The notes under the pieces are model-generated. The model was not told where the DNA came from. It saw only the letters and a list, made by a program, of their open reading frames with translations, and made no database searches. Positions 1-64,000 of a stretch of 64,000 nucleotides of DNA are shown here, one piece after another. The stretch is from Pseudomonadota bacterium. GTDB lineage: Bacteria; Pseudomonadota; Gammaproteobacteria; Xanthomonadales; Xanthomonadaceae. The stretch is from NCBI GenBank assembly GCA_018242485.1, contig JAFEBV010000017.1, forward strand, positions 1-64,000, in the 5' to 3' direction. Made by a program: the position numbers and the translations under genes. Within the stretch, counting starts at the first letter, position 1, and the number at the start of each line of letters is the position of its first letter.

Positions 1-109
1 ATCGTGAATCGTGAATCGTGAATCGTGAATCGTGAATCGTGAATCGTGAATCGTGAATCGTGAATCGTGAATCGTGAATCGTGAATCGTGAATCGTGAAT
101 CGTGAATCG
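1..109. repeat. Heptamer tandem repeat, about 15.5 copies
   Basis: Perfect head-to-tail copies of the 7-mer ATCGTGA fill the left edge of the window, so the array may continue beyond it. Degenerate copies of the same heptamer occur at 7582-7618 and, inverted, at 7684-7715. The unit is not a multiple of three and contains TGA, so it is unlikely to be coding. There are no spacers, so it is not a CRISPR array. Confidence 0.97.
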
Positions 110-400
110 AAAGAGCAGCGGCTGCTGCTGCCTTAGTTCGGTCGTGACAGCCTGATTCACCCTTACGACTCTTCCGTTCTGTCGACACATGTCATCCGCA
201 TGCAGCCTCGCGGGTGCTGAGCTTTGCTTTCACGATTCACCCATCCCGGCCTTTAACGAATCCGTGACATAAGTCGCGGATTCGATTGACTATTTTCGTC
301 TGGCCGGTTTTCCTGTACACTTCCGTTCCCCGGTCGCCCGACCGGGGCGACGCGGGATCCCGCGTGCGAGGGCCGTCCTTCGCGGACGCGCCCGCAGCGG
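110..400. other. Intergenic stretch with two palindromes
   Basis: No gene is supported here. It holds a perfect 9-bp stem with a 2-nt loop at 328-347 (CCCCGGTCG / CGACCGGGG) and a 14-bp palindrome at 351-364. Both lie just past the stop of the leftward DUF721 gene and could form the 3' end of its transcript. Neither is followed by a T-run on either strand. Confidence 0.5.
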
Positions 401-865
401 TCAGGCCATGGACGCCAACCGCAACAGTTGCGCCCGCAAGGCGGGATCGGCCACGGACTCGGCGGTGTTCCGCAAGGCATCGCGGGTGGCTTGAGACAGC
501 GGTTTGGACGCCTTCGCACCGGCTTCGGGCGGCGGCGGTGACACTTTGACGGTGAGCGCGCCAGCCTGTATCCCGGCCGTGGCCGCGGCGTCCAGCAGGG
601 CGCGCGCGTGTTGCCGCAGCAGGGTGCCCCAGACCGGCGCATCGACGAGATAGACCAACCTGCCGGAACCTGCGTTGCCCAGACGGCAATGCGGCTGCAA
701 CACCTCCGGCAGGCCACGACGCAGCCGGTCATCCAGCGCCGCCAGTTGGCGTGCGCGGGTGATGATCCGGCCGAGTCCGGCTCCTTCCGCGGCTGCCAGC
801 GCGGATATGGGAGCCGCATCGGCCTTGGCTGTGCCCTTGAGGCGCATATCGGACAGTCCGTGCAT
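401..865 (-). CDS. dciA: DUF721 family protein, DciA-like
   Basis: A 154-residue DUF721 protein. In bacteria that lack DnaC, DciA-type DUF721 proteins load or recruit the replicative helicase DnaB. The central region (about residues 25-100, including LPEVLQPHCRLGN and LVYLVDAPVWGTLLRQHA) matches the domain, and the C-terminal tail is charged and proline-rich. The position beside an M23 peptidase gene and near secA is the usual context of this family in Xanthomonadales. The chosen ATG overlaps the start codon of the divergent M23 gene by two bases (CATG at 863-866). ATGs at 874 and 847 are alternatives, and 847 would separate the two genes. The helicase-loading role is inferred from the family. 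Confidence 0.8.
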   Translation of the reverse strand: MHGLSDMRLKGTAKADAAPISALAAAEGAGLGRIITRARQLAALDDRLRRGLPEVLQPHCRLGNAGSGRLVYLVDAPVWGTLLRQHARALLDAAATAGIQAGALTVKVSPPPPEAGAKASKPLSQATRDALRNTAESVADPALRAQLLRLASMA

Positions 866-1781
866 GAATGTCATTATCGTATCGAAATACCTCAAATCTC
901 CTAAATTGTTGTGCCTGCATCGCGACCGCAAGGTGTTCCTCGGCGTCGGCGGTGCGCTGTGCGCGCTGACCCTGATGGCCTTCGCGACCGGGTTCTTCGC
1001 CCGCGGCGGCGTGGCGCTGGCGCAGGTGCGGCAGGCGCAGGCGCAACTGGCGCAGGAAAAGGCGCAGATGGCCGCGTCCAGAGCTGACGCGCAGCGCCAG
1101 GTCAACGCGATGGCGGTCAAGCTCAGCGAATTGCAGGCGCAGGCCAATCGCCTCAACGCCCTCGGCGAGCGCCTCGTGCGCATGGGCAAGATCGACGACG
1201 GCGAGTTCAACTTCAACAAGCAGCCCGGTACCGGTGGCGGTGACGAGCCGACCACGGCGATGCATGCCAACGACCTGCTCGCGCAGATGAATACGCTGAC
1301 GGCGAAGTTCTCGCATTCTGGCGACCAGTTGAAGGTGCTCGACGCGCTGCTGACCAACCGCGACCTCGACCACAGCCAGATCCCTTCGGCGATGCCGCTG
1401 ACCGACACCTACGTCTCGGCACCTTTCGGCGGACGCATCGACCCGATCAACGGCGGCCATGAGTTCCACAAGGGCATCGACCTCAACGGCAAGATCGGCG
1501 ACCCGATCCACGCCGCTGCCGACGGTATCGTGGTGCGCGCCGAATTCGACAACGGCGGCTACGGCAACGTGGTGGACATCGACCACGGCAACGGCTACTT
1601 CACCCGCTACGGGCACTGCTCCAAGCTGCTGGTCAAACCCGGCGACCTGGTGCACGCGGGCGACGTGATCGCCAAGGTCGGCTCGACCGGCCGCTCCACC
1701 GGCGCGCACCTGCACTTCGAGGTGTGGATCAACGGCGCGCCGGTCAACCCGATGCCGTATCTGGCCAGGATCGGTCGCTAA
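864..1781 (+). CDS. M23 family membrane-anchored metallopeptidase
   Basis: A 305-residue LytM/M23 endopeptidase-like protein expected to act on peptidoglycan in the periplasm. One membrane segment lies near residues 28-48, followed by a coiled-coil-prone, Ala/Gln/Arg-rich stalk (about 50-110) and a C-terminal M23 domain. Zinc ligands are visible as HKGID and HLHFEV, with GNGYFTRYGHCS between them. This gene normally sits directly before secA in Xanthomonadales; here a spermidine-synthase-like gene lies between. It diverges from dciA with overlapping start codons, so any promoter must lie inside the other gene unless one start is further in. Cleavage activity versus amidase activation (EnvC/NlpD style) cannot be decided; both zinc motifs look intact. 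Confidence 0.85.
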   Translation: MNVIIVSKYLKSPKLLCLHRDRKVFLGVGGALCALTLMAFATGFFARGGVALAQVRQAQAQLAQEKAQMAASRADAQRQVNAMAVKLSELQAQANRLNALGERLVRMGKIDDGEFNFNKQPGTGGGDEPTTAMHANDLLAQMNTLTAKFSHSGDQLKVLDALLTNRDLDHSQIPSAMPLTDTYVSAPFGGRIDPINGGHEFHKGIDLNGKIGDPIHAAADGIVVRAEFDNGGYGNVVDIDHGNGYFTRYGHCSKLLVKPGDLVHAGDVIAKVGSTGRSTGAHLHFEVWINGAPVNPMPYLARIGR

Positions 1782-2171
1782 GCCGATTGCATGACAGGTG
1801 CCGCCCCCGGTCGCCGGCGCGCCTCGGTTTCCGGGCCGGGTTCGCGCTGCCCTTGCAGACAGCCTGACCCTTGATGTGATCGACACCGGTTTCTTTGCCG
1901 ATTCCGGCATGAAACCTCCCCGTTGACGCCAAGCCTGATATATCGTCTGCCCTTGGGGATGGTTGTGGCGGACGTGGACGTGGATTTTCACGCGGCAGCT
2001 TTCATGCCGGTGTTCACGATGCCGGGGTAGGCGGTCGAAGCGTGCCCTTTTTGCGGCGCTTCGGTCGTGCCATCCGGTAACGCATGTTTCATCGTGGGGA
2101 CACGACTGCGGCTTGCCTCGAGGCTGCACCCATCGCGGCAGTGCCACTCCATGCGGACAAGGTCAATCCAT
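1782..2171 (+). other. Gene-free stretch before the spermidine synthase-like gene
   Basis: About 390 bases without a supported gene. Short open frames exist on both strands, but none resembles a known protein. A weak ribosome binding site (AAGG) lies at 2159-2162 just before the next ATG. The length and lack of conserved content suit an insertion scar between the M23 gene and secA. Confidence 0.5.
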
Positions 2172-4619
2172 ATGACGCGCGAGCAGTCCATCCCGGGCCA
2201 GAACAGCGGAGCCGCCACCGGACTCCAGCCAAGTTCCAATCTTCTATACGCGGTGTTTTTCATTTCGGGCTGGGCGGCTCTGGTTTACCAGGTGTTGTTC
2301 AGCAAGCAGCTGACCTATGTGTTCGGCAGCATGAGCACGGCCACGAACACCGTGCTTGCCACCTACATGGGCGGGATGGCGATGGGTGCCTGGCTGGGTG
2401 GGGCCATGGCGCCGCGCATCAAGCGGCCGGTAGTTGCCTATGCGGTGTGCGAGGCGGGTATCGCCATCTATTGCGCCGCCAGTCCGCTGATCTTCGATCT
2501 CGTGCGTGCGGCCTACACCGGGCTGGCCCATGGGCATGCCCCCGACGCGCCCAGCCTGTTGTTGTTGCGGGTGCTGCTCGGTGCATCGTGTCTGGCGATC
2601 CCCACCGTGCTGATGGGCATGACCTTGCCCCTGCTGGCGCAATTTTTCGAGCGCCGCCGGGAGTCGCTGGGTGCCTCGGTGGGTCGGCTGTATGCGGCCA
2701 ATACGCTGGGCGCCGGAATCGGGGCCCTGTTGGCCGGCTATGCGATCCTGCCATGGTTGGGACTACACCGGGCGACGCTGGTCGCGGTGGCTGCGAACCT
2801 GCTGGTCGCCGTTCTGGCCCTGCGTTTCCAACAGTCGATCGCCAATGCACCCGAGCTTGACGTGGCTGCGCAACGACCGACCCCGACTCCGGCGACACGA
2901 CGGCAGGGCTGGCTTGCGATCGGCATTTTGGGCGTCGGCGGGTTCGTCACCCTGGCGCTCGAAGTCGATTACATCCACCTGCTGGCGGTGGCTGCGGGCA
3001 ACAGCACTTATGCGTTCTCCTTGATGCTGTTTGCCTTCCTGATCGGTCTTGGCGGCGGTGCCGAAGTGGGGCGCTGGCTGATGCGCCGGGTGAACCCGCT
3101 GCATCTGCTCGCATGGCTGGAATTTGCGCTGTGCCTGACGGTGGTGCTCAGTGCGGCGGAAATCGACCGCATTCCGGATGTGTTCGTCAGCCTGGCGCAG
3201 CGGGCGCGCACGATGGGCTGGGCCGAACGGGAGGTGATCCGCGGGCTGGCCTGCTGTGTGGCCATGCTGCCGCCGGCCTTTTTCATCGGTGCCGTGTTTC
3301 CGGTAGCCATCGAATGCGTCGGCAGGGCCTTTCCAGAAAGGCCGGTCTACATGCTCGGTGTCGCCTCGGCGTTGAACACGGCGGGAAACATCGCCGGCGT
3401 GCTCGTGGCCGGCTTCATCCTGCTGCCGACCATCGGCGCCTATCCGACGATCCGGTGGCTGGCCGGCACATGCATCGCATTGGGCTTTGTCGCCGCCGCG
3501 GGGGCGGGTGCGTTGCGTCGCCTGCCGACATGGGTGGCGGGCGTGACCACCGCGGCCTGCGTGGCGATGACTGCGTCCAACCTCGATTACGACCGTCTCG
3601 CCTCCGGGGCGAATGTCTATTTCTATGTCATCCCGCGCGGAAAGGTCATCGACCATGCGGAAAGTCTGGATGGTGGCCTGACCACGATCAACGAGGATCA
3701 CCTGCCCGATCGCACCCGGGTATTGACCTTGCTGACCAATGGCAAGTTCCAGGGCAACGATGCCATGCTCGGCGAGGTCGTGGCGCAGATGGGATTTGCG
3801 ATGGCGCCCCTGCTGCACACCCCGGCGCGCGGGGATGCGCTGGTGATCGGGTACGGCACGGGCAATGCATCGCGCGTGCTGTACGACGCCGGCTTCCACC
3901 ATCTGGACATCGTCGATATTTCCGCCGATGTGTTCCGCCTCGCCAACCAGTATCTGGGCAAGGTCAACCAGCAGGTGACGCAAAAGCCCGGCGTCAGCAC
4001 CTACGTGACCGATGGGCGCAATTTCCTGATGCTCTCCGGTGCCCGTTACGACGTGATCTCGATGGAGATCAGCTCGATCTGGTTTGCCGGTGCGGCATCC
4101 CTGTACAGCCGGGATTTCTATCGGCTCGCGCGCGCCCACCTCAAGCCCGATGGCGTCCTGCAGCAATGGATGCAGTTGCACCACACCACGCCGCTGGATG
4201 TGCGCTACACGCTGGGCTCCATCCGGGCGGAATTCCGTTATGTCTGGGTGTACATCATCGGTGGTCAGGGGATCATCGTGGCCAGCAATTCCGCCCGCGC
4301 CACGCCGTCCATGGAAAATGCCCGCAGCATCGATGCCCGACCGCAGATGCATTACGAAATCGAGCACTACGGAGGCAGTTCGGCGAATCTGATGTCCGTG
4401 CTGGTGCTGGATCCGAACGGCGTGGATGCGTTGCTGGCAGGCGCCGGGGTACCCGCAAGCTACTTCGTTTCCAATGACGACAACGGCTTCCTCGAATACA
4501 GCACGCCCAAGGGCAATGCGATCGAAAACGCCGAGAACACCATCGTCCCGATGCTGCTCAAGTACGCAGCGCAGGCTTCGCAGCCGCAATCGACCGCACC
4601 GGCTCCGTCCAGACACTGA
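2172..4619 (+). CDS. Membrane protein fused to a spermidine synthase-like domain
   Basis: An 815-residue two-part protein. Residues about 18-430 form many hydrophobic segments (for example AVFFISGWAALVYQVLFSK near the start). Residues about 470-790 have the Rossmann methyltransferase fold of polyamine synthases, with ALVIGYGTGNASRVLYDAG around residue 555 and the acidic strand HLDIVDIS after it. This is the broad family of fused membrane/spermidine-synthase-like proteins, whose substrates are mostly unknown. A separate soluble SpeE is encoded at 20157-21017, so this gene need not be the housekeeping enzyme. The ATG at 2172 follows AAGG at good spacing; upstream in-frame ATGs give non-conserved sequence. 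It breaks the usual M23-secA adjacency. Confidence 0.75.
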   Translation: MTREQSIPGQNSGAATGLQPSSNLLYAVFFISGWAALVYQVLFSKQLTYVFGSMSTATNTVLATYMGGMAMGAWLGGAMAPRIKRPVVAYAVCEAGIAIYCAASPLIFDLVRAAYTGLAHGHAPDAPSLLLLRVLLGASCLAIPTVLMGMTLPLLAQFFERRRESLGASVGRLYAANTLGAGIGALLAGYAILPWLGLHRATLVAVAANLLVAVLALRFQQSIANAPELDVAAQRPTPTPATRRQGWLAIGILGVGGFVTLALEVDYIHLLAVAAGNSTYAFSLMLFAFLIGLGGGAEVGRWLMRRVNPLHLLAWLEFALCLTVVLSAAEIDRIPDVFVSLAQRARTMGWAEREVIRGLACCVAMLPPAFFIGAVFPVAIECVGRAFPERPVYMLGVASALNTAGNIAGVLVAGFILLPTIGAYPTIRWLAGTCIALGFVAAAGAGALRRLPTWVAGVTTAACVAMTASNLDYDRLASGANVYFYVIPRGKVIDHAESLDGGLTTINEDHLPDRTRVLTLLTNGKFQGNDAMLGEVVAQMGFAMAPLLHTPARGDALVIGYGTGNASRVLYDAGFHHLDIVDISADVFRLANQYLGKVNQQVTQKPGVSTYVTDGRNFLMLSGARYDVISMEISSIWFAGAASLYSRDFYRLARAHLKPDGVLQQWMQLHHTTPLDVRYTLGSIRAEFRYVWVYIIGGQGIIVASNSARATPSMENARSIDARPQMHYEIEHYGGSSANLMSVLVLDPNGVDALLAGAGVPASYFVSNDDNGFLEYSTPKGNAIENAENTIVPMLLKYAAQASQPQSTAPAPSRH

Positions 4620-4733
4620 CCGCCGGCCCCGCTACAGGGAATCGGATCTGCGCCGGCGAAAAGGCCGAAGCGCTTCCAGCTACACCCCCAGTTGATTCGC
4701 AACCCCCCGTCCCCACGTTAGAATGTACGACCG

Positions 4734-4749
4734 GGCCGCCTCGGCGGCC
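4734..4749 (+). terminator. GC-rich hairpin plus T-run upstream of secA
   Basis: GGCCGCC and GGCGGCC form a perfect 7-bp stem with a 2-nt loop, followed by TTT. It lies between the spermidine synthase-like gene and secA, so it could end the upstream transcript or act in the secA leader. A TAGAAT -10-like box sits just before it at 4719-4724, which would place the hairpin in the secA 5' UTR. The short T-run makes it weak as an intrinsic terminator. Confidence 0.4.
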
Positions 4750-4824
4750 TTTCGCGTTTGCGCGCCGAATCCGGGAAAACCGCTTCCCGGCTAGCCGCAC
4801 GCCTTTCACGGACTTCGCACTTCC

Positions 4825-7578
<2,754 letters not shown>

Positions 7579-7581
7579 AGC

Positions 7582-7618
7582 CGTGAATGGTGAGTCGTGA
7601 ATCGTGAATGGGGAATGG
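7582..7618. repeat. Degenerate heptamer repeat after secA
   Basis: Five to six degenerate 7-bp units in GTGAATC phase (GTGAATG, GTGAGTC, GTGAATC, GTGAATG, GGGAATG). The inverted counterpart at 7684-7715 lies in the start of the next gene, so the two could pair in a transcript. Confidence 0.85.
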
Positions 7619-7675
7619 TAAGAAGCCAGAGCAGGGGGCGGATGTATCGTTTCCTTGGGCACCGATAGCGATGCG

Positions 7676-8674
7676 ATGACAGCCAACGATTCACGACTCA
7701 CGATTCACGATTCACGCGCCCCAGCCATCCACGTCGTCGCTGGCGTCATCACCGATCGGCGCGGGCGCATCCTGCTGGCGCGGCGCACGGCGGGCCGCGA
7801 TCTGGCCGGGCTGTGGGAGTTTCCCGGCGGCAAGGTCGATCCGGGCGAGACGCCCGAGCAAGCCTTGGTGCGGGAGCTGCACGAGGAACTGGGCATCCAC
7901 GTCGGCGGCAGCGAGCCGCTGATCGCGGTGCCGTTCGCCTATCGACACAAACGTATCGTGCTGGACGTGCGCACGATCACCGCGTGGGATGGCGTGGCCA
8001 GCGGGCGTGAGAAGCAGGCGCTGGCGTGGTCGCCGTTGTCGAAGTTGTCGAGCTATGCGATGCCGCCCGCCGATCGACCCGTCGTCGCCGCCCTGCTGCA
8101 ACCGGATCGTTATCTGATCACACCCGAGCCGGATGCCGACGAAGCGGGCTTCCTCGCGATCCTCGAGCGTTGCCTGCAGGCCGGTGTGCAGCGCGTGCAG
8201 TTGCGCGCGCACGGCCGCGATGCGTCAGCGTTGCGGCCACTGGCCAAGGCAGCGCTCAAGCTGTGCCGCGCGCACCACACCGAATTGCTGCTCAATGGCG
8301 AAATCGAGTTGGCGCGTGAACTGGGCACGGGCGTACACCTGCGCTCACGGCAATTGATGGAACTGGGCGAGCGCCCGTTGCCGGCCAAGCTGCCGGTGGC
8401 GGCGTCTTGCCACGATGCCGACGAATTGCGGCGGGCGCAGGCGCTGGGTGTGGATTTCGCCGTGCTCGGCCCGGTGGCGGCGACGCCCAGTCATTCCGAT
8501 CAAACGCCGCTGGGTTGGGACGGCTTCGCCCGCCTGCGCGAAACCACCGATCTGCCGATCTATGCGCTGGGCGGGCAAGGCACCGCCGACTTGTCTGCCG
8601 CCCGCGCGCATGGCGCGCAGGGCATCGCCGCGATCCGCAGACTGTGGGCCGCAGATGGAAAGAGCAGTCGATAA
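7676..8674 (+). CDS. mutT: Nudix hydrolase (MutT) fused to a ThiE-like domain
   Basis: A 332-residue fusion. The N-terminal part is a MutT-type Nudix hydrolase that removes 8-oxo-dGTP. Its Nudix box runs from about residue 51 ([13 protein letters not shown], then RELHEELG). Residues about 150-325 resemble a thiamine phosphate synthase/TenI-type TIM barrel ([39 protein letters not shown]). This two-domain layout downstream of secA is known in gammaproteobacteria; the ThiE-like part probably does not make thiamine phosphate. Oddity: the first residues ([16 protein letters not shown]) are encoded by the heptamer repeat at 7684-7715, and no ATG or GTG lies closer to the conserved IHVVAGVI. An in-frame ATG at 7655 adds seven residues. 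Confidence 0.85.
7684..7715. repeat. Heptamer repeat inside the mutT 5' end
   Basis: About four units of TTCACGA, the reverse complement of the array at position 1 (TCGTGAA). It is translated as part of the MutT N-terminus if the ATG at 7676 is used. Confidence 0.85.
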
Positions 8675-8692
8675 GTCGTAGATCGTAGATGG
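8671..8692. repeat. Short heptamer repeat TCGTAGA
   Basis: Two exact and one degenerate 7-bp unit directly after the mutT stop codon. Same period as the other heptamer sites but a different sequence. Confidence 0.7.
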
Positions 8693-8766
8693 TCAGAATC
8701 GCTTGTGGCGGTGAGCGCATTGCTGCGCGATCATCAGAGATTCCTTCGTTATCCCGGATCCCGCGC

Positions 8767-10890
8767 ATGCACCCGATCGTCCTCGCTGCCGCCATCGCCG
8801 TGGCCGGCACGGCTACACTTTCCGGCATGAGCCACGCATCCGAGCCCGCCGCAGCCGCAACCGCCAATGCGGCAACGGATGATCCCTACCTGTGGCTGGA
8901 AGACATCCACGGCGCCAAGCCGATGGAGTGGGTGAAGGCGCAGAACGCGATCACCGAACAGCGTTTCATGACAACGCCGGAGTTCGCGCACAGCCGCGCG
9001 CAGATCCTGCAGGTGCTCGATTCGGATGCGCGCATTCCGTATCCCTCGCGGATGGGCGAGTACCTGTACAACTTCTGGCAGGACAAGGCGCATCCGCGCG
9101 GAATCTGGCGCCGCACCACCCTGGCCGAGTACGAAAAACCCCTGCCGGCGTGGGAAACCATCCTCGACATCGACGCCCTCAACAAGGCCGAGAAGGCGAA
9201 CTGGGTGTTCAAGGGTGCCGACTGCCTGCAACCCAAGTACGAGCGCTGCCTGATTTCGCTCTCGCCCGGCGGCGGCGATGCGGTGGAGGTGCGCGAGTTC
9301 GACATCCCCACCCGCGCCTTCGTCAACGGCGGTTTCCACATCCCGACCGCGAAGACGCAGGCCGGCTGGATCGACCACGACACGATCTACGTCGGCACCG
9401 ATTTCGGCCCCGGCTCGATGACCGAATCGAGCTATCCGCGCATCGCCAAGGAATGGAAACGCGGCACCCTGCTGTCGGCGGCAACCACGGTCTACGAAGG
9501 CAAGCCCACCGAACTGGCGGTCACCGCCTACCACGACCGCACGCCCGGCTTTGAGCGCGATTTCGTCGCCGTCGCCAAGGACTTCTTCCACTCGCAGACC
9601 TACCTGCGCAAGGGCGGCCAGCTCGTGCGCGTGGACGTGCCCGACGACGCGCAGCCCAGCGTGCGCCAGCAATGGCTGCTGGTGACCACGCGCTCGCCAT
9701 GGACGGTCGGCGGCAAGACCTATGCGTCCGGTTCGCTGCTGGCAACATCGTTCGACGGTTTCATGGCCGGCAAGCGCGACTTCGTCGCCCTGTTCACGCC
9801 CGACGCGCACACCGCGCTGTCGTCCTACAGTTGGACGAAAAACCATCTGATCCTCGACGTGCTCGACGACGTCAAGAGCCGGCTGATCGTCCTCACCCCG
9901 GACGAAGGCGACTGGCAGCGCCAGCCGCTGGAAGGCGCGCCGTCGATGAGCACCATCGGCGTGGTCGATACCGATCCCGACCACAGCGACGAATACTGGA
10001 TCAGCGTCGCCGGTTTTCTCACCCCATCGACCCTGCAACGCGGGGTGCTCGGCGATGAGCCGGCGCAGACGATCAAGACGCTGCCAGCCTTTTTCGACGC
10101 ATCGAAGTTCGAGGTCAGCCAGCATTTCGTGACCAGCAAGGACGGCACCCGCGTGCCGTATTTCCAGGTGTCACCCAAAGGCATGCAACTCGATGGCTCC
10201 AATCGCACGCTGGAATACGGTTATGGCGGCTTCGAGGTCTCCGAGCAGCCCTTCTACAGCGGCAGCGTCGGCCGCGCGTGGCTCGAACGCGGCGGCGTGT
10301 ACGTGGTCGCCAACATCCGCGGCGGCGGCGAGTACGGCCCGAGCTGGCATCAGGCCGCGCTCAAGGCCAACCGCCCGCGCGCCTACGAGGATTTCGCCGC
10401 GGTCGCGCAGGACCTGATCGCGCGCGGCGTGACCTCGCCGAAACACCTCGGCGCCGAGGGCGGCAGCAACGGCGGCCTGTTGATGGGCAACATGCTCACC
10501 GCGTATCCGCAGTTGTACGGGGCGATCGCCTGCGAGATCCCGCTGCTGGACATGAAGCGCTACTCGCACCTGTCGGCGGGCGCCTCGTGGATGGCCGAAT
10601 ACGGCGATCCGGACACCTCCGACTGGAACTTCATCAAGACCTTCTCGCCCTATCAGAACGTCAAGGCCGACGGCCACTATCCGCCAGTGCTGTTCTACAC
10701 CGCCACCACCGACGACCGTGTCGGCCCGGTGCAGGCGCGCAAGATGGCCGCGAAGATGCAGGGCTTCGGACTGAAGAACGTGTGGTTCTACGAGAATCTC
10801 GAAGGCGGCCACGGAGCCGGCGCCGACAATGCGCAATCGGCGACCATGCACGCGCTGGCCTACGACTTCCTGTGGGATCAGTTGCAGTAA
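8767..10890 (+). CDS. Prolyl oligopeptidase family serine peptidase (S9)
   Basis: A 707-residue secreted peptidase of family S9A. It has an N-terminal signal peptide (about residues 1-25, MHPIVLAAAIAVAGTATLSG followed by SHASEPAA), a seven-bladed propeller region (about 80-430) and a C-terminal alpha/beta hydrolase. The catalytic triad is visible as Ser567 in GGSNGG, Asp649 in TTDDRV and His682 in GGHGAG. It should cleave short proline-containing peptides in the periplasm or outside the cell. The ATG at 8767 is chosen because it begins the signal peptide; upstream in-frame sequence is not conserved. Single-gene unit with no operon partner. Confidence 0.93.
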   Translation: MHPIVLAAAIAVAGTATLSGMSHASEPAAAATANAATDDPYLWLEDIHGAKPMEWVKAQNAITEQRFMTTPEFAHSRAQILQVLDSDARIPYPSRMGEYLYNFWQDKAHPRGIWRRTTLAEYEKPLPAWETILDIDALNKAEKANWVFKGADCLQPKYERCLISLSPGGGDAVEVREFDIPTRAFVNGGFHIPTAKTQAGWIDHDTIYVGTDFGPGSMTESSYPRIAKEWKRGTLLSAATTVYEGKPTELAVTAYHDRTPGFERDFVAVAKDFFHSQTYLRKGGQLVRVDVPDDAQPSVRQQWLLVTTRSPWTVGGKTYASGSLLATSFDGFMAGKRDFVALFTPDAHTALSSYSWTKNHLILDVLDDVKSRLIVLTPDEGDWQRQPLEGAPSMSTIGVVDTDPDHSDEYWISVAGFLTPSTLQRGVLGDEPAQTIKTLPAFFDASKFEVSQHFVTSKDGTRVPYFQVSPKGMQLDGSNRTLEYGYGGFEVSEQPFYSGSVGRAWLERGGVYVVANIRGGGEYGPSWHQAALKANRPRAYEDFAAVAQDLIARGVTSPKHLGAEGGSNGGLLMGNMLTAYPQLYGAIACEIPLLDMKRYSHLSAGASWMAEYGDPDTSDWNFIKTFSPYQNVKADGHYPPVLFYTATTDDRVGPVQARKMAAKMQGFGLKNVWFYENLEGGHGAGADNAQSATMHALAYDFLWDQLQ

Positions 10891-11000
10891 CGCGCTGCGG
10901 GGCACCACCGGCCGTCGCCATGGCCTCGGCACATGGATCGGGCGATGCGCCGCATGGACGAGTTCGTGCCGCCACTGGACAAGTCAGGGATTTGGACTAG

Positions 11001-11024
11001 ACTTGTACGAAACTAGGTACAAGT
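11001..11024 (+). promoter_or_regulatory. Palindromic operator of yefM-yoeB
   Basis: Perfect 8-bp inverted repeat ACTTGTAC / GTACAAGT with an 8-nt centre, ending three bases before the yefM ATG. E. coli YefM binds palindromes built on TGTACA, and the TGTAC/GTACA arms here fit that. Autorepression by YefM or YefM-YoeB is inferred. Confidence 0.75.
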
Positions 11025-11027
11025 CCC

Positions 11028-11387
11028 ATGCGCACCGTAAACTTCTCCGATGCCCGCAGCAACCTCAAGGCCGTGCTCGACACGGTCGTGGACGACCACG
11101 ACGTGACCCTCATCAAGCGCCGCGATGCGCAGGACGTGGTGGTGATGTCGCTGGCGACGTGGAACAGCTGGAAGGAAACCGAATACCTGCTGGCCAGCCC
11201 GGCTAATGCGCGGAGGTTGCGCGAATCGATCGCGCAACTCGATGCCGGCAAGGGTGAGGTTCACGAGCTGATGGATCCGGCAACGAGCGCAACGGGAGTC
11301 CACGAATCCCGCGTCGCCTACCGCAAGAAGGCGACCGTGAGGCGACCTGCCCGAACCACGCGCAAAGGCGCGCGTCCGCGTGGCTAG
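11028..11387 (+). CDS. yefM: Type II antitoxin, YefM/Phd family
   Basis: A 119-residue antitoxin that would neutralise the adjacent YoeB-like RNase and repress the operon. The N-terminal Phd/YefM DNA-binding fold is clear (MRTVNFSDARSNLKAVLDTV, VMSLATWNSWKETEYLL). At about 83 residues the E. coli protein is shorter; here an extra 30-35-residue Arg/Lys/Thr-rich tail follows the usual toxin-wrapping helix, ending in RRPARTTRKGARPRG. The last codons overlap the toxin start by 8 nt, so translation is probably coupled. A palindromic operator lies immediately upstream. Confidence 0.88.
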   Translation: MRTVNFSDARSNLKAVLDTVVDDHDVTLIKRRDAQDVVVMSLATWNSWKETEYLLASPANARRLRESIAQLDAGKGEVHELMDPATSATGVHESRVAYRKKATVRRPARTTRKGARPRG

Positions 11388-11649
11388 ACGGCTGGTATTC
11401 ACGCCCCATGCCTGGGATGAATACCTCCACTGGCAGTCGCGCGATCGCGCGATCACCGAGCGGATCAATCTGCTGCTGCGCGAATGCGCACGCGACCCGT
11501 TCCGTGGCATCGGCAAACCCGAAGCGCTGAAGGGCGATTTCCGCGGCTTCTGGTCGCGGCGCATCGATGATGCCAATCGCCTCGTCTACCGTGCGAGTGC
11601 GCAGGATTTGGAAATCATCGCCTGCCGGTATCACTACGGCGACCATTGA
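11380..11649 (+). CDS. yoeB: Type II toxin YoeB, ribosome-dependent mRNA endonuclease
   Basis: An 89-residue RelE-superfamily toxin, close to the usual 84. Family landmarks are FTPHAWDEYLHWQ at the start, FRGIGKPEALKGDFRGFWSRRI in the middle, and the C-terminal RYHY, where YoeB has its catalytic His-Tyr end. It starts with GTG and overlaps yefM by 8 nt, the usual coupled arrangement that favours antitoxin synthesis. Nothing suggests it is broken. Confidence 0.9.
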   Translation: MARRLVFTPHAWDEYLHWQSRDRAITERINLLLRECARDPFRGIGKPEALKGDFRGFWSRRIDDANRLVYRASAQDLEIIACRYHYGDH

Positions 11650-11661
11650 TCCGGCCACCGC

Positions 11662-13365
11662 ATGCCCTCCGTTTCCGCCACCGACCGCCGGCAGTTCCTC
11701 TGCTTCATGCTATTCGCGCTGGTCTTCCTTGCGCTGGGCATCGGCCTGCGCGATCCGTGGCCGGCCGACGAGCCGCGCTTCGCGCTCGCCGCGAAGCAGA
11801 TGGTCGAATCCGGCGACTGGATGTTCCCGCACCGCGGCAGCGAGCTGTACGCCGACAAGCCGCCGCTGTTCATGTGGTTGCAGGCGGGTGGCTACGAACT
11901 GCTGCGCTCGTGGCGCATCGCCTTCCTGCTGCCCTCGCTGCTGGCCGGCCTGCTCACGCTGGCGCTGACCTGGGATCTCGGCCGCCGCTTGTGGAACCCG
12001 CGCGCCGGTTTGTACGCCGCCGGCGCGCTGCTGTGCGTGTTGCAATTCGTGTATCAGGTCAAGCGCGCGCAGATCGATCCGCTGGTGATGGGCGAGATCA
12101 CGCTGGCGAACTGGCTGCTGCTGCGCCATTGCCTGCTCGGCCCGGACTGGCGTGCGTACTGGCTGGGCTGTTTCGTGGCCGGCATCGGCATCATCACCAA
12201 GGGGGTGGGCTTTCTCGCCCTGTTGATGCTGCTGCCCTACGCGCTGGCGCGCGCGCGCGGCTGGGAAGTCACGCGCACGTCGGCAACGAGCTGGCGCTGG
12301 CTGCTCGGCATTCCCGCCTTCCTCGCCGCGATCGCGCTGTGGGTGGTGCCTATGCTGCTGGCGGTGCGCGCACGCGGCGCGCCCGAGTACGTCGCGTATG
12401 CGCGCGACATCCTGCTGCACCAGACCGCCGAGCGCTACGCCGAGCATTGGTCGCATCCCAAGCCGTTCTGGTACTTCATCCCGGTGCTGCTGCTGGGTTG
12501 GTTTCCGTTGTCGCTGGCGTATCCGGGCGCCTGCGTGCGCTGGCGGAAGGCATGGCGCGAGCGCGATGCACGCATCGCCCTGCCGCTGGGTTGGGCGGCG
12601 CTGGTGCTGGCGTTCTTCACCCTTTCATCCGGCAAGCGCGACATGTACGTGATGCCGATGCTGCCGATGGTGGCGCTGGCGATGGGGCCGTATCTGCACG
12701 ACATCGTGCGCGCACGCTGGCTGCGCATCGCCGCATTCACCATCGCGCTGCTGCTGGGCATGACCGCGCTCGGCTATGGGCTGTGGGCGTTGCAAGGCCA
12801 CGCCGCCGCCGCGCGCATGGCGCAGGCGCGCGGCCTCACCGATGGCGGCCATGCGGTGTGGCTGCTGCTGGTCGGCATCGGCGCGGCCATGCTCGTCGCC
12901 GCACTGGTTTTCCGCGCCCGTCGTGGTGTGCATGCGTTGCTGGCTGGCCTGTGCGTGCTGTGGACGGGCTGGAGCCTGTGCGCCTACCCGCTGCTCAACG
13001 ATTCCAGTTCCGCCGCCGGGATCATGCGCGATGCCGGGCGCATCATCGGGCCGGACGCGCAGTTGGGGCTGGTCGGCTGGCGCGAACAGAACCTGCTGAT
13101 GGCCGACCGCCCGGCGACCGATTTCGGTTTCAGTGCGCCCACCGCGCAACAGTTCGCGCGCTCCACGCAATGGCAGCAAGCCGCGCCAGATCGACGCTGG
13201 GTATTCGCCATCGACGATGCCCTCGGCGCCTGCGTGGATCGCGCGAAAGCCCGGCGCGTGGGCGAGGCCAACCGCCGCGTGTGGTGGGTGTATCGCGCCG
13301 ATGCGGTGATCCCCGGTTGCGTGCCATCCACGAACGAAGTGCCGCCCGATGAGACAGGCTTGTGA
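11662..13365 (+). CDS. ArnT-like glycosyltransferase, GT39/PMT family membrane protein
   Basis: A 567-residue polytopic membrane protein with about twelve hydrophobic segments. It resembles lipid-linked sugar transferases of the ArnT/PMT (GT39) class. The signature acidic loop after the first membrane helix is present (RDPWPADEPRFALAAKQMV, then YADKPPLFMWLQAGGYELL). These enzymes move sugars from polyprenyl phosphate to lipid A, proteins or glycans on the periplasmic face. No arn-operon genes are nearby, so lipid A aminoarabinose modification cannot be claimed; the acceptor is unknown. The ATG at 11662 follows the yoeB stop by 12 nt, so a transcript could run through. Confidence 0.8.
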   Translation: MPSVSATDRRQFLCFMLFALVFLALGIGLRDPWPADEPRFALAAKQMVESGDWMFPHRGSELYADKPPLFMWLQAGGYELLRSWRIAFLLPSLLAGLLTLALTWDLGRRLWNPRAGLYAAGALLCVLQFVYQVKRAQIDPLVMGEITLANWLLLRHCLLGPDWRAYWLGCFVAGIGIITKGVGFLALLMLLPYALARARGWEVTRTSATSWRWLLGIPAFLAAIALWVVPMLLAVRARGAPEYVAYARDILLHQTAERYAEHWSHPKPFWYFIPVLLLGWFPLSLAYPGACVRWRKAWRERDARIALPLGWAALVLAFFTLSSGKRDMYVMPMLPMVALAMGPYLHDIVRARWLRIAAFTIALLLGMTALGYGLWALQGHAAAARMAQARGLTDGGHAVWLLLVGIGAAMLVAALVFRARRGVHALLAGLCVLWTGWSLCAYPLLNDSSSAAGIMRDAGRIIGPDAQLGLVGWREQNLLMADRPATDFGFSAPTAQQFARSTQWQQAAPDRRWVFAIDDALGACVDRAKARRVGEANRRVWWVYRADAVIPGCVPSTNEVPPDETGL

Positions 13366-13668
13366 AGGCATGCTGTAAGCTGATGTTTCGCATCAACCCA
13401 TTCAACACAAACAACATTCCCTCACCCGTCGCGCCTGCGGCGCGTCGGCCTCTCCCAGAGGGAGAGGCGATCTCTTCCTTCCCCCTCCGGGGGAAGGTGC
13501 CCGAAGGGCGGATGAGGGCGCCAAACTCGCTTGCGATGTAGCTTGCATTTCACACATTGCCCCAGCCCTCCTCGAACCCCTCCCCGACCCTCCCCTGCGC
13601 TTCGCGCAAGGGAGGGAGATTCAACGACGCATTTTCAGAATCCCGGCACAACTTACCAAGGAAACCCC
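13366..13668. repeat. REP-like repeats before ppa
   Basis: Gene-free stretch filled mostly by repeats. One copy of the dispersed palindromic repeat reads tail-to-head from 13419 (head CTCTCCCAGAGGGAGAG), and a second reads head-to-tail at 13478-13519 (head palindrome, then GGTGCCCGAAGGGCGGATGA). Here the heads face inward, unlike the other pairs. A different GC-rich element follows at 13560-13619. The ppa ribosome binding site (AAGGA) lies at about 13658. Confidence 0.8.
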
Positions 13669-14217
13669 ATGGGCCTCGACCTCGTCCCCACCGGCACTGA
13701 CGTACCTGCCGAAATCAACGTCATCATCGAGATCCCCAAGGACGCCGAGCCGGTCAAGTACGAGGTGGACAAGGCCAGCGGCGCGATCTTCGTCGATCGC
13801 GTGCTGTCCACGCCGATGCGCTATCCGTGCAACTACGGCTACATCCCGCACACCCTGTGCGGTGACGGCGATCCGGTGGACGCGCTGGTGCTGATGCCGC
13901 TGCCGCTGATCCCCGGCTCGGTGATCCGCTGCCGCCCGGTGGGCCTGCTCAACATGACCGACGAAGCCGGCGCCGACACCAAACTGCTGGTGGTGCCGAT
14001 CGACAAGGTGTTCTCCGGTTACGCGAAAGTGCGCGACATCGACGACGTGCCCGCGCACTGGCGCGAGCGCATCGGCCACTTCTTCGCCCACTACAAGGAT
14101 CTGGAACCCGCAAAATGGGTGAAGATCGACGGCTGGGGCGATGCCGCCGCCGCGTGTCAGGAGATCCTCGACTGCGTGGCGCGCTACGAGGCAGCGACCG
14201 ACAAGCCGCGGTTTTGA
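13669..14217 (+). CDS. ppa: Inorganic pyrophosphatase
   Basis: A 182-residue family I soluble pyrophosphatase that hydrolyses PPi to drive biosynthetic reactions. The metal-binding signature DGDPVDALVL is present, with Asp66, Asp68 and Asp71 equivalent to E. coli Asp65, Asp67 and Asp70. The substrate-binding segment YPCNYGYIPHTLCGDGD precedes it. Length matches the hexameric bacterial enzyme (about 175). The ATG at 13669 has AAGGA upstream. It converges with comM 30 bp downstream. Confidence 0.97.
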   Translation: MGLDLVPTGTDVPAEINVIIEIPKDAEPVKYEVDKASGAIFVDRVLSTPMRYPCNYGYIPHTLCGDGDPVDALVLMPLPLIPGSVIRCRPVGLLNMTDEAGADTKLLVVPIDKVFSGYAKVRDIDDVPAHWRERIGHFFAHYKDLEPAKWVKIDGWGDAAAACQEILDCVARYEAATDKPRF

Positions 14218-14247
14218 GGGGCGCGCGGTGTAGATGCTCAATCCACG

Positions 14248-15765
14248 TCACGCCGCGGCCGTCGCCGCCCGCCGATCCAGTTGCCGGTAGCCGATGGCTT
14301 CGCCGAGGTGGGCGGTGGTGATGGCGTCGCAGCCGGCAAGGTCGGCGATGGTGCGCGCCATGCGCAGGATGCGGTGGGCCGCACGCGCGGACAGTTGCAA
14401 CGCATCGATGGCGCGTTCGAGCAGGAGCTGATCGGTAGCCGCGAGGCGGCAACTGCGTTCGGTCTCGCGTTGGCCGAGCAGCGCGTTGGGCTTGCCGGCG
14501 CGACGCCGTTGCACGGCACGCGCCTGCATGACGCGCGCGCGCACGGTCGCCGAATCCTCGCCCGGCGGGGCATCCGCGCGCAGGTCGCCGTGCGCCAGTC
14601 GCGGCACCGCCACATGCAGATCGATGCGATCCAGCAGCGGCCCCGACACGCGCGACCGGTAGCGTGCGATCTGCTCGGCAGTGCAGCGGCAGCGTGAGGA
14701 GGCATCGCCGGCCCAGCCACAAGGGCAGGGGTTCATCGCCGCGACCAATTGAAATCGTGCGGGGAACTCCGCCTGCCGCGCCGCGCGCGAAATCAGCACG
14801 CGCCCGGATTCCAGCGGTTCGCGCAACACGTCCAGAGTGTAGCGATCCCATTCGGCCAGTTCGTCGAGGAACAGCACGCCGTGGTGCGCCAGCGAGATTT
14901 CGCCAGGCCGCGGATCGGCGCCGCCGCCGACCAGGGCGACCGCGCTGGCGGTGTGGTGCGGGGCGCGCCACGGGCGCTGCTTCCAGCGCGACAGATCGAT
15001 ACCGCGGCCACTCACCGAAGCGATGGCGGCGGTCTCCAGCGCCTCGGCCTCATCCAGCGGCGGCAGGATGCCTGGCAGGCGCGATGCGAGCAGGGTCTTG
15101 CCGCAGCCGGGCGGGCCGATGAACAGCAGGTTGTGCGCGCCGGCGGCGGCGATCTCCAGCGCACGTCGCGCGTGCGCCTGCCCGCGCACATCGGCCAGAT
15201 CGGGGCCGTCGTCGCCTTCCGACACTGCTGCGGCCACCGCAGCCGGCAGGTGCTTGCGGCCATGCAGGTGCGCGCAGATCTCCAGCAGCGTACGCGCGAC
15301 GCGCACGTCGGCATCGGCCACCAACGCCGCCTCGGCACCGCTGGCTTGCGGCACGAACAAGGTATGGCCCGCCGCTTTCGCCGCGATCGCCGCCGGCAGC
15401 ACGCCGTCGATGGCGCGCAACTCGCCGGTCAACGCCAACTCGCCGAGAAACTCGCAGTGAGTCAGCGCCTCGCCGGGGATCTGCCCAGTCGCGGCAAGGA
15501 TGCCCAGCGCGATCGGCAGGTCGAAGCGCGCGCCATCCTTGGGCAGATCCGCGGGCGCGAGGTTGATCGTGATGCGCCGCGCCGGGTACTCGAACTGCGC
15601 GTTCTGGATCGCCGCGTGCACGCGATCCTTGCTCTCGCGCACCGCCGCTTCCGGCAAGCCGACGATGGCGGTGTGCGGCAGCCCGCCGGACAGGTGTACC
15701 TCGACCCGCACAGCGGGCGCGTGCACCCCGTCGCGGGCGCGACTGTGGATCAGCGCAAGGGACAT
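14248..15765 (-). CDS. comM: ComM/YifB family AAA+ ATPase (Mg chelatase-like)
   Basis: A 505-residue ComM-type hexameric helicase that promotes branch migration during natural transformation. Residues 1-170 are the N-terminal Lon-protease-like (ChlI) domain. The AAA+ core has Walker A GPPGCGKT near residue 217 and Walker B GVLFLDELAEW. The cysteine-rich segment NPCPCGWAGDASSRCRC and a C-terminal Mg-chelatase domain complete the usual plan. Downstream of ubiK on the same strand (39-bp gap), an arrangement common in Xanthomonadales. With pilU also in the window, it is consistent with a naturally competent organism, but competence itself is inference. Confidence 0.95.
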   Translation of the reverse strand: MSLALIHSRARDGVHAPAVRVEVHLSGGLPHTAIVGLPEAAVRESKDRVHAAIQNAQFEYPARRITINLAPADLPKDGARFDLPIALGILAATGQIPGEALTHCEFLGELALTGELRAIDGVLPAAIAAKAAGHTLFVPQASGAEAALVADADVRVARTLLEICAHLHGRKHLPAAVAAAVSEGDDGPDLADVRGQAHARRALEIAAAGAHNLLFIGPPGCGKTLLASRLPGILPPLDEAEALETAAIASVSGRGIDLSRWKQRPWRAPHHTASAVALVGGGADPRPGEISLAHHGVLFLDELAEWDRYTLDVLREPLESGRVLISRAARQAEFPARFQLVAAMNPCPCGWAGDASSRCRCTAEQIARYRSRVSGPLLDRIDLHVAVPRLAHGDLRADAPPGEDSATVRARVMQARAVQRRRAGKPNALLGQRETERSCRLAATDQLLLERAIDALQLSARAAHRILRMARTIADLAGCDAITTAHLGEAIGYRQLDRRAATAAA

Positions 15766-15804
15766 GGTGATTTTCCGTGCGGCGCGCTCGGCGCGCGTCG
15801 TGCG

Positions 15805-16639
<835 letters not shown>

Positions 16640-17152
16640 CTACCGTGTGCCGGCAACGCGCGGCCAACGGTGCGCCTTGCAGCCGCCGTTGGCGCGATGG
16701 CGCAGCCACGCATCCAGCGACACCTCGCCGCCGCCGAAACAGAAGATCGTGGCGATGCCGATCGCCCAGTACTTGTGATCGTTGATCGCCGCCGGGCAGT
16801 CGAGGGTGAACAGGAGCGGATACGAGATCACCGCCATCGCGTTCACCGCGAACAGGCCCAGCGCCGCCGCGCGCGTGCCGAAGCCGACGAACAACAACGC
16901 CGGGAAGGTCAGTTCGCCGAATGTGCCCACATACGCTGCGAGCGTCGGTGGCAACACCGGCACGTGGTATTCCTGATGGAACAGCGCCAGCGCGGCGTTC
17001 CAGTCGCGCAGCTTCTCCAGCCCGGAGGCGAAGAACTGCCAGCCCACGTACAGGCGCAGGAATAACAACAATGCCGAGCCGGCCCACGCGCGCACGCCGG
17101 CATCGAAGCGCTCGAGAGTGAGCCATGCGTGAAGGGAACGAAATACGGACAT
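16640..17152 (-). CDS. DoxX family membrane protein of the bufferin operon
   Basis: A 170-residue protein with four hydrophobic segments (for example LFLRLYVGWQFFASGLEKL and FPALLFVGFGTRAAALGLFA) typical of DoxX/DoxD quinol-oxidase-like proteins. DoxX genes are frequent members of bufferin operons; their exact role there is not settled. It lies 37 bp downstream of bufC on the same strand and is probably cotranscribed. The start at 17152 is preferred over an upstream in-frame ATG (17209) that would overlap bufC. Confidence 0.88.
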   Translation of the reverse strand: MSVFRSLHAWLTLERFDAGVRAWAGSALLLFLRLYVGWQFFASGLEKLRDWNAALALFHQEYHVPVLPPTLAAYVGTFGELTFPALLFVGFGTRAAALGLFAVNAMAVISYPLLFTLDCPAAINDHKYWAIGIATIFCFGGGEVSLDAWLRHRANGGCKAHRWPRVAGTR

Positions 17153-17189
17153 GCTCAAACCTCGTCGATCACAGGAAACGATGGCTGAT

Positions 17190-17969
17190 TCAGGCGCTGC
17201 CCACGGCATGCCCGCTCACCAGCAGATGCAGATCCAGCCAGCTTGGCAGCGCCTGCACCAAGTTGAATTCCGGCGCGATCGCCAGTGCCGCCGCGAGCGC
17301 CATGTGCAAAGGTTCGCCGCGACGCAGAACCGCCAGCGCGGCGATCTCGGCAGGCTGCGCAGCGACGACATCGACCCGCCAGTACGGCCGCACTACCAGC
17401 GCGATCTCGCCAGCGCTGGGCTGGTCGGGTAGAACGTCATCCGCATCGAGCTGATGCGCACGCCAGATCGTCGCCAACGGAAAGCGCGAGTCGAGCCAGG
17501 TGCAGGCCGGATGCACGGCGAAGCAGGCATCCAGCAACGCATCGGGCGTCAGTGCGGCGATCGTGTTGCGGCTGACGGATATCGCATCGGCGGCGTAATG
17601 CGCGCGATGTGCCAGCCATTCCAGTGCCGCCACCTCGGGCAGATAGGGCAGCGATTGCGCCGGGGCGAAGTCGGCAAGAAACGCGGGCATGTGTTCGCCG
17701 AAGTGGTTGAGGTCGCCACTCACACTTGGATGGGCGTGGCCGTAAACATGCGCGAGCGCGTCGAAGAATTCGGTGCCGACGATCGCGCGCAGCACCGGGT
17801 AAGCGCTCGCCAGCGCCTTGCGCCAAGCCGTGACGAGATTGCCGCGATACAGTGCCACCCGTTCGGCGGCGCGACCGTCAGGGTCGAGCAGCGACGGCAG
17901 CAGCGTTGGCGTGCAGGTGCGATCGTGCAAGGCGGCCGCGAAATCGCGTTGCAAGGATTCAAGCCGCAT
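17190..17969 (-). CDS. bufC: BufC/HvfC-like partner protein (DUF2063)
   Basis: A 259-residue protein with the DUF2063 N-terminal domain ([54 protein letters not shown]). It is the known partner of MNIO (DUF692) enzymes, which install thiooxazole-type modifications on bufferin cysteines. It probably recruits or orients the precursor peptide for BufB. It overlaps bufB by 11 nt, so translation is likely coupled. Confidence 0.92.
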
Positions 17970-18816
17970 GCGCCACCTCCGTCAGCGCATCCGCGCGGCA
18001 GGTGTCGGCGAGCGCCGCTTCGGCGAGCAGCACGTCGAGTGCGGGCACATCGGTGTCCCACTCGATCAGCGTCGGCACATCGCCGCAGTGCCGCAGCGCG
18101 CGTCGGTACAACTCCCAAACCTGCGCGCACACGCGGTCGCCGTGGTGGTCGATCACCGCCAGCTCGGTGACGAGATGGCCTGCGAGGTGGATTTCGCCGA
18201 CATGGCGCGGGTCGATGGCGTCGATGGCCGCCGCCGCGCTGTCCCCGTGGTTGCACTGGTTGACGTACAGGTTGTTGACGTCGAGCAGGATGCCGCAGCC
18301 GCTGCGCTGCGCCAGCGCGTTGAGAAAATCGGCCTCCGCCAGCGGCGAATCGGCGTAGCGCAGGCAGGTGGAAATGTTCTCGATCAGAATCGGACGACGC
18401 AACACGTCCTGCACCTGCTGCACGCGCGCGCACACCAGCACGAGCGCTTCTTCGGTGAAGGGCAACGGCAGCAGATCGTTGAGCGTGCGATCGACGGTGG
18501 CGTGCCAGCACAGGTGTTCGGAGACGAGGAAAGGTTCGATCCGGTCGGTCAGCGCAGCGATGCGTTGCAGGTGCGCCGCATCGAAGCCGTGCACCGAACC
18601 CAGCCCGAGCCCGACGCCGTGCAGGCTGATCGGATAACGCTCGCGCAGCGTCGTCAGCACATGCAAGTCAAAGCCGCCGTCGCCGAGGTAATTCTCGCTG
18701 TGCGCTTCCAGCCAGCCCGTGCACGGCGGACGCTCCAGCAGGTCGCGGTAATGCGGCGTACGCAAGCCGATGCCGGTGGGCAGCGCGGAAGCCGCAAGGC
18801 GTGATGAGAGGTTCAT
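17959..18816 (-). CDS. bufB: Bufferin-modifying MNIO enzyme (DUF692), BufB/HvfB-like
   Basis: A 285-residue member of the multinuclear non-heme iron oxidative enzyme family (DUF692), a TIM barrel with two to three iron ions. Metal-ligand segments are visible as [48 protein letters not shown] and EWDTDVP. Close relatives convert cysteines of DUF2282 precursors to 5-thiooxazoles, making copper-chelating bufferins. The gene sits between the precursor (bufA, 50 bp upstream) and bufC (overlapping), the canonical order. The ATG at 18816 gives the family start; longer in-frame extensions are not conserved. Confidence 0.93.
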
Positions 18817-18866
18817 GGCGGAAGTGGCGCGGGCGCCGCGACCTTCGTCGCAGCGCCCGCCACCGA

Positions 18867-19133
18867 TCACTTCTTCGGCGCGGCCAGCATGCCGCCCATC
18901 GTCTTGCAGGTGCCCTTGGCGACGAACTTGAAGTCGCCCGGATCGTTGTCCTTCTTCGATTGCCCGGCGCAGGCGTGGCTGCCGGACTTGGAAGCGCAGT
19001 CGTTCTGCCCGGCCTTGGCGACGCCGAAACATTTTTCCTGATCGGCGTGATCCTTGTCGGCGGCGAGGGTGGCGGTGGACAAGGCGAACAGGCTGGCGGC
19101 GGCAGCGAGCAGCATGGCATTGCGGGTGTTCAT
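18867..19133 (-). CDS. bufA: Bufferin precursor peptide (DUF2282)
   Basis: An 88-residue precursor with a Sec-type signal peptide (residues about 1-25, [20 protein letters not shown] then ATLAA) and a core with four cysteines at 35, 46, 55 and 76 ([30 protein letters not shown]), the pattern of type 1 bufferins. After modification by BufB/BufC and export, such peptides bind copper in the periplasm. A GGAG ribosome binding site lies seven bases before the ATG at 19133; an in-frame ATG four codons upstream is less well placed. Divergent from an ECF sigma gene. Confidence 0.93.
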
Positions 19134-19223
19134 GGCGTTCTCCAACGGATGGTTGCGGGATGGTGGTTGCCGCGCCGGCTGCGTTTCGTCGTCGAAACCG
19201 ATGTCCCGGCGTGCAGGGCTTCA

Positions 19224-19249
19224 GACGGGCGAGTGCGTGGTTCCTTACA
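19224..19249 (-). promoter_or_regulatory. Possible ECF-type promoter of the bufferin operon
   Basis: On the minus strand, TGTAA (19245-19249) and CGTC (19224-19227) are separated by 17 bases. This resembles ECF sigma promoters, which pair an AAC-like -35 region with a CGTC/CGAA-type -10. It lies about 90 bp upstream of the bufA start and faces it. Assigned by eye; no training set was available. Confidence 0.35.
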
Positions 19250-19346
19250 GCCGTCAAGGACATCCGCTGAACCCCGGGCTGGCATTGGCTATCATGGCCG
19301 GCGCGATGGCGCATCGATCGCGTCGCGCCGCGACCACGGAACCCGC

Positions 19347-19931
19347 ATGCCCAAAGTCCACGCGAATGCGCCGCCCGATTTTCCGCAACTGGCCGAGCAG
19401 CGCGCTTACCTGTTGCGTGTCGCGCGCCTGCAATTGCGCGACGAGCACCTCGCCGAGGACATGGTGTCCGACACCATCACGCAAGCCTTCGAGCGCCGCG
19501 CTTCGTTTCGCGGCGACAGCTCGCTGCGTACCTGGTTGACCACGATCCTGAAGAACCGCATCGTCGATCACCTGCGCCGGCAATGGCGCGAGCAACCGCT
19601 GGAAACGCCGGACGACGATGGCGAGGAGTTCACTCCGTTGTTCGACCGCGGCGGACACTGGGCGCAGGCGCCCTCGTCAACGCCCGACCCCGAGCAGTTG
19701 TGCGCGCAGGACGCTTTCCTCGCCGCGGTGCGCGCCTGCGTGGACAAGTTGCCGCCGCGCATTGGGCAGGTGTTCGTGCTGCGCGAGGTGTTCGGCAGCG
19801 ACACATCCGAACTGTGCAAGGATTTGGGCCTGACCGCGTCCAACGTGTGGGTGCAGCTCTACCGCGCGCGGGTGATGCTGCGGACCTGTCTGGAAAAGGG
19901 CGGATTCGCGCCCGCGGGGGCGACGGCATGA
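19347..19931 (+). CDS. ECF-type RNA polymerase sigma factor
   Basis: A 194-residue sigma-70 family protein with regions 2 and 4. Region 2 is near residues 25-80 ([40 protein letters not shown]) and the region 4 helix-turn-helix near 130-185 ([36 protein letters not shown]). It is divergent from the bufferin operon and overlaps a zinc-finger anti-sigma gene by 4 nt. Bufferin operons are often under ECF control, so a metal-responsive role is a reasonable inference. No known promoter motif for autoregulation was recognised. Confidence 0.9.
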
Positions 19932-20143
19932 GTGCACCGACGAAACAACCCGGCGATGGTGCGGCGCTGATCGACTGCCGGCACGCCTCGCGGCTGTTGT
20001 CGCGGCGCGAGGATGCGCCGCTGTCGCGCGCGCAGGCGATCAAACTGAAACTGCATCTTGCGCTGTGCCGGCATTGCCGCAACGTGGCGCGGCAGTTCGC
20101 CGCGATCCGTCTGGCGTTGCAACGTTTGCGCGAGGGTGACTGA
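19928..20143 (+). CDS. Zinc-finger anti-sigma factor (zf-HC2 type)
   Basis: A 71-residue soluble protein with the H-x3-C-x2-C zinc motif HLALCRHC near residue 45 and an upstream DCRHASRLLSRREDAPLS helix typical of short zf-HC2 anti-sigma factors. There is no membrane segment, so sensing would be cytoplasmic. ATGA overlap with the ECF sigma gene indicates coupled translation and a cognate pair. Probably holds the sigma factor inactive until metal or oxidation disturbs the zinc site; this is inferred from the family. Confidence 0.85.
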   Translation: MSAPTKQPGDGAALIDCRHASRLLSRREDAPLSRAQAIKLKLHLALCRHCRNVARQFAAIRLALQRLREGD

Positions 20144-20156
20144 CGCGAACTGGGCT

Positions 20157-21017
20157 TCAGTCGGCCAGCGCTTGCGACACGAACGGCGGCGTCGCCAGCG
20201 CGCCAGCGTGGATGCCGGCGGTGTAGTACTGCGTCGCAAAGGATTTTGCCTCGGCATCGGCCCTGCGAAATGTTGAGAGGTCGCGCGGCTGCTTGCTGGC
20301 GATCATGCAGCTCCACCAGCCGGTCGGATAGCACGGCTGCGGGAACGGCAGAATCTGGAAATCGACGAATCCGGCGTCGCGCATCGCTTGGCGCATGTCG
20401 AGGATCAGGTGCAGCAGCGCCAGCGGGCTTTCGCTCTGCTGCACCAGCAGCCCGTCGGGGCGCAGTGCCTTCAGGCAATTGGCGTAGAAGGCGCGGTTGA
20501 ACAAGCCCTCGGCCGGGCCGACTGGATCGGTGGAATCGACCACGATCACGTCGATGCTCTCGGGTTTGGCATTCGCCATGAAGGCGATGCCGTCGTCGAA
20601 CATCACCGTCGCGCGCGGATCGGCATTGGATTCGCACAGTTCCGGAAACCACTTCTCTGCCATCCGCGTGACCTGCTCGTCGATGTCGCACTGCACCGCC
20701 GTGCGCACGCCCGGGTGCTTGAGCACCTCGCGCAGGGTGCCGCAGTCGCCGCCGCCGATGATGACCACGTCCTTCGGATCGGGATGGGTGAACAGCGGCG
20801 CGTGCGCCATCATCTCGTGGTAGAAGAAATTGTCGCGCGTGGTCACCATCGTCGCGCCGTCGATCACCATCAGGTTGCCCCAGTCGGTGGTCTGGTAGAT
20901 CTCGATCTTCTGGAACGGCGATTGCACCTCGTCGAGCTTGCGCACGATGCGAAAGCCGATCGAGGAGCCGGTGTGGGTGAAGTCCTCGCGGAACCAGGAG
21001 GAAGACGATGTAGTCAT
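20157..21017 (-). CDS. speE: Spermidine synthase
   Basis: A 286-residue aminopropyltransferase that makes spermidine from putrescine and decarboxylated S-adenosylmethionine. The dcSAM-binding segment VIIGGGDCGTLREVLKHPGV and the catalytic acidic region IVVDSTDPVGPAEGLF are intact; the length matches E. coli SpeE (288). The start at 21017 is preferred over an upstream ATG that adds twelve non-conserved residues. Divergent from speA (298-bp gap), so polyamine genes are grouped. No S-adenosylmethionine decarboxylase or agmatinase gene is in this window. Confidence 0.96.
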   Translation of the reverse strand: MTTSSSSWFREDFTHTGSSIGFRIVRKLDEVQSPFQKIEIYQTTDWGNLMVIDGATMVTTRDNFFYHEMMAHAPLFTHPDPKDVVIIGGGDCGTLREVLKHPGVRTAVQCDIDEQVTRMAEKWFPELCESNADPRATVMFDDGIAFMANAKPESIDVIVVDSTDPVGPAEGLFNRAFYANCLKALRPDGLLVQQSESPLALLHLILDMRQAMRDAGFVDFQILPFPQPCYPTGWWSCMIASKQPRDLSTFRRADAEAKSFATQYYTAGIHAGALATPPFVSQALAD

Positions 21018-21315
21018 GGGTGTTCGACGAAATGCGGCAAGCGAGGTCGGCATTGTAATGGATGCCTATTTTTGTTCGCCGTTTCAGCGCACGAAGGGGT
21101 CGCTACGCGATAGACGCAGGCTGGCAATCGAACCTATTGGTCACCAATGGAACACGACCCTGGATGACCAGCCTTCGGCTGTTGTGAAACGCTTCCCGCT
21201 TGCGCGGGGATGACGATCAAGAGCCAGGCGATTCCTGAATTGCGCAGTCCACGCGCGATAGTCCTTGGGCGCTACAATGCGCGCCCGCACCGATCCACTC
21301 GCAGGAGCTGCCGCG

Positions 21316-23205
21316 ATGAGCGCATGGGACATCGACATCGCCCGCCGCACCTACGCCATCGCGCACTGGGGCGAGGGCTATTTCGACATCGACGCGGACG
21401 GCCGGATCATCGTGAAGCCGCAGCGTGCCGATGCTGCGGCCATCGCCCTGCCCGAAGCGGTCGATCGCGCGCTCGCGCAGGGGCTGAAGCTGCCGCTGCT
21501 GCTGCGTTTTTCCGACATCCTCGGCGACCGCCTGCGCCGCCTGCAGGGCGCGTTCGCGCGTGCGATGGCCGACTTCGAGTATCCGGGCGGCTACACCGCG
21601 ATCTACCCGATCAAGGTCAACCAGCACCACGGCGTGGCCGGCGAACTGGCGCGACAGGGCAACCAAGGTTTCGGACTGGAAGCCGGCTCGAAACCGGAGC
21701 TGATGGCGGTGCTGGCGCTGGCGCGGCCGGGCAGCATCGTGGTGTGCAACGGCTACAAGGATCGCGAATACATCCGGCTGGCCCTGATCGGCCGCAAGCT
21801 CGGCTTGCAGACCTTCATCGTGATCGAGAAACCTTCCGAACTGGCGCATGTGATCGCCGAATCGAAGGCGCTGGATGTCGAACCGGTGATCGGCGTGCGC
21901 ATGCGCCTGGCTTCGCTGGGCGCGGGCAAATGGCAGAACTCCGGCGGCGACAAGGCCAAGTTCGGGCTGTCGCCGCGCCAGCTCATCGATCTGATCGAGC
22001 AATTGCGCGCGGCGGGGCTGATGCAAAGCCTGCAACTGCTGCACTTCCACATGGGCTCGCAGATCTCCAACGTGCGCGACATCGCCGGCGGCATGGGCGA
22101 GGCGACGCGTTACTTCGTCGAGGTCAGCGCGCTGGGTTGTCCGATCCGTTACATGGACGTCGGCGGCGGACTGGGCGTGGATTACGAGGGCACGCGCTCG
22201 CGCAGTTTCTGCTCGATCAACTACGGGCTCGACCAGTACGCGGCCCACATCGTGCAGCCGCTGGCCGAGGCCTGCGCCGAACACGGACTCGCGCCGCCGA
22301 TGCTGCTCACCGAATCCGGGCGCGCGCTGACCGCGCACCACGCGGTGCTGGTGGCGAACGTCTCCGAGGTCGAGCGTGCGCCGGAAGGTGCGGCGCCGGA
22401 AGTTTCCACCGACGAGCCACAGGTGATCCGCCACCTGCGCGAGCTGCACGAGGAGCTTCCCGAGCGCTCGGCGCTGGAGGTTTTTCACGAAGCCCAGCAT
22501 CGCCATGCCGAAGCCACCACGCTGTATGCGCTGGGGCAGATCGGCCTGGTCGAGCGCGCCCGTTGCGACGATCTGTTCTACGCCATCGCGCATGCGGTGC
22601 GCGCGCGCCTGAGTTACGGCGAGCGCAGCCATCGCGCGGTGCTCGACGAACTCGACGAGCGTCTGGTGGACAAGTATTTCGTCAACTTCAGCGTGTTCGA
22701 ATCGGTGCCCGATGTGTGGGCGATCGATCAGGTGTTCCCGATCGCGCCGATCGCGCGTTTGCACGAGGAGCCGACCCGGCGCGGGGTGATCGCCGATCTG
22801 ACCTGCGATTCCGACGGCCGCATCGATCAGTACGTCGATGACGGCGCGCTGGACACCTCGATGCCGCTGCATGCGCTGCGCGCGGGCGAGAGCTACCGCA
22901 TCGGCTTCTTCCTCGTCGGCGCCTATCAGGACACGTTGGGCGATATCCACAACCTGTTCGGCGACACCGACGCGGTGAACGTGCGCTTGACTGCCGACGG
23001 CTACATCATCGAACGCACGCGCCGCGGCGACACCGCCGACGTGATGCTCGATTACGTCGGCTACGACCTCGCCGAGCTGCGCGCGGCCTATCGCGATCGG
23101 ATTGCCGCAGCGAAGCTGCCGGAAGCGATGGCAGCGGAATTGGCGGCAGCGCTGGAGAAAGGTTTGACCGGCTACACCTATCTCGACGCGACGACGCTGG
23201 CGTAG
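21316..23205 (+). CDS. speA: Biosynthetic arginine decarboxylase
   Basis: A 629-residue PLP enzyme of the alanine-racemase-fold (fold III) group, converting arginine to agmatine for polyamine synthesis. The PLP lysine is Lys100 in YPIKVNQH. GGGLGVDYEGT and ESGRALTAHHAVLV are further active-site segments, and residues about 350-430 form the family's inserted helical region. An AGGAG ribosome binding site at 21303-21307 supports the ATG at 21316. Conversion of agmatine to putrescine needs an enzyme encoded elsewhere. Confidence 0.96.
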   Translation: MSAWDIDIARRTYAIAHWGEGYFDIDADGRIIVKPQRADAAAIALPEAVDRALAQGLKLPLLLRFSDILGDRLRRLQGAFARAMADFEYPGGYTAIYPIKVNQHHGVAGELARQGNQGFGLEAGSKPELMAVLALARPGSIVVCNGYKDREYIRLALIGRKLGLQTFIVIEKPSELAHVIAESKALDVEPVIGVRMRLASLGAGKWQNSGGDKAKFGLSPRQLIDLIEQLRAAGLMQSLQLLHFHMGSQISNVRDIAGGMGEATRYFVEVSALGCPIRYMDVGGGLGVDYEGTRSRSFCSINYGLDQYAAHIVQPLAEACAEHGLAPPMLLTESGRALTAHHAVLVANVSEVERAPEGAAPEVSTDEPQVIRHLRELHEELPERSALEVFHEAQHRHAEATTLYALGQIGLVERARCDDLFYAIAHAVRARLSYGERSHRAVLDELDERLVDKYFVNFSVFESVPDVWAIDQVFPIAPIARLHEEPTRRGVIADLTCDSDGRIDQYVDDGALDTSMPLHALRAGESYRIGFFLVGAYQDTLGDIHNLFGDTDAVNVRLTADGYIIERTRRGDTADVMLDYVGYDLAELRAAYRDRIAAAKLPEAMAAELAAALEKGLTGYTYLDATTLA

Positions 23206-23212
23206 GCATTTT

Positions 23213-23457
23213 CTCCCCCCTCCGGGGGAAGGTGGCGCGAAGCGCCGGATGAGGGCAGACCCTCCAACTACCTGCGTACTGAAGGCGCTGGGGGGCACCG
23301 TCGTTTCATGTGACGGATTTTGTCCTCGAAGTGTCCTCCCTCACCCGCCTTCGGCACCCCGCTGCGCGCCCCGGCCTTCGCGCCAGCGCGAAGGCATTCG
23401 ATGTTGTGCGAACCCATGGTTCGCAACCGCAACATCTCATCCCAAAGGGAGAGGGAA
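23213..23457. repeat. REP-like inverted repeat pair after speA
   Basis: A head-to-tail copy starts at 23213 (CTCCCCCCTCCGGGGGAAGG, then GGATGAGGG). A tail-to-head composite copy ends at 23457, so the palindromic heads face outward. The right part includes a GC-rich insert and the palindrome TGCGAACCCATGGTTCGCA at 23407-23425, also found in variant form at 37379-37395 and 50647-50663. The SDR stop codon lies just past its right edge. Confidence 0.85.
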
Positions 23458-23459
23458 AA

Positions 23460-24209
23460 TCACGAGCGGTGAATCTGAAACCCCGCGAACGACTGGCTGG
23501 TCGGCATCATTTCCAGCCGATTCACGTTCAGATGCGGCGGCAGGTTGGCGATCCACCAGATCGTCTGCGCGATGTCCTCGTCGGTGATCGGTTGCATGTC
23601 CGCGTAGAGCTTGTCGGAAGCGGCCTGGTCGCCATGCGTGCGCACGAGGGTGAACTCGGTGTGCGCCATGCCCGGCTCCAGCGTGGTCACGCGCACGCCG
23701 GTGCCGTGCAGGTCGGCGCGCAGGTTGAGCGAGAACTGGCTGACGAAGGCCTTGCTGCCGGCATACACGTTGCCGCCGGTGTAGGGGTAGCGCGCGGCGG
23801 TGGAGCTGACGTTGACGATCGCGCCGCGCCGTTCGATGAGTGTGGGCAGCAGCGCGCGGGTGAGGGTCACCAGCGCGGTGATGTTGGTGTCGATCATCGT
23901 GCGCCAGTCGTCCAGACTCGCCGACTGCGCCGGTGCGGTGCCCTGCGCGAGGCCGGCGTTGTTGACCAGCAGGTCGATGGCGCGAAAGTCTTCCGGCAGC
24001 GTGGCGATGGCGGCAGACATCGCGGATTCGTCGCGGATGTCGAAGGCGCAGGCATGCACGTTCGCCGCGCCCAGTTCGGTGCGCAGTGCTTCGAGGCGTT
24101 CGCTGCGGCGTCCGCTGGCGATGACCTTCCAGCCGCCTTCGACGAAGCGTTGCGCGGTCGCGCGGCCGAAGCCCGAGGTCGCGCCGGTGATCCATGCGAT
24201 GCGGCTCAT
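23460..24209 (-). CDS. Short-chain dehydrogenase/reductase (YdfG-like)
   Basis: A 249-residue classical SDR. The NAD(P)-binding TGATSGFG is at residues 8-15, with SGRRSERL after beta-2 favouring NADP. NNAG and the catalytic Ser/Tyr/Lys set (VNVSS, then YAGSK) are intact. The closest known family is YdfG, an NADP-dependent serine/3-hydroxy acid dehydrogenase, supported by LEPGMAHTEF and the C-terminal HLNVNRLEMMPTSQS. The true substrate is not established. It lies 13 bp after the SPOR-domain gene and may share its transcript. Its last codons border the repeat block at 23213-23457. Confidence 0.9.
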   Translation of the reverse strand: MSRIAWITGATSGFGRATAQRFVEGGWKVIASGRRSERLEALRTELGAANVHACAFDIRDESAMSAAIATLPEDFRAIDLLVNNAGLAQGTAPAQSASLDDWRTMIDTNITALVTLTRALLPTLIERRGAIVNVSSTAARYPYTGGNVYAGSKAFVSQFSLNLRADLHGTGVRVTTLEPGMAHTEFTLVRTHGDQAASDKLYADMQPITDEDIAQTIWWIANLPPHLNVNRLEMMPTSQSFAGFQIHRS

Positions 24210-24222
24210 GCGTGCGCGCTCC

Positions 24223-25107
24223 TCACTTCACTCGAACGGCGATCGCCGGCAGGCCGCCGCCGCTGAGCTTTTGCTTGGCTGCTTCCAGTTCGCTGGCGGT
24301 GGCATACGGGCCCAGGCGCACGCGGTGCATCTCGCCGGCCGCGGTCTGCACGGTCTCCACGCGACCGACGAGGCCGAGCATGGCGATGCGCGCTTTCAGG
24401 TCGTCGGCCTGCTGGGTGTTGCGGAACGCGCCGGCCTGCAACAGGTATTCGCCGCTCTTGAGCTGCGCGGCGGGCACCGGAATCGCGGCGGAAACGCTCG
24501 CGGTGGTCGATGGCGTGGCGGGGCTGGTTGCCGTGGAGGCGGTTGGATGCTTGGCTGCGGCGGTGGCGTTCGCTGACGAGGATATGGCCGATGGGGACGA
24601 CGAAGGCGCGGTCACCGGCGTCGTGGCTGCCGTTGCCGGCGTCGGCGAGGCAGCCGTCGTCGCGAGCGGCGTCGTCGCGCCGGGCGTGCCCGCATTCGAT
24701 GCGGCGGCGGCCAGCGCGGCCTGCTGCTTGGCGGCGAGATTGCTGGCCTCGGCCTTCACCTGCGCCTTGAGCTCGTCGTCGGGGATGACGACTTCGCGTT
24801 CGGGCAGCAGGGTGTAGAAATCGTAGCGCGGTTTCTTCGGCGTCGCCGGGCTGGCGGCGGCGGTGGATGCGGGTGATGCAGCGGGCGGATTGCCGTCGGG
24901 CACATCGGATGCGGCGCTGGCGACCTGCTTGGGTTTGGCGGCGGCGTTGGGATGCGGCAGCAGGTCATCCACCGCATGCGGATTGCGCAGCCACAGCGCC
25001 ACCGCGACCGCGCCGCCGATCAGCAATCCGGCGAGCAACCAGACGACGCCGGGGATCGCAGGTTCGTCCTTGCGTCGTGCCTGTTTCTTGCCACGCTTCA
25101 CGGCCAT
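24223..25107 (-). CDS. SPOR-domain protein, FtsN-like
   Basis: A 294-residue bitopic inner-membrane protein with a short basic cytoplasmic tail (MAVKRGKKQARRKDEP), one membrane helix (about residues 20-40), a long Ala/Pro/Ser/Thr-rich periplasmic linker (about 65-220) and a C-terminal SPOR domain (YLLQAGAFRNTQQADDLKA to MHRVRLGPYATASELEAA). SPOR domains bind denuded peptidoglycan at the division septum, and the layout matches FtsN. It follows argS with a 1-bp gap, the usual argS-ftsN-like order in this group, so the start at 25107 is firm. Confidence 0.88.
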   Translation of the reverse strand: MAVKRGKKQARRKDEPAIPGVVWLLAGLLIGGAVAVALWLRNPHAVDDLLPHPNAAAKPKQVASAASDVPDGNPPAASPASTAAASPATPKKPRYDFYTLLPEREVVIPDDELKAQVKAEASNLAAKQQAALAAAASNAGTPGATTPLATTAASPTPATAATTPVTAPSSSPSAISSSANATAAAKHPTASTATSPATPSTTASVSAAIPVPAAQLKSGEYLLQAGAFRNTQQADDLKARIAMLGLVGRVETVQTAAGEMHRVRLGPYATASELEAAKQKLSGGGLPAIAVRVK

Positions 25108-25108
25108 C

Positions 25109-26800
25109 TCACATCGCCTCGGGTGCGCCCACGCCCAGCAGATCCAGTCCGTTCGCCAACACCTGCCGCGCCGCCACCGCCAGCGCCAGCCGTGCATCGC
25201 GCAGCGCGGCATCGTCGGCCACCACGATGGGCTGGGCGTGGTAGAAGGTGTGGAAGGCGTTCGCCAGCTCGCGCAGATAAGCGGCCAGCGCCTGCGGTTC
25301 GAGTTGCGCGGCAGCGGCTTCGACCACTTCCGGGTAGCGCGAGATCTCGATCATCAGCGCCACTTCGGAGGCGTCGGTCAGGCGCGACAGGTTCGCGATG
25401 CCGTTGGCCTGATCGAACGCCAGCCCCTTCTCGCCGGCCTGCCGCAGCAGGCTGCACACGCGCGCATGCGCGTACTGCACGTAGTACACCGGGTTGTCGT
25501 TGCTCTGCGAGCGCGCGAGGTCGATGTCGAACACCAGTTGCGAATCGGATTTGCGTGCGATCAGGAACCAGCGCGTGGCATCGCGCCCGGCCTGCTCGAT
25601 CAAATCGCGCAAGGTCAGGTAGCTGCCGGCGCGCTTGGAGATCTTCACTTCCTCGCCGCCGCGCATCACCGTCACCATCTGGTGCAGCACGTATTGCGGC
25701 CATTCTTTCGGGATGCCTTGTTCCAGCGCCTGCAGGCCGGCCTTCACCCGCGCCAGGGTGCCGTGGTGGTCGGCACCCAGTTCGGTGATCGCGCGCACGT
25801 AGCCGCGCTGCCACTTGCTGGCGTGATAGGCCACGTCCGGCACGAAATAGGTGTAGCTGCCGTCGGACTTGCGCATCACGCGGTCCTTGTCGTCGCCGAA
25901 ATCGGTGCTGCGCAGCCACAGCGCGCCATCCTGTTCGTAGGTATGGCCGGCGTCGATCAACGCCTTGACGGTGGCCTCGACCTGGCCGCCGGTGTACAGC
26001 GAGGATTCGAGGAAATACACGTCGAAGGCCACGCCGAACGCGGCCAGATCGGCGTTCTGCTCGGCGCGCAGCGCGGCCACCGCGTAGCGACGGATGGCTT
26101 CCAGATGGATCGGATCGCGCGATTCGGAAACCACGTCCGAGCCTTCGGATGCCGGTTTGCCGAGCAGGTAATTGCGCGCGATGTCGAGGATGTAGTCGCC
26201 GCGGTAGCCGTCCTCGGGCCAGCCCGCGTCGCCCGGGAACACGCCCTTGCAGCGCGCCTGCACCGAACGGGCGAGGTTGTCGATCTGCGCGCCGGCGTCG
26301 TTGTAATAGAACTCGCGCACGACCTGCCAACCGGTGGCGTCGAGCAGTCGCGCCAGCGTGTCGCCGATCGCCGCGGCGCGGCCGTGGCCGACGTGCAACG
26401 GGCCGGTGGGGTTGGCCGAGACGTATTCCACCCCGGCGCGCACGCCTTGGCCCACGTCGCTGCGGCCATAGGTGTGGCCTTGCGCCAGCACGCTGGCGAT
26501 CTCGCGCTGCCACGCGGCATCGGTGAGGAAGATGTTGATGAAGCCCGGGCCGGCGATCTCGACTTTCGCCACGTCGCTGCTGGTTGGGATCGCCGCGACG
26601 ATCTGCTGCGCCAGCGCGCGTGGGTTGCTCTTCGCCGGTTTCGCCAGCGCCATCGCGATGTTCGTCGCGAAATCGCCGTGCTCGCGGGTTTTGGTGCGCT
26701 CCACCGCGATGGTGGGCAGGGCCAGATCGGCTGGCAGCGTGCCGGCCGTGCGCAGGGATTCGACCGCGGTCGAAAGCAGCACGCGTAGGGACAGTTTCAC
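25109..26800 (-). CDS. argS: Arginyl-tRNA synthetase
   Basis: A 563-residue class I synthetase that charges tRNA-Arg. The HIGH-type motif is within [18 protein letters not shown], preceded by an N-terminal Add-1 domain. The KMSKS counterpart appears as KISKRAGSY, and the C-terminal DALR anticodon-binding domain ends the protein ([18 protein letters not shown]). Length is typical. It is the first gene of a likely argS-SPOR-SDR unit. Confidence 0.97.
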
Positions 26801-26880
26801 TCGGGGATCCGACGGGTGTATCCGGCGGATAGTTTAGCGGCTTGCGCGAGGAAATATGGAATCGGATGCAGGCGCTTGCT

Positions 26881-27921
26881 TCAACAACCCGCCAGCACCC
26901 GGTAGGCCTCGATCACCGCCGCGCCGGTGGCGGGCGGCGTGGTGGCGAAATGCTCGCGCAGCGCCGCGCTCACCGCGCGCACATGCGATGCGTTGGCCAC
27001 CTTGCCGGGGCCGAACACGCGCTCGCCTTCGCGCGAACAAAAATGATGCAGTTCGAAGAAGAACTTCTCCTGTCCGCGGGTCAGGAAGTCGAGGCAGGGT
27101 TGCGCCGACTCGGCCGAGTCCAGCGCGCGACGCTCGCGCATCTCGCGCTCGCGGCACAGGCGGATCGCGCTGTCGGCCAGTTCGGCGAAACTCTCGCCGG
27201 CGTTGGCGGTGTCCAGATCGGCGGCGATCCGGGCCAGGATCAGCGCGTGCTCGACCACCGCATCGCCACGCCAGTCGGGCACGGTCTGGTCGAGCAGGCC
27301 GGGCAGGTAGCGCGCCAGTGCGCCGCCGCCGATCGCCGCCTCGGCGGAGTTTTCCAGCGGCCGCGCATTGAGACCGAAGGTGCTGCCGGCGATCGCCAGT
27401 TCCAGCGCCACGTACAACGGCCGCTCGCGTTGCCGATCGAAACCGCAGGCATCGAGGATGCGCAGCGCCTCGGCCATGCTCGCCGCCTCGTTGCCGTCCA
27501 CCGGCCCGGGCACGTCCAGCGCTTCGCGCTGGCGCAGGTCGTGGCAGGCGGCGAACAGCGCCAGCACCACCCAGTCCGCCAGCGGCAGCGCGGCCAGTCC
27601 GAGCTGGTTTTCGTAGGCGTTGAAGCGGCGCTGCGCCAGTTCGAGGATGTGTGCTTCGTTGTGGTAGGCGTGCAGGTCGTTGCCGAAGTTGCCGTGACGC
27701 AGGCCGAGCCGTGCCGTGCCCAGCACGAAGGCGTCGGCGGTGCGATCGAGCAAACCGGCCGTTTCGGCGCCGAAGTGGGCGAACAGGCGTTGCCGACGAC
27801 GATCGACGAAGGCGAGGATGTCCGGGCGTCGATCCTGCAACAGGGTGCGCGCCGTTGCGGCGTCGGGCAGAGCACGCTCGACGTCGTCCGGTGGATACAG
27901 GCTGGCATACCCGAAGATCAT
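26881..27921 (-). CDS. HD-domain phosphohydrolase-like protein
   Basis: A protein of about 346 residues with an HD-type metal site: a His in YHNEAHILEL (about residue 90) and the HD pair in FAACHDLRQR. These suggest a nucleotide or phosphate-ester hydrolase, but no specific family was recognised. No signal peptide is evident; the middle region is helical. The ATG at 27921 is used because MIFGYASLYPPD looks like a natural start; an in-frame ATG at 27954 adds eleven residues, and neither has a clear ribosome binding site. Substrate unknown. Confidence 0.7.
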   Translation of the reverse strand: MIFGYASLYPPDDVERALPDAATARTLLQDRRPDILAFVDRRRQRLFAHFGAETAGLLDRTADAFVLGTARLGLRHGNFGNDLHAYHNEAHILELAQRRFNAYENQLGLAALPLADWVVLALFAACHDLRQREALDVPGPVDGNEAASMAEALRILDACGFDRQRERPLYVALELAIAGSTFGLNARPLENSAEAAIGGGALARYLPGLLDQTVPDWRGDAVVEHALILARIAADLDTANAGESFAELADSAIRLCREREMRERRALDSAESAQPCLDFLTRGQEKFFFELHHFCSREGERVFGPGKVANASHVRAVSAALREHFATTPPATGAAVIEAYRVLAGC

Positions 27922-28035
27922 GGCGAACGCGGCTGTTATCCCCACATGCGGCAATAGCCGCGGCGGCAGTATATGCGCGCCGCGGGCGGCTCCTGCAAGG
28001 GCACTGCTTCCGCAACGGCGCTGGCGTTTGCACGA

Positions 28036-28710
28036 TCACACCCAGCCGCGCGCGGCCAGCGAGCACGGCGGCCCGTCGCCGACCACGAAATGATCCAGCA
28101 GGCGGATCTCCACCAGCGCCAGCGCATCGCGCAGGCGCACCGTCACCGCGTGGTCGGCGGCCGACGGTTCGCTGCTGCCGGAAGGGTGGTTGTGGCCGAC
28201 GATCAGGGCGGCGGCGTTGTGGGCGAGGCAGCGCTTGAGCACCTCGCGCGGATACACCTCGGCGCCGTCGAGGGTGCCGCGGAACATCTCCTCGAAAGCG
28301 ATGGCGCGGTGGCGGTTGTCGAGGAACAACCCGGCGAACACTTCGTGCGGCAGGCCGCGCAGGCGGCGGGCGAAGTACTCGCCGGCACGCGATGGATCGG
28401 TCAGCGCCTCGCCGCGCGCCAGCCCGGCGGCCAGATGACGGCTGCCCAGCTCCAGCGCCGCCTTGAGCGCGCACACCCGCGCCGGCCCCAGCCCGGGTTC
28501 GGCGAGCAGTTCGGCGGTAGGCCGCTCCAGCAGGGTGCGCAGGCCGCCAACCCGTGCCAGCAACCGCCGCGCGGCTTCCACCGCGTCCATGCCACGCCCG
28601 CCCGAGCCGAGGAAGATCGCCAGTAGTTCGGCGTCGGAGAGGATCTGCGGGCCGCTGGCGAGCAGGCGCTCGCGCGGGCGTTCGTCGTCGGGCCAGTCGC
28701 TGATTTTCAT
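28036..28710 (-). CDS. radC: RadC/JAB-domain protein
   Basis: A 224-residue RadC-family protein with an N-terminal UPF0758 helix-hairpin-helix region (DWPDDERPRERLL, LGSGGRGMDAVEAARRLL) and a C-terminal JAB/MPN+ metalloprotease-like domain whose metal motif HNHPSGSSEPSAAD is intact. The family was once linked to DNA repair, but its function is unclear. It is divergent from coaBC, a conserved arrangement in gammaproteobacteria. The start at 28710 is the normal MKISDWP; the longer open frame upstream is only repeat sequence. Confidence 0.93.
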   Translation of the reverse strand: MKISDWPDDERPRERLLASGPQILSDAELLAIFLGSGGRGMDAVEAARRLLARVGGLRTLLERPTAELLAEPGLGPARVCALKAALELGSRHLAAGLARGEALTDPSRAGEYFARRLRGLPHEVFAGLFLDNRHRAIAFEEMFRGTLDGAEVYPREVLKRCLAHNAAALIVGHNHPSGSSEPSAADHAVTVRLRDALALVEIRLLDHFVVGDGPPCSLAARGWV

Positions 28711-28749
28711 GGCGGGAGTTGGGGAATGGGGTGGGGGGTGGGGATGTTC

Positions 28750-28886
28750 CCTTCTCCCTCCGGGAGAAGGTGCCCGTAGGGCGGATGAGGGAAAGATTTT
28801 CAGTTTGCTGCGGAAGGCAGGCATGTCGACGGATAGAGGCTTCTCTCATCCGGCGCTTCGCGCCACCTTCTCCCGGAGGGAGAAGG
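28750..28886. repeat. REP-like inverted pair between radC and coaBC
   Basis: Two copies of the dispersed repeat with outward heads (28750-28770 and 28866-28886, both CCTTCTCCC-type palindromes ending GGGAGAAGG) and inward GGATGAGGG tails, enclosing about 55 bp of unrelated sequence. Total length 137 bp. Confidence 0.88.
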
Positions 28887-28920
28887 ACAACGCCCGAGTC
28901 CCGCAGCGGCATCAGCTTGT

Positions 28921-28953
28921 TCTTTCCGTCCTCCGTCTTCCGTCCTGCGTCCT
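28921..28953. repeat. Heptamer repeat TCCGTCC
   Basis: About four and a half units with 7-bp period (TCCGTCC, TCCGTCT, TCCGTCC, TGCGTCC) shortly before coaBC. A complementary-sense relative, GGACGGA, occurs at 34698-34735. Confidence 0.8.
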
Positions 28954-29003
28954 CTGAAACCCGGGTAAGCTAGGCACCTGTTTGGCTGTAGGATTTTTCC
29001 GAC

Positions 29004-30254
29004 GTGACCGGATCACTCGAAGGCGAGCGCATCCTGCTGGGTGTGTGCGGCGGTATCGCCGCCTACAAGGCGGCTGAGCTGGTGCGCCGGCTGCGCGAGG
29101 CCGGGGCGCAGGTGCAGGTGGTGATGACCGCGGCAGCCGGGCATTTCATCGGCGCGGCGACGTTGCAGGCGCTGTCCGGCCGACCGGTGCGCGAATCGCT
29201 GTGGGATGCAGCGGCGGAAGCGGCGATGGGCCACATCGAACTGGCGCGCTGGGCCACCCGCGTGGTGGTCGCGCCGGCCAGTGCCGATGCGATCGCGCGC
29301 CTCGCCCACGGCCACGCCGACGACCTGCTCGCCACCCTGTGCCTGGCCACCACCGCGCCGCTCGCCATCGCCCCGGCGATGAACCACCGCATGTGGCTGC
29401 ATCCGGCCACGCAGGCCAACGTGGCGAAGCTCACATCGCGCGGGGTGCTCGTCATCGGTCCCGACGATGGCGCGCAGGCCTGCGGCGAGTTCGGCCCGGG
29501 GCGGATGGCCGAGCCTGATGCCATCGTCGCCGCGCTGGTTGCCACGGGTACCGTCACGAACGATGGGACATTGGACGGCCATCGCGTGCTGGTCAGCGCC
29601 GGCCCGACCTACGAAGACCTCGACCCAGTGCGTTATCTGGGCAACCGCAGCTCCGGCAAGATGGGTTTCGCCATCGCCGCCGCGGCGGCCGAACTGGGTG
29701 CCGACGTGACCCTCGTCGCCGGGCCGGTGCATCTGCCCACGCCCGCCGGCGTGCGCCGCATCGACGTGCGCAGCGCCCGCCAGATGCACGCGGCGGTGCT
29801 GGGCGCGTTGCCGGCGGGAATCTACATCGGCGCGGCGGCGGTGGCCGACTTCACCCCGGCGCAGGTGGCCGAGCACAAGATCAAGAAACCGACGGGTTCG
29901 CCCGACAGCGGCCTGAGCGTGGAACTGGTGCGCACGCCCGACATCCTCGCCGAAGTCGCTGCGCACCCGCAGCGGCCGCGACTGGTGGTGGGTTTTGCTG
30001 CCGAAACCACGGATCTGGCCGCGTCGGCGCGCGACAAGCTGCTGCGCAAGCGGGTGGATGCGATCGCCGCCAATCGCGTCGGCGTGGCCGGCAGCGGTTT
30101 CGATTGCGACGACAACGCGCTGGACGTGTACTGGCGGCAGGCCGACGGCAGCGAGGCGATGGCTGCACTCGGGCCGGCGTCGAAGGCCACGCTGGCACGC
30201 GACCTGCTGCACTTGTTGCTCGACCGCGTGCCCCTCACACGCGTGGATCACTGA
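29004..30254 (+). CDS. coaBC: Bifunctional phosphopantothenoylcysteine decarboxylase/synthetase
   Basis: A 416-residue two-domain coenzyme A biosynthesis enzyme. Residues 1-190 are the flavin-dependent CoaC decarboxylase ([27 protein letters not shown], and the [13 protein letters not shown] active-site loop). Residues about 195-410 are the CTP-dependent CoaB ligase ([34 protein letters not shown]). The GTG at 29004 gives a normal N-terminus ([17 protein letters not shown]). It runs into dut with one base between stop and next start, so the two are cotranscribed. Confidence 0.97.
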
Positions 30255-30255
30255 C

Positions 30256-30726
30256 GTGAACATCCCGATACACCGTGAGGTGCGCCTGCGCGTGCTCGAT
30301 CCGCGCCTCGGCCACGAGTATCCGCTGCCCGACTACGCCACCGCCGCTTCCGCCGGCATGGATCTGCGCGCGATGCTCGATGCGGAACTGACGCTGGCAC
30401 CCGGGCAGACCCAGCTGATCCCCACCGGCATCGCCATCCACATCGGCGATCCGCAGTTGTGCGCGGTGATCCTGCCGCGCTCGGGGCTGGGTCACAAGCA
30501 CGGCTTCGTGCTCGGCAACCTGGTCGGCCTGATCGATGCCGACTATCAGGGGCCGCTGATGGTCAGCGGCTGGAATCGCGGACACGCGCCCTTTACCATC
30601 GCCCCGGGCGATCGCATCGCGCAACTGGTGTTCCTGCCGGTGGCGCGGGTGGCCCTGCAGGTGGTGGGTGCCTTCGACGAAAGCGCGCGCGGCGAGGGCG
30701 GTTTCGGCCATACTGGCGTGCGTTGA
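30256..30726 (+). CDS. dut: Deoxyuridine triphosphatase (dUTPase)
   Basis: A 156-residue trimeric dUTPase converting dUTP to dUMP and PPi. The conserved motifs are present: [30 protein letters not shown] with the catalytic Asp, [10 protein letters not shown], and the C-terminal GEGGFGHTG that closes over the substrate. It begins with GTG one base after the coaBC stop; coaBC-dut-algC is the usual order in this group. Together with ung (49743-50462) it limits uracil in DNA. Confidence 0.96.
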
Positions 30727-30737
30727 CGCAACCGATT

Positions 30738-30832
30738 GTTGAAAAGTGCTTCCCTGCATTTTTCAACTCGCCGAGTCCGGCGCATGTCCGGACTCGACTC
30801 CACGGATCAAGTTCTTGCGTACTTGATCCGTG
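30738..30832 (+). terminator. Three consecutive stem-loops between dut and algC
   Basis: Stem 1: GTTGAAAA / TTTTCAAC (30738-30745 and 30760-30767). Stem 2: CGAGTCCGG / CCGGACTCG (30772-30780 and 30788-30796). Stem 3: a perfect 12-bp stem, CACGGATCAAGT / ACTTGATCCGTG (30801-30812 and 30821-30832). No strong T-run follows, so they may stabilise or process the mRNA rather than end transcription. Confidence 0.6.
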
Positions 30833-30910
30833 TGCGAGCCATCCTTAGGTTCGCGCCAGCAGGCTCTTCAACAGTCTGTTGGAAGGCCATCTGAAACCGG
30901 GAGGATACGG

Positions 30911-33232
30911 ATGGGCGAGGAAATCAGCGACAAGCCCAAGGCCGGCGATGCGATCAAGGTGGCGATCGGGCAGTTGCGCTTGCCGATCGCCGTAGTGCTG
31001 TTCCTGCTGGTTCTGCTCGTGGGCTGGGACGCTTGGCATCAGGGCGCATCCGAGCGCACGGCTGCGACCGTCGCAGCCGAGGGCGCACGGTTGCAGACCA
31101 CGGGCCGGAACACACTCAACGACCTGACCCAGCACTTCGAGCACGCCAGCACGGCACCCGAAGTGTCTGCGGCCCTTGCCGACTCCAATTCCGCGCGTGC
31201 GGCCGACGTGTTCCGCACGCGATGGGCGGAAGGCAAGTCGGTGGTCTTCGTTCCGCCCGACTTGAAAGATGCTTTCGCAGACCCGGCCAAGTTCGGTTTC
31301 GGTCGCGTCGCCGTACTGGTGGCGACCCTGCGCGACGGGGTGACACGGGTCGGCGTGGCGAAAGTGGAGGGTCAACCCCGGTTGGTGATCGCCGGCCCGG
31401 TCAAGCAGGGCGGTGAAGTCAAGGCGCTGGCGCTGGTCGACCTGCCGCTGGACACGATGACGGCGCCACTGAAGGACGCCAACGCGGGCGGTGGCTATCT
31501 GGCCCTGATGTTCCACGGCTACGAGGTCGCACGTCGCGGCGACGCGGGCGTGCTGGCGATGGGCAAGAGCAGCGACCTGCCTTTGCTCGACAACGGGTTT
31601 TCCATCCATACCGGCAGCCCGCCGCCAGCGGAGAGCCTGTTCGGCATCGCCAGCGCAACGGGCTACATCCTTGCCATGTTGCTGCTGATCGCAGGCGTGG
31701 CCCTGCTGCTCTACGGCAAGGCATTGGTGGCAGCGGGCACTCCGGCGGAAGCGGCGCCGGAGAGCACCCTGAGCGAGACCGTGGCGACCGAAGTGGCCAC
31801 CCCGGCTCCGGCGCCCAAGGTCGTGGTCAAGGAGGCACCCAAGCCCGTTGCAGTGGCGATCGCGCGCGAGATTTTCCGCGCCTACGACATTCGTGGGCAG
31901 ATCGGCAAGGATCTGGATCCCGGCGTCGCCCGCCTGATCGGGCAGGCCATCGGCAGTGCGATGCAGGAGCAAGGCCTGCGCGACATCGTCATTGGCCGCG
32001 ATGGACGCACCTCCGGCCCGGAGCTGTCCAATGCGCTGATCGACGGCCTGCGGCTGGCCGGTCGCGACGTGATCGACATCGGTCAGGCGGCCACGCCGCT
32101 GTGTTATTTCGCCGCCTTCCACCTGCGCACCGGCTCGTGCGTGGCGGTGACCGGCAGCCACAATCCACCCGACTACAACGGCTTCAAGATCGTGCTCGGC
32201 GGCGACACCCTGGCTGGCGATGCCATCGCCGACCTGTACGCGCGCATCGCCGAAAACCGCCTCTACAAGGCCAACGCGCAGGGCGGCATCCAGCAGCGCG
32301 AGATCGCCGCCGATTACATCCAGCGCATCGCCGACGACATCCAGCTCGAGCGCAAGCTCAAGGTGGTGGTGGACGCCGGCAACGGCGTCGCCGGTCTGGT
32401 CGGCCCCGAGGTGCTGGAGGCCATCGGCGCGGAGGTCGCGCCGATCTTCTGCGAGGTCGATGGAACCTTCCCCAACCACCATCCCGACCCCAGCGAGCCG
32501 AAGAACCTCGCCGACGCGATCCAGATGGTGCAGCGCCTGAATGCCGACATCGGCCTGGCCTTCGACGGCGATGGCGACCGCCTCGGCGTGGTCACCCGCG
32601 CCGGCGAGATCGTCTACCCCGACCGCCTGCTGATGTTGTTCGCCGAAGACGTGCTCAGCCGCAATCCGGGCGCGTGCATCGTCTACGACGTCAAGTGCAC
32701 GGGTCACCTCGCGGGGCATATCCTCGGCCACGGCGGCAGTCCGCTGATGTGGAAGACCGGGCATTCGCTGATCAAGGCGAAGATGAAGGAAACCGGTGCG
32801 GAACTGGCCGGCGAGATGAGCGGGCACTTTTTCTTCAAGGATCGCTGGTACGGATTCGATGACGGCATCTACGCCGCCGCCCGCCTGCTGGAGATCCTCG
32901 CCACCCGTCCGGAAACTGCCGACGAGGTGTTCGCCGAGTTGCCCAAGGGGTTCTCCACGCCCGAGATCAAGGTGCCGCTGGACAGCGGCGACGTGCACGC
33001 CTTCGTCGACGGGTTCCGCGACAAGGCCGTTTTCGAGGGCGCGCGCGTGGCGACCATCGACGGCGTGCGTGCGGACTGGCCGGACGGTTGGGGACTGGTA
33101 CGCGCATCCAACACCACTCCGGTGCTGGTGATGCGCTTCGACGCCGATTCAGCCGAAGCCCTGGAGCGCATCCAGTCCGCCTTCCGCGAGCAATTGCTTG
33201 CCTTCAAGCCCGGACTGAAACTGCCGTTCTGA
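30911..33232 (+). CDS. algC: Membrane-anchored phosphomannomutase/phosphoglucomutase
   Basis: A 773-residue protein. The C-terminal part (about 310-773) is an alpha-D-phosphohexomutase supplying mannose-1-P and glucose-1-P for polysaccharides and LPS. The active serine is Ser416 in TGSHNPPDYNG, the metal loop is AFDGDGDRLGV, and the sugar loop GEMSGHFFF is present. The N-terminal 300 residues are an additional membrane module: a helix near 25-45, an extracytoplasmic domain, a second helix near 250-275, then a Pro/Ala linker. Long forms with this extension are known in Pseudomonas and Xanthomonadales; its function is not established. GGAGG just upstream supports the ATG at 30911. Confidence 0.93.
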   Translation: MGEEISDKPKAGDAIKVAIGQLRLPIAVVLFLLVLLVGWDAWHQGASERTAATVAAEGARLQTTGRNTLNDLTQHFEHASTAPEVSAALADSNSARAADVFRTRWAEGKSVVFVPPDLKDAFADPAKFGFGRVAVLVATLRDGVTRVGVAKVEGQPRLVIAGPVKQGGEVKALALVDLPLDTMTAPLKDANAGGGYLALMFHGYEVARRGDAGVLAMGKSSDLPLLDNGFSIHTGSPPPAESLFGIASATGYILAMLLLIAGVALLLYGKALVAAGTPAEAAPESTLSETVATEVATPAPAPKVVVKEAPKPVAVAIAREIFRAYDIRGQIGKDLDPGVARLIGQAIGSAMQEQGLRDIVIGRDGRTSGPELSNALIDGLRLAGRDVIDIGQAATPLCYFAAFHLRTGSCVAVTGSHNPPDYNGFKIVLGGDTLAGDAIADLYARIAENRLYKANAQGGIQQREIAADYIQRIADDIQLERKLKVVVDAGNGVAGLVGPEVLEAIGAEVAPIFCEVDGTFPNHHPDPSEPKNLADAIQMVQRLNADIGLAFDGDGDRLGVVTRAGEIVYPDRLLMLFAEDVLSRNPGACIVYDVKCTGHLAGHILGHGGSPLMWKTGHSLIKAKMKETGAELAGEMSGHFFFKDRWYGFDDGIYAAARLLEILATRPETADEVFAELPKGFSTPEIKVPLDSGDVHAFVDGFRDKAVFEGARVATIDGVRADWPDGWGLVRASNTTPVLVMRFDADSAEALERIQSAFREQLLAFKPGLKLPF

Positions 33233-33304
33233 TCGGCGCTGCGATCGACCCGTTGCCCACCATCCGACGTCGCCGGTTTGACGTGCCACACCTCGCCGCT
33301 CACC

Positions 33305-34021
33305 TCACGGCGGCGAGGCGGGCGAAGGGGCTGGCGGTGGTGGCGCATCCGGCAGGTGCCCATTGATCGCCTGCGAACGCAAATCGCGGTAGTGGGCCAA
33401 GGTGGTGGTCGCTTCGGCCTTGATGTTCGCCAGTTGCGCCTGCGAAGCGACTTGCGACTGCTGCATCGTTACCACCTGGTCGCGCAGCTTCTGGATCGTG
33501 GCGACCAGATCGGCGCCCACCGGCTTGTCGGACAGTTCCAGTGCGGAGGCGGTGTAGAGGAACGTGGACAGGCTGCGTTCCTGAGCGTTCAGCGCCAGGT
33601 TGGTGGTCTTGATGTTGTTGATCTGCGCGTTCATGCGATCGGCAAAGGCCCGTTGCAGATCGGATTCGACCGGGTAGGAGGTCAGCAGCATCTGGTCGTT
33701 CTGCCGGGATTGCGCAAGCATTTCGGCCGCCTTGGCATCGGCTGCGGCCTTGGCGTCGGCAGCCGCGCGCTCCTCCGGCGTCAACGCTCGATCGACGTGC
33801 TTGACGGTCATGCCGGAATTGCGGCTGAGTTCGTCGCGCGCCGAGTTGAGAGCGTCCTGCGGAATATCGTCGCCGTAATGCACCTTGCCGTCGGGGCCGA
33901 CCCAGCGGTACAGCTTCGGGCCGCTGGTCGGCTGATCCTGCGCGCTGGCCACGAGGGCGAGCGCCGGCAGCGCGGCCAGTGCGACCACGACGGCTTGCAG
34001 AATCCGATGCTGGCGGTTCAT
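33305..34021 (-). CDS. DUF4124 domain-containing secreted protein
   Basis: A 238-residue protein with a signal peptide (residues about 1-27) and an N-terminal DUF4124 domain, a short beta fold seen in many Xanthomonadales envelope proteins (KLYRWVGPDGKVHYGDDIP). The rest is a long helical, coiled-coil-prone region (about 75-215) and a proline-rich tail. Such proteins are usually periplasmic or outer-envelope, with no known activity. It follows pyrE on the minus strand with a 24-bp gap and may share its transcript. Confidence 0.82.
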   Translation of the reverse strand: MNRQHRILQAVVVALAALPALALVASAQDQPTSGPKLYRWVGPDGKVHYGDDIPQDALNSARDELSRNSGMTVKHVDRALTPEERAAADAKAAADAKAAEMLAQSRQNDQMLLTSYPVESDLQRAFADRMNAQINNIKTTNLALNAQERSLSTFLYTASALELSDKPVGADLVATIQKLRDQVVTMQQSQVASQAQLANIKAEATTTLAHYRDLRSQAINGHLPDAPPPPAPSPASPP

Positions 34022-34045
34022 GACGGTTCCCGAAGATCCGCAGCC

Positions 34046-34696
34046 TCAGGCCGCGGTTCCATACTGCCGACGATACGCCAAAAGCGCATCGCGGTGCGCG
34101 GCCAGGTTCTCGCGCCCGTCGGCCAGTTGCAGCAGTTCGGTGAGACCTGCGATCGCCAGCACCGGGATGCCGAATTCGCTGCGCACCGCATCGGTAGCCG
34201 ATAACTCGCTGTCGCCGGCACGCTCCTGGCGGTCGAGCGCGATCAGCACCCCGCAGGGCGCGCCACCGGCGGCACGGATGATGTCGATGGACTCGCGGAT
34301 CGCGGTACCGGCGGTGATGACGTCATCGACGATCAGCACGCGCCGGCCTTGCAACGGCGCGCCGATCAGGCTGCCGCCCTCGCCGTGATCCTTGGCTTCC
34401 TTGCGGTTGAAGGTCAGCGGCACGTCGCGACCCAAACCTGCGAGCGCGACCGCGACCGCGGTGGCCAGCGGAATGCCTTTGTAAGCCGGACCGAACAGCA
34501 CGTCGAAGTCGAGCTGCGCACCCAGCAGCGTGCGCGCGTAGGCTTCGCCGAGCGCCGCCATTGCGCCGCCGCTGTCGAAACGTCCGGCGTTGAAGAAGTA
34601 GGGGCTGACGCGCCCGGACTTCAGGGTGAACTGCCCGAAGCGCAGGGCGTCGCGGGCGAGGGCGGCTTCGAGGAAGTGGTGTTGGTGGGCGAGCAT
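34046..34696 (-). CDS. pyrE: Orotate phosphoribosyltransferase
   Basis: A 216-residue enzyme of pyrimidine synthesis, making OMP from orotate and PRPP. The PRPP-binding loop [15 protein letters not shown] and the flexible catalytic loop [13 protein letters not shown] are intact; [16 protein letters not shown] is the usual upstream segment. Length matches the family (about 213). A heptamer repeat lies right before the start. Confidence 0.97.
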
Positions 34697-34697
34697 T

Positions 34698-34751
34698 TCA
34701 GAAGACAGAGGACGGAGGACAGAGGACGGAATTGTAGTCAGTCGTCAGTCG
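34698..34751. repeat. Heptamer repeats upstream of pyrE
   Basis: Two adjoining stretches with 7-bp period: AGACAGA, GGACGGA, GGACAGA, GGACGGA, then GTAGTCA, GTCGTCA, GTCGTCT. The first is in complementary sense to the array at 28921. Confidence 0.78.
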
Positions 34752-34816
34752 TCTGGAAGAGGCCGTTGCACGATCCATCGACGGTAACCGAATGCCGCTG
34801 GCCGTCCGCTATTTGG

Positions 34817-37324
34817 TCATGGCAGGGTTTGCCCCGGCAACCAGTGCAAGGATGCCATGCGGTCGAGCAGTCCCGACACCTGCGCGCGCGCGGCTTTGGC
34901 GTGCACCGGCAGTACGAGGATGTCGCCGGGTTGTGCCCAATCCAGCAGGGAACGCGCACCGGGCTCCTCGTCGGTGGCGTAGTCGATGGCCGCAGCCGGT
35001 ACGCCATCGTGCACGAGGCCATCGCACAATATCGCGGCAACTTCACCCGGCGCGCGCCCGCGCATGAACGCGGGCATGTCCTTGAGCACCACGCGATCGG
35101 GACGAAAGTGCGCGGCCACGCGCGCGAGTTCGCGGATGTCCTCGTCGCTGCGGTCGCCGGCCTGCCCCAGCAGCAATCCGAAGCGGCCGCTGCGCTGTGC
35201 CACGCCGACCACCTCCAGCAGCCCGCGCAGGCCATCGGGGTTGTGCGCGTAATCCAGCCACACCTCGATGCCGGCCAGTGTCCAGCGTTGCAACCGGCCG
35301 GGGTTGTCCGCATGCGCGGTGCCGAAGCGCGCTAGTACGCCGGCGATGGTCGTGGCGGGAATGCCCAATGCGGTCGCGGCCAGCGCCGCGCCGAGGATGT
35401 TGGCGACGTTGTAGCGCGCCGCGCCGCCGATGGTGATCGGCATGTCGGTGACGATGCCCAGCTCCTGCGCAACGCCGCCGACGCGCAGCACGATGCGGCC
35501 TTCACGCACACCGCAAGTCGCGCCGCCCGCCGTGCGATGCGCGATCAGCAGCGGATGATCGTCGTCGAGCGCGAACCAGCCGATTGCGCAGTCCACATCG
35601 CCGGCATGCGCGCGCAAGGTGGCGTCGTCGGCATTGAGCACCAGCAGCCCGCCGCGATCGAGCACGCGCGCCACGGTCAGTTTCACCCGTGCCAGATCGT
35701 CCAGCGAGAACACGCCATAGCTGCCGTAGTGGTCGGCGCTGAGGTTGGTGACCACCGCCGCCTGCGCGCGTTGCATCGCCAGTCCGCGGCGCAGGATGCC
35801 GCCGCGCGCGGTTTCCAGAATCGCGCATTGCACCTCGGGTTGCCGCAGCACCTGCCGCGCGCCGGCGGGGCCGGAGTAGTCGCCCGAGGCGATCGGACGG
35901 CCATCGACGAACAGGCCATCCGTGCACGAATGGCCGGTACTCCAGCCGTGCGCGCGCGCCATCGCGGCGAGCAGGCGCACCGTGGTGGTCTTGCCGTTGG
36001 TGCCGGTGACCAGCGCGACCGGTACGTCGTGCAGCGACGACCAGCGGATGCGCGTTGGGTCGGGTAGTGGATCGAGTGGAAATGCGCGTGCGCCATGCCC
36101 TTCACCGAGGCTTATGTCGGTGTCGTCCATCAGCATCTCAACACCGTGATCGCACGCGGCCTGCGCCAGCGCCAACAGCTTCGGATTGGCCTCGCTGCGG
36201 GCCAGTTCGCGCAGGGTGGCGAAGGCATCCTCGTCATCCCACGCTGCCGGGTGGCCGGGGGCATGGGGTAACTGCCACGCAATGTTGTTCCTTCCCCCTC
36301 CGGGGGAAGGTGCCCGCAGGGCGGATGAGGGAGAGTCCTCCCGGATCGCAGTAACAGCCATGCTTTCCCTTCCCCCTCCGGGGGAAGGTGCCCGAAGGGC
36401 CTGCCCCAGACTTGATCCGGGGGCGGATGAGGGAGAGTCCTCCCGGATCGCAGTAGCAGACATGCTTTCCCTTCCCCCTCCGGGGGAAGGTGCCCGAAGG
36501 GCGGATGAGGGAAAGCTTTCACCAGTCGCCATGACAGGGGATTCCTCGGCCTGCACGGCTCTCCATATTTCCGCCAGCACATCCTCCGTCCGCAGCAGGA
36601 CATCATCGTTCCAGAACCGCAGCGTGCGAATTCCTTTAGAAGCGACGAACGCATTGCGTTGCTGGTCGCGCTCGATTTGCCCGGGATCACCGTGTTGCCC
36701 ACCATCGAGTTCCACCGCGAGCCGTGCCTGATGGCAGTAAAAGTCGAGAACATACGGGCCGATCGCATGTTGGCGACGAAACTTCGCGCCATCCAGTCGG
36801 CGGTCGCGTAGGAGGAACCACACAAGCTGCTCGGCGTCAGTGGCTTCGTGGCGCAGTTTGTGGATGAAGGCGCGGGTATCGTCGTCGAAAGGCAGCTTCT
36901 TGCGGGAGGGTTCGTGGGAGCGTGGATGGTCTTCCCTCATCCGCCCTGCGGGCACCTTCCCCCGGAGGGGGAAGGATAGAAGCGTTGCTTCCCACGCCCA
37001 CTCGTTGATTTCGGTGGCGGTGAACAGGCCATCCAGCGGAGCCGCGAGAGCCAACGTCGCTCCACCGTGATGGGCGCGTGCATGCAGCGGCGCGAAGGTA
37101 TCCCAACCCAGCGCGCTGCGCGCACGCTCCACGCGCTCGCACCAGCCATCCAGCAAGGCCGTAATGATGGATGCGTTCGCGGTGTCCAGTGGATCGCCGG
37201 GAAGATCGAGCGGCATCGATGCGGCGTTCGCTTCCAGCGCCGCACCCACCTGTGCGAAATACGGGTTCGCGCCGAGCAGGCGACGCGAGTCGGTGAAGGG
37301 GACATCGGGCACGTCGTCGGTCAA
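34817..37324 (-). CDS. Mur ligase-like cyanophycin synthetase partner with an inserted DUF559 cassette
   Basis: An 835-residue open frame made of three pieces. Residues 1-113 are a host N-terminal region (RRLLGANPYFAQVGAALEAN, then LFTATEINEWAWEA). Residues about 114-345 are a foreign cassette: repeat-derived peptide, a DUF559 domain (about 143-258) and low-complexity repeat translation. Residues about 358-835 resume the host protein, a Mur ligase-type ATP-dependent ligase with P-loop TGTNGKTTT and LDYAHNPDGLRGL. Unlike CphA it has no ATP-grasp domain. It lies downstream of cphA and probably helps in polyamide synthesis. Removing the cassette would leave about 600 residues in one frame. The insertion may inactivate, split or be tolerated by the enzyme. 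Confidence 0.8.
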   Translation of the reverse strand: MTDDVPDVPFTDSRRLLGANPYFAQVGAALEANAASMPLDLPGDPLDTANASIITALLDGWCERVERARSALGWDTFAPLHARAHHGGATLALAAPLDGLFTATEINEWAWEATLLSFPLRGKVPAGRMREDHPRSHEPSRKKLPFDDDTRAFIHKLRHEATDAEQLVWFLLRDRRLDGAKFRRQHAIGPYVLDFYCHQARLAVELDGGQHGDPGQIERDQQRNAFVASKGIRTLRFWNDDVLLRTEDVLAEIWRAVQAEESPVMATGESFPSSALRAPSPGGGRESMSATAIREDSPSSAPGSSLGQALRAPSPGGGRESMAVTAIREDSPSSALRAPSPGGGRNNIAWQLPHAPGHPAAWDDEDAFATLRELARSEANPKLLALAQAACDHGVEMLMDDTDISLGEGHGARAFPLDPLPDPTRIRWSSLHDVPVALVTGTNGKTTTVRLLAAMARAHGWSTGHSCTDGLFVDGRPIASGDYSGPAGARQVLRQPEVQCAILETARGGILRRGLAMQRAQAAVVTNLSADHYGSYGVFSLDDLARVKLTVARVLDRGGLLVLNADDATLRAHAGDVDCAIGWFALDDDHPLLIAHRTAGGATCGVREGRIVLRVGGVAQELGIVTDMPITIGGAARYNVANILGAALAATALGIPATTIAGVLARFGTAHADNPGRLQRWTLAGIEVWLDYAHNPDGLRGLLEVVGVAQRSGRFGLLLGQAGDRSDEDIRELARVAAHFRPDRVVLKDMPAFMRGRAPGEVAAILCDGLVHDGVPAAAIDYATDEEPGARSLLDWAQPGDILVLPVHAKAARAQVSGLLDRMASLHWLPGQTLP
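36290..36975 (-). mobile_element. Repeat-bounded DUF559 nuclease-like cassette
   Basis: About 0.69 kb bounded by outward palindromic heads (36290-36310 and 36955-36975) of the dispersed repeat, with tails facing inward. Inside, on the minus strand, is a DUF559 domain (LRHEATDAEQLVWFLLRD, FRRQHAIGPYVLDFYCH, LAVELDGGQHGD, RTLRFWNDDVL), related to very-short-patch-repair/restriction-like endonucleases. Its E-L-D-G-G core and preceding D-F-Y are the likely metal site. An internal ATG at 36940 could start a free-standing protein. Three tandem copies of the repeat lie at the low-coordinate end (36290-36520), the middle one with about 30 extra bases. No target-site duplication was seen. Confidence 0.65.
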
Positions 37325-37345
37325 GCAAGCGCCTCGGCAGGGATT

Positions 37346-37511
37346 CCCTCCCCTTCAAGGGGGTGAGGGCGAATGATTGCGAACCACCGGTTCGCATTCG
37401 GCCGAACGCCCAAGGGCCGGATGGGTCAGGGTGGGGATGGTATTGCTCGATCGTAACGTCGCGTTTGGCTGACACCCTCCCCATCCCATCCTTCCCCTTG
37501 AAGGGGAAGGA
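37346..37511. repeat. Inverted repeat pair between cphA and its partner
   Basis: A variant of the head palindrome (CCCTCCCCTTCAAGGGGG-type at 37346; CCTTCCCCTTGAAGGGGAAGG at 37491-37511) flanks about 125 bp. The interior holds the palindrome GCGAACCACCGGTTCGC (37379-37395), a relative of those in the blocks at 23213 and 50507. It fills the 256-bp gap between the two genes. Confidence 0.8.
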
Positions 37512-37580
37512 GCCGGAAGCCGTGGCGCCGCAGCGTCTGGTACTGGGGTGCGAGGATTCGTGTGACTGCCGCAGGCTCGC

Positions 37581-40379
37581 TCAATCATCCCCCTCGCGCG
37601 CGATGCTGATGCCGCGCTCGTCGCGCACCATGCCCTCCATCGCGGCGTGGATGGCTTCCTCGGCGGCCGGTTCGACCACCCGCATCTCCGGCACGGCGGC
37701 GCGCGCCGGCGGCAGTTCGGGCGCACCTTCGGGGCGGAACTTGATGATCTGCTTCCACGAGCGGATCAGGGCGTCGGCGAACACCAGCAGCAGGTCGCCG
37801 GGGCGCGCCATTTTCAGGCCGGCCTCGATCGCTTCCTGCTCGTCCTCGATGCGGCTGATCTGGTCCTCGCGCACGCCGCGGGCGAGCAGTTCGGCGGAGA
37901 TGATCTTCACCACCTCGCCGGACTCGCGGCCGCGCAGGGAGTCGTCGCGGCGCACGATGTAGCGGTCGAAGCGCCCGGCCACCGCGCGCGCGATCTCGCG
38001 CAGATCCTCGTCGCGGCGATCGCCGGGACCGGCGATCACCACGATGCGCCGGCCGCTCACGTCCAGCCGCTGCGCGAGGTCGGCCATCACGCCCACCGCG
38101 TGCGCGTTGTGGCCGTAGTCGAACAGCACCTTGAACGGATGTTCGTTGAACACGTTCATCCGTCCCGGGGCCTGGAAGAAGGTGGTGTCGAACGTGCGCA
38201 GGCCCTGGCGGATGGCGTCGAGCTTGATCCCCAGCGAGAACGCCACCGAGGCGGCGACCATCGCGTTCTGCACGTTGTGCAGGGCGCGGCCTTCCAGCGT
38301 CGCCGGGATCAGGTGCGTCCACAGCAGCGGGATGTGGCTGCCCTTGTCGTAGAAGGTGATCATCTGCCCGTTGACGCCGGCCTCGAGCGCGCAGGCGCGG
38401 CCGCCGGCGCGGATGTGCTCGCGCACCAGCGCGTGCGCGGGGTTCATGGTCACGTAGCAGATCGTCTTGGCGTCGGTGTAGCCGGACATCTTCAGCACGT
38501 TGGGATCGTCGGCGTTGAGCACCGCGCACTCGGTGGCGACCTCGACCACGATGCGTTTCACTTCCGCGAGCTGTTCGAGGGTGTCGATGCCCTTCATGCC
38601 CAGATGGTCGGACTGCACGTTGAGCACCGCGCCGACATCGACGTGGCGCACCGCCATGCCGGCGCGCAGCAGGCCGCCGCGCGCGGTCTCGAGCACCGCG
38701 ATGTCGATCTGCGGATCGGCCAGCACCATGCGCGCCGACACCGGCCCGGTCATGTCGCCTTCCACGGTTCTTTGTCCGTCGATATAGACGCCGTCGGTGG
38801 TGGTCAGGCCCGGCGTGTAGCCGGCCATCTTGGCGATGTGCGCGAGCATGCGCGCGGTGGTGGTCTTGCCGTTGGTGCCGGTGATCGCGGCGATCGGCAC
38901 GCGGTAGGGCGCGCCCGGCGGGAACAGCATGTCGATCACCGGGCCGGCGGCGTCGCGCGGGGTGCCTTCGCTGGGCGCGACGTGCATGCGGAAACCGGGC
39001 GCGGCGTTGACTTCGCAGATCCCGCCGCCGATGGATTTGTAGCTCTCGGCGATGTTGGTGGAGAGGAAATCCACGCCGCCAACGTCCAGCCCGATCGCCT
39101 TGATCGCGCGCACCGCCATGTCGCGGTTGTCGGGATGGATGATGTCGGTGACATCGGTGGCGGTGCCGCCGGTGGACAGGTTGGCGGTGGAGCGTAGATA
39201 GACCACTTCATCGGGCTTGGGCACCGAGTCGGCGGTGTAGCCCACGCGCTCCATCATCATCGACGCCTGCGCATCGAGCACGAGGCGGGTGAGCACCTTC
39301 TCGTGGCCGACGCCACGGCGCGGGTCCTGATTCACGATCTCGACCAGTTGCGCGATGGTCTTCGCACCATCGCCGACCACGTGGCCCGGCGTGCGCCGGG
39401 TTGCGGCGACCAGTTCGCCGTTGACGACGAGCAGGCGATGGTCGTCGCCGGCCATGTAGGTTTCCACGATCACCGAGCGCGAGTGCTGGTGCGCCTCGCG
39501 GAAACCCGCACGCACCGCCTCGTCGCCGGTGATGCCGATGCTGATGCCGCGGCCGTGGTTGCCGTTGTAGGGCTTGGTCACCACCAGCCCGCCCAGCCTG
39601 CGCGCCGCGCGTGCCGCGCCTTCCTCGGATTGCACCAGTTCCTGCCGCGGCACCGGCAGGCCAAGCGCGCCGAGGATCTTGTTGGTCTCCTCCTTGTCGG
39701 AAGCCAGTTCGACCGCGATGTGCGGGGTTTTTCCGGTCACCGTAGCCTGGATGCGCTGCTGGTACTTGCCGTGGCCGAGCTGCACCAGCGATTGGTCGTT
39801 CATGCGCAGCCACGGGATGCCGCGCTGCTCGGCGGCCTTCACCAGCGAGGCGGTGGACGGCCCCAGCGCGCGCCGCTGCGCGTAGCGGATGAAGCCGTCG
39901 CGCGCGTGCGCCCAATCCCAATCCGCCGGCACGGCGTCGGCCGGGCGGATCGCCTCGGGCAGCAGCGAGCACAGCAGCTTGATCGCCAGCTCGCCGGCGG
40001 CCACGCCCTCCTCGCGCTCGTTGTATTCGTACACCACCGTGTACACGCCGGGGCGGTTGTCGTCGACCGAGCGCGTCTTGCCGAAGGTGACGTTCTCGCC
40101 GGCCACGTTCTGCAACTCGATGGCGACGTGTTCGAGCACATGCCCCAGCCACGTTCCCTCGCCCTCGCGCATGCGCCGCTCGAAACCGCCCGGCTCGCGG
40201 TAGGAGCAGCCGTGCTCGCGCAATCCCGGCAGCGCCGCCAGCAGCCCGTCGATGTACGCCGGGCCGAGCTTGGCGGTCGGCCAGTGTTCCAGTTCGCCCA
40301 GATCCAGTTCCAGCCGGATAACCGGGAAATGGGCGTACAGCGAAGGGCCCTGATAGACGGAGCGGTCGAGAATGCGCAT
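37581..40379 (-). CDS. cphA: Cyanophycin synthetase
   Basis: A 932-residue two-engine ligase that builds multi-L-arginyl-poly-L-aspartate. Residues about 1-160 are the N-terminal domain (YRVEPGG-like SYREPGGFERRM), 200-480 an ATP-grasp domain adding aspartate (VVTKPYNGNHGRGISIGI, INAAPGFRMH-type EVNAAPGFRMHVAP), and about 490-930 a Mur ligase-like domain adding arginine (GTNGKTTTARMLAHIAK, LFDYGHNAHAVGVM). Length is in the family range. The start at 40379 gives MRILDRSVYQGPSLYAH, the standard form. No cyanophycinase gene is in the window, so degradation must be encoded elsewhere. Confidence 0.95.
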   Translation of the reverse strand: MRILDRSVYQGPSLYAHFPVIRLELDLGELEHWPTAKLGPAYIDGLLAALPGLREHGCSYREPGGFERRMREGEGTWLGHVLEHVAIELQNVAGENVTFGKTRSVDDNRPGVYTVVYEYNEREEGVAAGELAIKLLCSLLPEAIRPADAVPADWDWAHARDGFIRYAQRRALGPSTASLVKAAEQRGIPWLRMNDQSLVQLGHGKYQQRIQATVTGKTPHIAVELASDKEETNKILGALGLPVPRQELVQSEEGAARAARRLGGLVVTKPYNGNHGRGISIGITGDEAVRAGFREAHQHSRSVIVETYMAGDDHRLLVVNGELVAATRRTPGHVVGDGAKTIAQLVEIVNQDPRRGVGHEKVLTRLVLDAQASMMMERVGYTADSVPKPDEVVYLRSTANLSTGGTATDVTDIIHPDNRDMAVRAIKAIGLDVGGVDFLSTNIAESYKSIGGGICEVNAAPGFRMHVAPSEGTPRDAAGPVIDMLFPPGAPYRVPIAAITGTNGKTTTARMLAHIAKMAGYTPGLTTTDGVYIDGQRTVEGDMTGPVSARMVLADPQIDIAVLETARGGLLRAGMAVRHVDVGAVLNVQSDHLGMKGIDTLEQLAEVKRIVVEVATECAVLNADDPNVLKMSGYTDAKTICYVTMNPAHALVREHIRAGGRACALEAGVNGQMITFYDKGSHIPLLWTHLIPATLEGRALHNVQNAMVAASVAFSLGIKLDAIRQGLRTFDTTFFQAPGRMNVFNEHPFKVLFDYGHNAHAVGVMADLAQRLDVSGRRIVVIAGPGDRRDEDLREIARAVAGRFDRYIVRRDDSLRGRESGEVVKIISAELLARGVREDQISRIEDEQEAIEAGLKMARPGDLLLVFADALIRSWKQIIKFRPEGAPELPPARAAVPEMRVVEPAAEEAIHAAMEGMVRDERGISIAREGDD

Positions 40380-40609
40380 GGAATCTCCCGGAAATGAGCG
40401 ACGACGAAGGCCCACCCCAGAGGCTTCGGGCCGAGGTGTAACGCTTACTCCGACCGGGCGAAATGCGCAAGATGCAGTCTGCGCGAAGCGGTGAGTCCGC
40501 GCGCGCTGAGCCTACCCGGCAGGGTAACGATTCCGGTTACGTCACGCCGGGATGTTTTCGATGTTCCTGATCGACGCGGGCACGCGCCCGCTGATGGAGA
40601 AGTCCATCC

Positions 40610-40630
40610 GTATCTCGACTGAGATACAAT
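40610..40630 (+). promoter_or_regulatory. Operator/promoter of the relB-relE-like pair
   Basis: Inverted repeat GTATCTC / GAGATAC with a 4-nt centre (40610-40627) overlapping a TACAAT -10-like box (40625-40630), 35 bp before the antitoxin start. The 11-mer GAGATACAATC recurs before brnT at 41644-41654. Autorepression is inferred. Confidence 0.6.
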
Positions 40631-40665
40631 CCATACCCGCCTGATCCACGCCGAGGACGTCGAAA

Positions 40666-40965
40666 ATGGCAGCCCACACTTCGATGCTGCATGTCCGCGT
40701 CGACGAACACCTGAAATCGCAAGCCACCGAGGCGCTGGCCCAGATCGGTCTGACTGTCTCCGATGCGGTGCGTATCCTGCTGACGCGCGTCATCAGCGAA
40801 GGCGGTTTGCCCGCCGGCCTCACCGTCGATCCGCAGATCCACGATGCCTGGTTCCGCGCCAAGGTGCAGGAAGCTCTGGCCGATACGCGGCCGGCGATCC
40901 CGCATCGGCAAGCCATGAGCGAAGCGCAAGCGCTGATCGACAGGAAACGCCGTGCCCGTTCTTGA
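40666..40965 (+). CDS. relB: RelB/DinJ family antitoxin
   Basis: A 99-residue antitoxin with an N-terminal ribbon-helix-helix DNA-binding fold (MLHVRVDEHLKSQATEALAQ, then GLTVSDAVRILLTRVISEG) and a C-terminal toxin-binding helix rich in charged residues. Overlaps the downstream toxin by 14 nt. A palindromic operator precedes it. Two related sequences, one intact and one truncated, lie 0.6-1.8 kb downstream, so the family has duplicated in this island. Confidence 0.88.
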   Translation: MAAHTSMLHVRVDEHLKSQATEALAQIGLTVSDAVRILLTRVISEGGLPAGLTVDPQIHDAWFRAKVQEALADTRPAIPHRQAMSEAQALIDRKRRARS

Positions 40966-41239
40966 ATGGCGGGATGCGGCGCGCCTCGACCTGCTGGCGA
41001 TCGTCGATTACATCTCCGACGACAACCCCGACGCCGCACAGCGACTCAAGGATGACATCGAGGCGAAGGTATCGGCGTTGCCGGAACACCCCCGGCTGTA
41101 TCGAGCGGGACGCGTGCCCGGCACGCGGGAAATGGTGGTGCGCTCGAACTATGCCGTCGTCTATGCGGAAGATGCCTGCGCGGTGATCGTCCTGCGCGTG
41201 TTGCACGCGGCCCGGCAATGGCCACCGACGGCGGCGTGA
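40952..41239 (+). CDS. relE: RelE/ParE family toxin
   Basis: A 95-residue toxin. LEWRDAARLDLLAIVDYISD, HPRLYRAGRVPGTREMVV and VLRVLHAARQW are the family landmarks; the middle and end resemble the ParE/RelE branch that includes YafQ-like and plasmid-type toxins, so the target (mRNA at the ribosome or gyrase) is not certain. It starts with GTG inside the antitoxin gene, giving coupled translation. No frameshift is seen. Confidence 0.87.
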   Translation: MPVLEWRDAARLDLLAIVDYISDDNPDAAQRLKDDIEAKVSALPEHPRLYRAGRVPGTREMVVRSNYAVVYAEDACAVIVLRVLHAARQWPPTAA

Positions 41240-41245
41240 TCTTTT

Positions 41246-41503
41246 TCAGATGCCCAGATCCTTGAACAGCGCCTCTGCGCTGTCGAACCGCTTGCCCTTG
41301 CCTTCGTCCAGTTCCTTCATCGCCTTGCGCGTGGTCGCGTTGGGCACCCACATCTCGAACGGCAGCCCGCGCTCGTGCACCACCTTGGTCAGGCCGATGC
41401 GCACGAAATCGGAGACGGTCAGGCCCATCGCGGCCAGGATTTCGGTGGCCTCGTCCTTCAGGGTTTCGTCGATGCGTGCGCGGACGAATGCGTTGGCAGC
41501 CAT
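41246..41503 (-). CDS. Orphan RelB/DinJ-like antitoxin
   Basis: An 85-residue ribbon-helix-helix protein (MAANAFVRARIDETLKDEAT, then EILAAMGLTVSDFVRIGLTK) with a C-terminal segment (MWVPNATTRKAMKELDEGKG) resembling DinJ. No toxin gene follows: the frame ends 7 bp from the convergent relE stop. It may be a decayed locus, an antidote to a toxin elsewhere, or a repressor. A near-palindrome at 41533-41552 upstream is a possible own operator. Its first 29 codons are duplicated at 42331-42418. Confidence 0.82.
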   Translation of the reverse strand: MAANAFVRARIDETLKDEATEILAAMGLTVSDFVRIGLTKVVHERGLPFEMWVPNATTRKAMKELDEGKGKRFDSAEALFKDLGI

Positions 41504-41532
41504 GGCTTGCGCTCCGATCAATTGGCACACAA

Positions 41533-41552
41533 TGTAGCTCATTGGAGTTACA
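41533..41552 (-). promoter_or_regulatory. Near-palindromic operator of the orphan antitoxin
   Basis: TGTAGCTC / GAGTTACA arms with one mismatch and a 4-nt centre, 30 bp upstream of the start codon at 41503. Similar in size and position to the other TA operators in this island. Confidence 0.45.
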
Positions 41553-41623
41553 AGCTCAAAGTGCGGAGGAGGGATCCCGTCGATCCTGTGATCTACCATG
41601 CACCGGAAGGCGTCTCCCCAGAC

Positions 41624-41654
41624 TTGTTATGTATTGACATTTGGAGATACAATC
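41624..41654 (+). promoter_or_regulatory. Promoter/operator of brnT-brnA
   Basis: TTGTTA (41624-41629) and TACAAT (41649-41654) could be -35 and -10 boxes, though the 19-bp spacing is long. Arms TGTAT / ATACA (41630-41634 and 41647-41651) flank a 12-nt centre. The 11-mer GAGATACAATC is shared exactly with the relB-relE promoter. Confidence 0.45.
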
Positions 41655-41676
41655 GAGCCCGAGACGAGAACCCTGC

Positions 41677-41955
41677 ATGGAACTGGAATTCGAGTGGGAT
41701 GAGGACAAAGCTGCCACGAATCTAGCCAAGCACGGCGTCACCTTCCACACGGCGAGCCGTGTGTTTTTCGATCTTGAGCGCACCGACCGCCACGACGGCC
41801 GCGAGGACTACGGTGAAGACCGCTTCGTGACGGTGGGTCTTGTGGGAACGACGGAATTGATCGTGGCCTACACCATGCGTACCGATATCATCCGCATCAT
41901 TTCTGCCCGAAAGGCCGAACCTCATGAACAACGCGAATACTGGAAAAACCGTTAG
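41677..41955 (+). CDS. brnT: BrnT family toxin
   Basis: A 92-residue RelE-like ribonuclease toxin of the BrnT family. Landmarks are the N-terminal FEWDEDKAATNLAKHGVTFH, the GEDRFVTVGLV strand, and the C-terminal IIRIISARKAEPHEQREYW, which carries the basic active-site residues. In BrnTA modules the toxin comes first, as here. The ATG at 41677 is chosen for the family start; an upstream ATG at 41641 falls inside the promoter. Overlaps brnA by 32 nt. Confidence 0.93.
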   Translation: MELEFEWDEDKAATNLAKHGVTFHTASRVFFDLERTDRHDGREDYGEDRFVTVGLVGTTELIVAYTMRTDIIRIISARKAEPHEQREYWKNR

Positions 41956-42235
41956 CTTCACCCTCAACCAAGCCACCCCGTTGAGCGCCGAAGAGCTGGC
42001 GCAGCTTGCCGCACTGAAGCATCGGAAGATCGACACCAGCGACATACCTTCGAGTCCCGCCAGCGCCGTGTGGACGCGCCCCGGCATCCCCTTCCTGACC
42101 GAGAACAAACGGCAAATCTCGCTGCGCATCGACGCCGACGTGCTCGCCTTTTTCCGTGAATCCGGAAAGCGCTACCAGACGCGGATCAACAGTGTCCTGC
42201 GCGAGTACATGCGCGCGCATGCGCCGAAGACGTGA
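41924..42235 (+). CDS. brnA: BrnA family antitoxin
   Basis: A 103-residue antitoxin and autorepressor that wraps BrnT. The C-terminal ribbon-helix-helix domain is clear (KRQISLRIDADVLAFFRESG, RYQTRINSVLREYMRAH), and the N-terminal part supplies the toxin-neutralising region. It starts inside brnT (32-nt overlap). Length is typical and no defect is seen. Confidence 0.92.
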   Translation: MNNANTGKTVSFTLNQATPLSAEELAQLAALKHRKIDTSDIPSSPASAVWTRPGIPFLTENKRQISLRIDADVLAFFRESGKRYQTRINSVLREYMRAHAPKT

Positions 42236-42705
42236 CCGGCGGCGAGGGCTCATGACCGACTCCATCGGGAACCGATGTTCGAGCGCCCAGGCTGGACAAG
42301 CGGCCGCCCGTAAAGGTGGCACAGGAAACACGGTCAGGCCCATCGCGGCCAGGATTTCAGTGGCCTGATCCTTCAGGTTTTCGTCGATGCGTGCGCGGAC
42401 GAATGCGTTGGCGGCCATGGCTTGCGCTCCGCTCAGTTGGCACACAATGTGGCGCGTTGGAGCTGCATAGGCAATCAGTCTGATCCTGAACTTGCCCGAA
42501 TCGAGGGCGTTACGGCGACATGTTTTCGATGACCGTGATCACTGCGACGATGAGTCCGATGACGGAAGTAACCTTGGAACGATCCTTCTGCACCAACCCC
42601 ACGATCCCGAAGTCGCGGCTGCTCTCGCAACCGCGACTCAGACGAAGCAGGTTGGCATGCGCTGGCGGTCTGGTTGGGATGGATGGATTGCTGGTGTCGC
42701 CCCCG
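42236..42705. other. Gene-poor stretch with a relB remnant
   Basis: Apart from the truncated relB-like copy at 42331-42418 (with homologous upstream sequence to about 42445), no gene is supported. The remainder has no family resemblance on either strand. Confidence 0.55.
42331..42418 (-). pseudogene. Truncated 5' copy of the orphan relB-like antitoxin
   Basis: The first 29 codons of the gene at 41246-41503 recur here almost unchanged (MAANAFVRARIDENLKDQAT, then EILAAMGLTV), including about 27 bp of upstream sequence. Homology stops at 42331, where the open frame continues into unrelated sequence. The two copies bracket the brnT-brnA module in the same orientation. Confidence 0.85.
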
Positions 42706-43794
42706 CTACGGGGCTGGCGATGAATCGCGACAAATCGTGGGTCGATATTTGTTCGGAATGGTCGTGCCGGCCTCGCTGCCGCAGGCCCAACGCGTCGATC
42801 CATTGTCTCCCGTGGGTGCGAACCCGAGCACTTGGCCGACGATGGCGATATTGGCCTTGTTCCCGTAGCTGATGTGGATCGTGCCGTTGTCGATCTGCAC
42901 GGATGTCACATAGTTGCCGATGATGCTGGAGGCTTCGGCGACACCGGCCGAAGCGTTGTCCGGCGGGAAGTGGCCGGTGTTGGAATAGAACTCGGCCACG
43001 GCGGTCTTGCTACCTTCGGCAAGCGCCGTTCCTTCGGAAACCTGACTGCGGATCACGTAATCCTGATAGGCAGGTATGGCAATGGCCGCGAGAATCGCAA
43101 TACCCGGAATCGCAAGGCAGAAAACGACCACGCACGCGATCAGACAGCCCGACGTATTGAACTGCTGGCGTTCCGGATGGTCGGTGTACGCCCAACGATC
43201 CACCACCAGCGTACCGGCGATCATGTCGTGCAGTGCGCGTTTGCGGTCGGTGAAACCAGCCATCAGAAAGCCGATGTACAAGGTCGCGTACGAAAGCGCG
43301 CTGGCGAAGTAGCGGGCGAGCGCGCGGCCGAAACTCAATCGACCGCCCTGTTCGTCGGTTACCTTGATGCCCAGCGCGCGCTTGCCGAAGGTGGCCTGCT
43401 GAGCCGAGCTTTCCATCAAGGCGAAATACAGTGCCTTGATGGCAATGGCGATGACGAATCCAGTAAGTTGCCCGACGGCTTGCAGCGTGGCGGGATCGGA
43501 ATCCTTCATCGCGACGCCGAGCACGCCACCTGCCACGACAGCGATGACAATGATTGGAATGGCGAGAATCAATCCATCGATGAATAGCGCCGCGAAACGA
43601 CGCATGAAGCCGGCATAGACGATATTGACGGCGTTGCCAGCCGGAATGGGTTGCGGAGATGACGATGTCGTCTGCGACTGCCCCACCCATACCTGTTGCG
43701 CCGATGCAGCAGCGCTCGCGCCGACCGATGCCCCGCAAGCCGTACAAAAGCGCGTGCCGTCCGGGAGCTGTGTGCCGCATGCCATGCAGAACAT
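42706..43794 (-). CDS. Zinc ribbon - RDD - type IV pilin-like fusion protein
   Basis: A 362-residue three-part membrane protein. Residues 1-25 are a zinc ribbon (CMACG ... FCTACG). Residues about 60-195 form an RDD domain with three to four membrane helices (GFMRRFAALFIDGLILAIPI, TFGKRALGIKVTDEQGG). Residues about 215-360 look like a type IV pilin: helix CLAIPGIAILAAIAIPAYQ then DYVIRSQVSEG, and a globular part with a Cys pair (WACGSEAGTTIPNKYRPTIC). The prepilin cleavage site and Glu5 are missing, so the pilin part is probably a tethered domain rather than a fibre subunit. AGGAG lies just before the ATG. Function unknown. Confidence 0.82.
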   Translation of the reverse strand: MFCMACGTQLPDGTRFCTACGASVGASAAASAQQVWVGQSQTTSSSPQPIPAGNAVNIVYAGFMRRFAALFIDGLILAIPIIVIAVVAGGVLGVAMKDSDPATLQAVGQLTGFVIAIAIKALYFALMESSAQQATFGKRALGIKVTDEQGGRLSFGRALARYFASALSYATLYIGFLMAGFTDRKRALHDMIAGTLVVDRWAYTDHPERQQFNTSGCLIACVVVFCLAIPGIAILAAIAIPAYQDYVIRSQVSEGTALAEGSKTAVAEFYSNTGHFPPDNASAGVAEASSIIGNYVTSVQIDNGTIHISYGNKANIAIVGQVLGFAPTGDNGSTRWACGSEAGTTIPNKYRPTICRDSSPAP

Positions 43795-43823
43795 AAATTC
43801 TCCTTATGGAGCGGTTTGCTTTC

Positions 43824-44408
43824 CTAGCGCCTGATGTCCGCATCCACGCCATCGCCCCCTGGCTTGCCGTCGCGACCATAGCTCATCAAGTCGTAGGTGC
43901 CGTGGGTGCCGGGTACGCGGTATTCGAACGGATGGCCCCAGGGATCCTTCAGTTCGGATTCCTTGGCGTAAGGTCCGAGCCAGCCGTTCACGCCGCCGGG
44001 CGTGGTGACCAGCGCATCGAGGTTGGGCGGCAACGCGCCGGTATCGCTCTGGTACTGCTCGATCTTACTGGCGATGGAATCCACTTGAGTCTGCGCGAGG
44101 TGGTACTTGGCCTGATCGGCGGCCCCGGCAACACGGGCCACGATGAGATAAACAATCGGAATGCCGATCAAAATGGCGAAAGTTGCCATGCAGGCAATGA
44201 TGATGATCGCGACCCGGTATCCCGAACGTCGGCGCTGCTTCCGCTCTGGATGATGGCCGGCATTGGCAATGGCGTCCGCGCCGCTACCATGCACTGGCAC
44301 CCCCACCTGCTGTGCAGGCGCAGGTGCACCCTCGCCGACCGATGCCCCGCAAGCCGTACAAAAGCGTGTGCCGTCCGGAAGCTGTGTGCCGCATGCCATG
44401 CAGAACAT
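43824..44408 (-). CDS. Zinc ribbon protein with a GspG-like pseudopilin domain
   Basis: A 194-residue protein. Its first 25 residues are identical to those of the downstream RDD-pilin protein. After a basic linker and one membrane helix (about residues 65-90) comes a typical T2SS major-pseudopilin domain: ALPPNLDALVTTPGG, GWLGPYAKESELKDPWGHPF, YDLMSYGRDGKPGGDGVDAD. The last part includes the calcium-site region of GspG. The leader peptide expected by prepilin peptidase is absent, so it is unlikely to be an ordinary pseudopilin. GGAG precedes the ATG. Cotranscription with its neighbours is likely; function unknown. Confidence 0.85.
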   Translation of the reverse strand: MFCMACGTQLPDGTRFCTACGASVGEGAPAPAQQVGVPVHGSGADAIANAGHHPERKQRRRSGYRVAIIIIACMATFAILIGIPIVYLIVARVAGAADQAKYHLAQTQVDSIASKIEQYQSDTGALPPNLDALVTTPGGVNGWLGPYAKESELKDPWGHPFEYRVPGTHGTYDLMSYGRDGKPGGDGVDADIRR

Positions 44409-44487
44409 GGTTTCTCCTTCGTGGGTCTACGCTGGCTGCTGCCGGCGCCTCAAGCAAGCATCGATTGGGTGACTCGTGTTTCGTACC

Positions 44488-44877
44488 TCAATGTCGGGTG
44501 AAGAACGACATGTACAAAATCCCAATAAGCATGATCGTTCCGACAAGTCCCATGACGATGCCGAAGATCGCGCGTGGCTTGCCGGTCTTTTCCGGATGCT
44601 TGGCGATGTCGATGAGCGCGATGGTTCCGCACGCCAGCGACGCGGGAGCTGGCAGGACGAAGAAAGAAAAGAAGGCGAGGTAGCCTGCCGCGATGGCCCA
44701 ACCTGATCGCCCGATCGGCAATGCGATGCGCAGGGCCAGATCCGCTGCCGTCGAAGTGGCGGGCGGCGTCGCAGACGACGATTGAGGCGGTGGTCCATTC
44801 TGGCCCAGCGGGTGCCCGCATGCCGTGCAGAAGTGCGTGCCATCCTGGATTTGTGTCCCGCATGCTGCGCAATACAT
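44488..44877 (-). CDS. Zinc ribbon protein with DUF4190-like membrane domain
   Basis: A 129-residue protein: N-terminal zinc ribbon (CAACGTQIQDGTHFCTACG), Pro/Ser-rich linker, then two membrane helices around residues 58-80 and 100-123 with the DUF4190 signature PASLACGTIALIDIAKHPEK between them. DUF4190 proteins are small membrane proteins of unknown role. AGGGA precedes the ATG. Third zinc-ribbon gene in a row on the same strand. Confidence 0.8.
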   Translation of the reverse strand: MYCAACGTQIQDGTHFCTACGHPLGQNGPPPQSSSATPPATSTAADLALRIALPIGRSGWAIAAGYLAFFSFFVLPAPASLACGTIALIDIAKHPEKTGKPRAIFGIVMGLVGTIMLIGILYMSFFTRH

Positions 44878-44939
44878 GGGCTTCCCTTCGCGTTCTTATG
44901 CAGGTCGTGACAGGGTTCGTTGGTCGAAATCGTTTGTCT

Positions 44940-45170
44940 TCAGCGGGCAATCCATGCGTTTGCGAGCCCGGAGTCCGCCATTGCGATCCATTGCGGCAGG
45001 CCGTCGCGCCATACGAGGCTGTCCATCGTCAATTGCTGTCGTTCGAGCATCCCGCGCAGTTCACTGCCCGACACCGGGCCGTGCTGACTGCCGTCGGCAA
45101 GCGCGAAATGCCAGCCGGACTCGCCCGGATCGGGCGCGGGCAACGCCGCGATCGACGCGGCTGCCGGCAT
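44940..45170 (-). CDS. GYF_2-domain fragment
   Basis: A 76-residue frame with a GYF_2 domain (WHFALADGSQHGPVSGSELR, MLERQQLTMDSLVWRDGLPQW). This domain usually sits at an end of membrane proteins in Xanthomonadales. It overlaps the end of the TM2/SHOCT gene by 142 nt in another frame, so it is probably either a short gene read through by its neighbour or the C-terminal part of a TM2-SHOCT-GYF protein broken by a frameshift near 45170-45185. No good ribosome binding site was seen. Confidence 0.6.
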   Translation of the reverse strand: MPAAASIAALPAPDPGESGWHFALADGSQHGPVSGSELRGMLERQQLTMDSLVWRDGLPQWIAMADSGLANAWIAR

Positions 45171-45547
45171 GTCAACTCCCGCTTCTTCGCCTCGAATTCC
45201 GCCGACGTGATGTAGCCCTTGTCGCGCAGTCCGCCGAGGTGCTCGAGTTCTGCGTAGCGGTTTGGCGCCGAGGTCGCTTGCGGCGTCGGCATGATCGTAT
45301 GCACCACCACTTGCTGCTGTTGCTGCTGCATGGCCGGCGCAAGCACGAACGGCGCGTAGCGATGGTTGGCTACGTCAATGTGCTCGGGTATCAGTAGCAG
45401 GTCGATCAATTGCCCGATCCCCAACAGGCCGGCCGTGAATAACCACAACAACCCGCTACCGATACGCCCCGCATAGAAGCGATGCAGGCCGCACAGACCG
45501 ACGAAACAGCCGCACCACAGGAGATAGGCGATCGACTTTTCCTTCAT
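45029..45547 (-). CDS. TM2 and SHOCT domain membrane protein, C-terminus possibly frameshifted
   Basis: A 172-residue frame. Residues 1-60 are a TM2 domain (IAYLLWCGCFVGLCGLHRFY, AGRIGSGLLWLFTAGLLGIG). A glutamine run (MQQQQQQ) and then a SHOCT motif follow (ELEHLGGLRDKGYITSAEFEAKKREL). The remaining 45 residues, rich in Arg and Cys, are the GYF-coding sequence read in another frame, so the natural protein probably ends soon after the SHOCT motif or continues into the GYF domain. Confidence 0.7.
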   Translation of the reverse strand: MKEKSIAYLLWCGCFVGLCGLHRFYAGRIGSGLLWLFTAGLLGIGQLIDLLLIPEHIDVANHRYAPFVLAPAMQQQQQQVVVHTIMPTPQATSAPNRYAELEHLGGLRDKGYITSAEFEAKKRELTCRQPRRSRRCPRPIRASPAGISRLPTAVSTARCRAVNCAGCSNDSN

Positions 45548-45590
45548 GACACCCCTCGGACTGCGATTGACTCTGACCAGACCGCATCCG

Positions 45591-46244
45591 CTACATGCTC
45601 GCCGCGACCACCTGCATTGGTACCTGGGTGTCGCGCACGTCCTGCCCGTTCACGTAAAGACTGGTCTTGAATTGGTACATGCCTTCCTTCACGCCCTTGG
45701 GCAGGTTGAGCGCCACGCTGGTCTGGAAGGCGCCCGCCGATGCGCCCTGACTGGCCGGTTTGCGGAAAGTCTTCTGCGTCTTGCCGTCCGGATCGACGAG
45801 TGAAAACTCCTGCTCGACGGTGGGCTGCACGCCGTCGCTGCCCTGCGTCACCTCGATGTCGGAGACGAGATTCGACTCCACGCCGGGGTGCACCGCGCCC
45901 GCCGGATCCAGCCGGGTCTGGTAGGCGACCACTTCCGCGTGCTCCGGCAGATTGCCGCCGTTGGCGTTCTGGTAGTCCTGCGCAGCCTGTTGCGCGGTCT
46001 TCACCTGCTTGGCGTGGTAGTTGATCGCCATGCAGGCGATGGCACCCACCGCACCGCCGACCACCGCACCCTCGGCGCGATGGTGCTTGCCGCCGAGCAG
46101 GGCACCGAGTACGGCGCCGCCGACCGCCGCGCCGCCGGTGTTGCAGGGCTTGTCGTCGGATGCGCGGGCGACGTTCGGTACCGTCGAGCCAAAGGTCATG
46201 GCGATGGCGAGCGTGGACGCGACGGCGAGGGATGCGATTTTCAT
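45591..46244 (-). CDS. Glycine-zipper outer-envelope protein
   Basis: A 217-residue secreted protein with a signal peptide (about residues 1-28) and a glycine-zipper region (GGAAVGGAVLGALLGG, then EGAVVGGAVGAIACMAI) that can form a membrane-inserting hairpin. The C-terminal half is a beta-rich domain (VQPTVEQEFSLVDPDGKTQK, KGVKEGMYQFKTSLYVNGQ) without a known name. It lies 13 bp after the upstream zinc-ribbon gene, so it probably belongs to the same transcript. Confidence 0.75.
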   Translation of the reverse strand: MKIASLAVASTLAIAMTFGSTVPNVARASDDKPCNTGGAAVGGAVLGALLGGKHHRAEGAVVGGAVGAIACMAINYHAKQVKTAQQAAQDYQNANGGNLPEHAEVVAYQTRLDPAGAVHPGVESNLVSDIEVTQGSDGVQPTVEQEFSLVDPDGKTQKTFRKPASQGASAGAFQTSVALNLPKGVKEGMYQFKTSLYVNGQDVRDTQVPMQVVAASM

Positions 46245-46257
46245 GGACGTGTCTCCT

Positions 46258-47818
46258 TCAGTGGATGTCGATGTTGTTCATCGCCTGCGACTGAGCGGCC
46301 TGCGCGCGTGCGCGTAACGCTTCGGCCGCGCGGTAGCCGGGTTTGATGCGCAGCGCGTTGCCGGCATTGGTGATGGCGCAGGTGTAGTCCTGGCGGTCGA
46401 AGCACGCTTGGCCGTCGGTGAGCATCTGCCGCGCGGCGTCGTCGATGCCGCTGCGCTGCGGGGCCTGCGGCTGCGCGGCTTGAACGCGCGGTGGTGGTGC
46501 TGCCGGTGGTTGTGGCGGCGGAGCAGGTGGTTCCTGCGCAGTCGTCGTGGGTGCTACGGGGCTCGCCGCCGTGTTCGTGGTCGCATCGGCAGGCGTTTCC
46601 TCGACCGACGGACATGACATGCCACCTTCTTCAGGTGTTGGACTGGATTGGCTGGCGATGGTCTTGAAGTGGGTGCCGTCCCAAACGACTGCTTCGCTGT
46701 GACAGGCAGTGCCGTCCCAATAACTGACTTTCAGCAGGCTGCTGTTGGGCTTGTAGGCGAGGCCGAGATTCGTCTGGTTTTCACCGCCATAACCCAGCTC
46801 GCGGACGCCGCCGTTACGCTCATCGACCATGTACCCCATCAGGCATTCCGCTCCGCAGCCGAACGTGACGATGGCGTAATGGCCGGCAAAATTCACTCCC
46901 GACTGTGCGCCCGCGGCGAGACGCGTACGGTATTCCCGGTAGGCCCTCTCCGTGCCGTTGAAGTCCGGCATCACCACCGGGCCGGTGTAGGGAGCAGCGG
47001 CGTACCGTTCGAAGGCGATGCCCGCGACCGTCGGCGAACCCGGGTTGGGCGTGGACGCAGGGCTTTCCTGCGCGGCTGACGCGAGGGCAGGAGACGCAGG
47101 AGCGGACGCAGCCGAGGACGCGGGTGCCACGGCAGGGCTCGCGGCGGCCGATGCACTGGACGGGCTCGCATCGGATACCGTGGCGGCCGATGGGCTCGCG
47201 TGCTGCGACCAGTACCAGTATCCGCCTCCTCCCGCGATGCCCAGCACGAGCACGGTGCCCAAGCCGATCCACAGCGGCGCGGAGGAACTTTTTTTCGGAA
47301 CCGGCCTTGATGCGCTGCCGCCGTTGCCGGGCAGCACGGGTGCCGGGGGCGACGGCCGGGAAGCGGCAGACGCTGCCGCCGATGGCATGACCATCGTCGG
47401 TGCGGGCGCAGGTGGCACGGGCTGTGCCGGGATGCGTGGCGGCGGCGGTGGCGACATCGCCGGCGGAGAAGCCGAAGGTGCCGCACGCGGCGGCAAGGGC
47501 GGTGTTGCTGGCGGCGGTGCGGGCGCAGGCGGTGCAGGCGGAGCGGGCGCTACCGGTAGCGGTGCGGGTGACGGTGAAATCGTTGGCGGCAGGTCAGCCG
47601 GCGGCAGCGGTACCTGCGGTGTTACGGCAGGTGGAGCGGAATCAATCGCCGCGAGCTGCGGTGGCGAAGGCGGTACGGGTCGCGGCGGTGGTGGCGCGGG
47701 GGGGGGGCGTCGGCGCGTTCGCGGGAGGCATCGGTGACGCCGGTGCGACGGCCTTGCCGCATTTGGCGCAAAAACGCACGCCGGGCGCTATGGTGAACCC
47801 GCATTGCCCGCAGAACAT
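46258..47818 (-). pseudogene. Zinc ribbon/proline-rich membrane protein split at a poly-G tract (possibly phase-variable)
   Basis: The downstream frame (46258-47496, 412 residues) begins in the middle of a proline-rich linker. It has one membrane helix (APLWIGLGTVLVLGIAGGGG), a Ser/Ala-rich linker, an unnamed secreted domain (NFAGHYAIVTFGCGAECLMG) and a C-terminal TPR-like helical region. A zinc-ribbon start, MFCGQCGFTIAPGVRFCAKC, lies at 47818 in the neighbouring frame and stops at 47642 (58 residues). The two frames meet at a run of ten G on the plus strand (47698-47707). With nine or twelve G, one uninterrupted protein of about 520 residues would be read, with the same zinc-ribbon/Pro-rich plan as its neighbours. 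Confidence 0.75.
47698..47707. repeat. Ten-G homopolymer inside a coding frame
   Basis: Longest mononucleotide run noticed in the window. It lies exactly where the zinc-ribbon frame and the proline-rich frame of the same gene meet, making it a candidate slipped-strand site (or a length-calling error). Confidence 0.9.
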
Positions 47819-48127
47819 GTTGCCCCCTGTATCAGCGATGCTCTCGATGCTCGCCGGGACAGATGTGACCGATCAGACGCGAGCCTCAGAATCAGTATCG
47901 TCAACAAATGTTCAATTGCAAGCCGCACCAACATTACGACGAAGTAATTTTTTCCCTCTGTCCCACCTTCAGAAGCGATTGATTTGCCAAGCTGAGGGTA
48001 CGGGGGACTCGCACAATATTCCATCCATCCCGCAGCTACCACGCAAGATTCCGAACCAGCCTTCGCTGACATCCAAGGAGGGCGAAAATGGAGTAGATTG
48101 CTGACTCGAACACTCGATGAGGTCGTC
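47819..48127. other. AT-richer intergenic region between divergent genes
   Basis: About 310 bases separating the zinc-ribbon cluster from the parD/parE-like pair. It is less GC-rich than the rest of the window, notably at 47880-47970, and must contain the promoters of both units. No clear promoter could be fixed by eye. Confidence 0.5.
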
Positions 48128-48310
48128 ATGGGTGCCGCGTTCAAGCAGGAAGCCCACCAGCTGATCGACGCCTTGCCGGACACGGCTGGATGGGAAGATC
48201 TGGCCGAACAGGTCGAAACCATGCTTGACCTGCGTGCCGGGTTGGCCGACAGCGCGGCTGACCGCGTGATCGACAACGCCCAGGTGCGGGCCGAGTTCGG
48301 CTTGCGATGA
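48128..48310 (+). CDS. ParD-like antitoxin (small addiction-module protein)
   Basis: A 60-residue acidic helical protein (FKQEAHQLIDALPDTAGWED, RAGLADSAADRVIDNAQVRAEFG). No N-terminal ribbon-helix-helix is obvious, but size, ATGA overlap with the next gene and the FG(L)R ending are typical of antitoxins paired with ParE-type toxins. The chosen ATG is preceded by GAGG. The partner toxin appears frameshifted. Confidence 0.7.
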   Translation: MGAAFKQEAHQLIDALPDTAGWEDLAEQVETMLDLRAGLADSAADRVIDNAQVRAEFGLR

Positions 48311-48602
48311 AGGTCGTCTGGACACATCGCGCCAAGGCTCGCTTGCATCCGATCCATCACTACATCGCCAAGGATCAGCCGTTGAATGCCGACCGCGTTG
48401 TCGATCGGCTGACGAGCCGGGTGACGCAATTGGCCGAGCATCCGCGCTCGGGGCGCATCGTCGAAGGCTATCGGCGTGAGGATTTGCGCGAACTGATCGA
48501 AGCGCCGTACCGGATCATCTACCGGTCGGGTTCGAGCGCATCGACATCCTGACTGCGCGTGACTCGCGGCGCATGCTGCCGCGGCGGCTGGACGATCTGT
48601 AG
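48307..48602 (+). pseudogene. ParE family toxin with a C-terminal frameshift
   Basis: The N-terminal 70 residues are a normal ParE/RelE-like toxin (VVWTHRAKARLHPIHHYIAK, QLAEHPRSGRIVEGYRREDL, RELIEAPYRIIYR). The frame then diverges and stops at 48552. In the adjacent frame the expected family ending follows at once (GFERIDILTARDSRRMLPRR, then LDDL and a stop at 48600-48602). One missing base near 48526 explains this. The encoded protein is probably inactive unless the base is a sequencing error. Confidence 0.8.
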
Positions 48603-48640
48603 GGCACCGTCGAACGACTGCACTACGAATCGCGCTACTC

Positions 48641-48714
48641 GAACCGATGAGCCTACGCCACGAACCGATGAGCCTACGCCACGAACCGATGAGCCTACGC
48701 CACGAACCGACGGC

Positions 48715-48723
<9 letters not shown>
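48641..48723. repeat. 21-bp tandem repeat duplicating the rpoH 3' end
   Basis: Three exact copies of a 21-mer (48641-48661, 48662-48682, 48683-48703) and one degenerate copy (48704-48723). On the minus strand each contains TTCGTGGCGTAGG, the last codons (F-V-A) and stop codon of rpoH, so the array grew from the end of that gene. Confidence 0.92.
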
Positions 48724-49587
<864 letters not shown>

Positions 49588-49594
49588 GGGAAGC

Positions 49595-49624
49595 ATTCTA
49601 GCAGTCTCATCCATGGAGTGCTAA
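49595..49624 (-). promoter_or_regulatory. Sigma-70-like promoter of rpoH
   Basis: On the minus strand TTAGCA (49619-49624) and TAGAAT (49595-49600) are 18 bp apart. The expected transcript start is about position 49588, next to the ATG at 49587. The -35 box lies in TTAGCACTC, which equals one arm of a CIRCE element, but no second arm is present. Confidence 0.5.
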
Positions 49625-49742
49625 CCGCCACCCCGGGCCGTTGTGTCCCATTCAGGGGACGCCGAAAACCTCGCAGCACCCTGCACCCAGCTTCATTGGG
49701 GCCACCGTCGGCGACCTTCAAGGCCCGATCGAGTCCGTCCAC

Positions 49743-50462
49743 TCAGCCGGCCGCCAGCATCCTCTCGACCTCTACCCGTGGCGGCAGCGACCAGTCGATC
49801 GGTTGCGCGCCGCGCCCGGCCAGCCAGCGGTTGGCTGCGGAGAAATGCCCGCAACCGAGGAAGCCACGATGCGCCGACAGCGGCGAGGGGTGCGGTGCGC
49901 GCAGCACACAGTGGCGCCGGCCATCGATCAGCTTGCCCTTGGCTTGCGCGTAACTGCCCCAGAGCAGGAACACCAGACCTTCCCGTTCGCGCGAAAGGGT
50001 GTCGATGATGTGGTCGGTGAAGCCTTCCCAGCCGCGACCCTGATGCGAACCGGCGTTGCCGGCCTGCACGGTGAGCACGGCATTGAGCAGCAGCACCCCG
50101 CGACGCGCCCACGGCAGCAGACAGCCGTGGTCGGGGCGGGCAATTTTCAGATCGTTGCCGATTTCCTTGAAGATGTTGTCCAGCGACGGCGGCACCGCCA
50201 CGCCCGGCAGCACCGAAAAGCACAATCCGTGCGCCTGCCCGGGGCCGTGGTAGGGATCCTGCCCGAGGATCACCACCTGCACCGCATCGAAGAGCGTGGC
50301 GTCGAGTGCAGCGAAGATCTGCACAGCGGGCGGGAAGATGATTTTTCCCGCAGCTTTCTCGGCGCGCAGGAACGCGGCGAGCGCCTGCATTTCCGGGCGC
50401 AGCAGCCAGTCGCCGACGCGGGCTTTCCAGGAGAGAGCGAGGTGGATGGGACGGGGGGGCAC
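49743..50462 (-). CDS. ung: Uracil-DNA glycosylase
   Basis: A 239-residue family 1 UDG that removes uracil from DNA. The water-activating loop [18 protein letters not shown] and the DNA-intercalation loop [17 protein letters not shown] are intact; [17 protein letters not shown] is the uracil-recognition strand region. Length is close to E. coli Ung (229). GTG at 50462 is the longest plausible start; a slightly shorter start is possible. Confidence 0.96.
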
Positions 50463-50506
50463 GTGTGTGGGACGCGGTGAGTGGTGAACGTGATGCAGCG
50501 GCTGTT

Positions 50507-50694
50507 CCTTCTCCCTTCGGGAGAAGGTGGCGCGCAGCGCCGGATGAGGGAAGACCTTCGGCGTGCGAGATGGTTTCCCTCATCCGCCTTCGGCACCTCG
50601 CTTCGCGCCCCGGCCTCCGCGCCAGCGCGGAGGCATTCGATGTTGCGCGAACCAGTGGTTCGCAAACGCAACATCTCATCCCGGAGGGAGAAGG
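50507..50694. repeat. REP-like inverted pair between ung and the response regulator
   Basis: A head-to-tail copy at 50507-50550 and a tail-to-head composite ending at 50694, heads outward. The right part contains a GC-rich insert and GCGAACC-NNN-GGTTCGC (50647-50663), closely matching the block after speA; from about 50582 to 50694 the two blocks are near-identical in layout. Confidence 0.88.
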
Positions 50695-50782
50695 GACGCT
50701 TCCGTTTTTCCTTTGCGTGCTTTGCGTCATCCTGAACGATGCAGCTTTCGTCCTTCGTCATCCAGGGATTTGCGATCAGCGA

Positions 50783-50822
50783 CTCGGCAGTCACCAATCA
50801 CCAATCGCTATTCACCCATCCC
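50783..50822. repeat. Heptamer repeat TCACCAA
   Basis: About four units with 7-bp period (TCACCAA, TCACCAA, TCGCTAT, TCACCCA) ending at the stop codon of the response regulator gene. Confidence 0.7.
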
Positions 50823-50823
50823 C

Positions 50824-51672
50824 TCACCTCCGCATCGCCTCGTGCTTTGCGCGTAACACGCGCCCGGTGCGCAACTGGAACAGCAATTTCGCGATCAGCA
50901 GGTTTTCCTCGATGGGCTTTTCGACCAGATCGTTCGCGCCGGCGCGCAACAGGGCACTCTGGTTGGCGGGGTCGGAGTCGCCTGTCATCATGATGATCGG
51001 CAGATCCATCTTGGAATAGCCGATCCCCTTGCGGACGCGTTCGAGCAGATCCGAGCCGGTCAGGTCGCCCTTGAGATACACATCCGAGAGCAGGATGTCC
51101 GGTGGCGGGGTGCCGTCGTCGTGGAACACCTGCAGGCGCTCCAGCGCCTCTTCCACCGTCACCATGTGGGTGATCTTCAATCCGTGTTTTTCCATCATGC
51201 GTTTGGTGGCCACCGCCACCACGCGGCTGTCTTCGATGTACAGCACTTCGCCGCCGGGCTCGTCGGCGGGTTTGACATAGCCGCGGATGAAGGCGGCCAG
51301 CGCGCCGAAGCCCAGCGACTTGTCGAAGTAGTCGGTGACATCCGTGCTCAGGTCGCGCGATTCCAGCCGCTCCTGCACGTTGCCGGAGACCACGATGATC
51401 GGGATGAACGCCTGCGGGGTGTATTCGCGGATGTACTTGGCCAGTTCCAGTCCGTCCATATCCGCCAGCGCCAGCGCGGTGGTGATCAGGTTGACCTGAC
51501 CACCGAGCAGCGCCTGCTTGGCCTGCGCACCGGTTTCGCAACCGATGAACTCCATCTCCGGCACCTCGGCGCGCAGCAGTTGCTCGATCATCTTGCGCGC
51601 GAGCTTGGAGCCGTCCACGACCATGATGCGTGGCGACTGCGTGTCGATGTGCCGAAAGCCGCCTGCGCCCAT
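50824..51672 (-). CDS. Tandem two-receiver response regulator
   Basis: A 282-residue protein of two CheY-like receiver domains and no output domain. REC1 (about 15-130) begins IMVVDGSKLARKMIEQLL and lacks the usual acidic pocket residues in places (TTALALADMDG), so it may not be phosphorylated. REC2 (about 145-265) has EVLYIEDSRVV, a phospho-acceptor Asp in DILLSDVYL, and a MTGDSD Thr/Ser position. Double-receiver proteins usually act as phosphate sinks or adaptors in polar or motility signalling. It lies 2 bp after ftsX and is probably transcribed with ftsE-ftsX. Partner kinase not in the window. Confidence 0.85.
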   Translation of the reverse strand: MGAGGFRHIDTQSPRIMVVDGSKLARKMIEQLLRAEVPEMEFIGCETGAQAKQALLGGQVNLITTALALADMDGLELAKYIREYTPQAFIPIIVVSGNVQERLESRDLSTDVTDYFDKSLGFGALAAFIRGYVKPADEPGGEVLYIEDSRVVAVATKRMMEKHGLKITHMVTVEEALERLQVFHDDGTPPPDILLSDVYLKGDLTGSDLLERVRKGIGYSKMDLPIIMMTGDSDPANQSALLRAGANDLVEKPIEENLLIAKLLFQLRTGRVLRAKHEAMRR

Positions 51673-51674
51673 CT

Positions 51675-52676
51675 TCAGTCCTTGATTGGCCGGTTGCCGC
51701 GCAAATGATGCCCTGTCGCGAGCCACGCGCCCAGCCATCCTAGCAGCAGCGGGCCGCCGAGCAGGCCCACGATGTCGATGCCCCCCGGCCCGTGCAGGGC
51801 GAAATGGCTACCGTAGCTGGCGACCAAACGGTTCAACGCCGGGCCGATGGCGAACCCGGCCAGCGCCAGCAAGCCCAGCGCCAGCATCCCTGCAAACAAG
51901 CCGTAGAGCGCGCCCAGATACAGGAAGGGTCGGCGCACGAAACCATCGGTGGCACCGAGAAATTGCAACACGCCGATTTCTTCGCTGCGGTGCTGGATGT
52001 CCAATCGCACGGTGTTGCCGACTATCAGCAGCGCACCCGCGCCCAGCGCGATCGCCAGCACCCAGGCGATGCGCGAGCCAAAGCCCAGCCACGCCGACAG
52101 GCGCTCGCGCCAGACCGCGTCCTGCTGCACCACGTCCGCCTCGGGCATGGCCTTGAGCGAAGCCGCGACCGCCGCGCCATCGTCGTTGGGATCGACCAGC
52201 AACACCGCCGGCAGCGGGTTGCCATCGAGCGCATCCAGTACCGGCGCCAGCTCGCTGGTCTTGCGGAATTCGGCGAGCCCTTCGGCCGGCGAGCGCACCG
52301 TCACTGTGGCCACGTCGTGGCGCGCGCGCAGTTGCGCGGCGATCGCGTTGGCGCGATCCATGCCGATGTCCGGATGCAGGAATACGGTGACCTGCCGCGA
52401 GGCCTGCACGTTGCCGGAGAAACGCTGCACGTTGGCCAACGCCAGCCCCAGCGCCACCGGCAGGGCGATCGCGATACCCATCACCGCCACCGTCATCGCG
52501 GCGGCGAATGGTCGGCGCGCCATCCGCCCGAGACTGGAGAACAGCCCGTGCGCGTGCAGACCGAGCCAGTGCCGCAGCGGTGCCAGCGGGCCGCGTCGTT
52601 TGCGGCGCGCGGAGACCGTGGCCTTGGCGCTTTGCAGCGTCGCCGGATCGACACGCGAAGCTTCTGGCACCTTCAT
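51675..52676 (-). CDS. ftsX: Cell division permease-like protein FtsX
   Basis: A 333-residue partner of FtsE with four membrane helices (first near residues 60-85, the others in the last 150 residues) and a periplasmic domain (about 90-185) that activates peptidoglycan hydrolases via EnvC. The stretch HRSEEIGVLQFLGATDGFVR is the typical cytoplasmic coupling segment. Overlaps ftsE by 4 nt (ATGA). Confidence 0.95.
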   Translation of the reverse strand: MKVPEASRVDPATLQSAKATVSARRKRRGPLAPLRHWLGLHAHGLFSSLGRMARRPFAAAMTVAVMGIAIALPVALGLALANVQRFSGNVQASRQVTVFLHPDIGMDRANAIAAQLRARHDVATVTVRSPAEGLAEFRKTSELAPVLDALDGNPLPAVLLVDPNDDGAAVAASLKAMPEADVVQQDAVWRERLSAWLGFGSRIAWVLAIALGAGALLIVGNTVRLDIQHRSEEIGVLQFLGATDGFVRRPFLYLGALYGLFAGMLALGLLALAGFAIGPALNRLVASYGSHFALHGPGGIDIVGLLGGPLLLGWLGAWLATGHHLRGNRPIKD

Positions 52677-53359
52677 GCAGCCAGCTCCGTGGCGGGTATG
52701 TCGTCGAGCAACCTTCCGTTGCCAAGCACCAGGGTGCGCTTGCGCATGCGCTTGACCAAACCCAGATCGTGGCTGGCGACCATCACCGTTGTGCCCTGCG
52801 CCGGCAGCGCGGCGAACAGGTCCATGATTTCCTCGGCGAGTGTTGGGTCGAGGTTGCCGGTGGGTTCATCGGCGATCAGCAAGGGCGGCTGCGCGACCAC
52901 CGCGCGGGCGATGCCCACGCGCTGCTGTTCGCCGGTGGACAGTTCGCGCGGGAGCGCCGATGCGCGCGTCGCCAGTCCGACTTTTTCCAGCCCCTTGCGC
53001 ACGCGCACGGCGATCTCCACACGCGGCACCCCGGCGATCACCAGCGGCATCGCCACGTTCTCGAACACGCTGCGATCCATCAACAGGCGATGATCCTGAA
53101 ACACCACGCCCACGCGCCGGCGCTGCAACGCGATCTGCCGTCCGCGCAGTCGCGACAAATTGCGATCCTCCATCAACACCACCCCGTGGCTGGGCTGCTC
53201 GGCGAGGTGGATCAAGCGCATCAGGGTGGTCTTGCCGGCACCGGAATGGCCGGTGATGAACAGCATCTGCCCGGCTTCCACGGTGAAGCTCACGTCGGCC
53301 AGCGCCTCGTGGCCGCCCGCGTAACGTTTGCCGACTGCGTCGAAGCGGAGCAGGGTCAT
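52673..53359 (-). CDS. ftsE: Cell division ATP-binding protein FtsE
   Basis: A 228-residue ABC ATPase that drives FtsX during septal peptidoglycan splitting. Walker A GHSGAGKTTLMRLI, signature LSTGEQQRVGIARA, Walker B LLIADEPTGNLD and the H-loop MVASHDLGLV are all intact. The start at 53359 gives MTLLRFDAVGKRYAGG; the longer open frame upstream is not conserved. Confidence 0.96.
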   Translation of the reverse strand: MTLLRFDAVGKRYAGGHEALADVSFTVEAGQMLFITGHSGAGKTTLMRLIHLAEQPSHGVVLMEDRNLSRLRGRQIALQRRRVGVVFQDHRLLMDRSVFENVAMPLVIAGVPRVEIAVRVRKGLEKVGLATRASALPRELSTGEQQRVGIARAVVAQPPLLIADEPTGNLDPTLAEEIMDLFAALPAQGTTVMVASHDLGLVKRMRKRTLVLGNGRLLDDIPATELAA

Positions 53360-53540
53360 CGGTGGGGGTTGGGAATGCCGCGAACAGGGCGTGCAGTATC
53401 GCGCGCGCACGCGCTTGCGCGGAAGAGTGCGATGGCTCCGAGCACGCCAGCGTATCGGAGAGATTCCCTTCTCCCGATGAGAGGGTTTCTCTGCGCGATG
53501 GCAGAGCGACAAGCTGGAGGCGCGACGAGCTGCGCCAGCC

Positions 53541-55376
53541 TCAATGTCCGCTGCGCGGCGGACGCTTGACCAAATTTTTCAGGCCCTGCTTGATCTTCGC
53601 GAACAATGATGCCTTCGCGGCTTTGGCCGTCGGTGCCTTGCCTGCGGCTGCGTGGGTCGATGCACCCTGCGCCGCGTGCTCGTCGCTCACCTCGGGCAGA
53701 CGCTGGGTGATCTCGGCGCCAGTGACGACCGCCGCGTTTTCGCCATCCTGCCGACGACGCCCGCCACGCCGCCGCCGAGGCTTGCGCGTGCGCTCGACGC
53801 CTTCGGCCGTCGTGGCGTTCGCGGAGGATGCGCGCGCCGCTGGTGTGGCGTTGGCAGCATCGACTGCAGCTTGTGAGGGTTCACTTTCCGTTGCCGACAA
53901 CGCATGCGTGCCGTGCCCGCGAGAGTGTCCAACCGCTCCATCGCGGCTGCCGCGTGGCGCATGCCCACCACCCGAGTGCCCGCCGCCGCCCGACCGTCCG
54001 CCGCCGCTCGAGCGCCCGCCGCCGCTCGAGCGCCCGCCGCCGCTCGACCGTCCGCCATGCGCCGCACTACTTCGCCCGCCACCGTGACGCCCACCTTCTT
54101 CCTTCTGCGCCTGCCGCACTTCGCGGTAGATCTGGCTGATGCTTTCGGCAGGTTCCTCGCCTTCCACCGCCGCTACCGGCGCGCGCGGCTGCCGCGGCAG
54201 CGCCACCAGCAGTTCGGGGTCGACCGATGCGGTCGGGATTTTCTGTTCGATGTAGGCCTCGATGTCCGGCAGCGACTGCGCGTAGCGCTCGCAGGCGAAG
54301 CTGATCGCGTCGCCCTCGGCGCCCAGGCGCGCGGTGCGGCCGATGCGGTGGACGTAGTCCTCGGCATCGAAGGGCAGGTCGAAGTTGAACACGTGCGAGA
54401 CGCCGTCGATGTGCAGGCCGCGCGCGGCCACGTCGGTGGCGACGAGGATTTCCAGATCGGCGCGCTTGAAACGGTTGAGCAGGCTCTCGCGCTTTTTCTG
54501 CGGCACGTCGCCTGAGATCACGCCGACGCGGAAGCCGGCGCGTTCGAGCGCCTTGGCGACGTTCTCCACCCACGCCTTGGTGTTGACGAACACCATCGTG
54601 CGCACGCCCTCGGTGCGGGTGAGCAGGCCGATCAGCAGCGGGATTTTTTCCTCGTTGGCGGGGAAATAAATCTTCTGGCGCACGCGCGCTGTGGTCACCG
54701 ATTCGGTTTCGACCACGAGTTTTTCCGGCTCGTTCATGTGCTCGTAGGCCAGCTCGAGCACGCGATGACTCAAGGTGGCCGAGAACAGCAGGGTCTGGCG
54801 CTCCTTGCAGCCGGGCATGCGCCGCAGCAGGAAACGGATGTCCTTGATGAAGCCCAGATCGAACATGCGGTCGGCTTCGTCCAGTACGCACACCTCGCAG
54901 GCGTGCAGGGACACCACCTTGTGCTGCTTGACGTAGTCGATCAGCCGGCCCGGCGTGGCGATGATGATGTCCGCGCCGCGCTGCAGGATCTCGCGCTGCT
55001 TGTCGTAATCCACGCCGCCATAGACCAGCGCGTACTTGATGCCCAGCGCCGAGCCGAAGGCCAGCGCGTCCTTGTGGATCTGGATCGCCAGCTCGCGGGT
55101 CGGGGCGAGGATCAGCGCGCGCGGATCGGCATCGCTGCGGGTGGCCAGCGCCGGGCGCTTGAGCAGGCGGTCGAGGGTGGCCACGAGGAAGGCCAGCGTC
55201 TTGCCGGTGCCGGTCTGCGCCTGCCCGGCGACATCGCGCCCGTGCAGGGCCAGCGGCAGGGTCAGCGCCTGGATCGGCGTGCAGCGGGTGAAGCCGGCCT
55301 TGGTCAACCCCTCGAGCAGGCTCGGGTGCAGGTCGAAACTGGAAAGGGGGATGTCGGTCAGCGGTTTGTCGGTCAT
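53541..55376 (-). CDS. rhlB: DEAD-box RNA helicase RhlB
   Basis: A 611-residue helicase. Residues about 10-385 are the DEAD core: Q-motif near [49 protein letters not shown]. The C-terminal tail of about 200 residues is low-complexity, with GGGRSS repeats (about 460-510) and a basic [13 protein letters not shown] segment that should bind RNA. E. coli RhlB (421 residues) works in the degradosome; long tails are common in Xanthomonadales. Divergent from trxA and near rho, the classical rhlB-trxA-rho neighbourhood. The ATG at 55376 gives [18 protein letters not shown]. Confidence 0.93.
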
Positions 55377-55563
55377 GAGGTCGATTCGATGGCCGCGGTG
55401 GGCGGCGTGCTTGCGTGCCAGGGCGCCAGATCGCAAACTGCAAGCCGTCGCGGGTCGTGGGGATCGCTCAACGGGCGCTTGAAGCGCTCCGCGCAGACCC
55501 CATTGTAGCCCAACCCCGTTGCCGGCCCGACCGGCTATCCCCCGTCCAGCAGGAGCGCAAGCC

Positions 55564-55893
55564 GTGAGTGAGCACGTCGCCAGCATCAAGGATTCCGAGT
55601 TCGAAGCCCAGGTGCTCAAGTCGAAGGAGCCGGTGCTGGTGGACTTCTGGGCGGAGTGGTGCGGGCCGTGCAAGATGATCGCGCCGATGGTGGAGGAGCT
55701 GGCCGAGGTCTATACCGGCCGCCTGAAGGTGGTGAAGCTCAACATCGAGCAGAACATGACCACCCCGCGCCAGTACCAGATCCGCAACATTCCCACCCTG
55801 ATGCTGTTCCGTGACGGCAAGGTGCACGCCACCCAGGTCGGCGCGGTGGCGCGCAACCAGCTGGTGCAGTTCATCGATCGCGGGATTGCGTGA
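55564..55893 (+). CDS. trxA: Thioredoxin 1
   Basis: A 109-residue thioredoxin with the redox motif WCGPC at residues 32-36, Asp in LVDFWAEW, and cis-proline in [10 protein letters not shown]. It reduces protein disulfides such as ribonucleotide reductase. GTG start chosen to match the family length (108-109); an upstream ATG at 55519 adds 15 non-conserved residues. Confidence 0.97.
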
Positions 55894-56409
55894 ACGTGTT
55901 TTTCCTTCTCCCATCGGGAGAAGGTGCCCCGGCAGGGGCGGATGAGGGAAAAGCAGGCCACTCGAATGATCGCCCTCACCCGCCTTCGGCACCCTCTCCC
56001 AGTGGGAGAGGGTTGCCACGAGTTGTAACAAGCCTGAATCGTCCTCGATGAAGGACTCTCTGCGACTTGCCGCCGCGTGCGAGCAGTGTTAGCGTAACCC
56101 CACGCAGCGCAGGTCGAATCGGTACCCACCGTCGTCGATGCTGTGTGCCGTCATCCCCGTGAAAGCAGGGAGCCGGTGGCTTCCAGAATCCGCCAGCAGT
56201 AAAAGGTTGATGCATTTCCGCCTGTGCGGAAGCGCTATTCGACAGCGAAGCGGGTCGATGCCGAGCCAGAGCAGTCCCGAATAGCAAAGCAGTCCCAAAT
56301 AACGCGTTGCCATGATTAGGTCGAGCATGCTTCGACCGATCCCCGCAACTGCCGAGACGCCTTCGCGCCTCGCTATCCCTTCCCTCCCAGCCCTCATCAG
56401 GCTCATTCC
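55894..56409 (+). other. trxA-rho intergenic: repeat pair and rho leader
   Basis: 55904-56012 is another REP-like inverted pair with outward heads. The remaining 400 bp (56013-56409) has no supported gene and should contain the rho promoter and leader. In many bacteria rho is autoregulated by Rho-dependent attenuation in a long leader, which a region of this size could host. No intrinsic terminator was seen. Confidence 0.55.
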
Positions 56410-58179
56410 GTGTCCGAAACCGATCCCGAGACCGCCGAGGTCGCCGTCCGGCGCACCCGGCATGTACGCAAGCCCGCGTCCACCGCCGGCGATGCCACCG
56501 CCCATCCGCAAGCCGCCGAGGTCACCGCCACGGCCGGCGATCATCCCGCGCCGCCGTCGGTGCATGAACCGGCGTTCGTGCCGCCGCCTGCGCCAGAATC
56601 CGCGCAGGCATCCGCACCGCAATCGGTGTCGGTCACCGATATGCCCGCATCCGCCGAATCGTCTGGCGGCGAAGCAACCGCCACGCCGCCCGCGCAGGGC
56701 GAGGGCGGGCCGCAGCCATCGCACCGGCAGACCCGTCGCGAGCGCTTCCGCGATCGCCGCAACCGCGAGCGCGAGGCCCATCGCGACCAGAACCGCGAGG
56801 GTGGCGGCAACAATCCGCAGCGCGGCAACGACAACCGTGGCAACGACAGTCGCGGCAACGAGGGCGGCGAGAGCTACGACAACCAGCCGCTGCCGACGCT
56901 GCCGCCGGACTTTCCGGTCTACACGCTGGCCGACCTGAAGAAGATGCCGGCGTACCAGTTGCTCGACATCGCCGACAAGCTGGGCATCTCCGAAGGCGTG
57001 GCGCGGATGCGCAAGCAGGACGTGATCTTCGCCCTGCTGAAGGTGCTCACCCGTTACGGCGAGGGCGTGGCCGCCGATGGCGTGCTGGAGATCCTCCCCG
57101 ACGGTTTCGGCTTCCTGCGCTCGCACGAGGCTTCGTATCTGGCCGGCCCGGACGACACCTACATCTCGCCCAGCCAGATCCGCCGTTTCAACCTGCGCAC
57201 CGGCGATCATCTGTCCGGCCGCATTCGCTCGCCCAAACCCGGCGAGCGCTACTTCGCGCTGTCGCAGGTCAACGCGATCAACGGCGAGCCGCCGGAAGCG
57301 TCGAAGAACAAGGCGCTGTTCGAGAACCTCACCCCGCTGTTCCCGCGCAAAGCCTTTCACCTCGAGCGCGGCAACGGCTCGACCGAGGACATCACCGGCC
57401 GCATCCTCGATCTGATGGCCCCGCAGGGCAAGGGTCAGCGCGGCCTGATCGTCAGCCAGCCCAAGTCGGGCAAGACCATGATGCTGCAGCATGTCGCGCA
57501 GGCGATCATGGCCAACCATCCGGAAGCGCACCTGATCGTGCTGCTGATCGACGAACGCCCGGAGGAAGTCACCGAAATGCAGCGCACCGTGCGCGGCGAG
57601 GTGATCTCCTCGACCTTCGACGAGCCGGCCGCACGCCATGTGCAGGTCGCCGAGATGGTGATCGAACGCGCCAAGCGACTGGTCGAACACAAGCGCGACG
57701 TCGTCATCCTGCTCGATTCGATCACCCGCCTCGCGCGCGCCTACAACACCGTCGTGCCCTCATCGGGCAAGGTGCTGTCGGGTGGCGTGGACGCCAACGC
57801 GCTGCATCGCCCGAAGCGTTTCTTCGGCGCCGCGCGCAACGTCGAGGAAGGCGGCTCGCTGACCATCATCGCCACTGCCCTGATCGACACCGGCAGCAAG
57901 ATGGACGAGGTGATCTACGAGGAGTTCAAGGGCACCGGCAACTCCGAGGTGCACCTGGACCGCCGCATCGCCGAGAAGCGCGTATACCCGGCGATCAACA
58001 TCAACCGCTCCGGCACCCGCCGCGAGGAATTGCTGATCGAGCCGGACTACCTGCAGAAGATCTGGATCCTGCGCAAGCTGCTGCACCCGATGGACGAACT
58101 GGCGGCGATGGAGTTCCTGCTCGACAAGATGAAGGACACCAAGACCAACGACGAGTTCTTCAGGTTCATGAAACGTTGA
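56410..58179 (+). CDS. rho: Transcription termination factor Rho
   Basis: A 589-residue Rho, about 170 longer than E. coli (419). Residues about 1-165 are an extra low-complexity domain: Ala/Pro/Glu-rich, then Arg/Asn/Gly-rich ([32 protein letters not shown]). The standard protein follows: N-terminal helix bundle ([20 protein letters not shown]), RNA-binding cold-shock domain ([15 protein letters not shown]), and the ATPase with P-loop SQPKSGKT at 349-356, [14 protein letters not shown], and the R-loop region [14 protein letters not shown]. The GTG at 56410 is used; an N-terminal extension of this type is known in other high-GC bacteria. Confidence 0.95.
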
Positions 58180-58224
58180 GGGTTCCCCGCTTCATGAAGC
58201 GCTGAGCATCAGGGTTCCCATCAA

Positions 58225-58252
58225 CATCAAGGCCTTGCAAGCAAGGCTGATG
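58225..58252 (+). terminator. Hairpin downstream of rho
   Basis: CATCA-AG-GCCTTGC / GCAAGGC-TGATG: a 7-bp perfect stem extended by 5 bp across a 2-nt bulge, loop AA. It is followed by CCTTCTCTC, only weakly T-rich. Probable end of the rho transcript or start of a structured leader. Confidence 0.55.
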
Positions 58253-58270
58253 CCTTCTCTCGGTCGATGA

Positions 58271-58390
58271 GGGTCGGGTCAGGGGGGTGGTTTTCCTGAC
58301 GGTGACCTCCAAGCTTGCCCCCAGACAGCCGAAAGCCCGCCTGACCGCAGAGGTGGGGCGCGGACAAGAACCTGCCTCTGCAACAACCGG
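58271..58390 (+). ncRNA. Structured leader candidate upstream of fahA
   Basis: Several dyads lie here: GGTCAGG (58277-58283) can pair with CCTGAC at 58295-58300 or with CCTGACC at 58340-58346 (mutually exclusive); GGGGG (58283-58287) with CCCCC (58318-58322); and GCAGAGG (58347-58353) with CCTCTGC (58375-58381). The fahA start is 58439. No known riboswitch class or 6S RNA was recognised. Confidence 0.4.
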
Positions 58391-58438
58391 GGAAGTCGTG
58401 GTATCTGCGGGACAAGGTTCCCTAAGGAAAACAGATAA

Positions 58439-59422
58439 ATGAAACTCGGCTCACTCAAGGAAGGCGGCCGCGACGGCACGCTGATCGTGGTCTCCCGCGA
58501 CCTGTCGCGCGCGGTGCGCGCCAGCGGCATCGCCGACACCCTGCAACGCGCGCTGGAGGATTGGTCGAACCTCGCGCCACGGCTCAACGCGCTGTCTGAG
58601 CGACTCAACGCCGGCACGGCCGAAGGGGCGTTCGACGTGGACATGGCCGCGCTGGCCGCGCCGCTGCCGCGCGCCTATGAATTCGTCGATGGCAGCGCCT
58701 ACCTGCCGCACGTCGAGCGCGTGCGCCGCGCGCGCGGCGCGCAGGTGCCGGAAAGCTTCTACACCGACCCGCTGATGTACCAGGCGGTCAGCGCCGGTTT
58801 CTACGGCCCGCGCGATCCGGTGCAGGTGCCCGATGCCGCCTACGGCATCGATCTGGAAGCCGAGGTCGTGGTCGTCACCGACGACGTGCCGATGGCGGTG
58901 ACGACCGCGCAGGCCGCCGCGCACATCCAGTTGATCGGCTTGATCAACGATGTGTCGTTGCGCAATTTGATTCCGCCGGAGCTGGCCAAGGGCTTCGGCT
59001 TCCTGCAATCCAAGCCGCGTTCAGCGCTGTCGCCTGTATTCGTGACGCCGGACGAACTGGGCGATGCGTGGCAGGGCAACAAGGTGCATCTGGCCATGCT
59101 CACCCACATCAACGGGCAATGGTTCGGCGCGCCGGAGGCGGGCGTGGACATGCAGTTCGACTTCGCCCAGCTCGTCGCGCACGCGGCCAAGACGCGGCCG
59201 CTGTCGGCCGGCACCATCGTCGGCTCGGGCACGGTGGCCAACGAGGACACTTCGCTGGGCGCGTCGTGCTTCGCCGAGCGGCGCACGGTGGAGACGCTGG
59301 AGACCGGCGCGCCGAAAACCCCGTTCATGGCCTTCGGCGACAGCGTACGGATCGAGATGCTCGACCGCGACGGGCGCAGCGTCTTCGGGGCGATCGAACA
59401 GGCGATCGTCAAGGCTGGATGA
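58439..59422 (+). CDS. Fumarylacetoacetate hydrolase family protein
   Basis: A 327-residue FAH-fold hydrolase, the last step of tyrosine/homogentisate breakdown, giving fumarate and acetoacetate. Metal-binding residues lie in YGIDLEAEVVVVTDDVPM, with GSGTVANEDTSLGASC near the end. The neighbour maiA supports the tyrosine pathway. Upstream pathway genes (hppD, hmgA) are not in this window. ATG follows AAGGAAAACAGATAA with a ribosome binding site (AAGGA). Confidence 0.93.
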   Translation: MKLGSLKEGGRDGTLIVVSRDLSRAVRASGIADTLQRALEDWSNLAPRLNALSERLNAGTAEGAFDVDMAALAAPLPRAYEFVDGSAYLPHVERVRRARGAQVPESFYTDPLMYQAVSAGFYGPRDPVQVPDAAYGIDLEAEVVVVTDDVPMAVTTAQAAAHIQLIGLINDVSLRNLIPPELAKGFGFLQSKPRSALSPVFVTPDELGDAWQGNKVHLAMLTHINGQWFGAPEAGVDMQFDFAQLVAHAAKTRPLSAGTIVGSGTVANEDTSLGASCFAERRTVETLETGAPKTPFMAFGDSVRIEMLDRDGRSVFGAIEQAIVKAG

Positions 59423-59530
59423 GTCGATCCGGCGGCGTTCACCGGCGCGTCAGCGGGGCGCTTTCCATCCGCCCCGGCAACCGTTAGCCTGCGCATCGGG
59501 CGCTGCACAGGCGGCGCGGGATCGGACGGC

Positions 59531-60205
59531 ATGGCCAACCAACACGAGAAGTTGCGGCTGTACAGCTACTGGCGCTCCAGCGCGGCCTATCGCGTGCGCA
59601 TCGCGCTCAACCTCAAGGGCCTGCCGCACGAGATCGTGCCAGTGCACCTGCTGGACGGCGGCGGCCAGCAGCACGCGCTGGAATACCGCGCGATCCAGCC
59701 GCAGGCGCTGGTGCCGGCGCTGATGCACGGCCACCGCATCCTGCGCCAGTCGATGGCGATCATCGAGTACATCGACGAGACCTGGCCGGAGCCGCCGCTG
59801 CTGCCGGCCACCGCGCGCGACCGCGTGCGCGCCCGCGCGCTGGCGCAGGCGATCGCCTGCGACATCCATCCGCTGAACAACCTGCGGGTGATGAAATACT
59901 TCGAGAACGAATGGAACGTGCCGCCGCCCGAGCGCGAGGAATGGGTACGCCACTGGATCCGCGAAGGTTTCCACGCGGTGGAAAACATGCTCTCCGAACA
60001 TCTGTCCACCGGCACCTTCTGCGATGGCGAACTGCCGGGGCTGGCCGATTGCTGCCTGATCCCGCAGGTGTTCAATGCGCGCCGGTTCGCGGTCGCGCTC
60101 GACGCCTATCCGACCATCCGCCGCATCCACGACTCCTGCATGAAGCTGCCGGCGTTCGACGCCGCGCGTCCGGAGCGGCAGCCGGACGCGCCGACGCCCG
60201 CCTGA
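59531..60205 (+). CDS. maiA: Maleylacetoacetate isomerase (zeta-class GST)
   Basis: A 224-residue glutathione S-transferase of the zeta class that isomerises maleylacetoacetate to fumarylacetoacetate. The glutathione motif is SYWRSSAAYRVRIALNLKG near residue 12; the QSMAIIEYIDE segment binds the glutathione gamma-glutamyl group. It follows fahA by 108 bp on the same strand, so they form a small tyrosine-degradation unit. It converges with pilU, with a GGCGCGCC-centred palindrome between. Confidence 0.95.
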   Translation: MANQHEKLRLYSYWRSSAAYRVRIALNLKGLPHEIVPVHLLDGGGQQHALEYRAIQPQALVPALMHGHRILRQSMAIIEYIDETWPEPPLLPATARDRVRARALAQAIACDIHPLNNLRVMKYFENEWNVPPPEREEWVRHWIREGFHAVENMLSEHLSTGTFCDGELPGLADCCLIPQVFNARRFAVALDAYPTIRRIHDSCMKLPAFDAARPERQPDAPTPA

Positions 60206-60253
60206 ACGCCTCTCGACCGTTCAGCCTCGTGCCGGGCTGACGGCGCGCCGTCG

Positions 60254-61390
60254 TCAGTAGCCGTCGCCCTGGGTGACGTTGGGCGTGGTCGGCGCGAACA
60301 CGTCCGCATAGGGGTCGTGCTCGCCCTGCGCGCCTTCGGACAGGCGGATCTTCAGCGCCAGTCCGTCGCGCGAATCGGCCTTGCGCAGCACCTCCTCCAG
60401 CTCCGCCTTGCCGTCCTTGTACAGCCGGTACAGCGACTGGTCGAAGCTGTGCATGCCCTCCTGCAGGGATTCCTCCATCGCCTGCTTGATCTCGTGCACC
60501 TCGCCGCGGCGAATCAGATCGCGGATCAGCGGCGTGTTGATGAGGATCTCGCTGGCCGGGATGCGCCGCCCGTCCACGCCGATCACCAAGCGCTGGCTGA
60601 TGACGGCTTTCAGGTTCAGCGCGAGGTTCATCAGGATGTTCTTGTGCGCCGATTCGGGGAAGAAGTTGAGGATGCGCTCGAGCGTCTGGTCGGCGTTGTT
60701 GGAGTGCAGGGTGGCAAGGCACAGGTGGCCGGTCTCGGCAAACGCGATCGCCGCCTCCATGGTGGTGGCATCGAGGATCTCGCCGATCAGGATCAGGTCG
60801 GGCGCCTCGCGCATCGCGTTCTTCAGCGCGTTGTGGAAGGCGTGGGTGTCCAGCCCGACTTCGCGCTGGTTGACGATGGATTTCTTGTGCCGGTGCAGGA
60901 ACTCGATCGGATCCTCGATGGTGAGGATGTGCCCGGACTGGCTGGAATTGCGATGGTCGATCATCGCCGCCAAGGTGGTGGATTTGCCCGAGCCGGTGGA
61001 ACCGACCAGCAGCACCAGACCGCGCTGTTCGAGCACGATGTCCTTGAGGATCGAGGGCAGCTTGAGATCCTCGACGCTGGGGATGTCGGACTTGATCGCG
61101 CGGATCACCATGCCCAGCTCGCCGCGCTGCTTGAACACGTTGACGCGGAAGCGCCCGGCCTCGCTGACCGAGATCGCCATGTTCATCTCCAGGTCGCGCT
61201 CGAAGATCGCCACCTGGGTTTCGTCCATCAGCGAATAGGCGATCTTCTTCACCAGCCCGGGCGGCAGGCCGGTGTTGCCCAGCGCGTAGAGCTTGCCCTC
61301 GACCTTCATGTTCACCGGCGCGCCGGTGGTGAGGAACAGATCCGAGGCGTTCTTCTCGGCCATCAGCTTCAGGAAGTATTCGATATCCAT
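60254..61390 (-). CDS. pilU: Type IV pilus retraction ATPase PilU
   Basis: A 378-residue hexameric ATPase of the PilT/PilU family. Walker A is GSTGSGKSTTLAAM, Asp box and Walker B are ILTIEDPIEFLHRH and DLILIGEILDATTMEAAI, and the His box is TGHLCLATLHSNNADQT. Sequence and C-terminal tail (GDGY end, EEVLRKADSRDGLALKIRL) indicate PilU rather than PilT. pilT is not adjacent in view. Supports twitching motility and DNA uptake. Confidence 0.93.
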   Translation of the reverse strand: MDIEYFLKLMAEKNASDLFLTTGAPVNMKVEGKLYALGNTGLPPGLVKKIAYSLMDETQVAIFERDLEMNMAISVSEAGRFRVNVFKQRGELGMVIRAIKSDIPSVEDLKLPSILKDIVLEQRGLVLLVGSTGSGKSTTLAAMIDHRNSSQSGHILTIEDPIEFLHRHKKSIVNQREVGLDTHAFHNALKNAMREAPDLILIGEILDATTMEAAIAFAETGHLCLATLHSNNADQTLERILNFFPESAHKNILMNLALNLKAVISQRLVIGVDGRRIPASEILINTPLIRDLIRRGEVHEIKQAMEESLQEGMHSFDQSLYRLYKDGKAELEEVLRKADSRDGLALKIRLSEGAQGEHDPYADVFAPTTPNVTQGDGY

Positions 61391-61479
61391 CGTGTGGTTC
61401 CCCGTTCGTGATCGCGGTCATTGCAAGCACGTCGCCGCCTTTGGACAATACTCGGGCGACCGTCCCCGTGGAGCCTGTT

Positions 61480-61860
61480 ATGACACCAACGCGGCGAAAA
61501 TTCCATCGTACCCTTGTCGGGCTCGCCCTGCTCGCCGGACTGGCGGGTTGCGCCACCCTGCCGCCGCCGAATCAGGAATTCGGCGTCGCGCAGGCCACCA
61601 TCGCCGGTGCCGGGCCGGCGGCAACGCAGTATGCGCCCGGCGAGATGGCAGCGGCACGGGCCGAACTGGCCGATGCGCAGGCGGCGATGACGCGGGAAAA
61701 TTACGACCGCGCGCGGCCGCTGATCGCCGCTGCACAAGCCGATGCCGACCTCGCCCGCGCCAAGGGCCGGGCGCTGTCGGCGCAGGCGCAGGCGGCGACG
61801 AAGGCGCGAGACAACGACGATCTGCGCCGCCGCCTGCTCGATCAGGAGCCGCTGCCATGA
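61480..61860 (+). CDS. DUF4398 lipoprotein
   Basis: A 126-residue lipoprotein with signal peptide and lipobox LAGC (Cys about residue 24). The mature part is a helical DUF4398 domain (AAARAELADAQAAMTRENYD, then RARPLIAAAQADADLARAKG). It overlaps the next OmpA-like gene by 4 nt; DUF4398/OmpA pairs are common in Xanthomonadales and Pseudomonas and are thought to act in the envelope. The start at 61480 places the signal peptide correctly. Confidence 0.85.
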   Translation: MTPTRRKFHRTLVGLALLAGLAGCATLPPPNQEFGVAQATIAGAGPAATQYAPGEMAAARAELADAQAAMTRENYDRARPLIAAAQADADLARAKGRALSAQAQAATKARDNDDLRRRLLDQEPLP

Positions 61861-62858
61861 ACCGCATTCTTGCCGCCGCGTATGCCGCCGTGCTCGTCTT
61901 CGCTTGCGCCCCCACGGCGCTGGCCGCACAACCGCCGAAGGATCCCGATCTGCAACGGCTGAGCGCGCAGCTGGCGCAGCTGGATGCCGACCCTGTGCTC
62001 GGCCCGCTCGGTGGCGTAGATCGGCTCAAGGCGCATCAGGCGCTGGCCGCGCTCGCCGCGACCGCGCCGCATTCGGACGACCGTAAACCGGCGCTGTATC
62101 TCGCCGAGCGCAGGGTGCAGGCGGCGCGTTTCGCCGCCGAAGCCGATCAGGCGCAGGCGCAGATCGACCAGCTCGACCGCGACCGCGACCGCATCCTGCT
62201 CGACGCCAGCCGCCGCGATGCCGACCGTGCGCGCATGGAAGTCGAGCGCATGCGCATGCAGAACAAGGCACGCGACGAGGAAGCCCAGCGCGCGGCTGCC
62301 GACCAGCAGGCGCGGCAGGATCAGGAAGCGAGCCTGGCCACCGACGCCTCCGATCAGGCGCAGGCACTCGCCGAGGCCAAGGCCAAGGCGGCAGGGCTGG
62401 CGCAGCAGGAAGCTGCGTTGCAGGCTGCGGCAGCCGGCACGGCTGCGCCCCCCGTTTCGACGCCTTCGGCGTCCGGATCGGGCGATCCACGTGGGCCGAC
62501 GACCAGCCTGCCCGGGTCGGCGTTCCTGCCGGGACGGGCCACCTTGCGGATGGACAAGGCGGGCAAGGCGCGCATCCAGGCGCTGATCGATTTCGTGGGC
62601 GCACAGGACGCCAGCGCGACGATCCGCATCGAATCGCATACCGACAGTTCAGCTGGAGCGCAAAAGGCGCTGGCGCTGTCCCAGCAACGCGCGGAGACGA
62701 TCAAGAACTATCTGCGCGCCGCCGGGGTGGCACCCAACCGCATCCAGGCGATCGGGCTGGGCGCGGTGCAGCCGGTCGCCTCGAATGCGACGGCGGCAGG
62801 ACGTGCGCGCAACAACCGCATCCTGGTGATCGCCGTGCGCGCCGCAGGAGGGCAGTGA
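61857..62858 (+). CDS. OmpA family protein with coiled-coil stalk
   Basis: A 333-residue secreted protein: signal peptide (about 1-24), a long Ala/Gln/Arg-rich coiled-coil (about 85-200) and a C-terminal OmpA peptidoglycan-binding domain (about 215-330; SAFLPGRATLRMDKAGKARI, SHTDSSAGAQKALALSQQRA, NRIQAIGLGAVQPVASNAT, GRARNNRILVI). The NxxD/R peptidoglycan-binding residues are present. Coupled to the DUF4398 lipoprotein by ATGA overlap. Confidence 0.9.
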   Translation: MNRILAAAYAAVLVFACAPTALAAQPPKDPDLQRLSAQLAQLDADPVLGPLGGVDRLKAHQALAALAATAPHSDDRKPALYLAERRVQAARFAAEADQAQAQIDQLDRDRDRILLDASRRDADRARMEVERMRMQNKARDEEAQRAAADQQARQDQEASLATDASDQAQALAEAKAKAAGLAQQEAALQAAAAGTAAPPVSTPSASGSGDPRGPTTSLPGSAFLPGRATLRMDKAGKARIQALIDFVGAQDASATIRIESHTDSSAGAQKALALSQQRAETIKNYLRAAGVAPNRIQAIGLGAVQPVASNATAAGRARNNRILVIAVRAAGGQ

Positions 62859-63218
62859 TCGTGGTGACGAACGAGTCGCAACCGGCGGCTGCAGGGTTCG
62901 TGTGCGAATCTTTGTCATCACAATAAACTGCAATAAATACAAATAGATATGAAGGCACTTGCAGCCCTCGTGAGGCAGGAGTAGCTTCACTCTTCCATGC
63001 ACTTCCCGAATGCATGGAGGATCGGATCGCGCCCATGAGTGCCGTCGATTTTCCGGAGCATCGCGTCATCTGGAGCCTGTCGCTCCGTGATGGTGGTGTC
63101 GGAATGCTGGCACTTCGCCATGATCTGGATTCGCATCAGCCAACGCCTCGCTCGCATCGCCGAGTGGGGCGTTCGTATTTCCGGGCCCGAAGATTTTCCG
63201 CAGAGGAGGTCAAGCGCC
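62859..63218. other. Intergenic stretch with an AT-rich patch and a hairpin
   Basis: No convincing gene. 62915-62952 is unusually AT-rich for this window and resembles a promoter region. A perfect 7-bp stem CCATGCA / TGCATGG with a 9-nt loop lies at 62995-63017. Short frames on both strands do not resemble proteins. Confidence 0.5.
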
Positions 63219-63440
63219 ATGTTTGAAAGCCAATCGCGTGACGAGCTGGATGCGCTGCTCAAGTCCAACATCGAGTTCCGCCAGCTCTACCATCGACACC
63301 GCGAACTGGACAAGCAGGTCATGGATGCGGAACTGGGCGTGTTGCCGCTGGACGACACCACGCTCGCGCAGATGAAGCGCGAAAAGCTGCACGCGAAAGA
63401 CCGTCTCACCCATATGTTTGACAGCCGGCCGATGCACTGA
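63219..63440 (+). CDS. DUF465 (YdcH) family protein
   Basis: A 73-residue helical protein of the YdcH/DUF465 family (ESQSRDELDALLKSNIEFRQ, LYHRHRELDKQVMDAELGVL, LAQMKREKLHAKDRL). Function of the family is unknown; it forms coiled-coil dimers. A strong GAGGAGG ribosome binding site at about 63202-63209 supports the ATG at 63219; the longer upstream frame is not conserved. Confidence 0.88.
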   Translation: MFESQSRDELDALLKSNIEFRQLYHRHRELDKQVMDAELGVLPLDDTTLAQMKREKLHAKDRLTHMFDSRPMH

Positions 63441-63540
63441 CCGGAGGCAATCACGATCAAGCGGGCGGTGGTGGCCTCCTCGTCGGCTGCTGCCGCCCGT
63501 TTTCGTTTCTGAGCGTCAATTGGTTACGATCCGACACGAA

Positions 63541-63593
63541 TCCAGAATCCCGAATCGCAAATTTCGATACCCGATACCCGATTCCCGCAGCCA
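63541..63593. repeat. Heptamer repeat upstream of the cysteine synthase gene
   Basis: Degenerate units with 7-bp period (GATACCC, GATACCC, GATTCCC, preceded by GAATCCC and GAATCGC), ending about 80 bp before the next gene. Confidence 0.65.
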
Positions 63594-63673
63594 CGCCGTC
63601 ATCCAGCCGGCACGCCGATGCCGCCTGCTAGAATCGCTTTTCCGACCGCAAGGGTCGATGCAGGCGGTGCAAC

Positions 63674-64000
63674 ATGCCGGTTCACGACAGCGTCCTCGAC
63701 CTGATCGGGCAGACTCCCATGATCCGCGCGCGCAACCTCGACGCGGGTTGCTGCGAGATCTTCCTCAAGCTCGAAGCGGCCAACCCCGGCGGCTCGATCA
63801 AGGATCGCATCGGCCTGTCGATGATCGAATCCGCCGAGCGCGCGGGCAAGATCAAGCCCGGCGACACCCTCGTCGAAGGCACCGCCGGCAATACCGGCAT
63901 CGGGCTGGCGCTGGTGGCGCAGCAGAAGGGCTACCGGTTGATCCTCGTGGTCCCCGACAAGATGAGCCGCGAGAAGATCTTCAACCTCAAGGCGATGGGC
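63674..64000 (+). CDS. Cysteine synthase or cystathionine beta-synthase, partial
   Basis: N-terminal 109 residues of a PLP-dependent fold-II enzyme, cut by the window end. LDLIGQTPMIRARN, the PLP lysine in NPGGSIKDRI, and the substrate loop EGTAGNTGIGLALVAQQKGY are present. The TAGNTG form and the KMSREKIFNLKAMG segment fit cystathionine beta-synthase-type proteins of Xanthomonadales, but O-acetylserine sulfhydrylase cannot be excluded without the C-terminus. ATG at 63674 gives the expected start. Confidence 0.9.
   Translation, partial: MPVHDSVLDLIGQTPMIRARNLDAGCCEIFLKLEAANPGGSIKDRIGLSMIESAERAGKIKPGDTLVEGTAGNTGIGLALVAQQKGYRLILVVPDKMSREKIFNLKAMG

Follow-up and report, generated by a model that had tools for sequence, protein, structure and literature searches.

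In many bacteria the non-coding DNA is full of short palindromic repeats, most of which have no known mobilising enzyme. RAYT is a long-lived enzyme gene that stays at a fixed place, and repeat numbers fall when the enzyme is lost (PMC8049555). CGTC REPs, on the other side, have been reported without a dedicated enzyme (PMC3733652). Among nucleases, the DUF559/Vsr-like VsrA of Caulobacter (CCNA_02930) has an activity that triggers the SOS response in cells without the methyltransferase ScmA (PMC12907096, 2026). Within the open-access literature, none of fourteen papers that mention DUF559 links it to palindromic repeats in a relevant sense, and we found no paper on RIME1, or on REP together with 'endonuclease domain-containing protein'. 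Here we describe a DUF559 nuclease inserted in frame in a Mur ligase gene. The insert is probably an old member of a family, similar to REPIN/RAYT systems, in which a DUF559 gene lies between inverted REP-like repeats; the family occurs widely and has apparently escaped description.

The window, that is, the whole 64,000-nucleotide stretch analysed, contains the following features.

34817..37324, minus strand: 835-aa ORF, a CphA2-like Mur ligase with an internal DUF559 nuclease (ORF and Pfam)
36977..37324, minus strand: N-terminal host part, ending just past the conserved motif TATEINEWAW (plus EATLL) (alignment with G001, G002, G003, G004 and G027)
36289..36976, minus strand: inserted element of 688 bp, in frame, from head palindrome to head palindrome
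36932..36975, minus strand: 5' arm, with outer head palindrome CCTTCCCCCTCCGGGGGAAGG and inner tail TGCCCGCAGGGCGGATGAGGGAA, translated as SFPLRGKVPAGRMRE
36545..36880, minus strand: DUF559 nuclease domain with a predicted Vsr/EDxHD homing-endonuclease-like fold (Pfam 2e-32; AF2 model)
36470..36513, plus strand: innermost 3' arm copy (copy 1), with 98% complementarity to the 5' arm
36368..36437, plus strand: 3' arm copy 2, with a nested palindrome
36290..36335, plus strand: 3' arm copy 3 (outermost), the edge of the element
34817..36288, minus strand: C-terminal part of the host, with the middle and C-terminal domains of the Mur ligase (Pfam)
28745..28888, no strand assigned: non-autonomous mini-element of the same repeat type, an inverted head-out doublet with ~50 bp replacing the nuclease, upstream of a radC-like gene
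13475..13518, plus strand: solitary intergenic copy of the same repeat

The host ORF starts with TTG and runs for 835 codons with zero internal stops. Its predicted product contains, in order, DUF559 (aa 151-257, E 2e-32), Mur_ligase_M and Mur_ligase_C; cyanophycin synthetase is the nearest named family for the C-terminal part of the ligase, and the gene upstream encodes a full CphA-like protein. The NEWAW motif, after which the element begins, is present in all ligase orthologues read. The first-pass annotation had proposed a segment of about 0.69 kb that interrupts the Mur ligase gene without closing its frame, is edged by inverted repeats with their palindromic heads outward, and encodes a nuclease and no transposase; each of these points was borne out by the ORF, by both ends of the insert and by Pfam, in which DUF559 is the sole domain encoded by the element. 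Neither Pfam nor NCBIfam matched a Hint/splicing domain, the hallmark of inteins, in the 835-aa protein. Alignment with cassette-less orthologues fixed the bounds of the insert, but no target-site duplication is visible against the empty alleles, the flanks of which have diverged.

The repeat (CCTTCCCCCTCCGGGGGAAGGTGCCCGnAGGGCGGATGAGGG) occurs once 5' of the nuclease (36975-36932, minus strand) and three times 3' of it (from 36290, 36368 and 36470, plus strand). The arms are inverted, with their G-rich tails inward, and the best pair spans 44 nt at 98-100%. The earlier picture of simple inverted edges thus holds for orientation but not for the 3' side, where three copies form an array that includes a tandem duplication (102-nt spacing). 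The middle 3' copy also harbours a small palindrome of another kind, CCCCAGACTTGATCCGGGG, at ~36402-36422. The hairpin of the 5' arm folds at -13.8 kcal/mol (z -2.1), and heads fold somewhat better than shuffles. The repeat tail has 5 matches in the window against 0.00 expected, and a pattern search for dispersed repeats counted 62 copies in the 2.8-Mb own genome (G000), with 0 for the reversed pattern. The GTAG tetranucleotide is absent from the arms of the insert, and the CGTC tag from the repeats. Elsewhere in the window, a head-out doublet of another repeat type (CCCTTCAAGGGG...) lies between the two cph-like genes (37340-37510) and resembles the flanks of the DUF559 gene at the accC site, and several small neighbouring ORFs at 40666-42445 resemble, by eye, RelB/ParE-type toxin-antitoxin genes.

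The nuclease scored 111.7 bits against the DUF559 profile (PF04480; cut-off 20.6), and residues E17, D46, E57, D59, H63 and D72 are invariant in 34 sequences. Its AlphaFold2 model (pLDDT 90) matched a DUF559 structure (3hrl, Z 16.4), the homing endonuclease I-Bth0305I (3r3p, Z 11.4; the sequence match is weak) and Vsr (1cw0, Z 10.1); TnsA (Z 6.3) and Holliday-junction resolvases were weaker matches. Weak profile hits to enterotoxin B chains were put down to chance and rejected. Judged by its family, cutting of branched DNA, hairpins or mismatches is plausible for this nuclease. In comparable pairs dN/dS was 0.06-0.10 for the nuclease and 0.16-0.34 for the host; these values point to purifying selection on the nuclease but, with dS saturated, are indicative only.

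Next, we examined DUF559 genes in general. Each locus received the score of its best inverted pair, aligned without gaps and lying no more than 350 bp from the domain, and counted as flanked at a score of at least 16. The first-pass annotation had suggested a search of related genomes for DUF559 genes between inverted repeats, and 47 of the 69 loci of the order proved to be of this kind, compared with 3 of 1164 controls placed with identical geometry. Across bacteria, 48 of 80 named DUF559 loci were flanked (controls, 2/869), in many phyla and at 35-69% GC; this set includes Acinetobacter (35-41% GC), Rickettsiales, Prevotellaceae, Chloroflexi and Nitrospirota. In the usual flank, CCCTCTCCC-loop-GGGAGAGGG precedes a tail, for example TTAGGGTGAGGG. 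Repeat doublets were also found around repeats in other genomes. About one third of DUF559 loci have no clear inverted arms, partly through decay and partly, perhaps, through real absence. All five DUF559 genes of the own genome lie between inverted repeats of differing sequence types. DUF559 genes without these particular repeats, which had been named beforehand as evidence against a mobile unit, do exist as far as the exact repeat type is concerned, but most of them have types of their own.

Could such flanks arise by chance, G+C-rich DNA being prone to give palindromes and long open frames? The host genome is indeed G+C-rich, and long spurious ORFs are common. This explanation nevertheless has next to no chance of being correct: same-geometry controls reached 0.2-0.3%, reversed-pattern controls of the repeat counts were 0 throughout (repeat types T1, T3 and T4, and the 20-species genus described below), and Acinetobacter gave the same result at 35-41% GC. 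We regard it as ruled out by these controls.

We noted several further loci of this kind. In Sinorhizobium (L220, L221), a DUF559 gene lies between full repeat doublets with tails outward, unlike the head-out form in the window. In the sucD-nadE gap, the clade of the DUF559 gene differs from genus to genus (L083, L072, L129, L262, L263), which suggests a recurrent or replaced site. In two species of one genus (L085, G000 C41; L078, G004), a DUF559 element is fused in frame to the TilS N-terminus, downstream of kbl. Two bacteria that are not related to each other (L116, G039; L222, a Synechocystis plasmid) have DUF559 inside or next to DUF1156-type methyltransferase genes. In E. coli K-12, a CCCTCGCCCC-GGGGAGAGGGTTAGGGTGAGGGG repeat lies between the DUF559 gene ycjD and fabI (L224; NC_000913.3 1351039-1351760). 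The ycjD region is held by 3363 of 5426 E. coli genomes and is missing or replaced in ~2000; ycjD offers no clean empty site, because an RND-efflux operon occupies the position in genomes without it. Candidate empty sites on plasmids of Sinorhizobium and Azospirillum were set aside too, as flanks were not common to the compared plasmids or the element was fixed.

The type of nuclease and the type of repeat vary together. Where arms were clear (47 loci), comparison of nuclease distance with the similarity of the arms, taken between different genomes, gave a Spearman coefficient of -0.37, with 0 of 2000 permutations as extreme. The rare repeat T3 occurs in 4 of 60 genomes (G035, G019, G011, G020). 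Three of them have a nuclease of the T3 clade next to a copy of T3; in the other, G011, which is 72% complete, the T3 nuclease was not detected. A further nuclease of this clade, that of G027, has one degenerate arm, and dispersed copies are absent. T4 is abundant in 8 of 60 genomes, including all 6 with a T4-flanked nuclease (genus-level p ~5e-4), and T5 forms many inverted doublets in one genus. T1, the type in the window, is also common in genomes without the window-type nuclease; it was uninformative about cognate dispersal, since T1-like repeats seem to be common to several diverged clades of DUF559.

These data bear on the possibility that a RAYT or another transposase mobilises the repeats, which then pile up near small expendable intergenic genes, with DUF559 as a bystander. 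REP-like repeats are dense in these genomes, and GTAG REPs with RAYTs are known in related bacteria (PMC3733652). We nonetheless consider a bystander role unlikely, since the repeats lack the GTAG tag, the arms match each other and track nuclease phylogeny across genera, the rare types are mostly limited to genomes with the matching nuclease, and the pattern extends to low-GC genomes. Moreover, of the 14 solitary repeats that remained once DUF559 loci were removed, none was paired with an inverted copy at the corresponding distance.

A genus of the family with 20 species allowed repeat number to be compared with nuclease presence. Sixteen species carry a DUF559 element at one orthologous intergenic site. 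The DUF559-less species have 0, 0, 7 and 113 cognate repeats, the species with a nuclease in two fragments has 25, and the other 15 have 47-150 (exact one-sided Mann-Whitney p 0.011, uncorrected for phylogeny; the two repeat-free species have the smallest genomes). In G080, the DUF559-less species with 113 repeats, the site shows a precise scar, in which a single head palindrome (AGCCCCTCTCCCATCGGGAGAGGGGCT) stands between the flanks and the other head, the nuclease and both tails are gone. This scar could be the product of recombination between two heads or a target that predates insertion; recent loss is favoured because the genome is repeat-rich. In the genus of G035 we found no empty site, and one congener has a GxxExxY-type gene instead. 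In G061, the glyoxalase-accC site, which holds a DUF559 element in three congeners, and which is orthologous to the site in L090, contains a frameshifted GxxExxY-type (PD-(D/E)XK) gene with its own flanking sequence (L232, ~1040-1510; family named by eye). Such sites may be contested between DUF559 elements and a second family of nucleases with repeats.

We then considered the age of the insert in the window. Its nuclease belongs to a set of 13 closest relatives (window copy included) among 395 genomes of the family, all in open frames of 752-1467 aa; of the further DUF559 matches tallied, 1 of 82 lies in a frame of at least 700 aa. The nearest group sits in the same ligase gene at the same position, directly after NEWAW. 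Two sister groups occupy one fixed position each in DNA methyltransferase-like genes; the sister nucleases at L310, L311, L313, L315 and L312 lie in frame in genes that, by eye, are MmeI-like or other DNA methyltransferase-like genes. The insert is present in 9 of 94 ligase orthologues, in five genera, and partial arms without a nuclease remain as scars in three (G002, G251, G407); the remaining orthologues read are clean, with a short loop of variable length. Over 36 pairs, the identity of the nucleases (mean 0.63) goes along with that of their hosts (mean 0.65), at a Spearman coefficient of 0.83. Judged from this distribution and correlation, the insert is ancient and mainly vertically inherited. 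The earlier idea of a mobile nuclease cassette therefore needs qualifying: repeat flanking is general and nuclease and repeat types co-vary, but an insert common to nine orthologues in five genera is no fresh cassette. Orthologues in distant genera, which would speak against mobility if they all carried the domain, are divided, as some do and most do not.

The same data bear on a homing element proper, in which the nuclease cuts the uninterrupted host allele and is copied in by recombination, the in-gene clade then acting like an intein or intron endonuclease without splicing. The fixed site by a conserved motif in nine orthologues, the single sites of the sister groups in methyltransferase genes, the predicted fold shared with I-Bth0305I, and an incongruence of host and nuclease between G372 and G182 (a possible exchange) are in its favour. 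The correlated divergence and near-equal means, however, fit vertical descent, and homing to one site would leave high-copy repeats at many unrelated sites unexplained; we judge this account distinctly unlikely. A functional fusion, in which DUF559 is now a working domain of the Mur ligase, would agree with a frame kept in nine lineages and a nuclease about as conserved as the ligase. It is very improbable, given that 85 of 94 orthologues lack DUF559 there, three of them with scars, that the loop varies in length and that the domain is bounded by translated mobile repeats.

We return to a REPIN/RAYT-like family, in the best-supported view one with an enzyme of the Vsr/homing type of nucleases. 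For each type, a single nuclease gene would persist at a fixed place, mainly by vertical inheritance, and would maintain and spread its cognate repeat as solitary copies and as head-out doublets (nuclease-less mini-elements). The nuclease may recognise the hairpin head and the G-rich tail of its own repeat when these are unpaired or extruded, and then cut the repeat; repair by recombination or templated copying would duplicate or convert repeats. Because each head is a palindrome, the inverted arms can act as direct repeats too, and recombination between them would remove the unit and leave one palindrome. Insertions that keep the frame in a tolerant loop would survive, and long retention could have led to the in-frame state in the window, where the nuclease is probably translated, either within the 835-aa ligase or as an internal domain that a surface loop after NEWAW tolerates. 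That the nuclease causes repeat spread is inferred from correlation among sequences. Several points weigh against this explanation: no transposition or duplication event was seen and no target-site duplication found, about a third of DUF559 loci lack clear inverted arms, G080 keeps its 113 repeats without a nuclease, G011 has T3 repeats with no T3 nuclease detected, T1 is common in genomes that lack the window-type nuclease, and the copy-number comparisons are uncorrected for phylogeny. As for a broader proposal, we see about even chances that a large, phylum-spanning class of REP-like repeats has its dedicated mobilising enzymes in the DUF559 nucleases, which would copy repeats by palindrome cleavage and repair rather than transposase chemistry, with one in-gene, in-frame, homing-like branch in ligase and DNA-methyltransferase genes; GxxExxY and further PD-(D/E)XK families may do likewise with their own repeats.

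If this is true, DUF559, a very common protein family of 'unknown' function, gains a role as the enzyme of one large class of repeats, and the spread of DNA by a nuclease alone becomes testable. Existing genomes in which the nuclease is lost, broken or present are natural experiments, and ycjD of E. coli K-12 could serve for one in the laboratory. In-frame units that last inside housekeeping-type genes illustrate how selfish DNA can enter proteins.

Several known systems share features with the insert. The VsrA report is silent on flanking repeats and mobility (PMC12907096). The ShiLan insertion in a phage methylase gene is likewise in frame, with a hidden nuclease and no internal stop; its nuclease, however, is of the HNH type, its host gene is a phage gene, and the abstract does not mention REP-like repeats (PMC11855218). 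I-Bth0305I and Vsr-like (EDxHD) homing endonucleases resemble the window clade in fold, in their weak sequence match and in a conserved site within a gene, and homing elements resemble the insert in occupying the same site in orthologues with sporadic presence. Unlike I-Bth0305I, the insert has no intron or intein and is flanked by dispersed palindromic repeats; its homing is putative. Rickettsia palindromic elements, like the insert, are palindromic repeats in frame in protein genes and are translated (PMC10969869), as seen here from the open frame; those elements are ~150 bp and carry no gene, whereas the repeats described here carry or track a nuclease. REP/REPIN repeats and their RAYTs (REPtrons) share with DUF559 elements high-copy palindromic repeats, doublets and an enzyme gene between inverted repeats, and in both the enzyme is long vertically inherited and repeats are more numerous where it is present (PMC8049555; PMC3733652). 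RAYTs are HUH/Y1 tyrosine transposases, whereas the enzyme of DUF559 elements is a PD-(D/E)XK/Vsr-type nuclease, and DUF559 elements form many divergent nuclease-repeat types across phyla. With an enzyme that has no relation to RAYT and with no GTAG tag, DUF559 elements fall outside the RAYT family.

Follow-up and report, generated by a model that had tools for sequence, protein, structure and literature searches.

The closest described counterparts of the locus analyzed here are the XAC3805-type proteins of Xanthomonadaceae, in which a cytosolic DUF4339 (GYF_2) adaptor is joined through a transmembrane (TM) segment to a leaderless pilin head, with an RDD domain either fused or present in an adjacent GYF_2-RDD protein. 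Such leaderless pilin-like proteins have been reported as probably not genuine pilins of type IV pili (T4P) (PMC10333488, PMC4960238). So far, they have been dismissed as odd annotations. TcaA of S. aureus, Llmg_0524 and Llmg_0526 of L. lactis and YdjG of B. subtilis share another layout, namely an N-terminal zinc ribbon, a TM segment and an extracytoplasmic domain (PMC4628341, PMC8581546, PMC11237479). Llmg_0524 and Llmg_0526 are zinc binders, and Llmg_0524 has been linked to wall integrity (PMC4628341); YdjG, with zinc ribbons, is required for PspA recruitment (PMC8581546, PMC11237479). Also relevant are GspG, the major pseudopilin of the type II secretion system (T2SS), and GltJ (AgmX) of Myxococcus xanthus. 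GltJ has a cytosolic zinc finger alongside its GYF domain.

We analyzed a stretch of 64,000 nucleotides (the window), whose minus strand carries the six genes of a small cluster at positions 47818-42706. Four of them encode an N-terminal zinc ribbon, which is attached to a Pro-rich membrane protein (g1), to DUF4190 (g4), to a GspG head (g5) or to RDD plus a PilA head (g6). These four are the only matches to Zn_Ribbon_1 above the Pfam cut-off in the whole 2.8 Mb genome, and their grouping is therefore beyond chance. A first-pass annotation had described genes on one strand that combine zinc ribbons with differing modules, and the Pfam matches, all on the minus strand, agree with this description. 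Taken as a whole, its observation was partly confirmed, and its interpretation is partly supported. The intergenic gaps, all on a single strand, are 13-79 nt. Terminator-like sites were not found between the cluster genes, the number of such sites not being above chance, and a promoter scan gave nothing exceeding chance. The six genes most likely form one operon.

The product of g5 (44408-43824, minus strand) consists of a zinc ribbon, a charged linker, one TM helix and a GspG head (about 44120-43827). That of g6 (43794-42706, minus strand) consists of a zinc ribbon, RDD (43617-43213), a non-cleavable TM helix and a PilA head (43050-42727). Pfam thus recovers what had been read at these genes, i.e., a zinc ribbon with a GspG pseudopilin (Zn_Ribbon_1 and T2SSG, 2.5e-29) and one with RDD and a type IV pilin (Zn_Ribbon_1, RDD at 1.4e-26 and Pilin at 9.4e-24). 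The claim that the pilin-like parts lack prepilin cleavage sites also stands: the N_methyl profile has ten matches in the genome and none on the cluster. In the alignment, VVVFCLAIPGI stands where LIELMIVVAII would be expected; the class III leader and Glu5 are absent. Because the prepilin signal and this conserved Glu5 are missing, the pilin-like parts do not match what is expected of subunits in a normal pilus or T2SS, as had been proposed. None of the adaptor-pilin fusions that we tallied has a leader.

Sequence comparisons and trees indicate that both heads are captured copies from within the genus, one of its major pilin and the other of its major T2SS pseudopilin. The g5 head and the host's own GspG share about 81% identity, and the tree of the head places it inside the GspGs of the genus (97/94), adjoining the GspG of the host and those of two relatives (G025 and G068). 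Compared with the host's GspG it has a dN of 0.12 and a dS of 0.61, and is under constraint. It scores 78 bits against the TIGR01710 equivalog model, which is under the cut-off of 88.85, and keeps the D-rich C-terminal loop of GspG; unlike GspG, g5 has no leader and no Glu5, is held by a zinc-ribbon anchor and does not lie in a gsp operon. For g6, the trees of its two modules disagree. The head falls within the PilA clade of the genus (100/96), whereas the heads of other RDD-pilin proteins form a separate clade (99/95); the RDD part lies among RDD-pilin proteins (100/98), near the sole other ZnR-RDD-pilin protein (98/82). The g6 head retains the paired C-terminal cysteines of the pilin D-region. 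The zinc ribbon of g5 and g6 has been duplicated, with only 2 of 75 DNA sites differing, both silently, and with identical ribbon proteins.

The first-pass annotation had presented g1 as a Pro-rich zinc-ribbon gene with an unnamed secreted domain. These parts exist, but they do not share a single open frame. The 5' part (47818-47656, minus strand) encodes the zinc ribbon (MFCGQCG...RFCAKCG; Zn_Ribbon_1 4.6e-6, over the cut-off) and the start of a Pro-rich linker, and its frame parts from that of the remainder at a C10 homopolymer (47707-47698), one of only three C or G runs of at least 10 in the genome. The open frame of the remainder (47697-46258) covers a Pro-rich segment, a TM helix (about 47283-47217), the secreted domain and C-terminal TPR-like helices. 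The order of ribbon, TM helix and extracytoplasmic domain is therefore found directly in g5 but in g1 only across the frame change. A homologue in a relative from the genus (G095) is intact and 52% identical. The secreted domain (47040-46606; motif NFAGHY...FGCG..C) has no match in Pfam, NCBIfam or PDB sequences, and a single-sequence model of it reached a pLDDT of only 43; distant relatives occur in three other Gammaproteobacteria among 369 searched.

Between g1 and g5, the glycine-zipper protein that had been noted among the cluster genes is present as g2 (46244-45591, minus strand), with Pfam likeness to glycine zippers below the cut-off. It has a signal sequence and, judging from a single-sequence model (pLDDT 70) whose structural matches are Ig-like, probably an Ig-like beta-sandwich domain. 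Its orthologues, 42-48% identical, occur in three genomes of the genus labelled g5, each adjoining a zinc-ribbon cluster. A single TM2/SHOCT/GYF gene had been reported next to it. The frame of g3 (45547-45029, minus strand) does contain TM2 (residues 2-50, 6e-16) and SHOCT (99-125, 9e-7), and its final 45 or so codons look like out-of-frame sequence. GYF_2 (1.5e-12) lies instead in a separate 76-codon frame, g3b (45170-44940, minus strand), which overlaps the end of the g3 frame and has its own start, with the Shine-Dalgarno sequence GGGAG 5 nt before the ATG. Among PDB sequences, g3b comes nearest to the AgmX GYF domain of M. xanthus (7z3c, 9e-5), its closest solved relative; in GltJ/AgmX, zinc finger and GYF domain share a protein, whereas here two different proteins carry the ribbon and GYF_2, and a gliding machinery is not implied. 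The zinc ribbon with DUF4190 (1.1e-9; two TM helices) that had been assigned to g4 (44877-44488, minus strand) was found there by Pfam. Given that the frame is changed in two genes of the cluster in this assembly (g1 and g3), part of the cluster may be decaying.

Leaderless GYF_2-RDD-pilin proteins form a widespread family in Lysobacteraceae, and the RDD part of g6 is a member of it. Separate tandem genes for GYF-pilin and then GYF-RDD, kin of XAC3805, occur at nine other loci and so link the two modules independently of the present cluster. Where this family has an N-terminal GYF_2, g6 has a zinc ribbon, and the same swap is seen in G051. The cluster is thus a case of a zinc ribbon substituting for GYF_2 as the adaptor. 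It differs from the XAC3805 type also in that the head comes from the genus's PilA and that a GspG-headed sister lies in the same zinc-ribbon cluster. As a combination the cluster is new; its pieces were already known. The suggestion that these architectures co-occur in relatives held in part: across 30 genomes of the family, 24 of the 54 zinc-ribbon genes that we counted lie within 6 kb of another, but the exact set of genes is preserved nowhere, and we dropped the idea that it is conserved. What recurs elsewhere, in varied combinations, is limited to the RDD-pilin, Pro-rich and glycine-zipper proteins and a tendency to cluster. In the homologous cluster of G095, ZnR-polyPro(36+6)-TM proteins alternate with GYF_2-TM proteins, and GYF_2 next to a polyPro-ZnR protein was seen at only two loci, that one and the one in the window.

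Our preferred reading, which we hold tentatively, is that the cluster encodes a modular scaffold in the inner membrane that combines cytosolic adaptors with periplasmic, non-polymerizing heads. Every product would face the cytosol with an adaptor or a part that binds peptides (a zinc ribbon, the stand-alone GYF_2, the Pro-rich linker or SHOCT) and would have one to four TM helices, and g1, g5 and g6 would additionally bear a periplasmic head. In g5 and g6, the heads are soluble parts of the host's own GspG and PilA, moved onto non-cleavable anchors, and would thus be fixed in the membrane and unable to polymerize. The near-identical ribbon of these two proteins could serve as a transferable tag that brings different heads into one assembly, and GYF_2 might hold partners through their polyproline linkers. 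The resulting membrane patch would read or organize periplasmic events, such as pilus or T2SS assembly, or the state of the wall. A more specific version seems improbable to us, in which the ribbon tag recruits fixed PilA and GspG heads that sense or govern both T4P and T2SS assembly, slippage in the C-tract switches the Pro-rich member on and off, and the GYF_2 adaptor holds that member.

Other explanations must be weighed against this scaffold. The strong Pilin and T2SSG matches might suggest regular subunits of the T4P or T2SS in which just the N-termini are unusual, but we consider this extremely improbable: N_methyl matches and Glu5 are lacking, the N-termini are polytopic or zinc-ribbon, and the genes lie outside pil and gsp operons, with complete-looking PilA and GspG genes elsewhere in the genome. 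It is unlikely, though worth considering, that the fixed heads act as mimics or decoys, binding T4P or T2SS partners to tune or block filaments while the zinc ribbon signals occupancy inward; candidate partners are minor pilins, the platform, the secretin or substrates. Both heads derive from the major subunit of their system in the host's own lineage, and they have lost Glu5 and the cleavage site yet kept the D-region cysteines and the D-rich loop. Within the genus, PilA heads were also captured once more, this time onto a lipoprotein (own copy in L189). However, most contacts may have disappeared along with the N-terminal helix face, and outside the genus leaderless GYF-RDD-pilin proteins have heads distant from every PilA, which means that imitation of the host's own pilin is no general feature of the family.

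An envelope-stress sensor of the TcaA/YdjG type, whose heads would sense wall or membrane damage and whose ribbons would recruit cytosolic effectors, is by analogy an unlikely reading. The architecture described above for those proteins favors it, as does the C-terminus of the G095 homologue of g1, where a domain weakly resembles LprI (0.031, under the cut-off). The heads here are GspG, PilA and an unnamed domain, however; the match of g4 to the TcaA model is no more than marginal (E 0.023; 13.5 bits, where the cut-off is 550), and no PspA or SPFH gene was recognized adjoining the cluster. Moreover, rpoH lies 1 kb from the cluster but not beside zinc-ribbon clusters in relatives, and since other neighbors flank rpoH in three relatives of the genus, we dropped a tie to this gene. 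We judge it rather improbable that the genes are paralogues of an accessory island without joint function, produced when a ribbon-bearing 5' segment recombined before pilin and pseudopilin duplicates and since partly broken. The cluster is indeed accessory: it sits at a synteny break with toxin-antitoxin-like genes on both sides and lower G+C, and no cluster lies at the equivalent place beside rpoH or cphA in G025, G068 and G095, one of which has a diverged version elsewhere. The two frame changes also fit an island. Yet the constraint on the g5 head, the identical ribbon proteins of g5 and g6, the family-wide clustering of zinc-ribbon genes and the linkage of RDD and pilin modules at nine other loci all argue against a lack of joint function.

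The trees show that host pilin and pseudopilin heads have repeatedly been captured onto fixed anchors with cytosolic adaptors, with RDD proteins as recurrent partners. The GYF_2/RDD/pilin family of Lysobacteraceae thereby gains a testable shape, as a scaffold or regulator rather than a pilus subunit, with concrete partners named. Likeness to the defense system PD-T4-6 in PADLOC is limited to the RDD part of g6, and we did not accept this assignment. A plasmid search revealed no carrier: g2 had no match, and g6 matched only in part, through RDD or pilin. The host of the cluster is an uncultured relative of Xanthomonas, and the gene content of the cluster varies between species.

The cluster lies on the minus strand of the window and consists of g1 (47818-46258), g2 (46244-45591), g3 (45547-45029), g4 (44877-44488), g5 (44408-43824) and g6 (43794-42706), with gaps of 13, 43, 62, 79 and 29 nt in that order. 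A purine-rich stretch precedes the start of every gene. No terminator-like site was found between cluster genes, and the count of such sites is not above chance. Given these short gaps, purine-rich stretches and lack of intergenic terminator-like sites, we consider it likely that g1-g6 form one operon. The domains named in the first-pass annotation of g1, g3, g4, g5 and g6 (zinc ribbons joined to pilin, pseudopilin and other modules) were borne out by Pfam. Its observation that prepilin signals are missing also holds, as all 10 N_methyl N-termini in the genome lie outside the cluster. No zinc ribbon outside the cluster scores above cut-off in this genome; all four that do lie within it.

The host genome (2.8 Mb, 44 contigs, 99.95% complete) is placed by its neighbours in the Xanthomonas/Lysobacter/Rhodanobacter group; its genus relatives in the compared set are uncultured. 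It is probably a metagenome assembly, in which indel errors are possible. The Pro-rich gene g1 had been taken as one open frame, but in fact two frames meet at a run of ten C: one encodes the zinc ribbon, and the other the Pro-rich, TM and secreted domains and C-terminal helices. The genome contains three runs of at least 10 C/G, the other two being on contigs C4 (88855-88864) and C12 (55609-55618). The one full homologue of g1, in the genus relative G095 (locus L129:6803-8203), is one intact frame with 36 + 6 consecutive prolines, in mixed CCN codons, before its TM helix. Since this homologue is intact while the window copy changes frame, the state of g1 reflects phase variation, breakage or an error of assembly. 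Of a proposed TM2/SHOCT/GYF gene, TM2-SHOCT stands as g3, but GYF_2 (Pfam) occupies a separate overlapping frame, g3b (45170-44940, minus), which starts at an ATG with an SD of its own. The TM2-SHOCT frame has a tail resembling sequence read out of frame.

The soluble head of g5 shares ~81% identity with the T2SS GspG of its own genome. Over the matching stretch, identity is 64-76% with the GspGs of genus relatives and, for GspGs from other genera, mostly 40-60%. In our trees, which rest on short domains, this head falls within the genus GspG clade (97/94), sister to the GspGs of the host and the relatives G068 and G025 (94/86). Comparison of the g5 head with own GspG gives dN 0.12 and dS 0.61. 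Because the host and G025 GspG proteins are the same across the head, the changes are assigned to the g5 branch, which shows moderate constraint. The leader and N-terminal half of the GspG helix are replaced in g5. Over the first 75 nt, g5 and g6 differ at only 2 positions, both silent, so a 5' segment bearing the ribbon was either copied between them recently or converted; g4 differs from both at 20-22 positions and g1 at 33-34.

The pilin identity of g6 starts mid-helix (IAILAAIAIPAYQDY...), with leader and Glu5 missing. Its head falls within the genus PilA clade (100/96), next to the heads of a lipoprotein found in this genus (99/97), whereas heads of other RDD-pilin proteins form a separate clade (99/95). 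The RDD of g6, in contrast, groups among RDD-pilin proteins (100/98), near that of the only other ZnR-RDD-pilin found, in genome G051 (98/82). The two halves therefore differ in history: the head was swapped onto an RDD-pilin frame that is older. A 719-aa protein elsewhere in the genome (L189:3259-5418; contig C4, ~109.7 kb), adjoining dnaK/dnaJ, has a lipobox-like start (LAGC) and a leaderless PilA head at its end. Conserved counterparts exist in genus relatives (L032, L034) and in Rhodanobacter sp. L36 (L089). Here a PilA head has been captured for a second time, by a carrier that is not a pilin.

The favoured reading, though somewhat short of an even chance, is that the cluster encodes a modular inner-membrane scaffold, in which cytosolic adaptors would be combined with periplasmic non-polymerising heads. 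GYF domains in eukaryotes bind proline-rich peptides. Among solved sequences, g3b comes closest to the M. xanthus AgmX GYF domain (7z3c), and g1 and its G095 homologue have polyproline linkers ahead of the TM; by analogy, g3b might bind such linkers here. In a weak single-sequence structure model, g2 is predicted to be Ig-like. Elsewhere, zinc-ribbon TM proteins are zinc-binding and have roles in wall integrity or PspA recruitment (PMC4628341, PMC8581546, PMC11237479). Two candidate readings, of the proteins as mimics or regulators and as a stress sensor, are special cases of this scaffold. Alternatively, the cluster may be an island whose paralogues are unlinked. Of 54 zinc-ribbon genes counted in 30 family genomes, 24 have another within 6 kb, an undercount under our merging rule, where random placement of two to seven genes per ~3 Mb genome predicts only a few per cent.

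The cluster is accessory. No zinc-ribbon cluster lies beside rpoH/cphA in G025, G068 or G095, where the rpoH neighbours differ and cphA is on another contig. On either side of the cluster (40666-42235 and 48128-48552) are several small gene pairs of toxin-antitoxin-like character, and G025 has one such pair after rpoH.

RDD/pilin homologues occur in 147 of 149 family genomes, the majority being pilins or GYF_2-RDD proteins. A tandem of GYF-pilin and GYF-RDD genes, at 9 loci including Xanthomonas, is the unfused form of the g6-type fusion, and genome G041 (L142) has a ZnR-pilin without RDD. In our tally of adaptor-bearing ORFs, in which some loci overlap, no pilin-headed ORF has a leader. The DUF4339 pilin-like protein XAC3805 of X. 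citri is reported to be without a prepilin leader and, in all probability, no true pilin (PMC10333488, PMC4960238). The G095 homologue of g1 is followed by genes for GYF_2-TM, ZnR-Pro-TM and GYF_2-TM proteins. Orthologues of g2 (42-48%) occur in three genomes of another genus (handle g5, distinct from gene g5), each adjoined by a zinc-ribbon cluster; in the one fully read, a 4xZnR-TM protein has a C-terminus like that of g1. A recurrent cluster at L132:5339-10680 (genome G056), L133, L134 and L136 encodes polytopic proteins with C-terminal zinc ribbons as well as a multi-ZnR-TM protein that carries a secreted domain; all but L136 also encode a g2-like glycine-zipper protein. At L131:6405-17535 (genome G081), five zinc-ribbon genes are adjacent to short lipoprotein-like proteins with the common motif CSVDTDCMINRVCDGGQCK.
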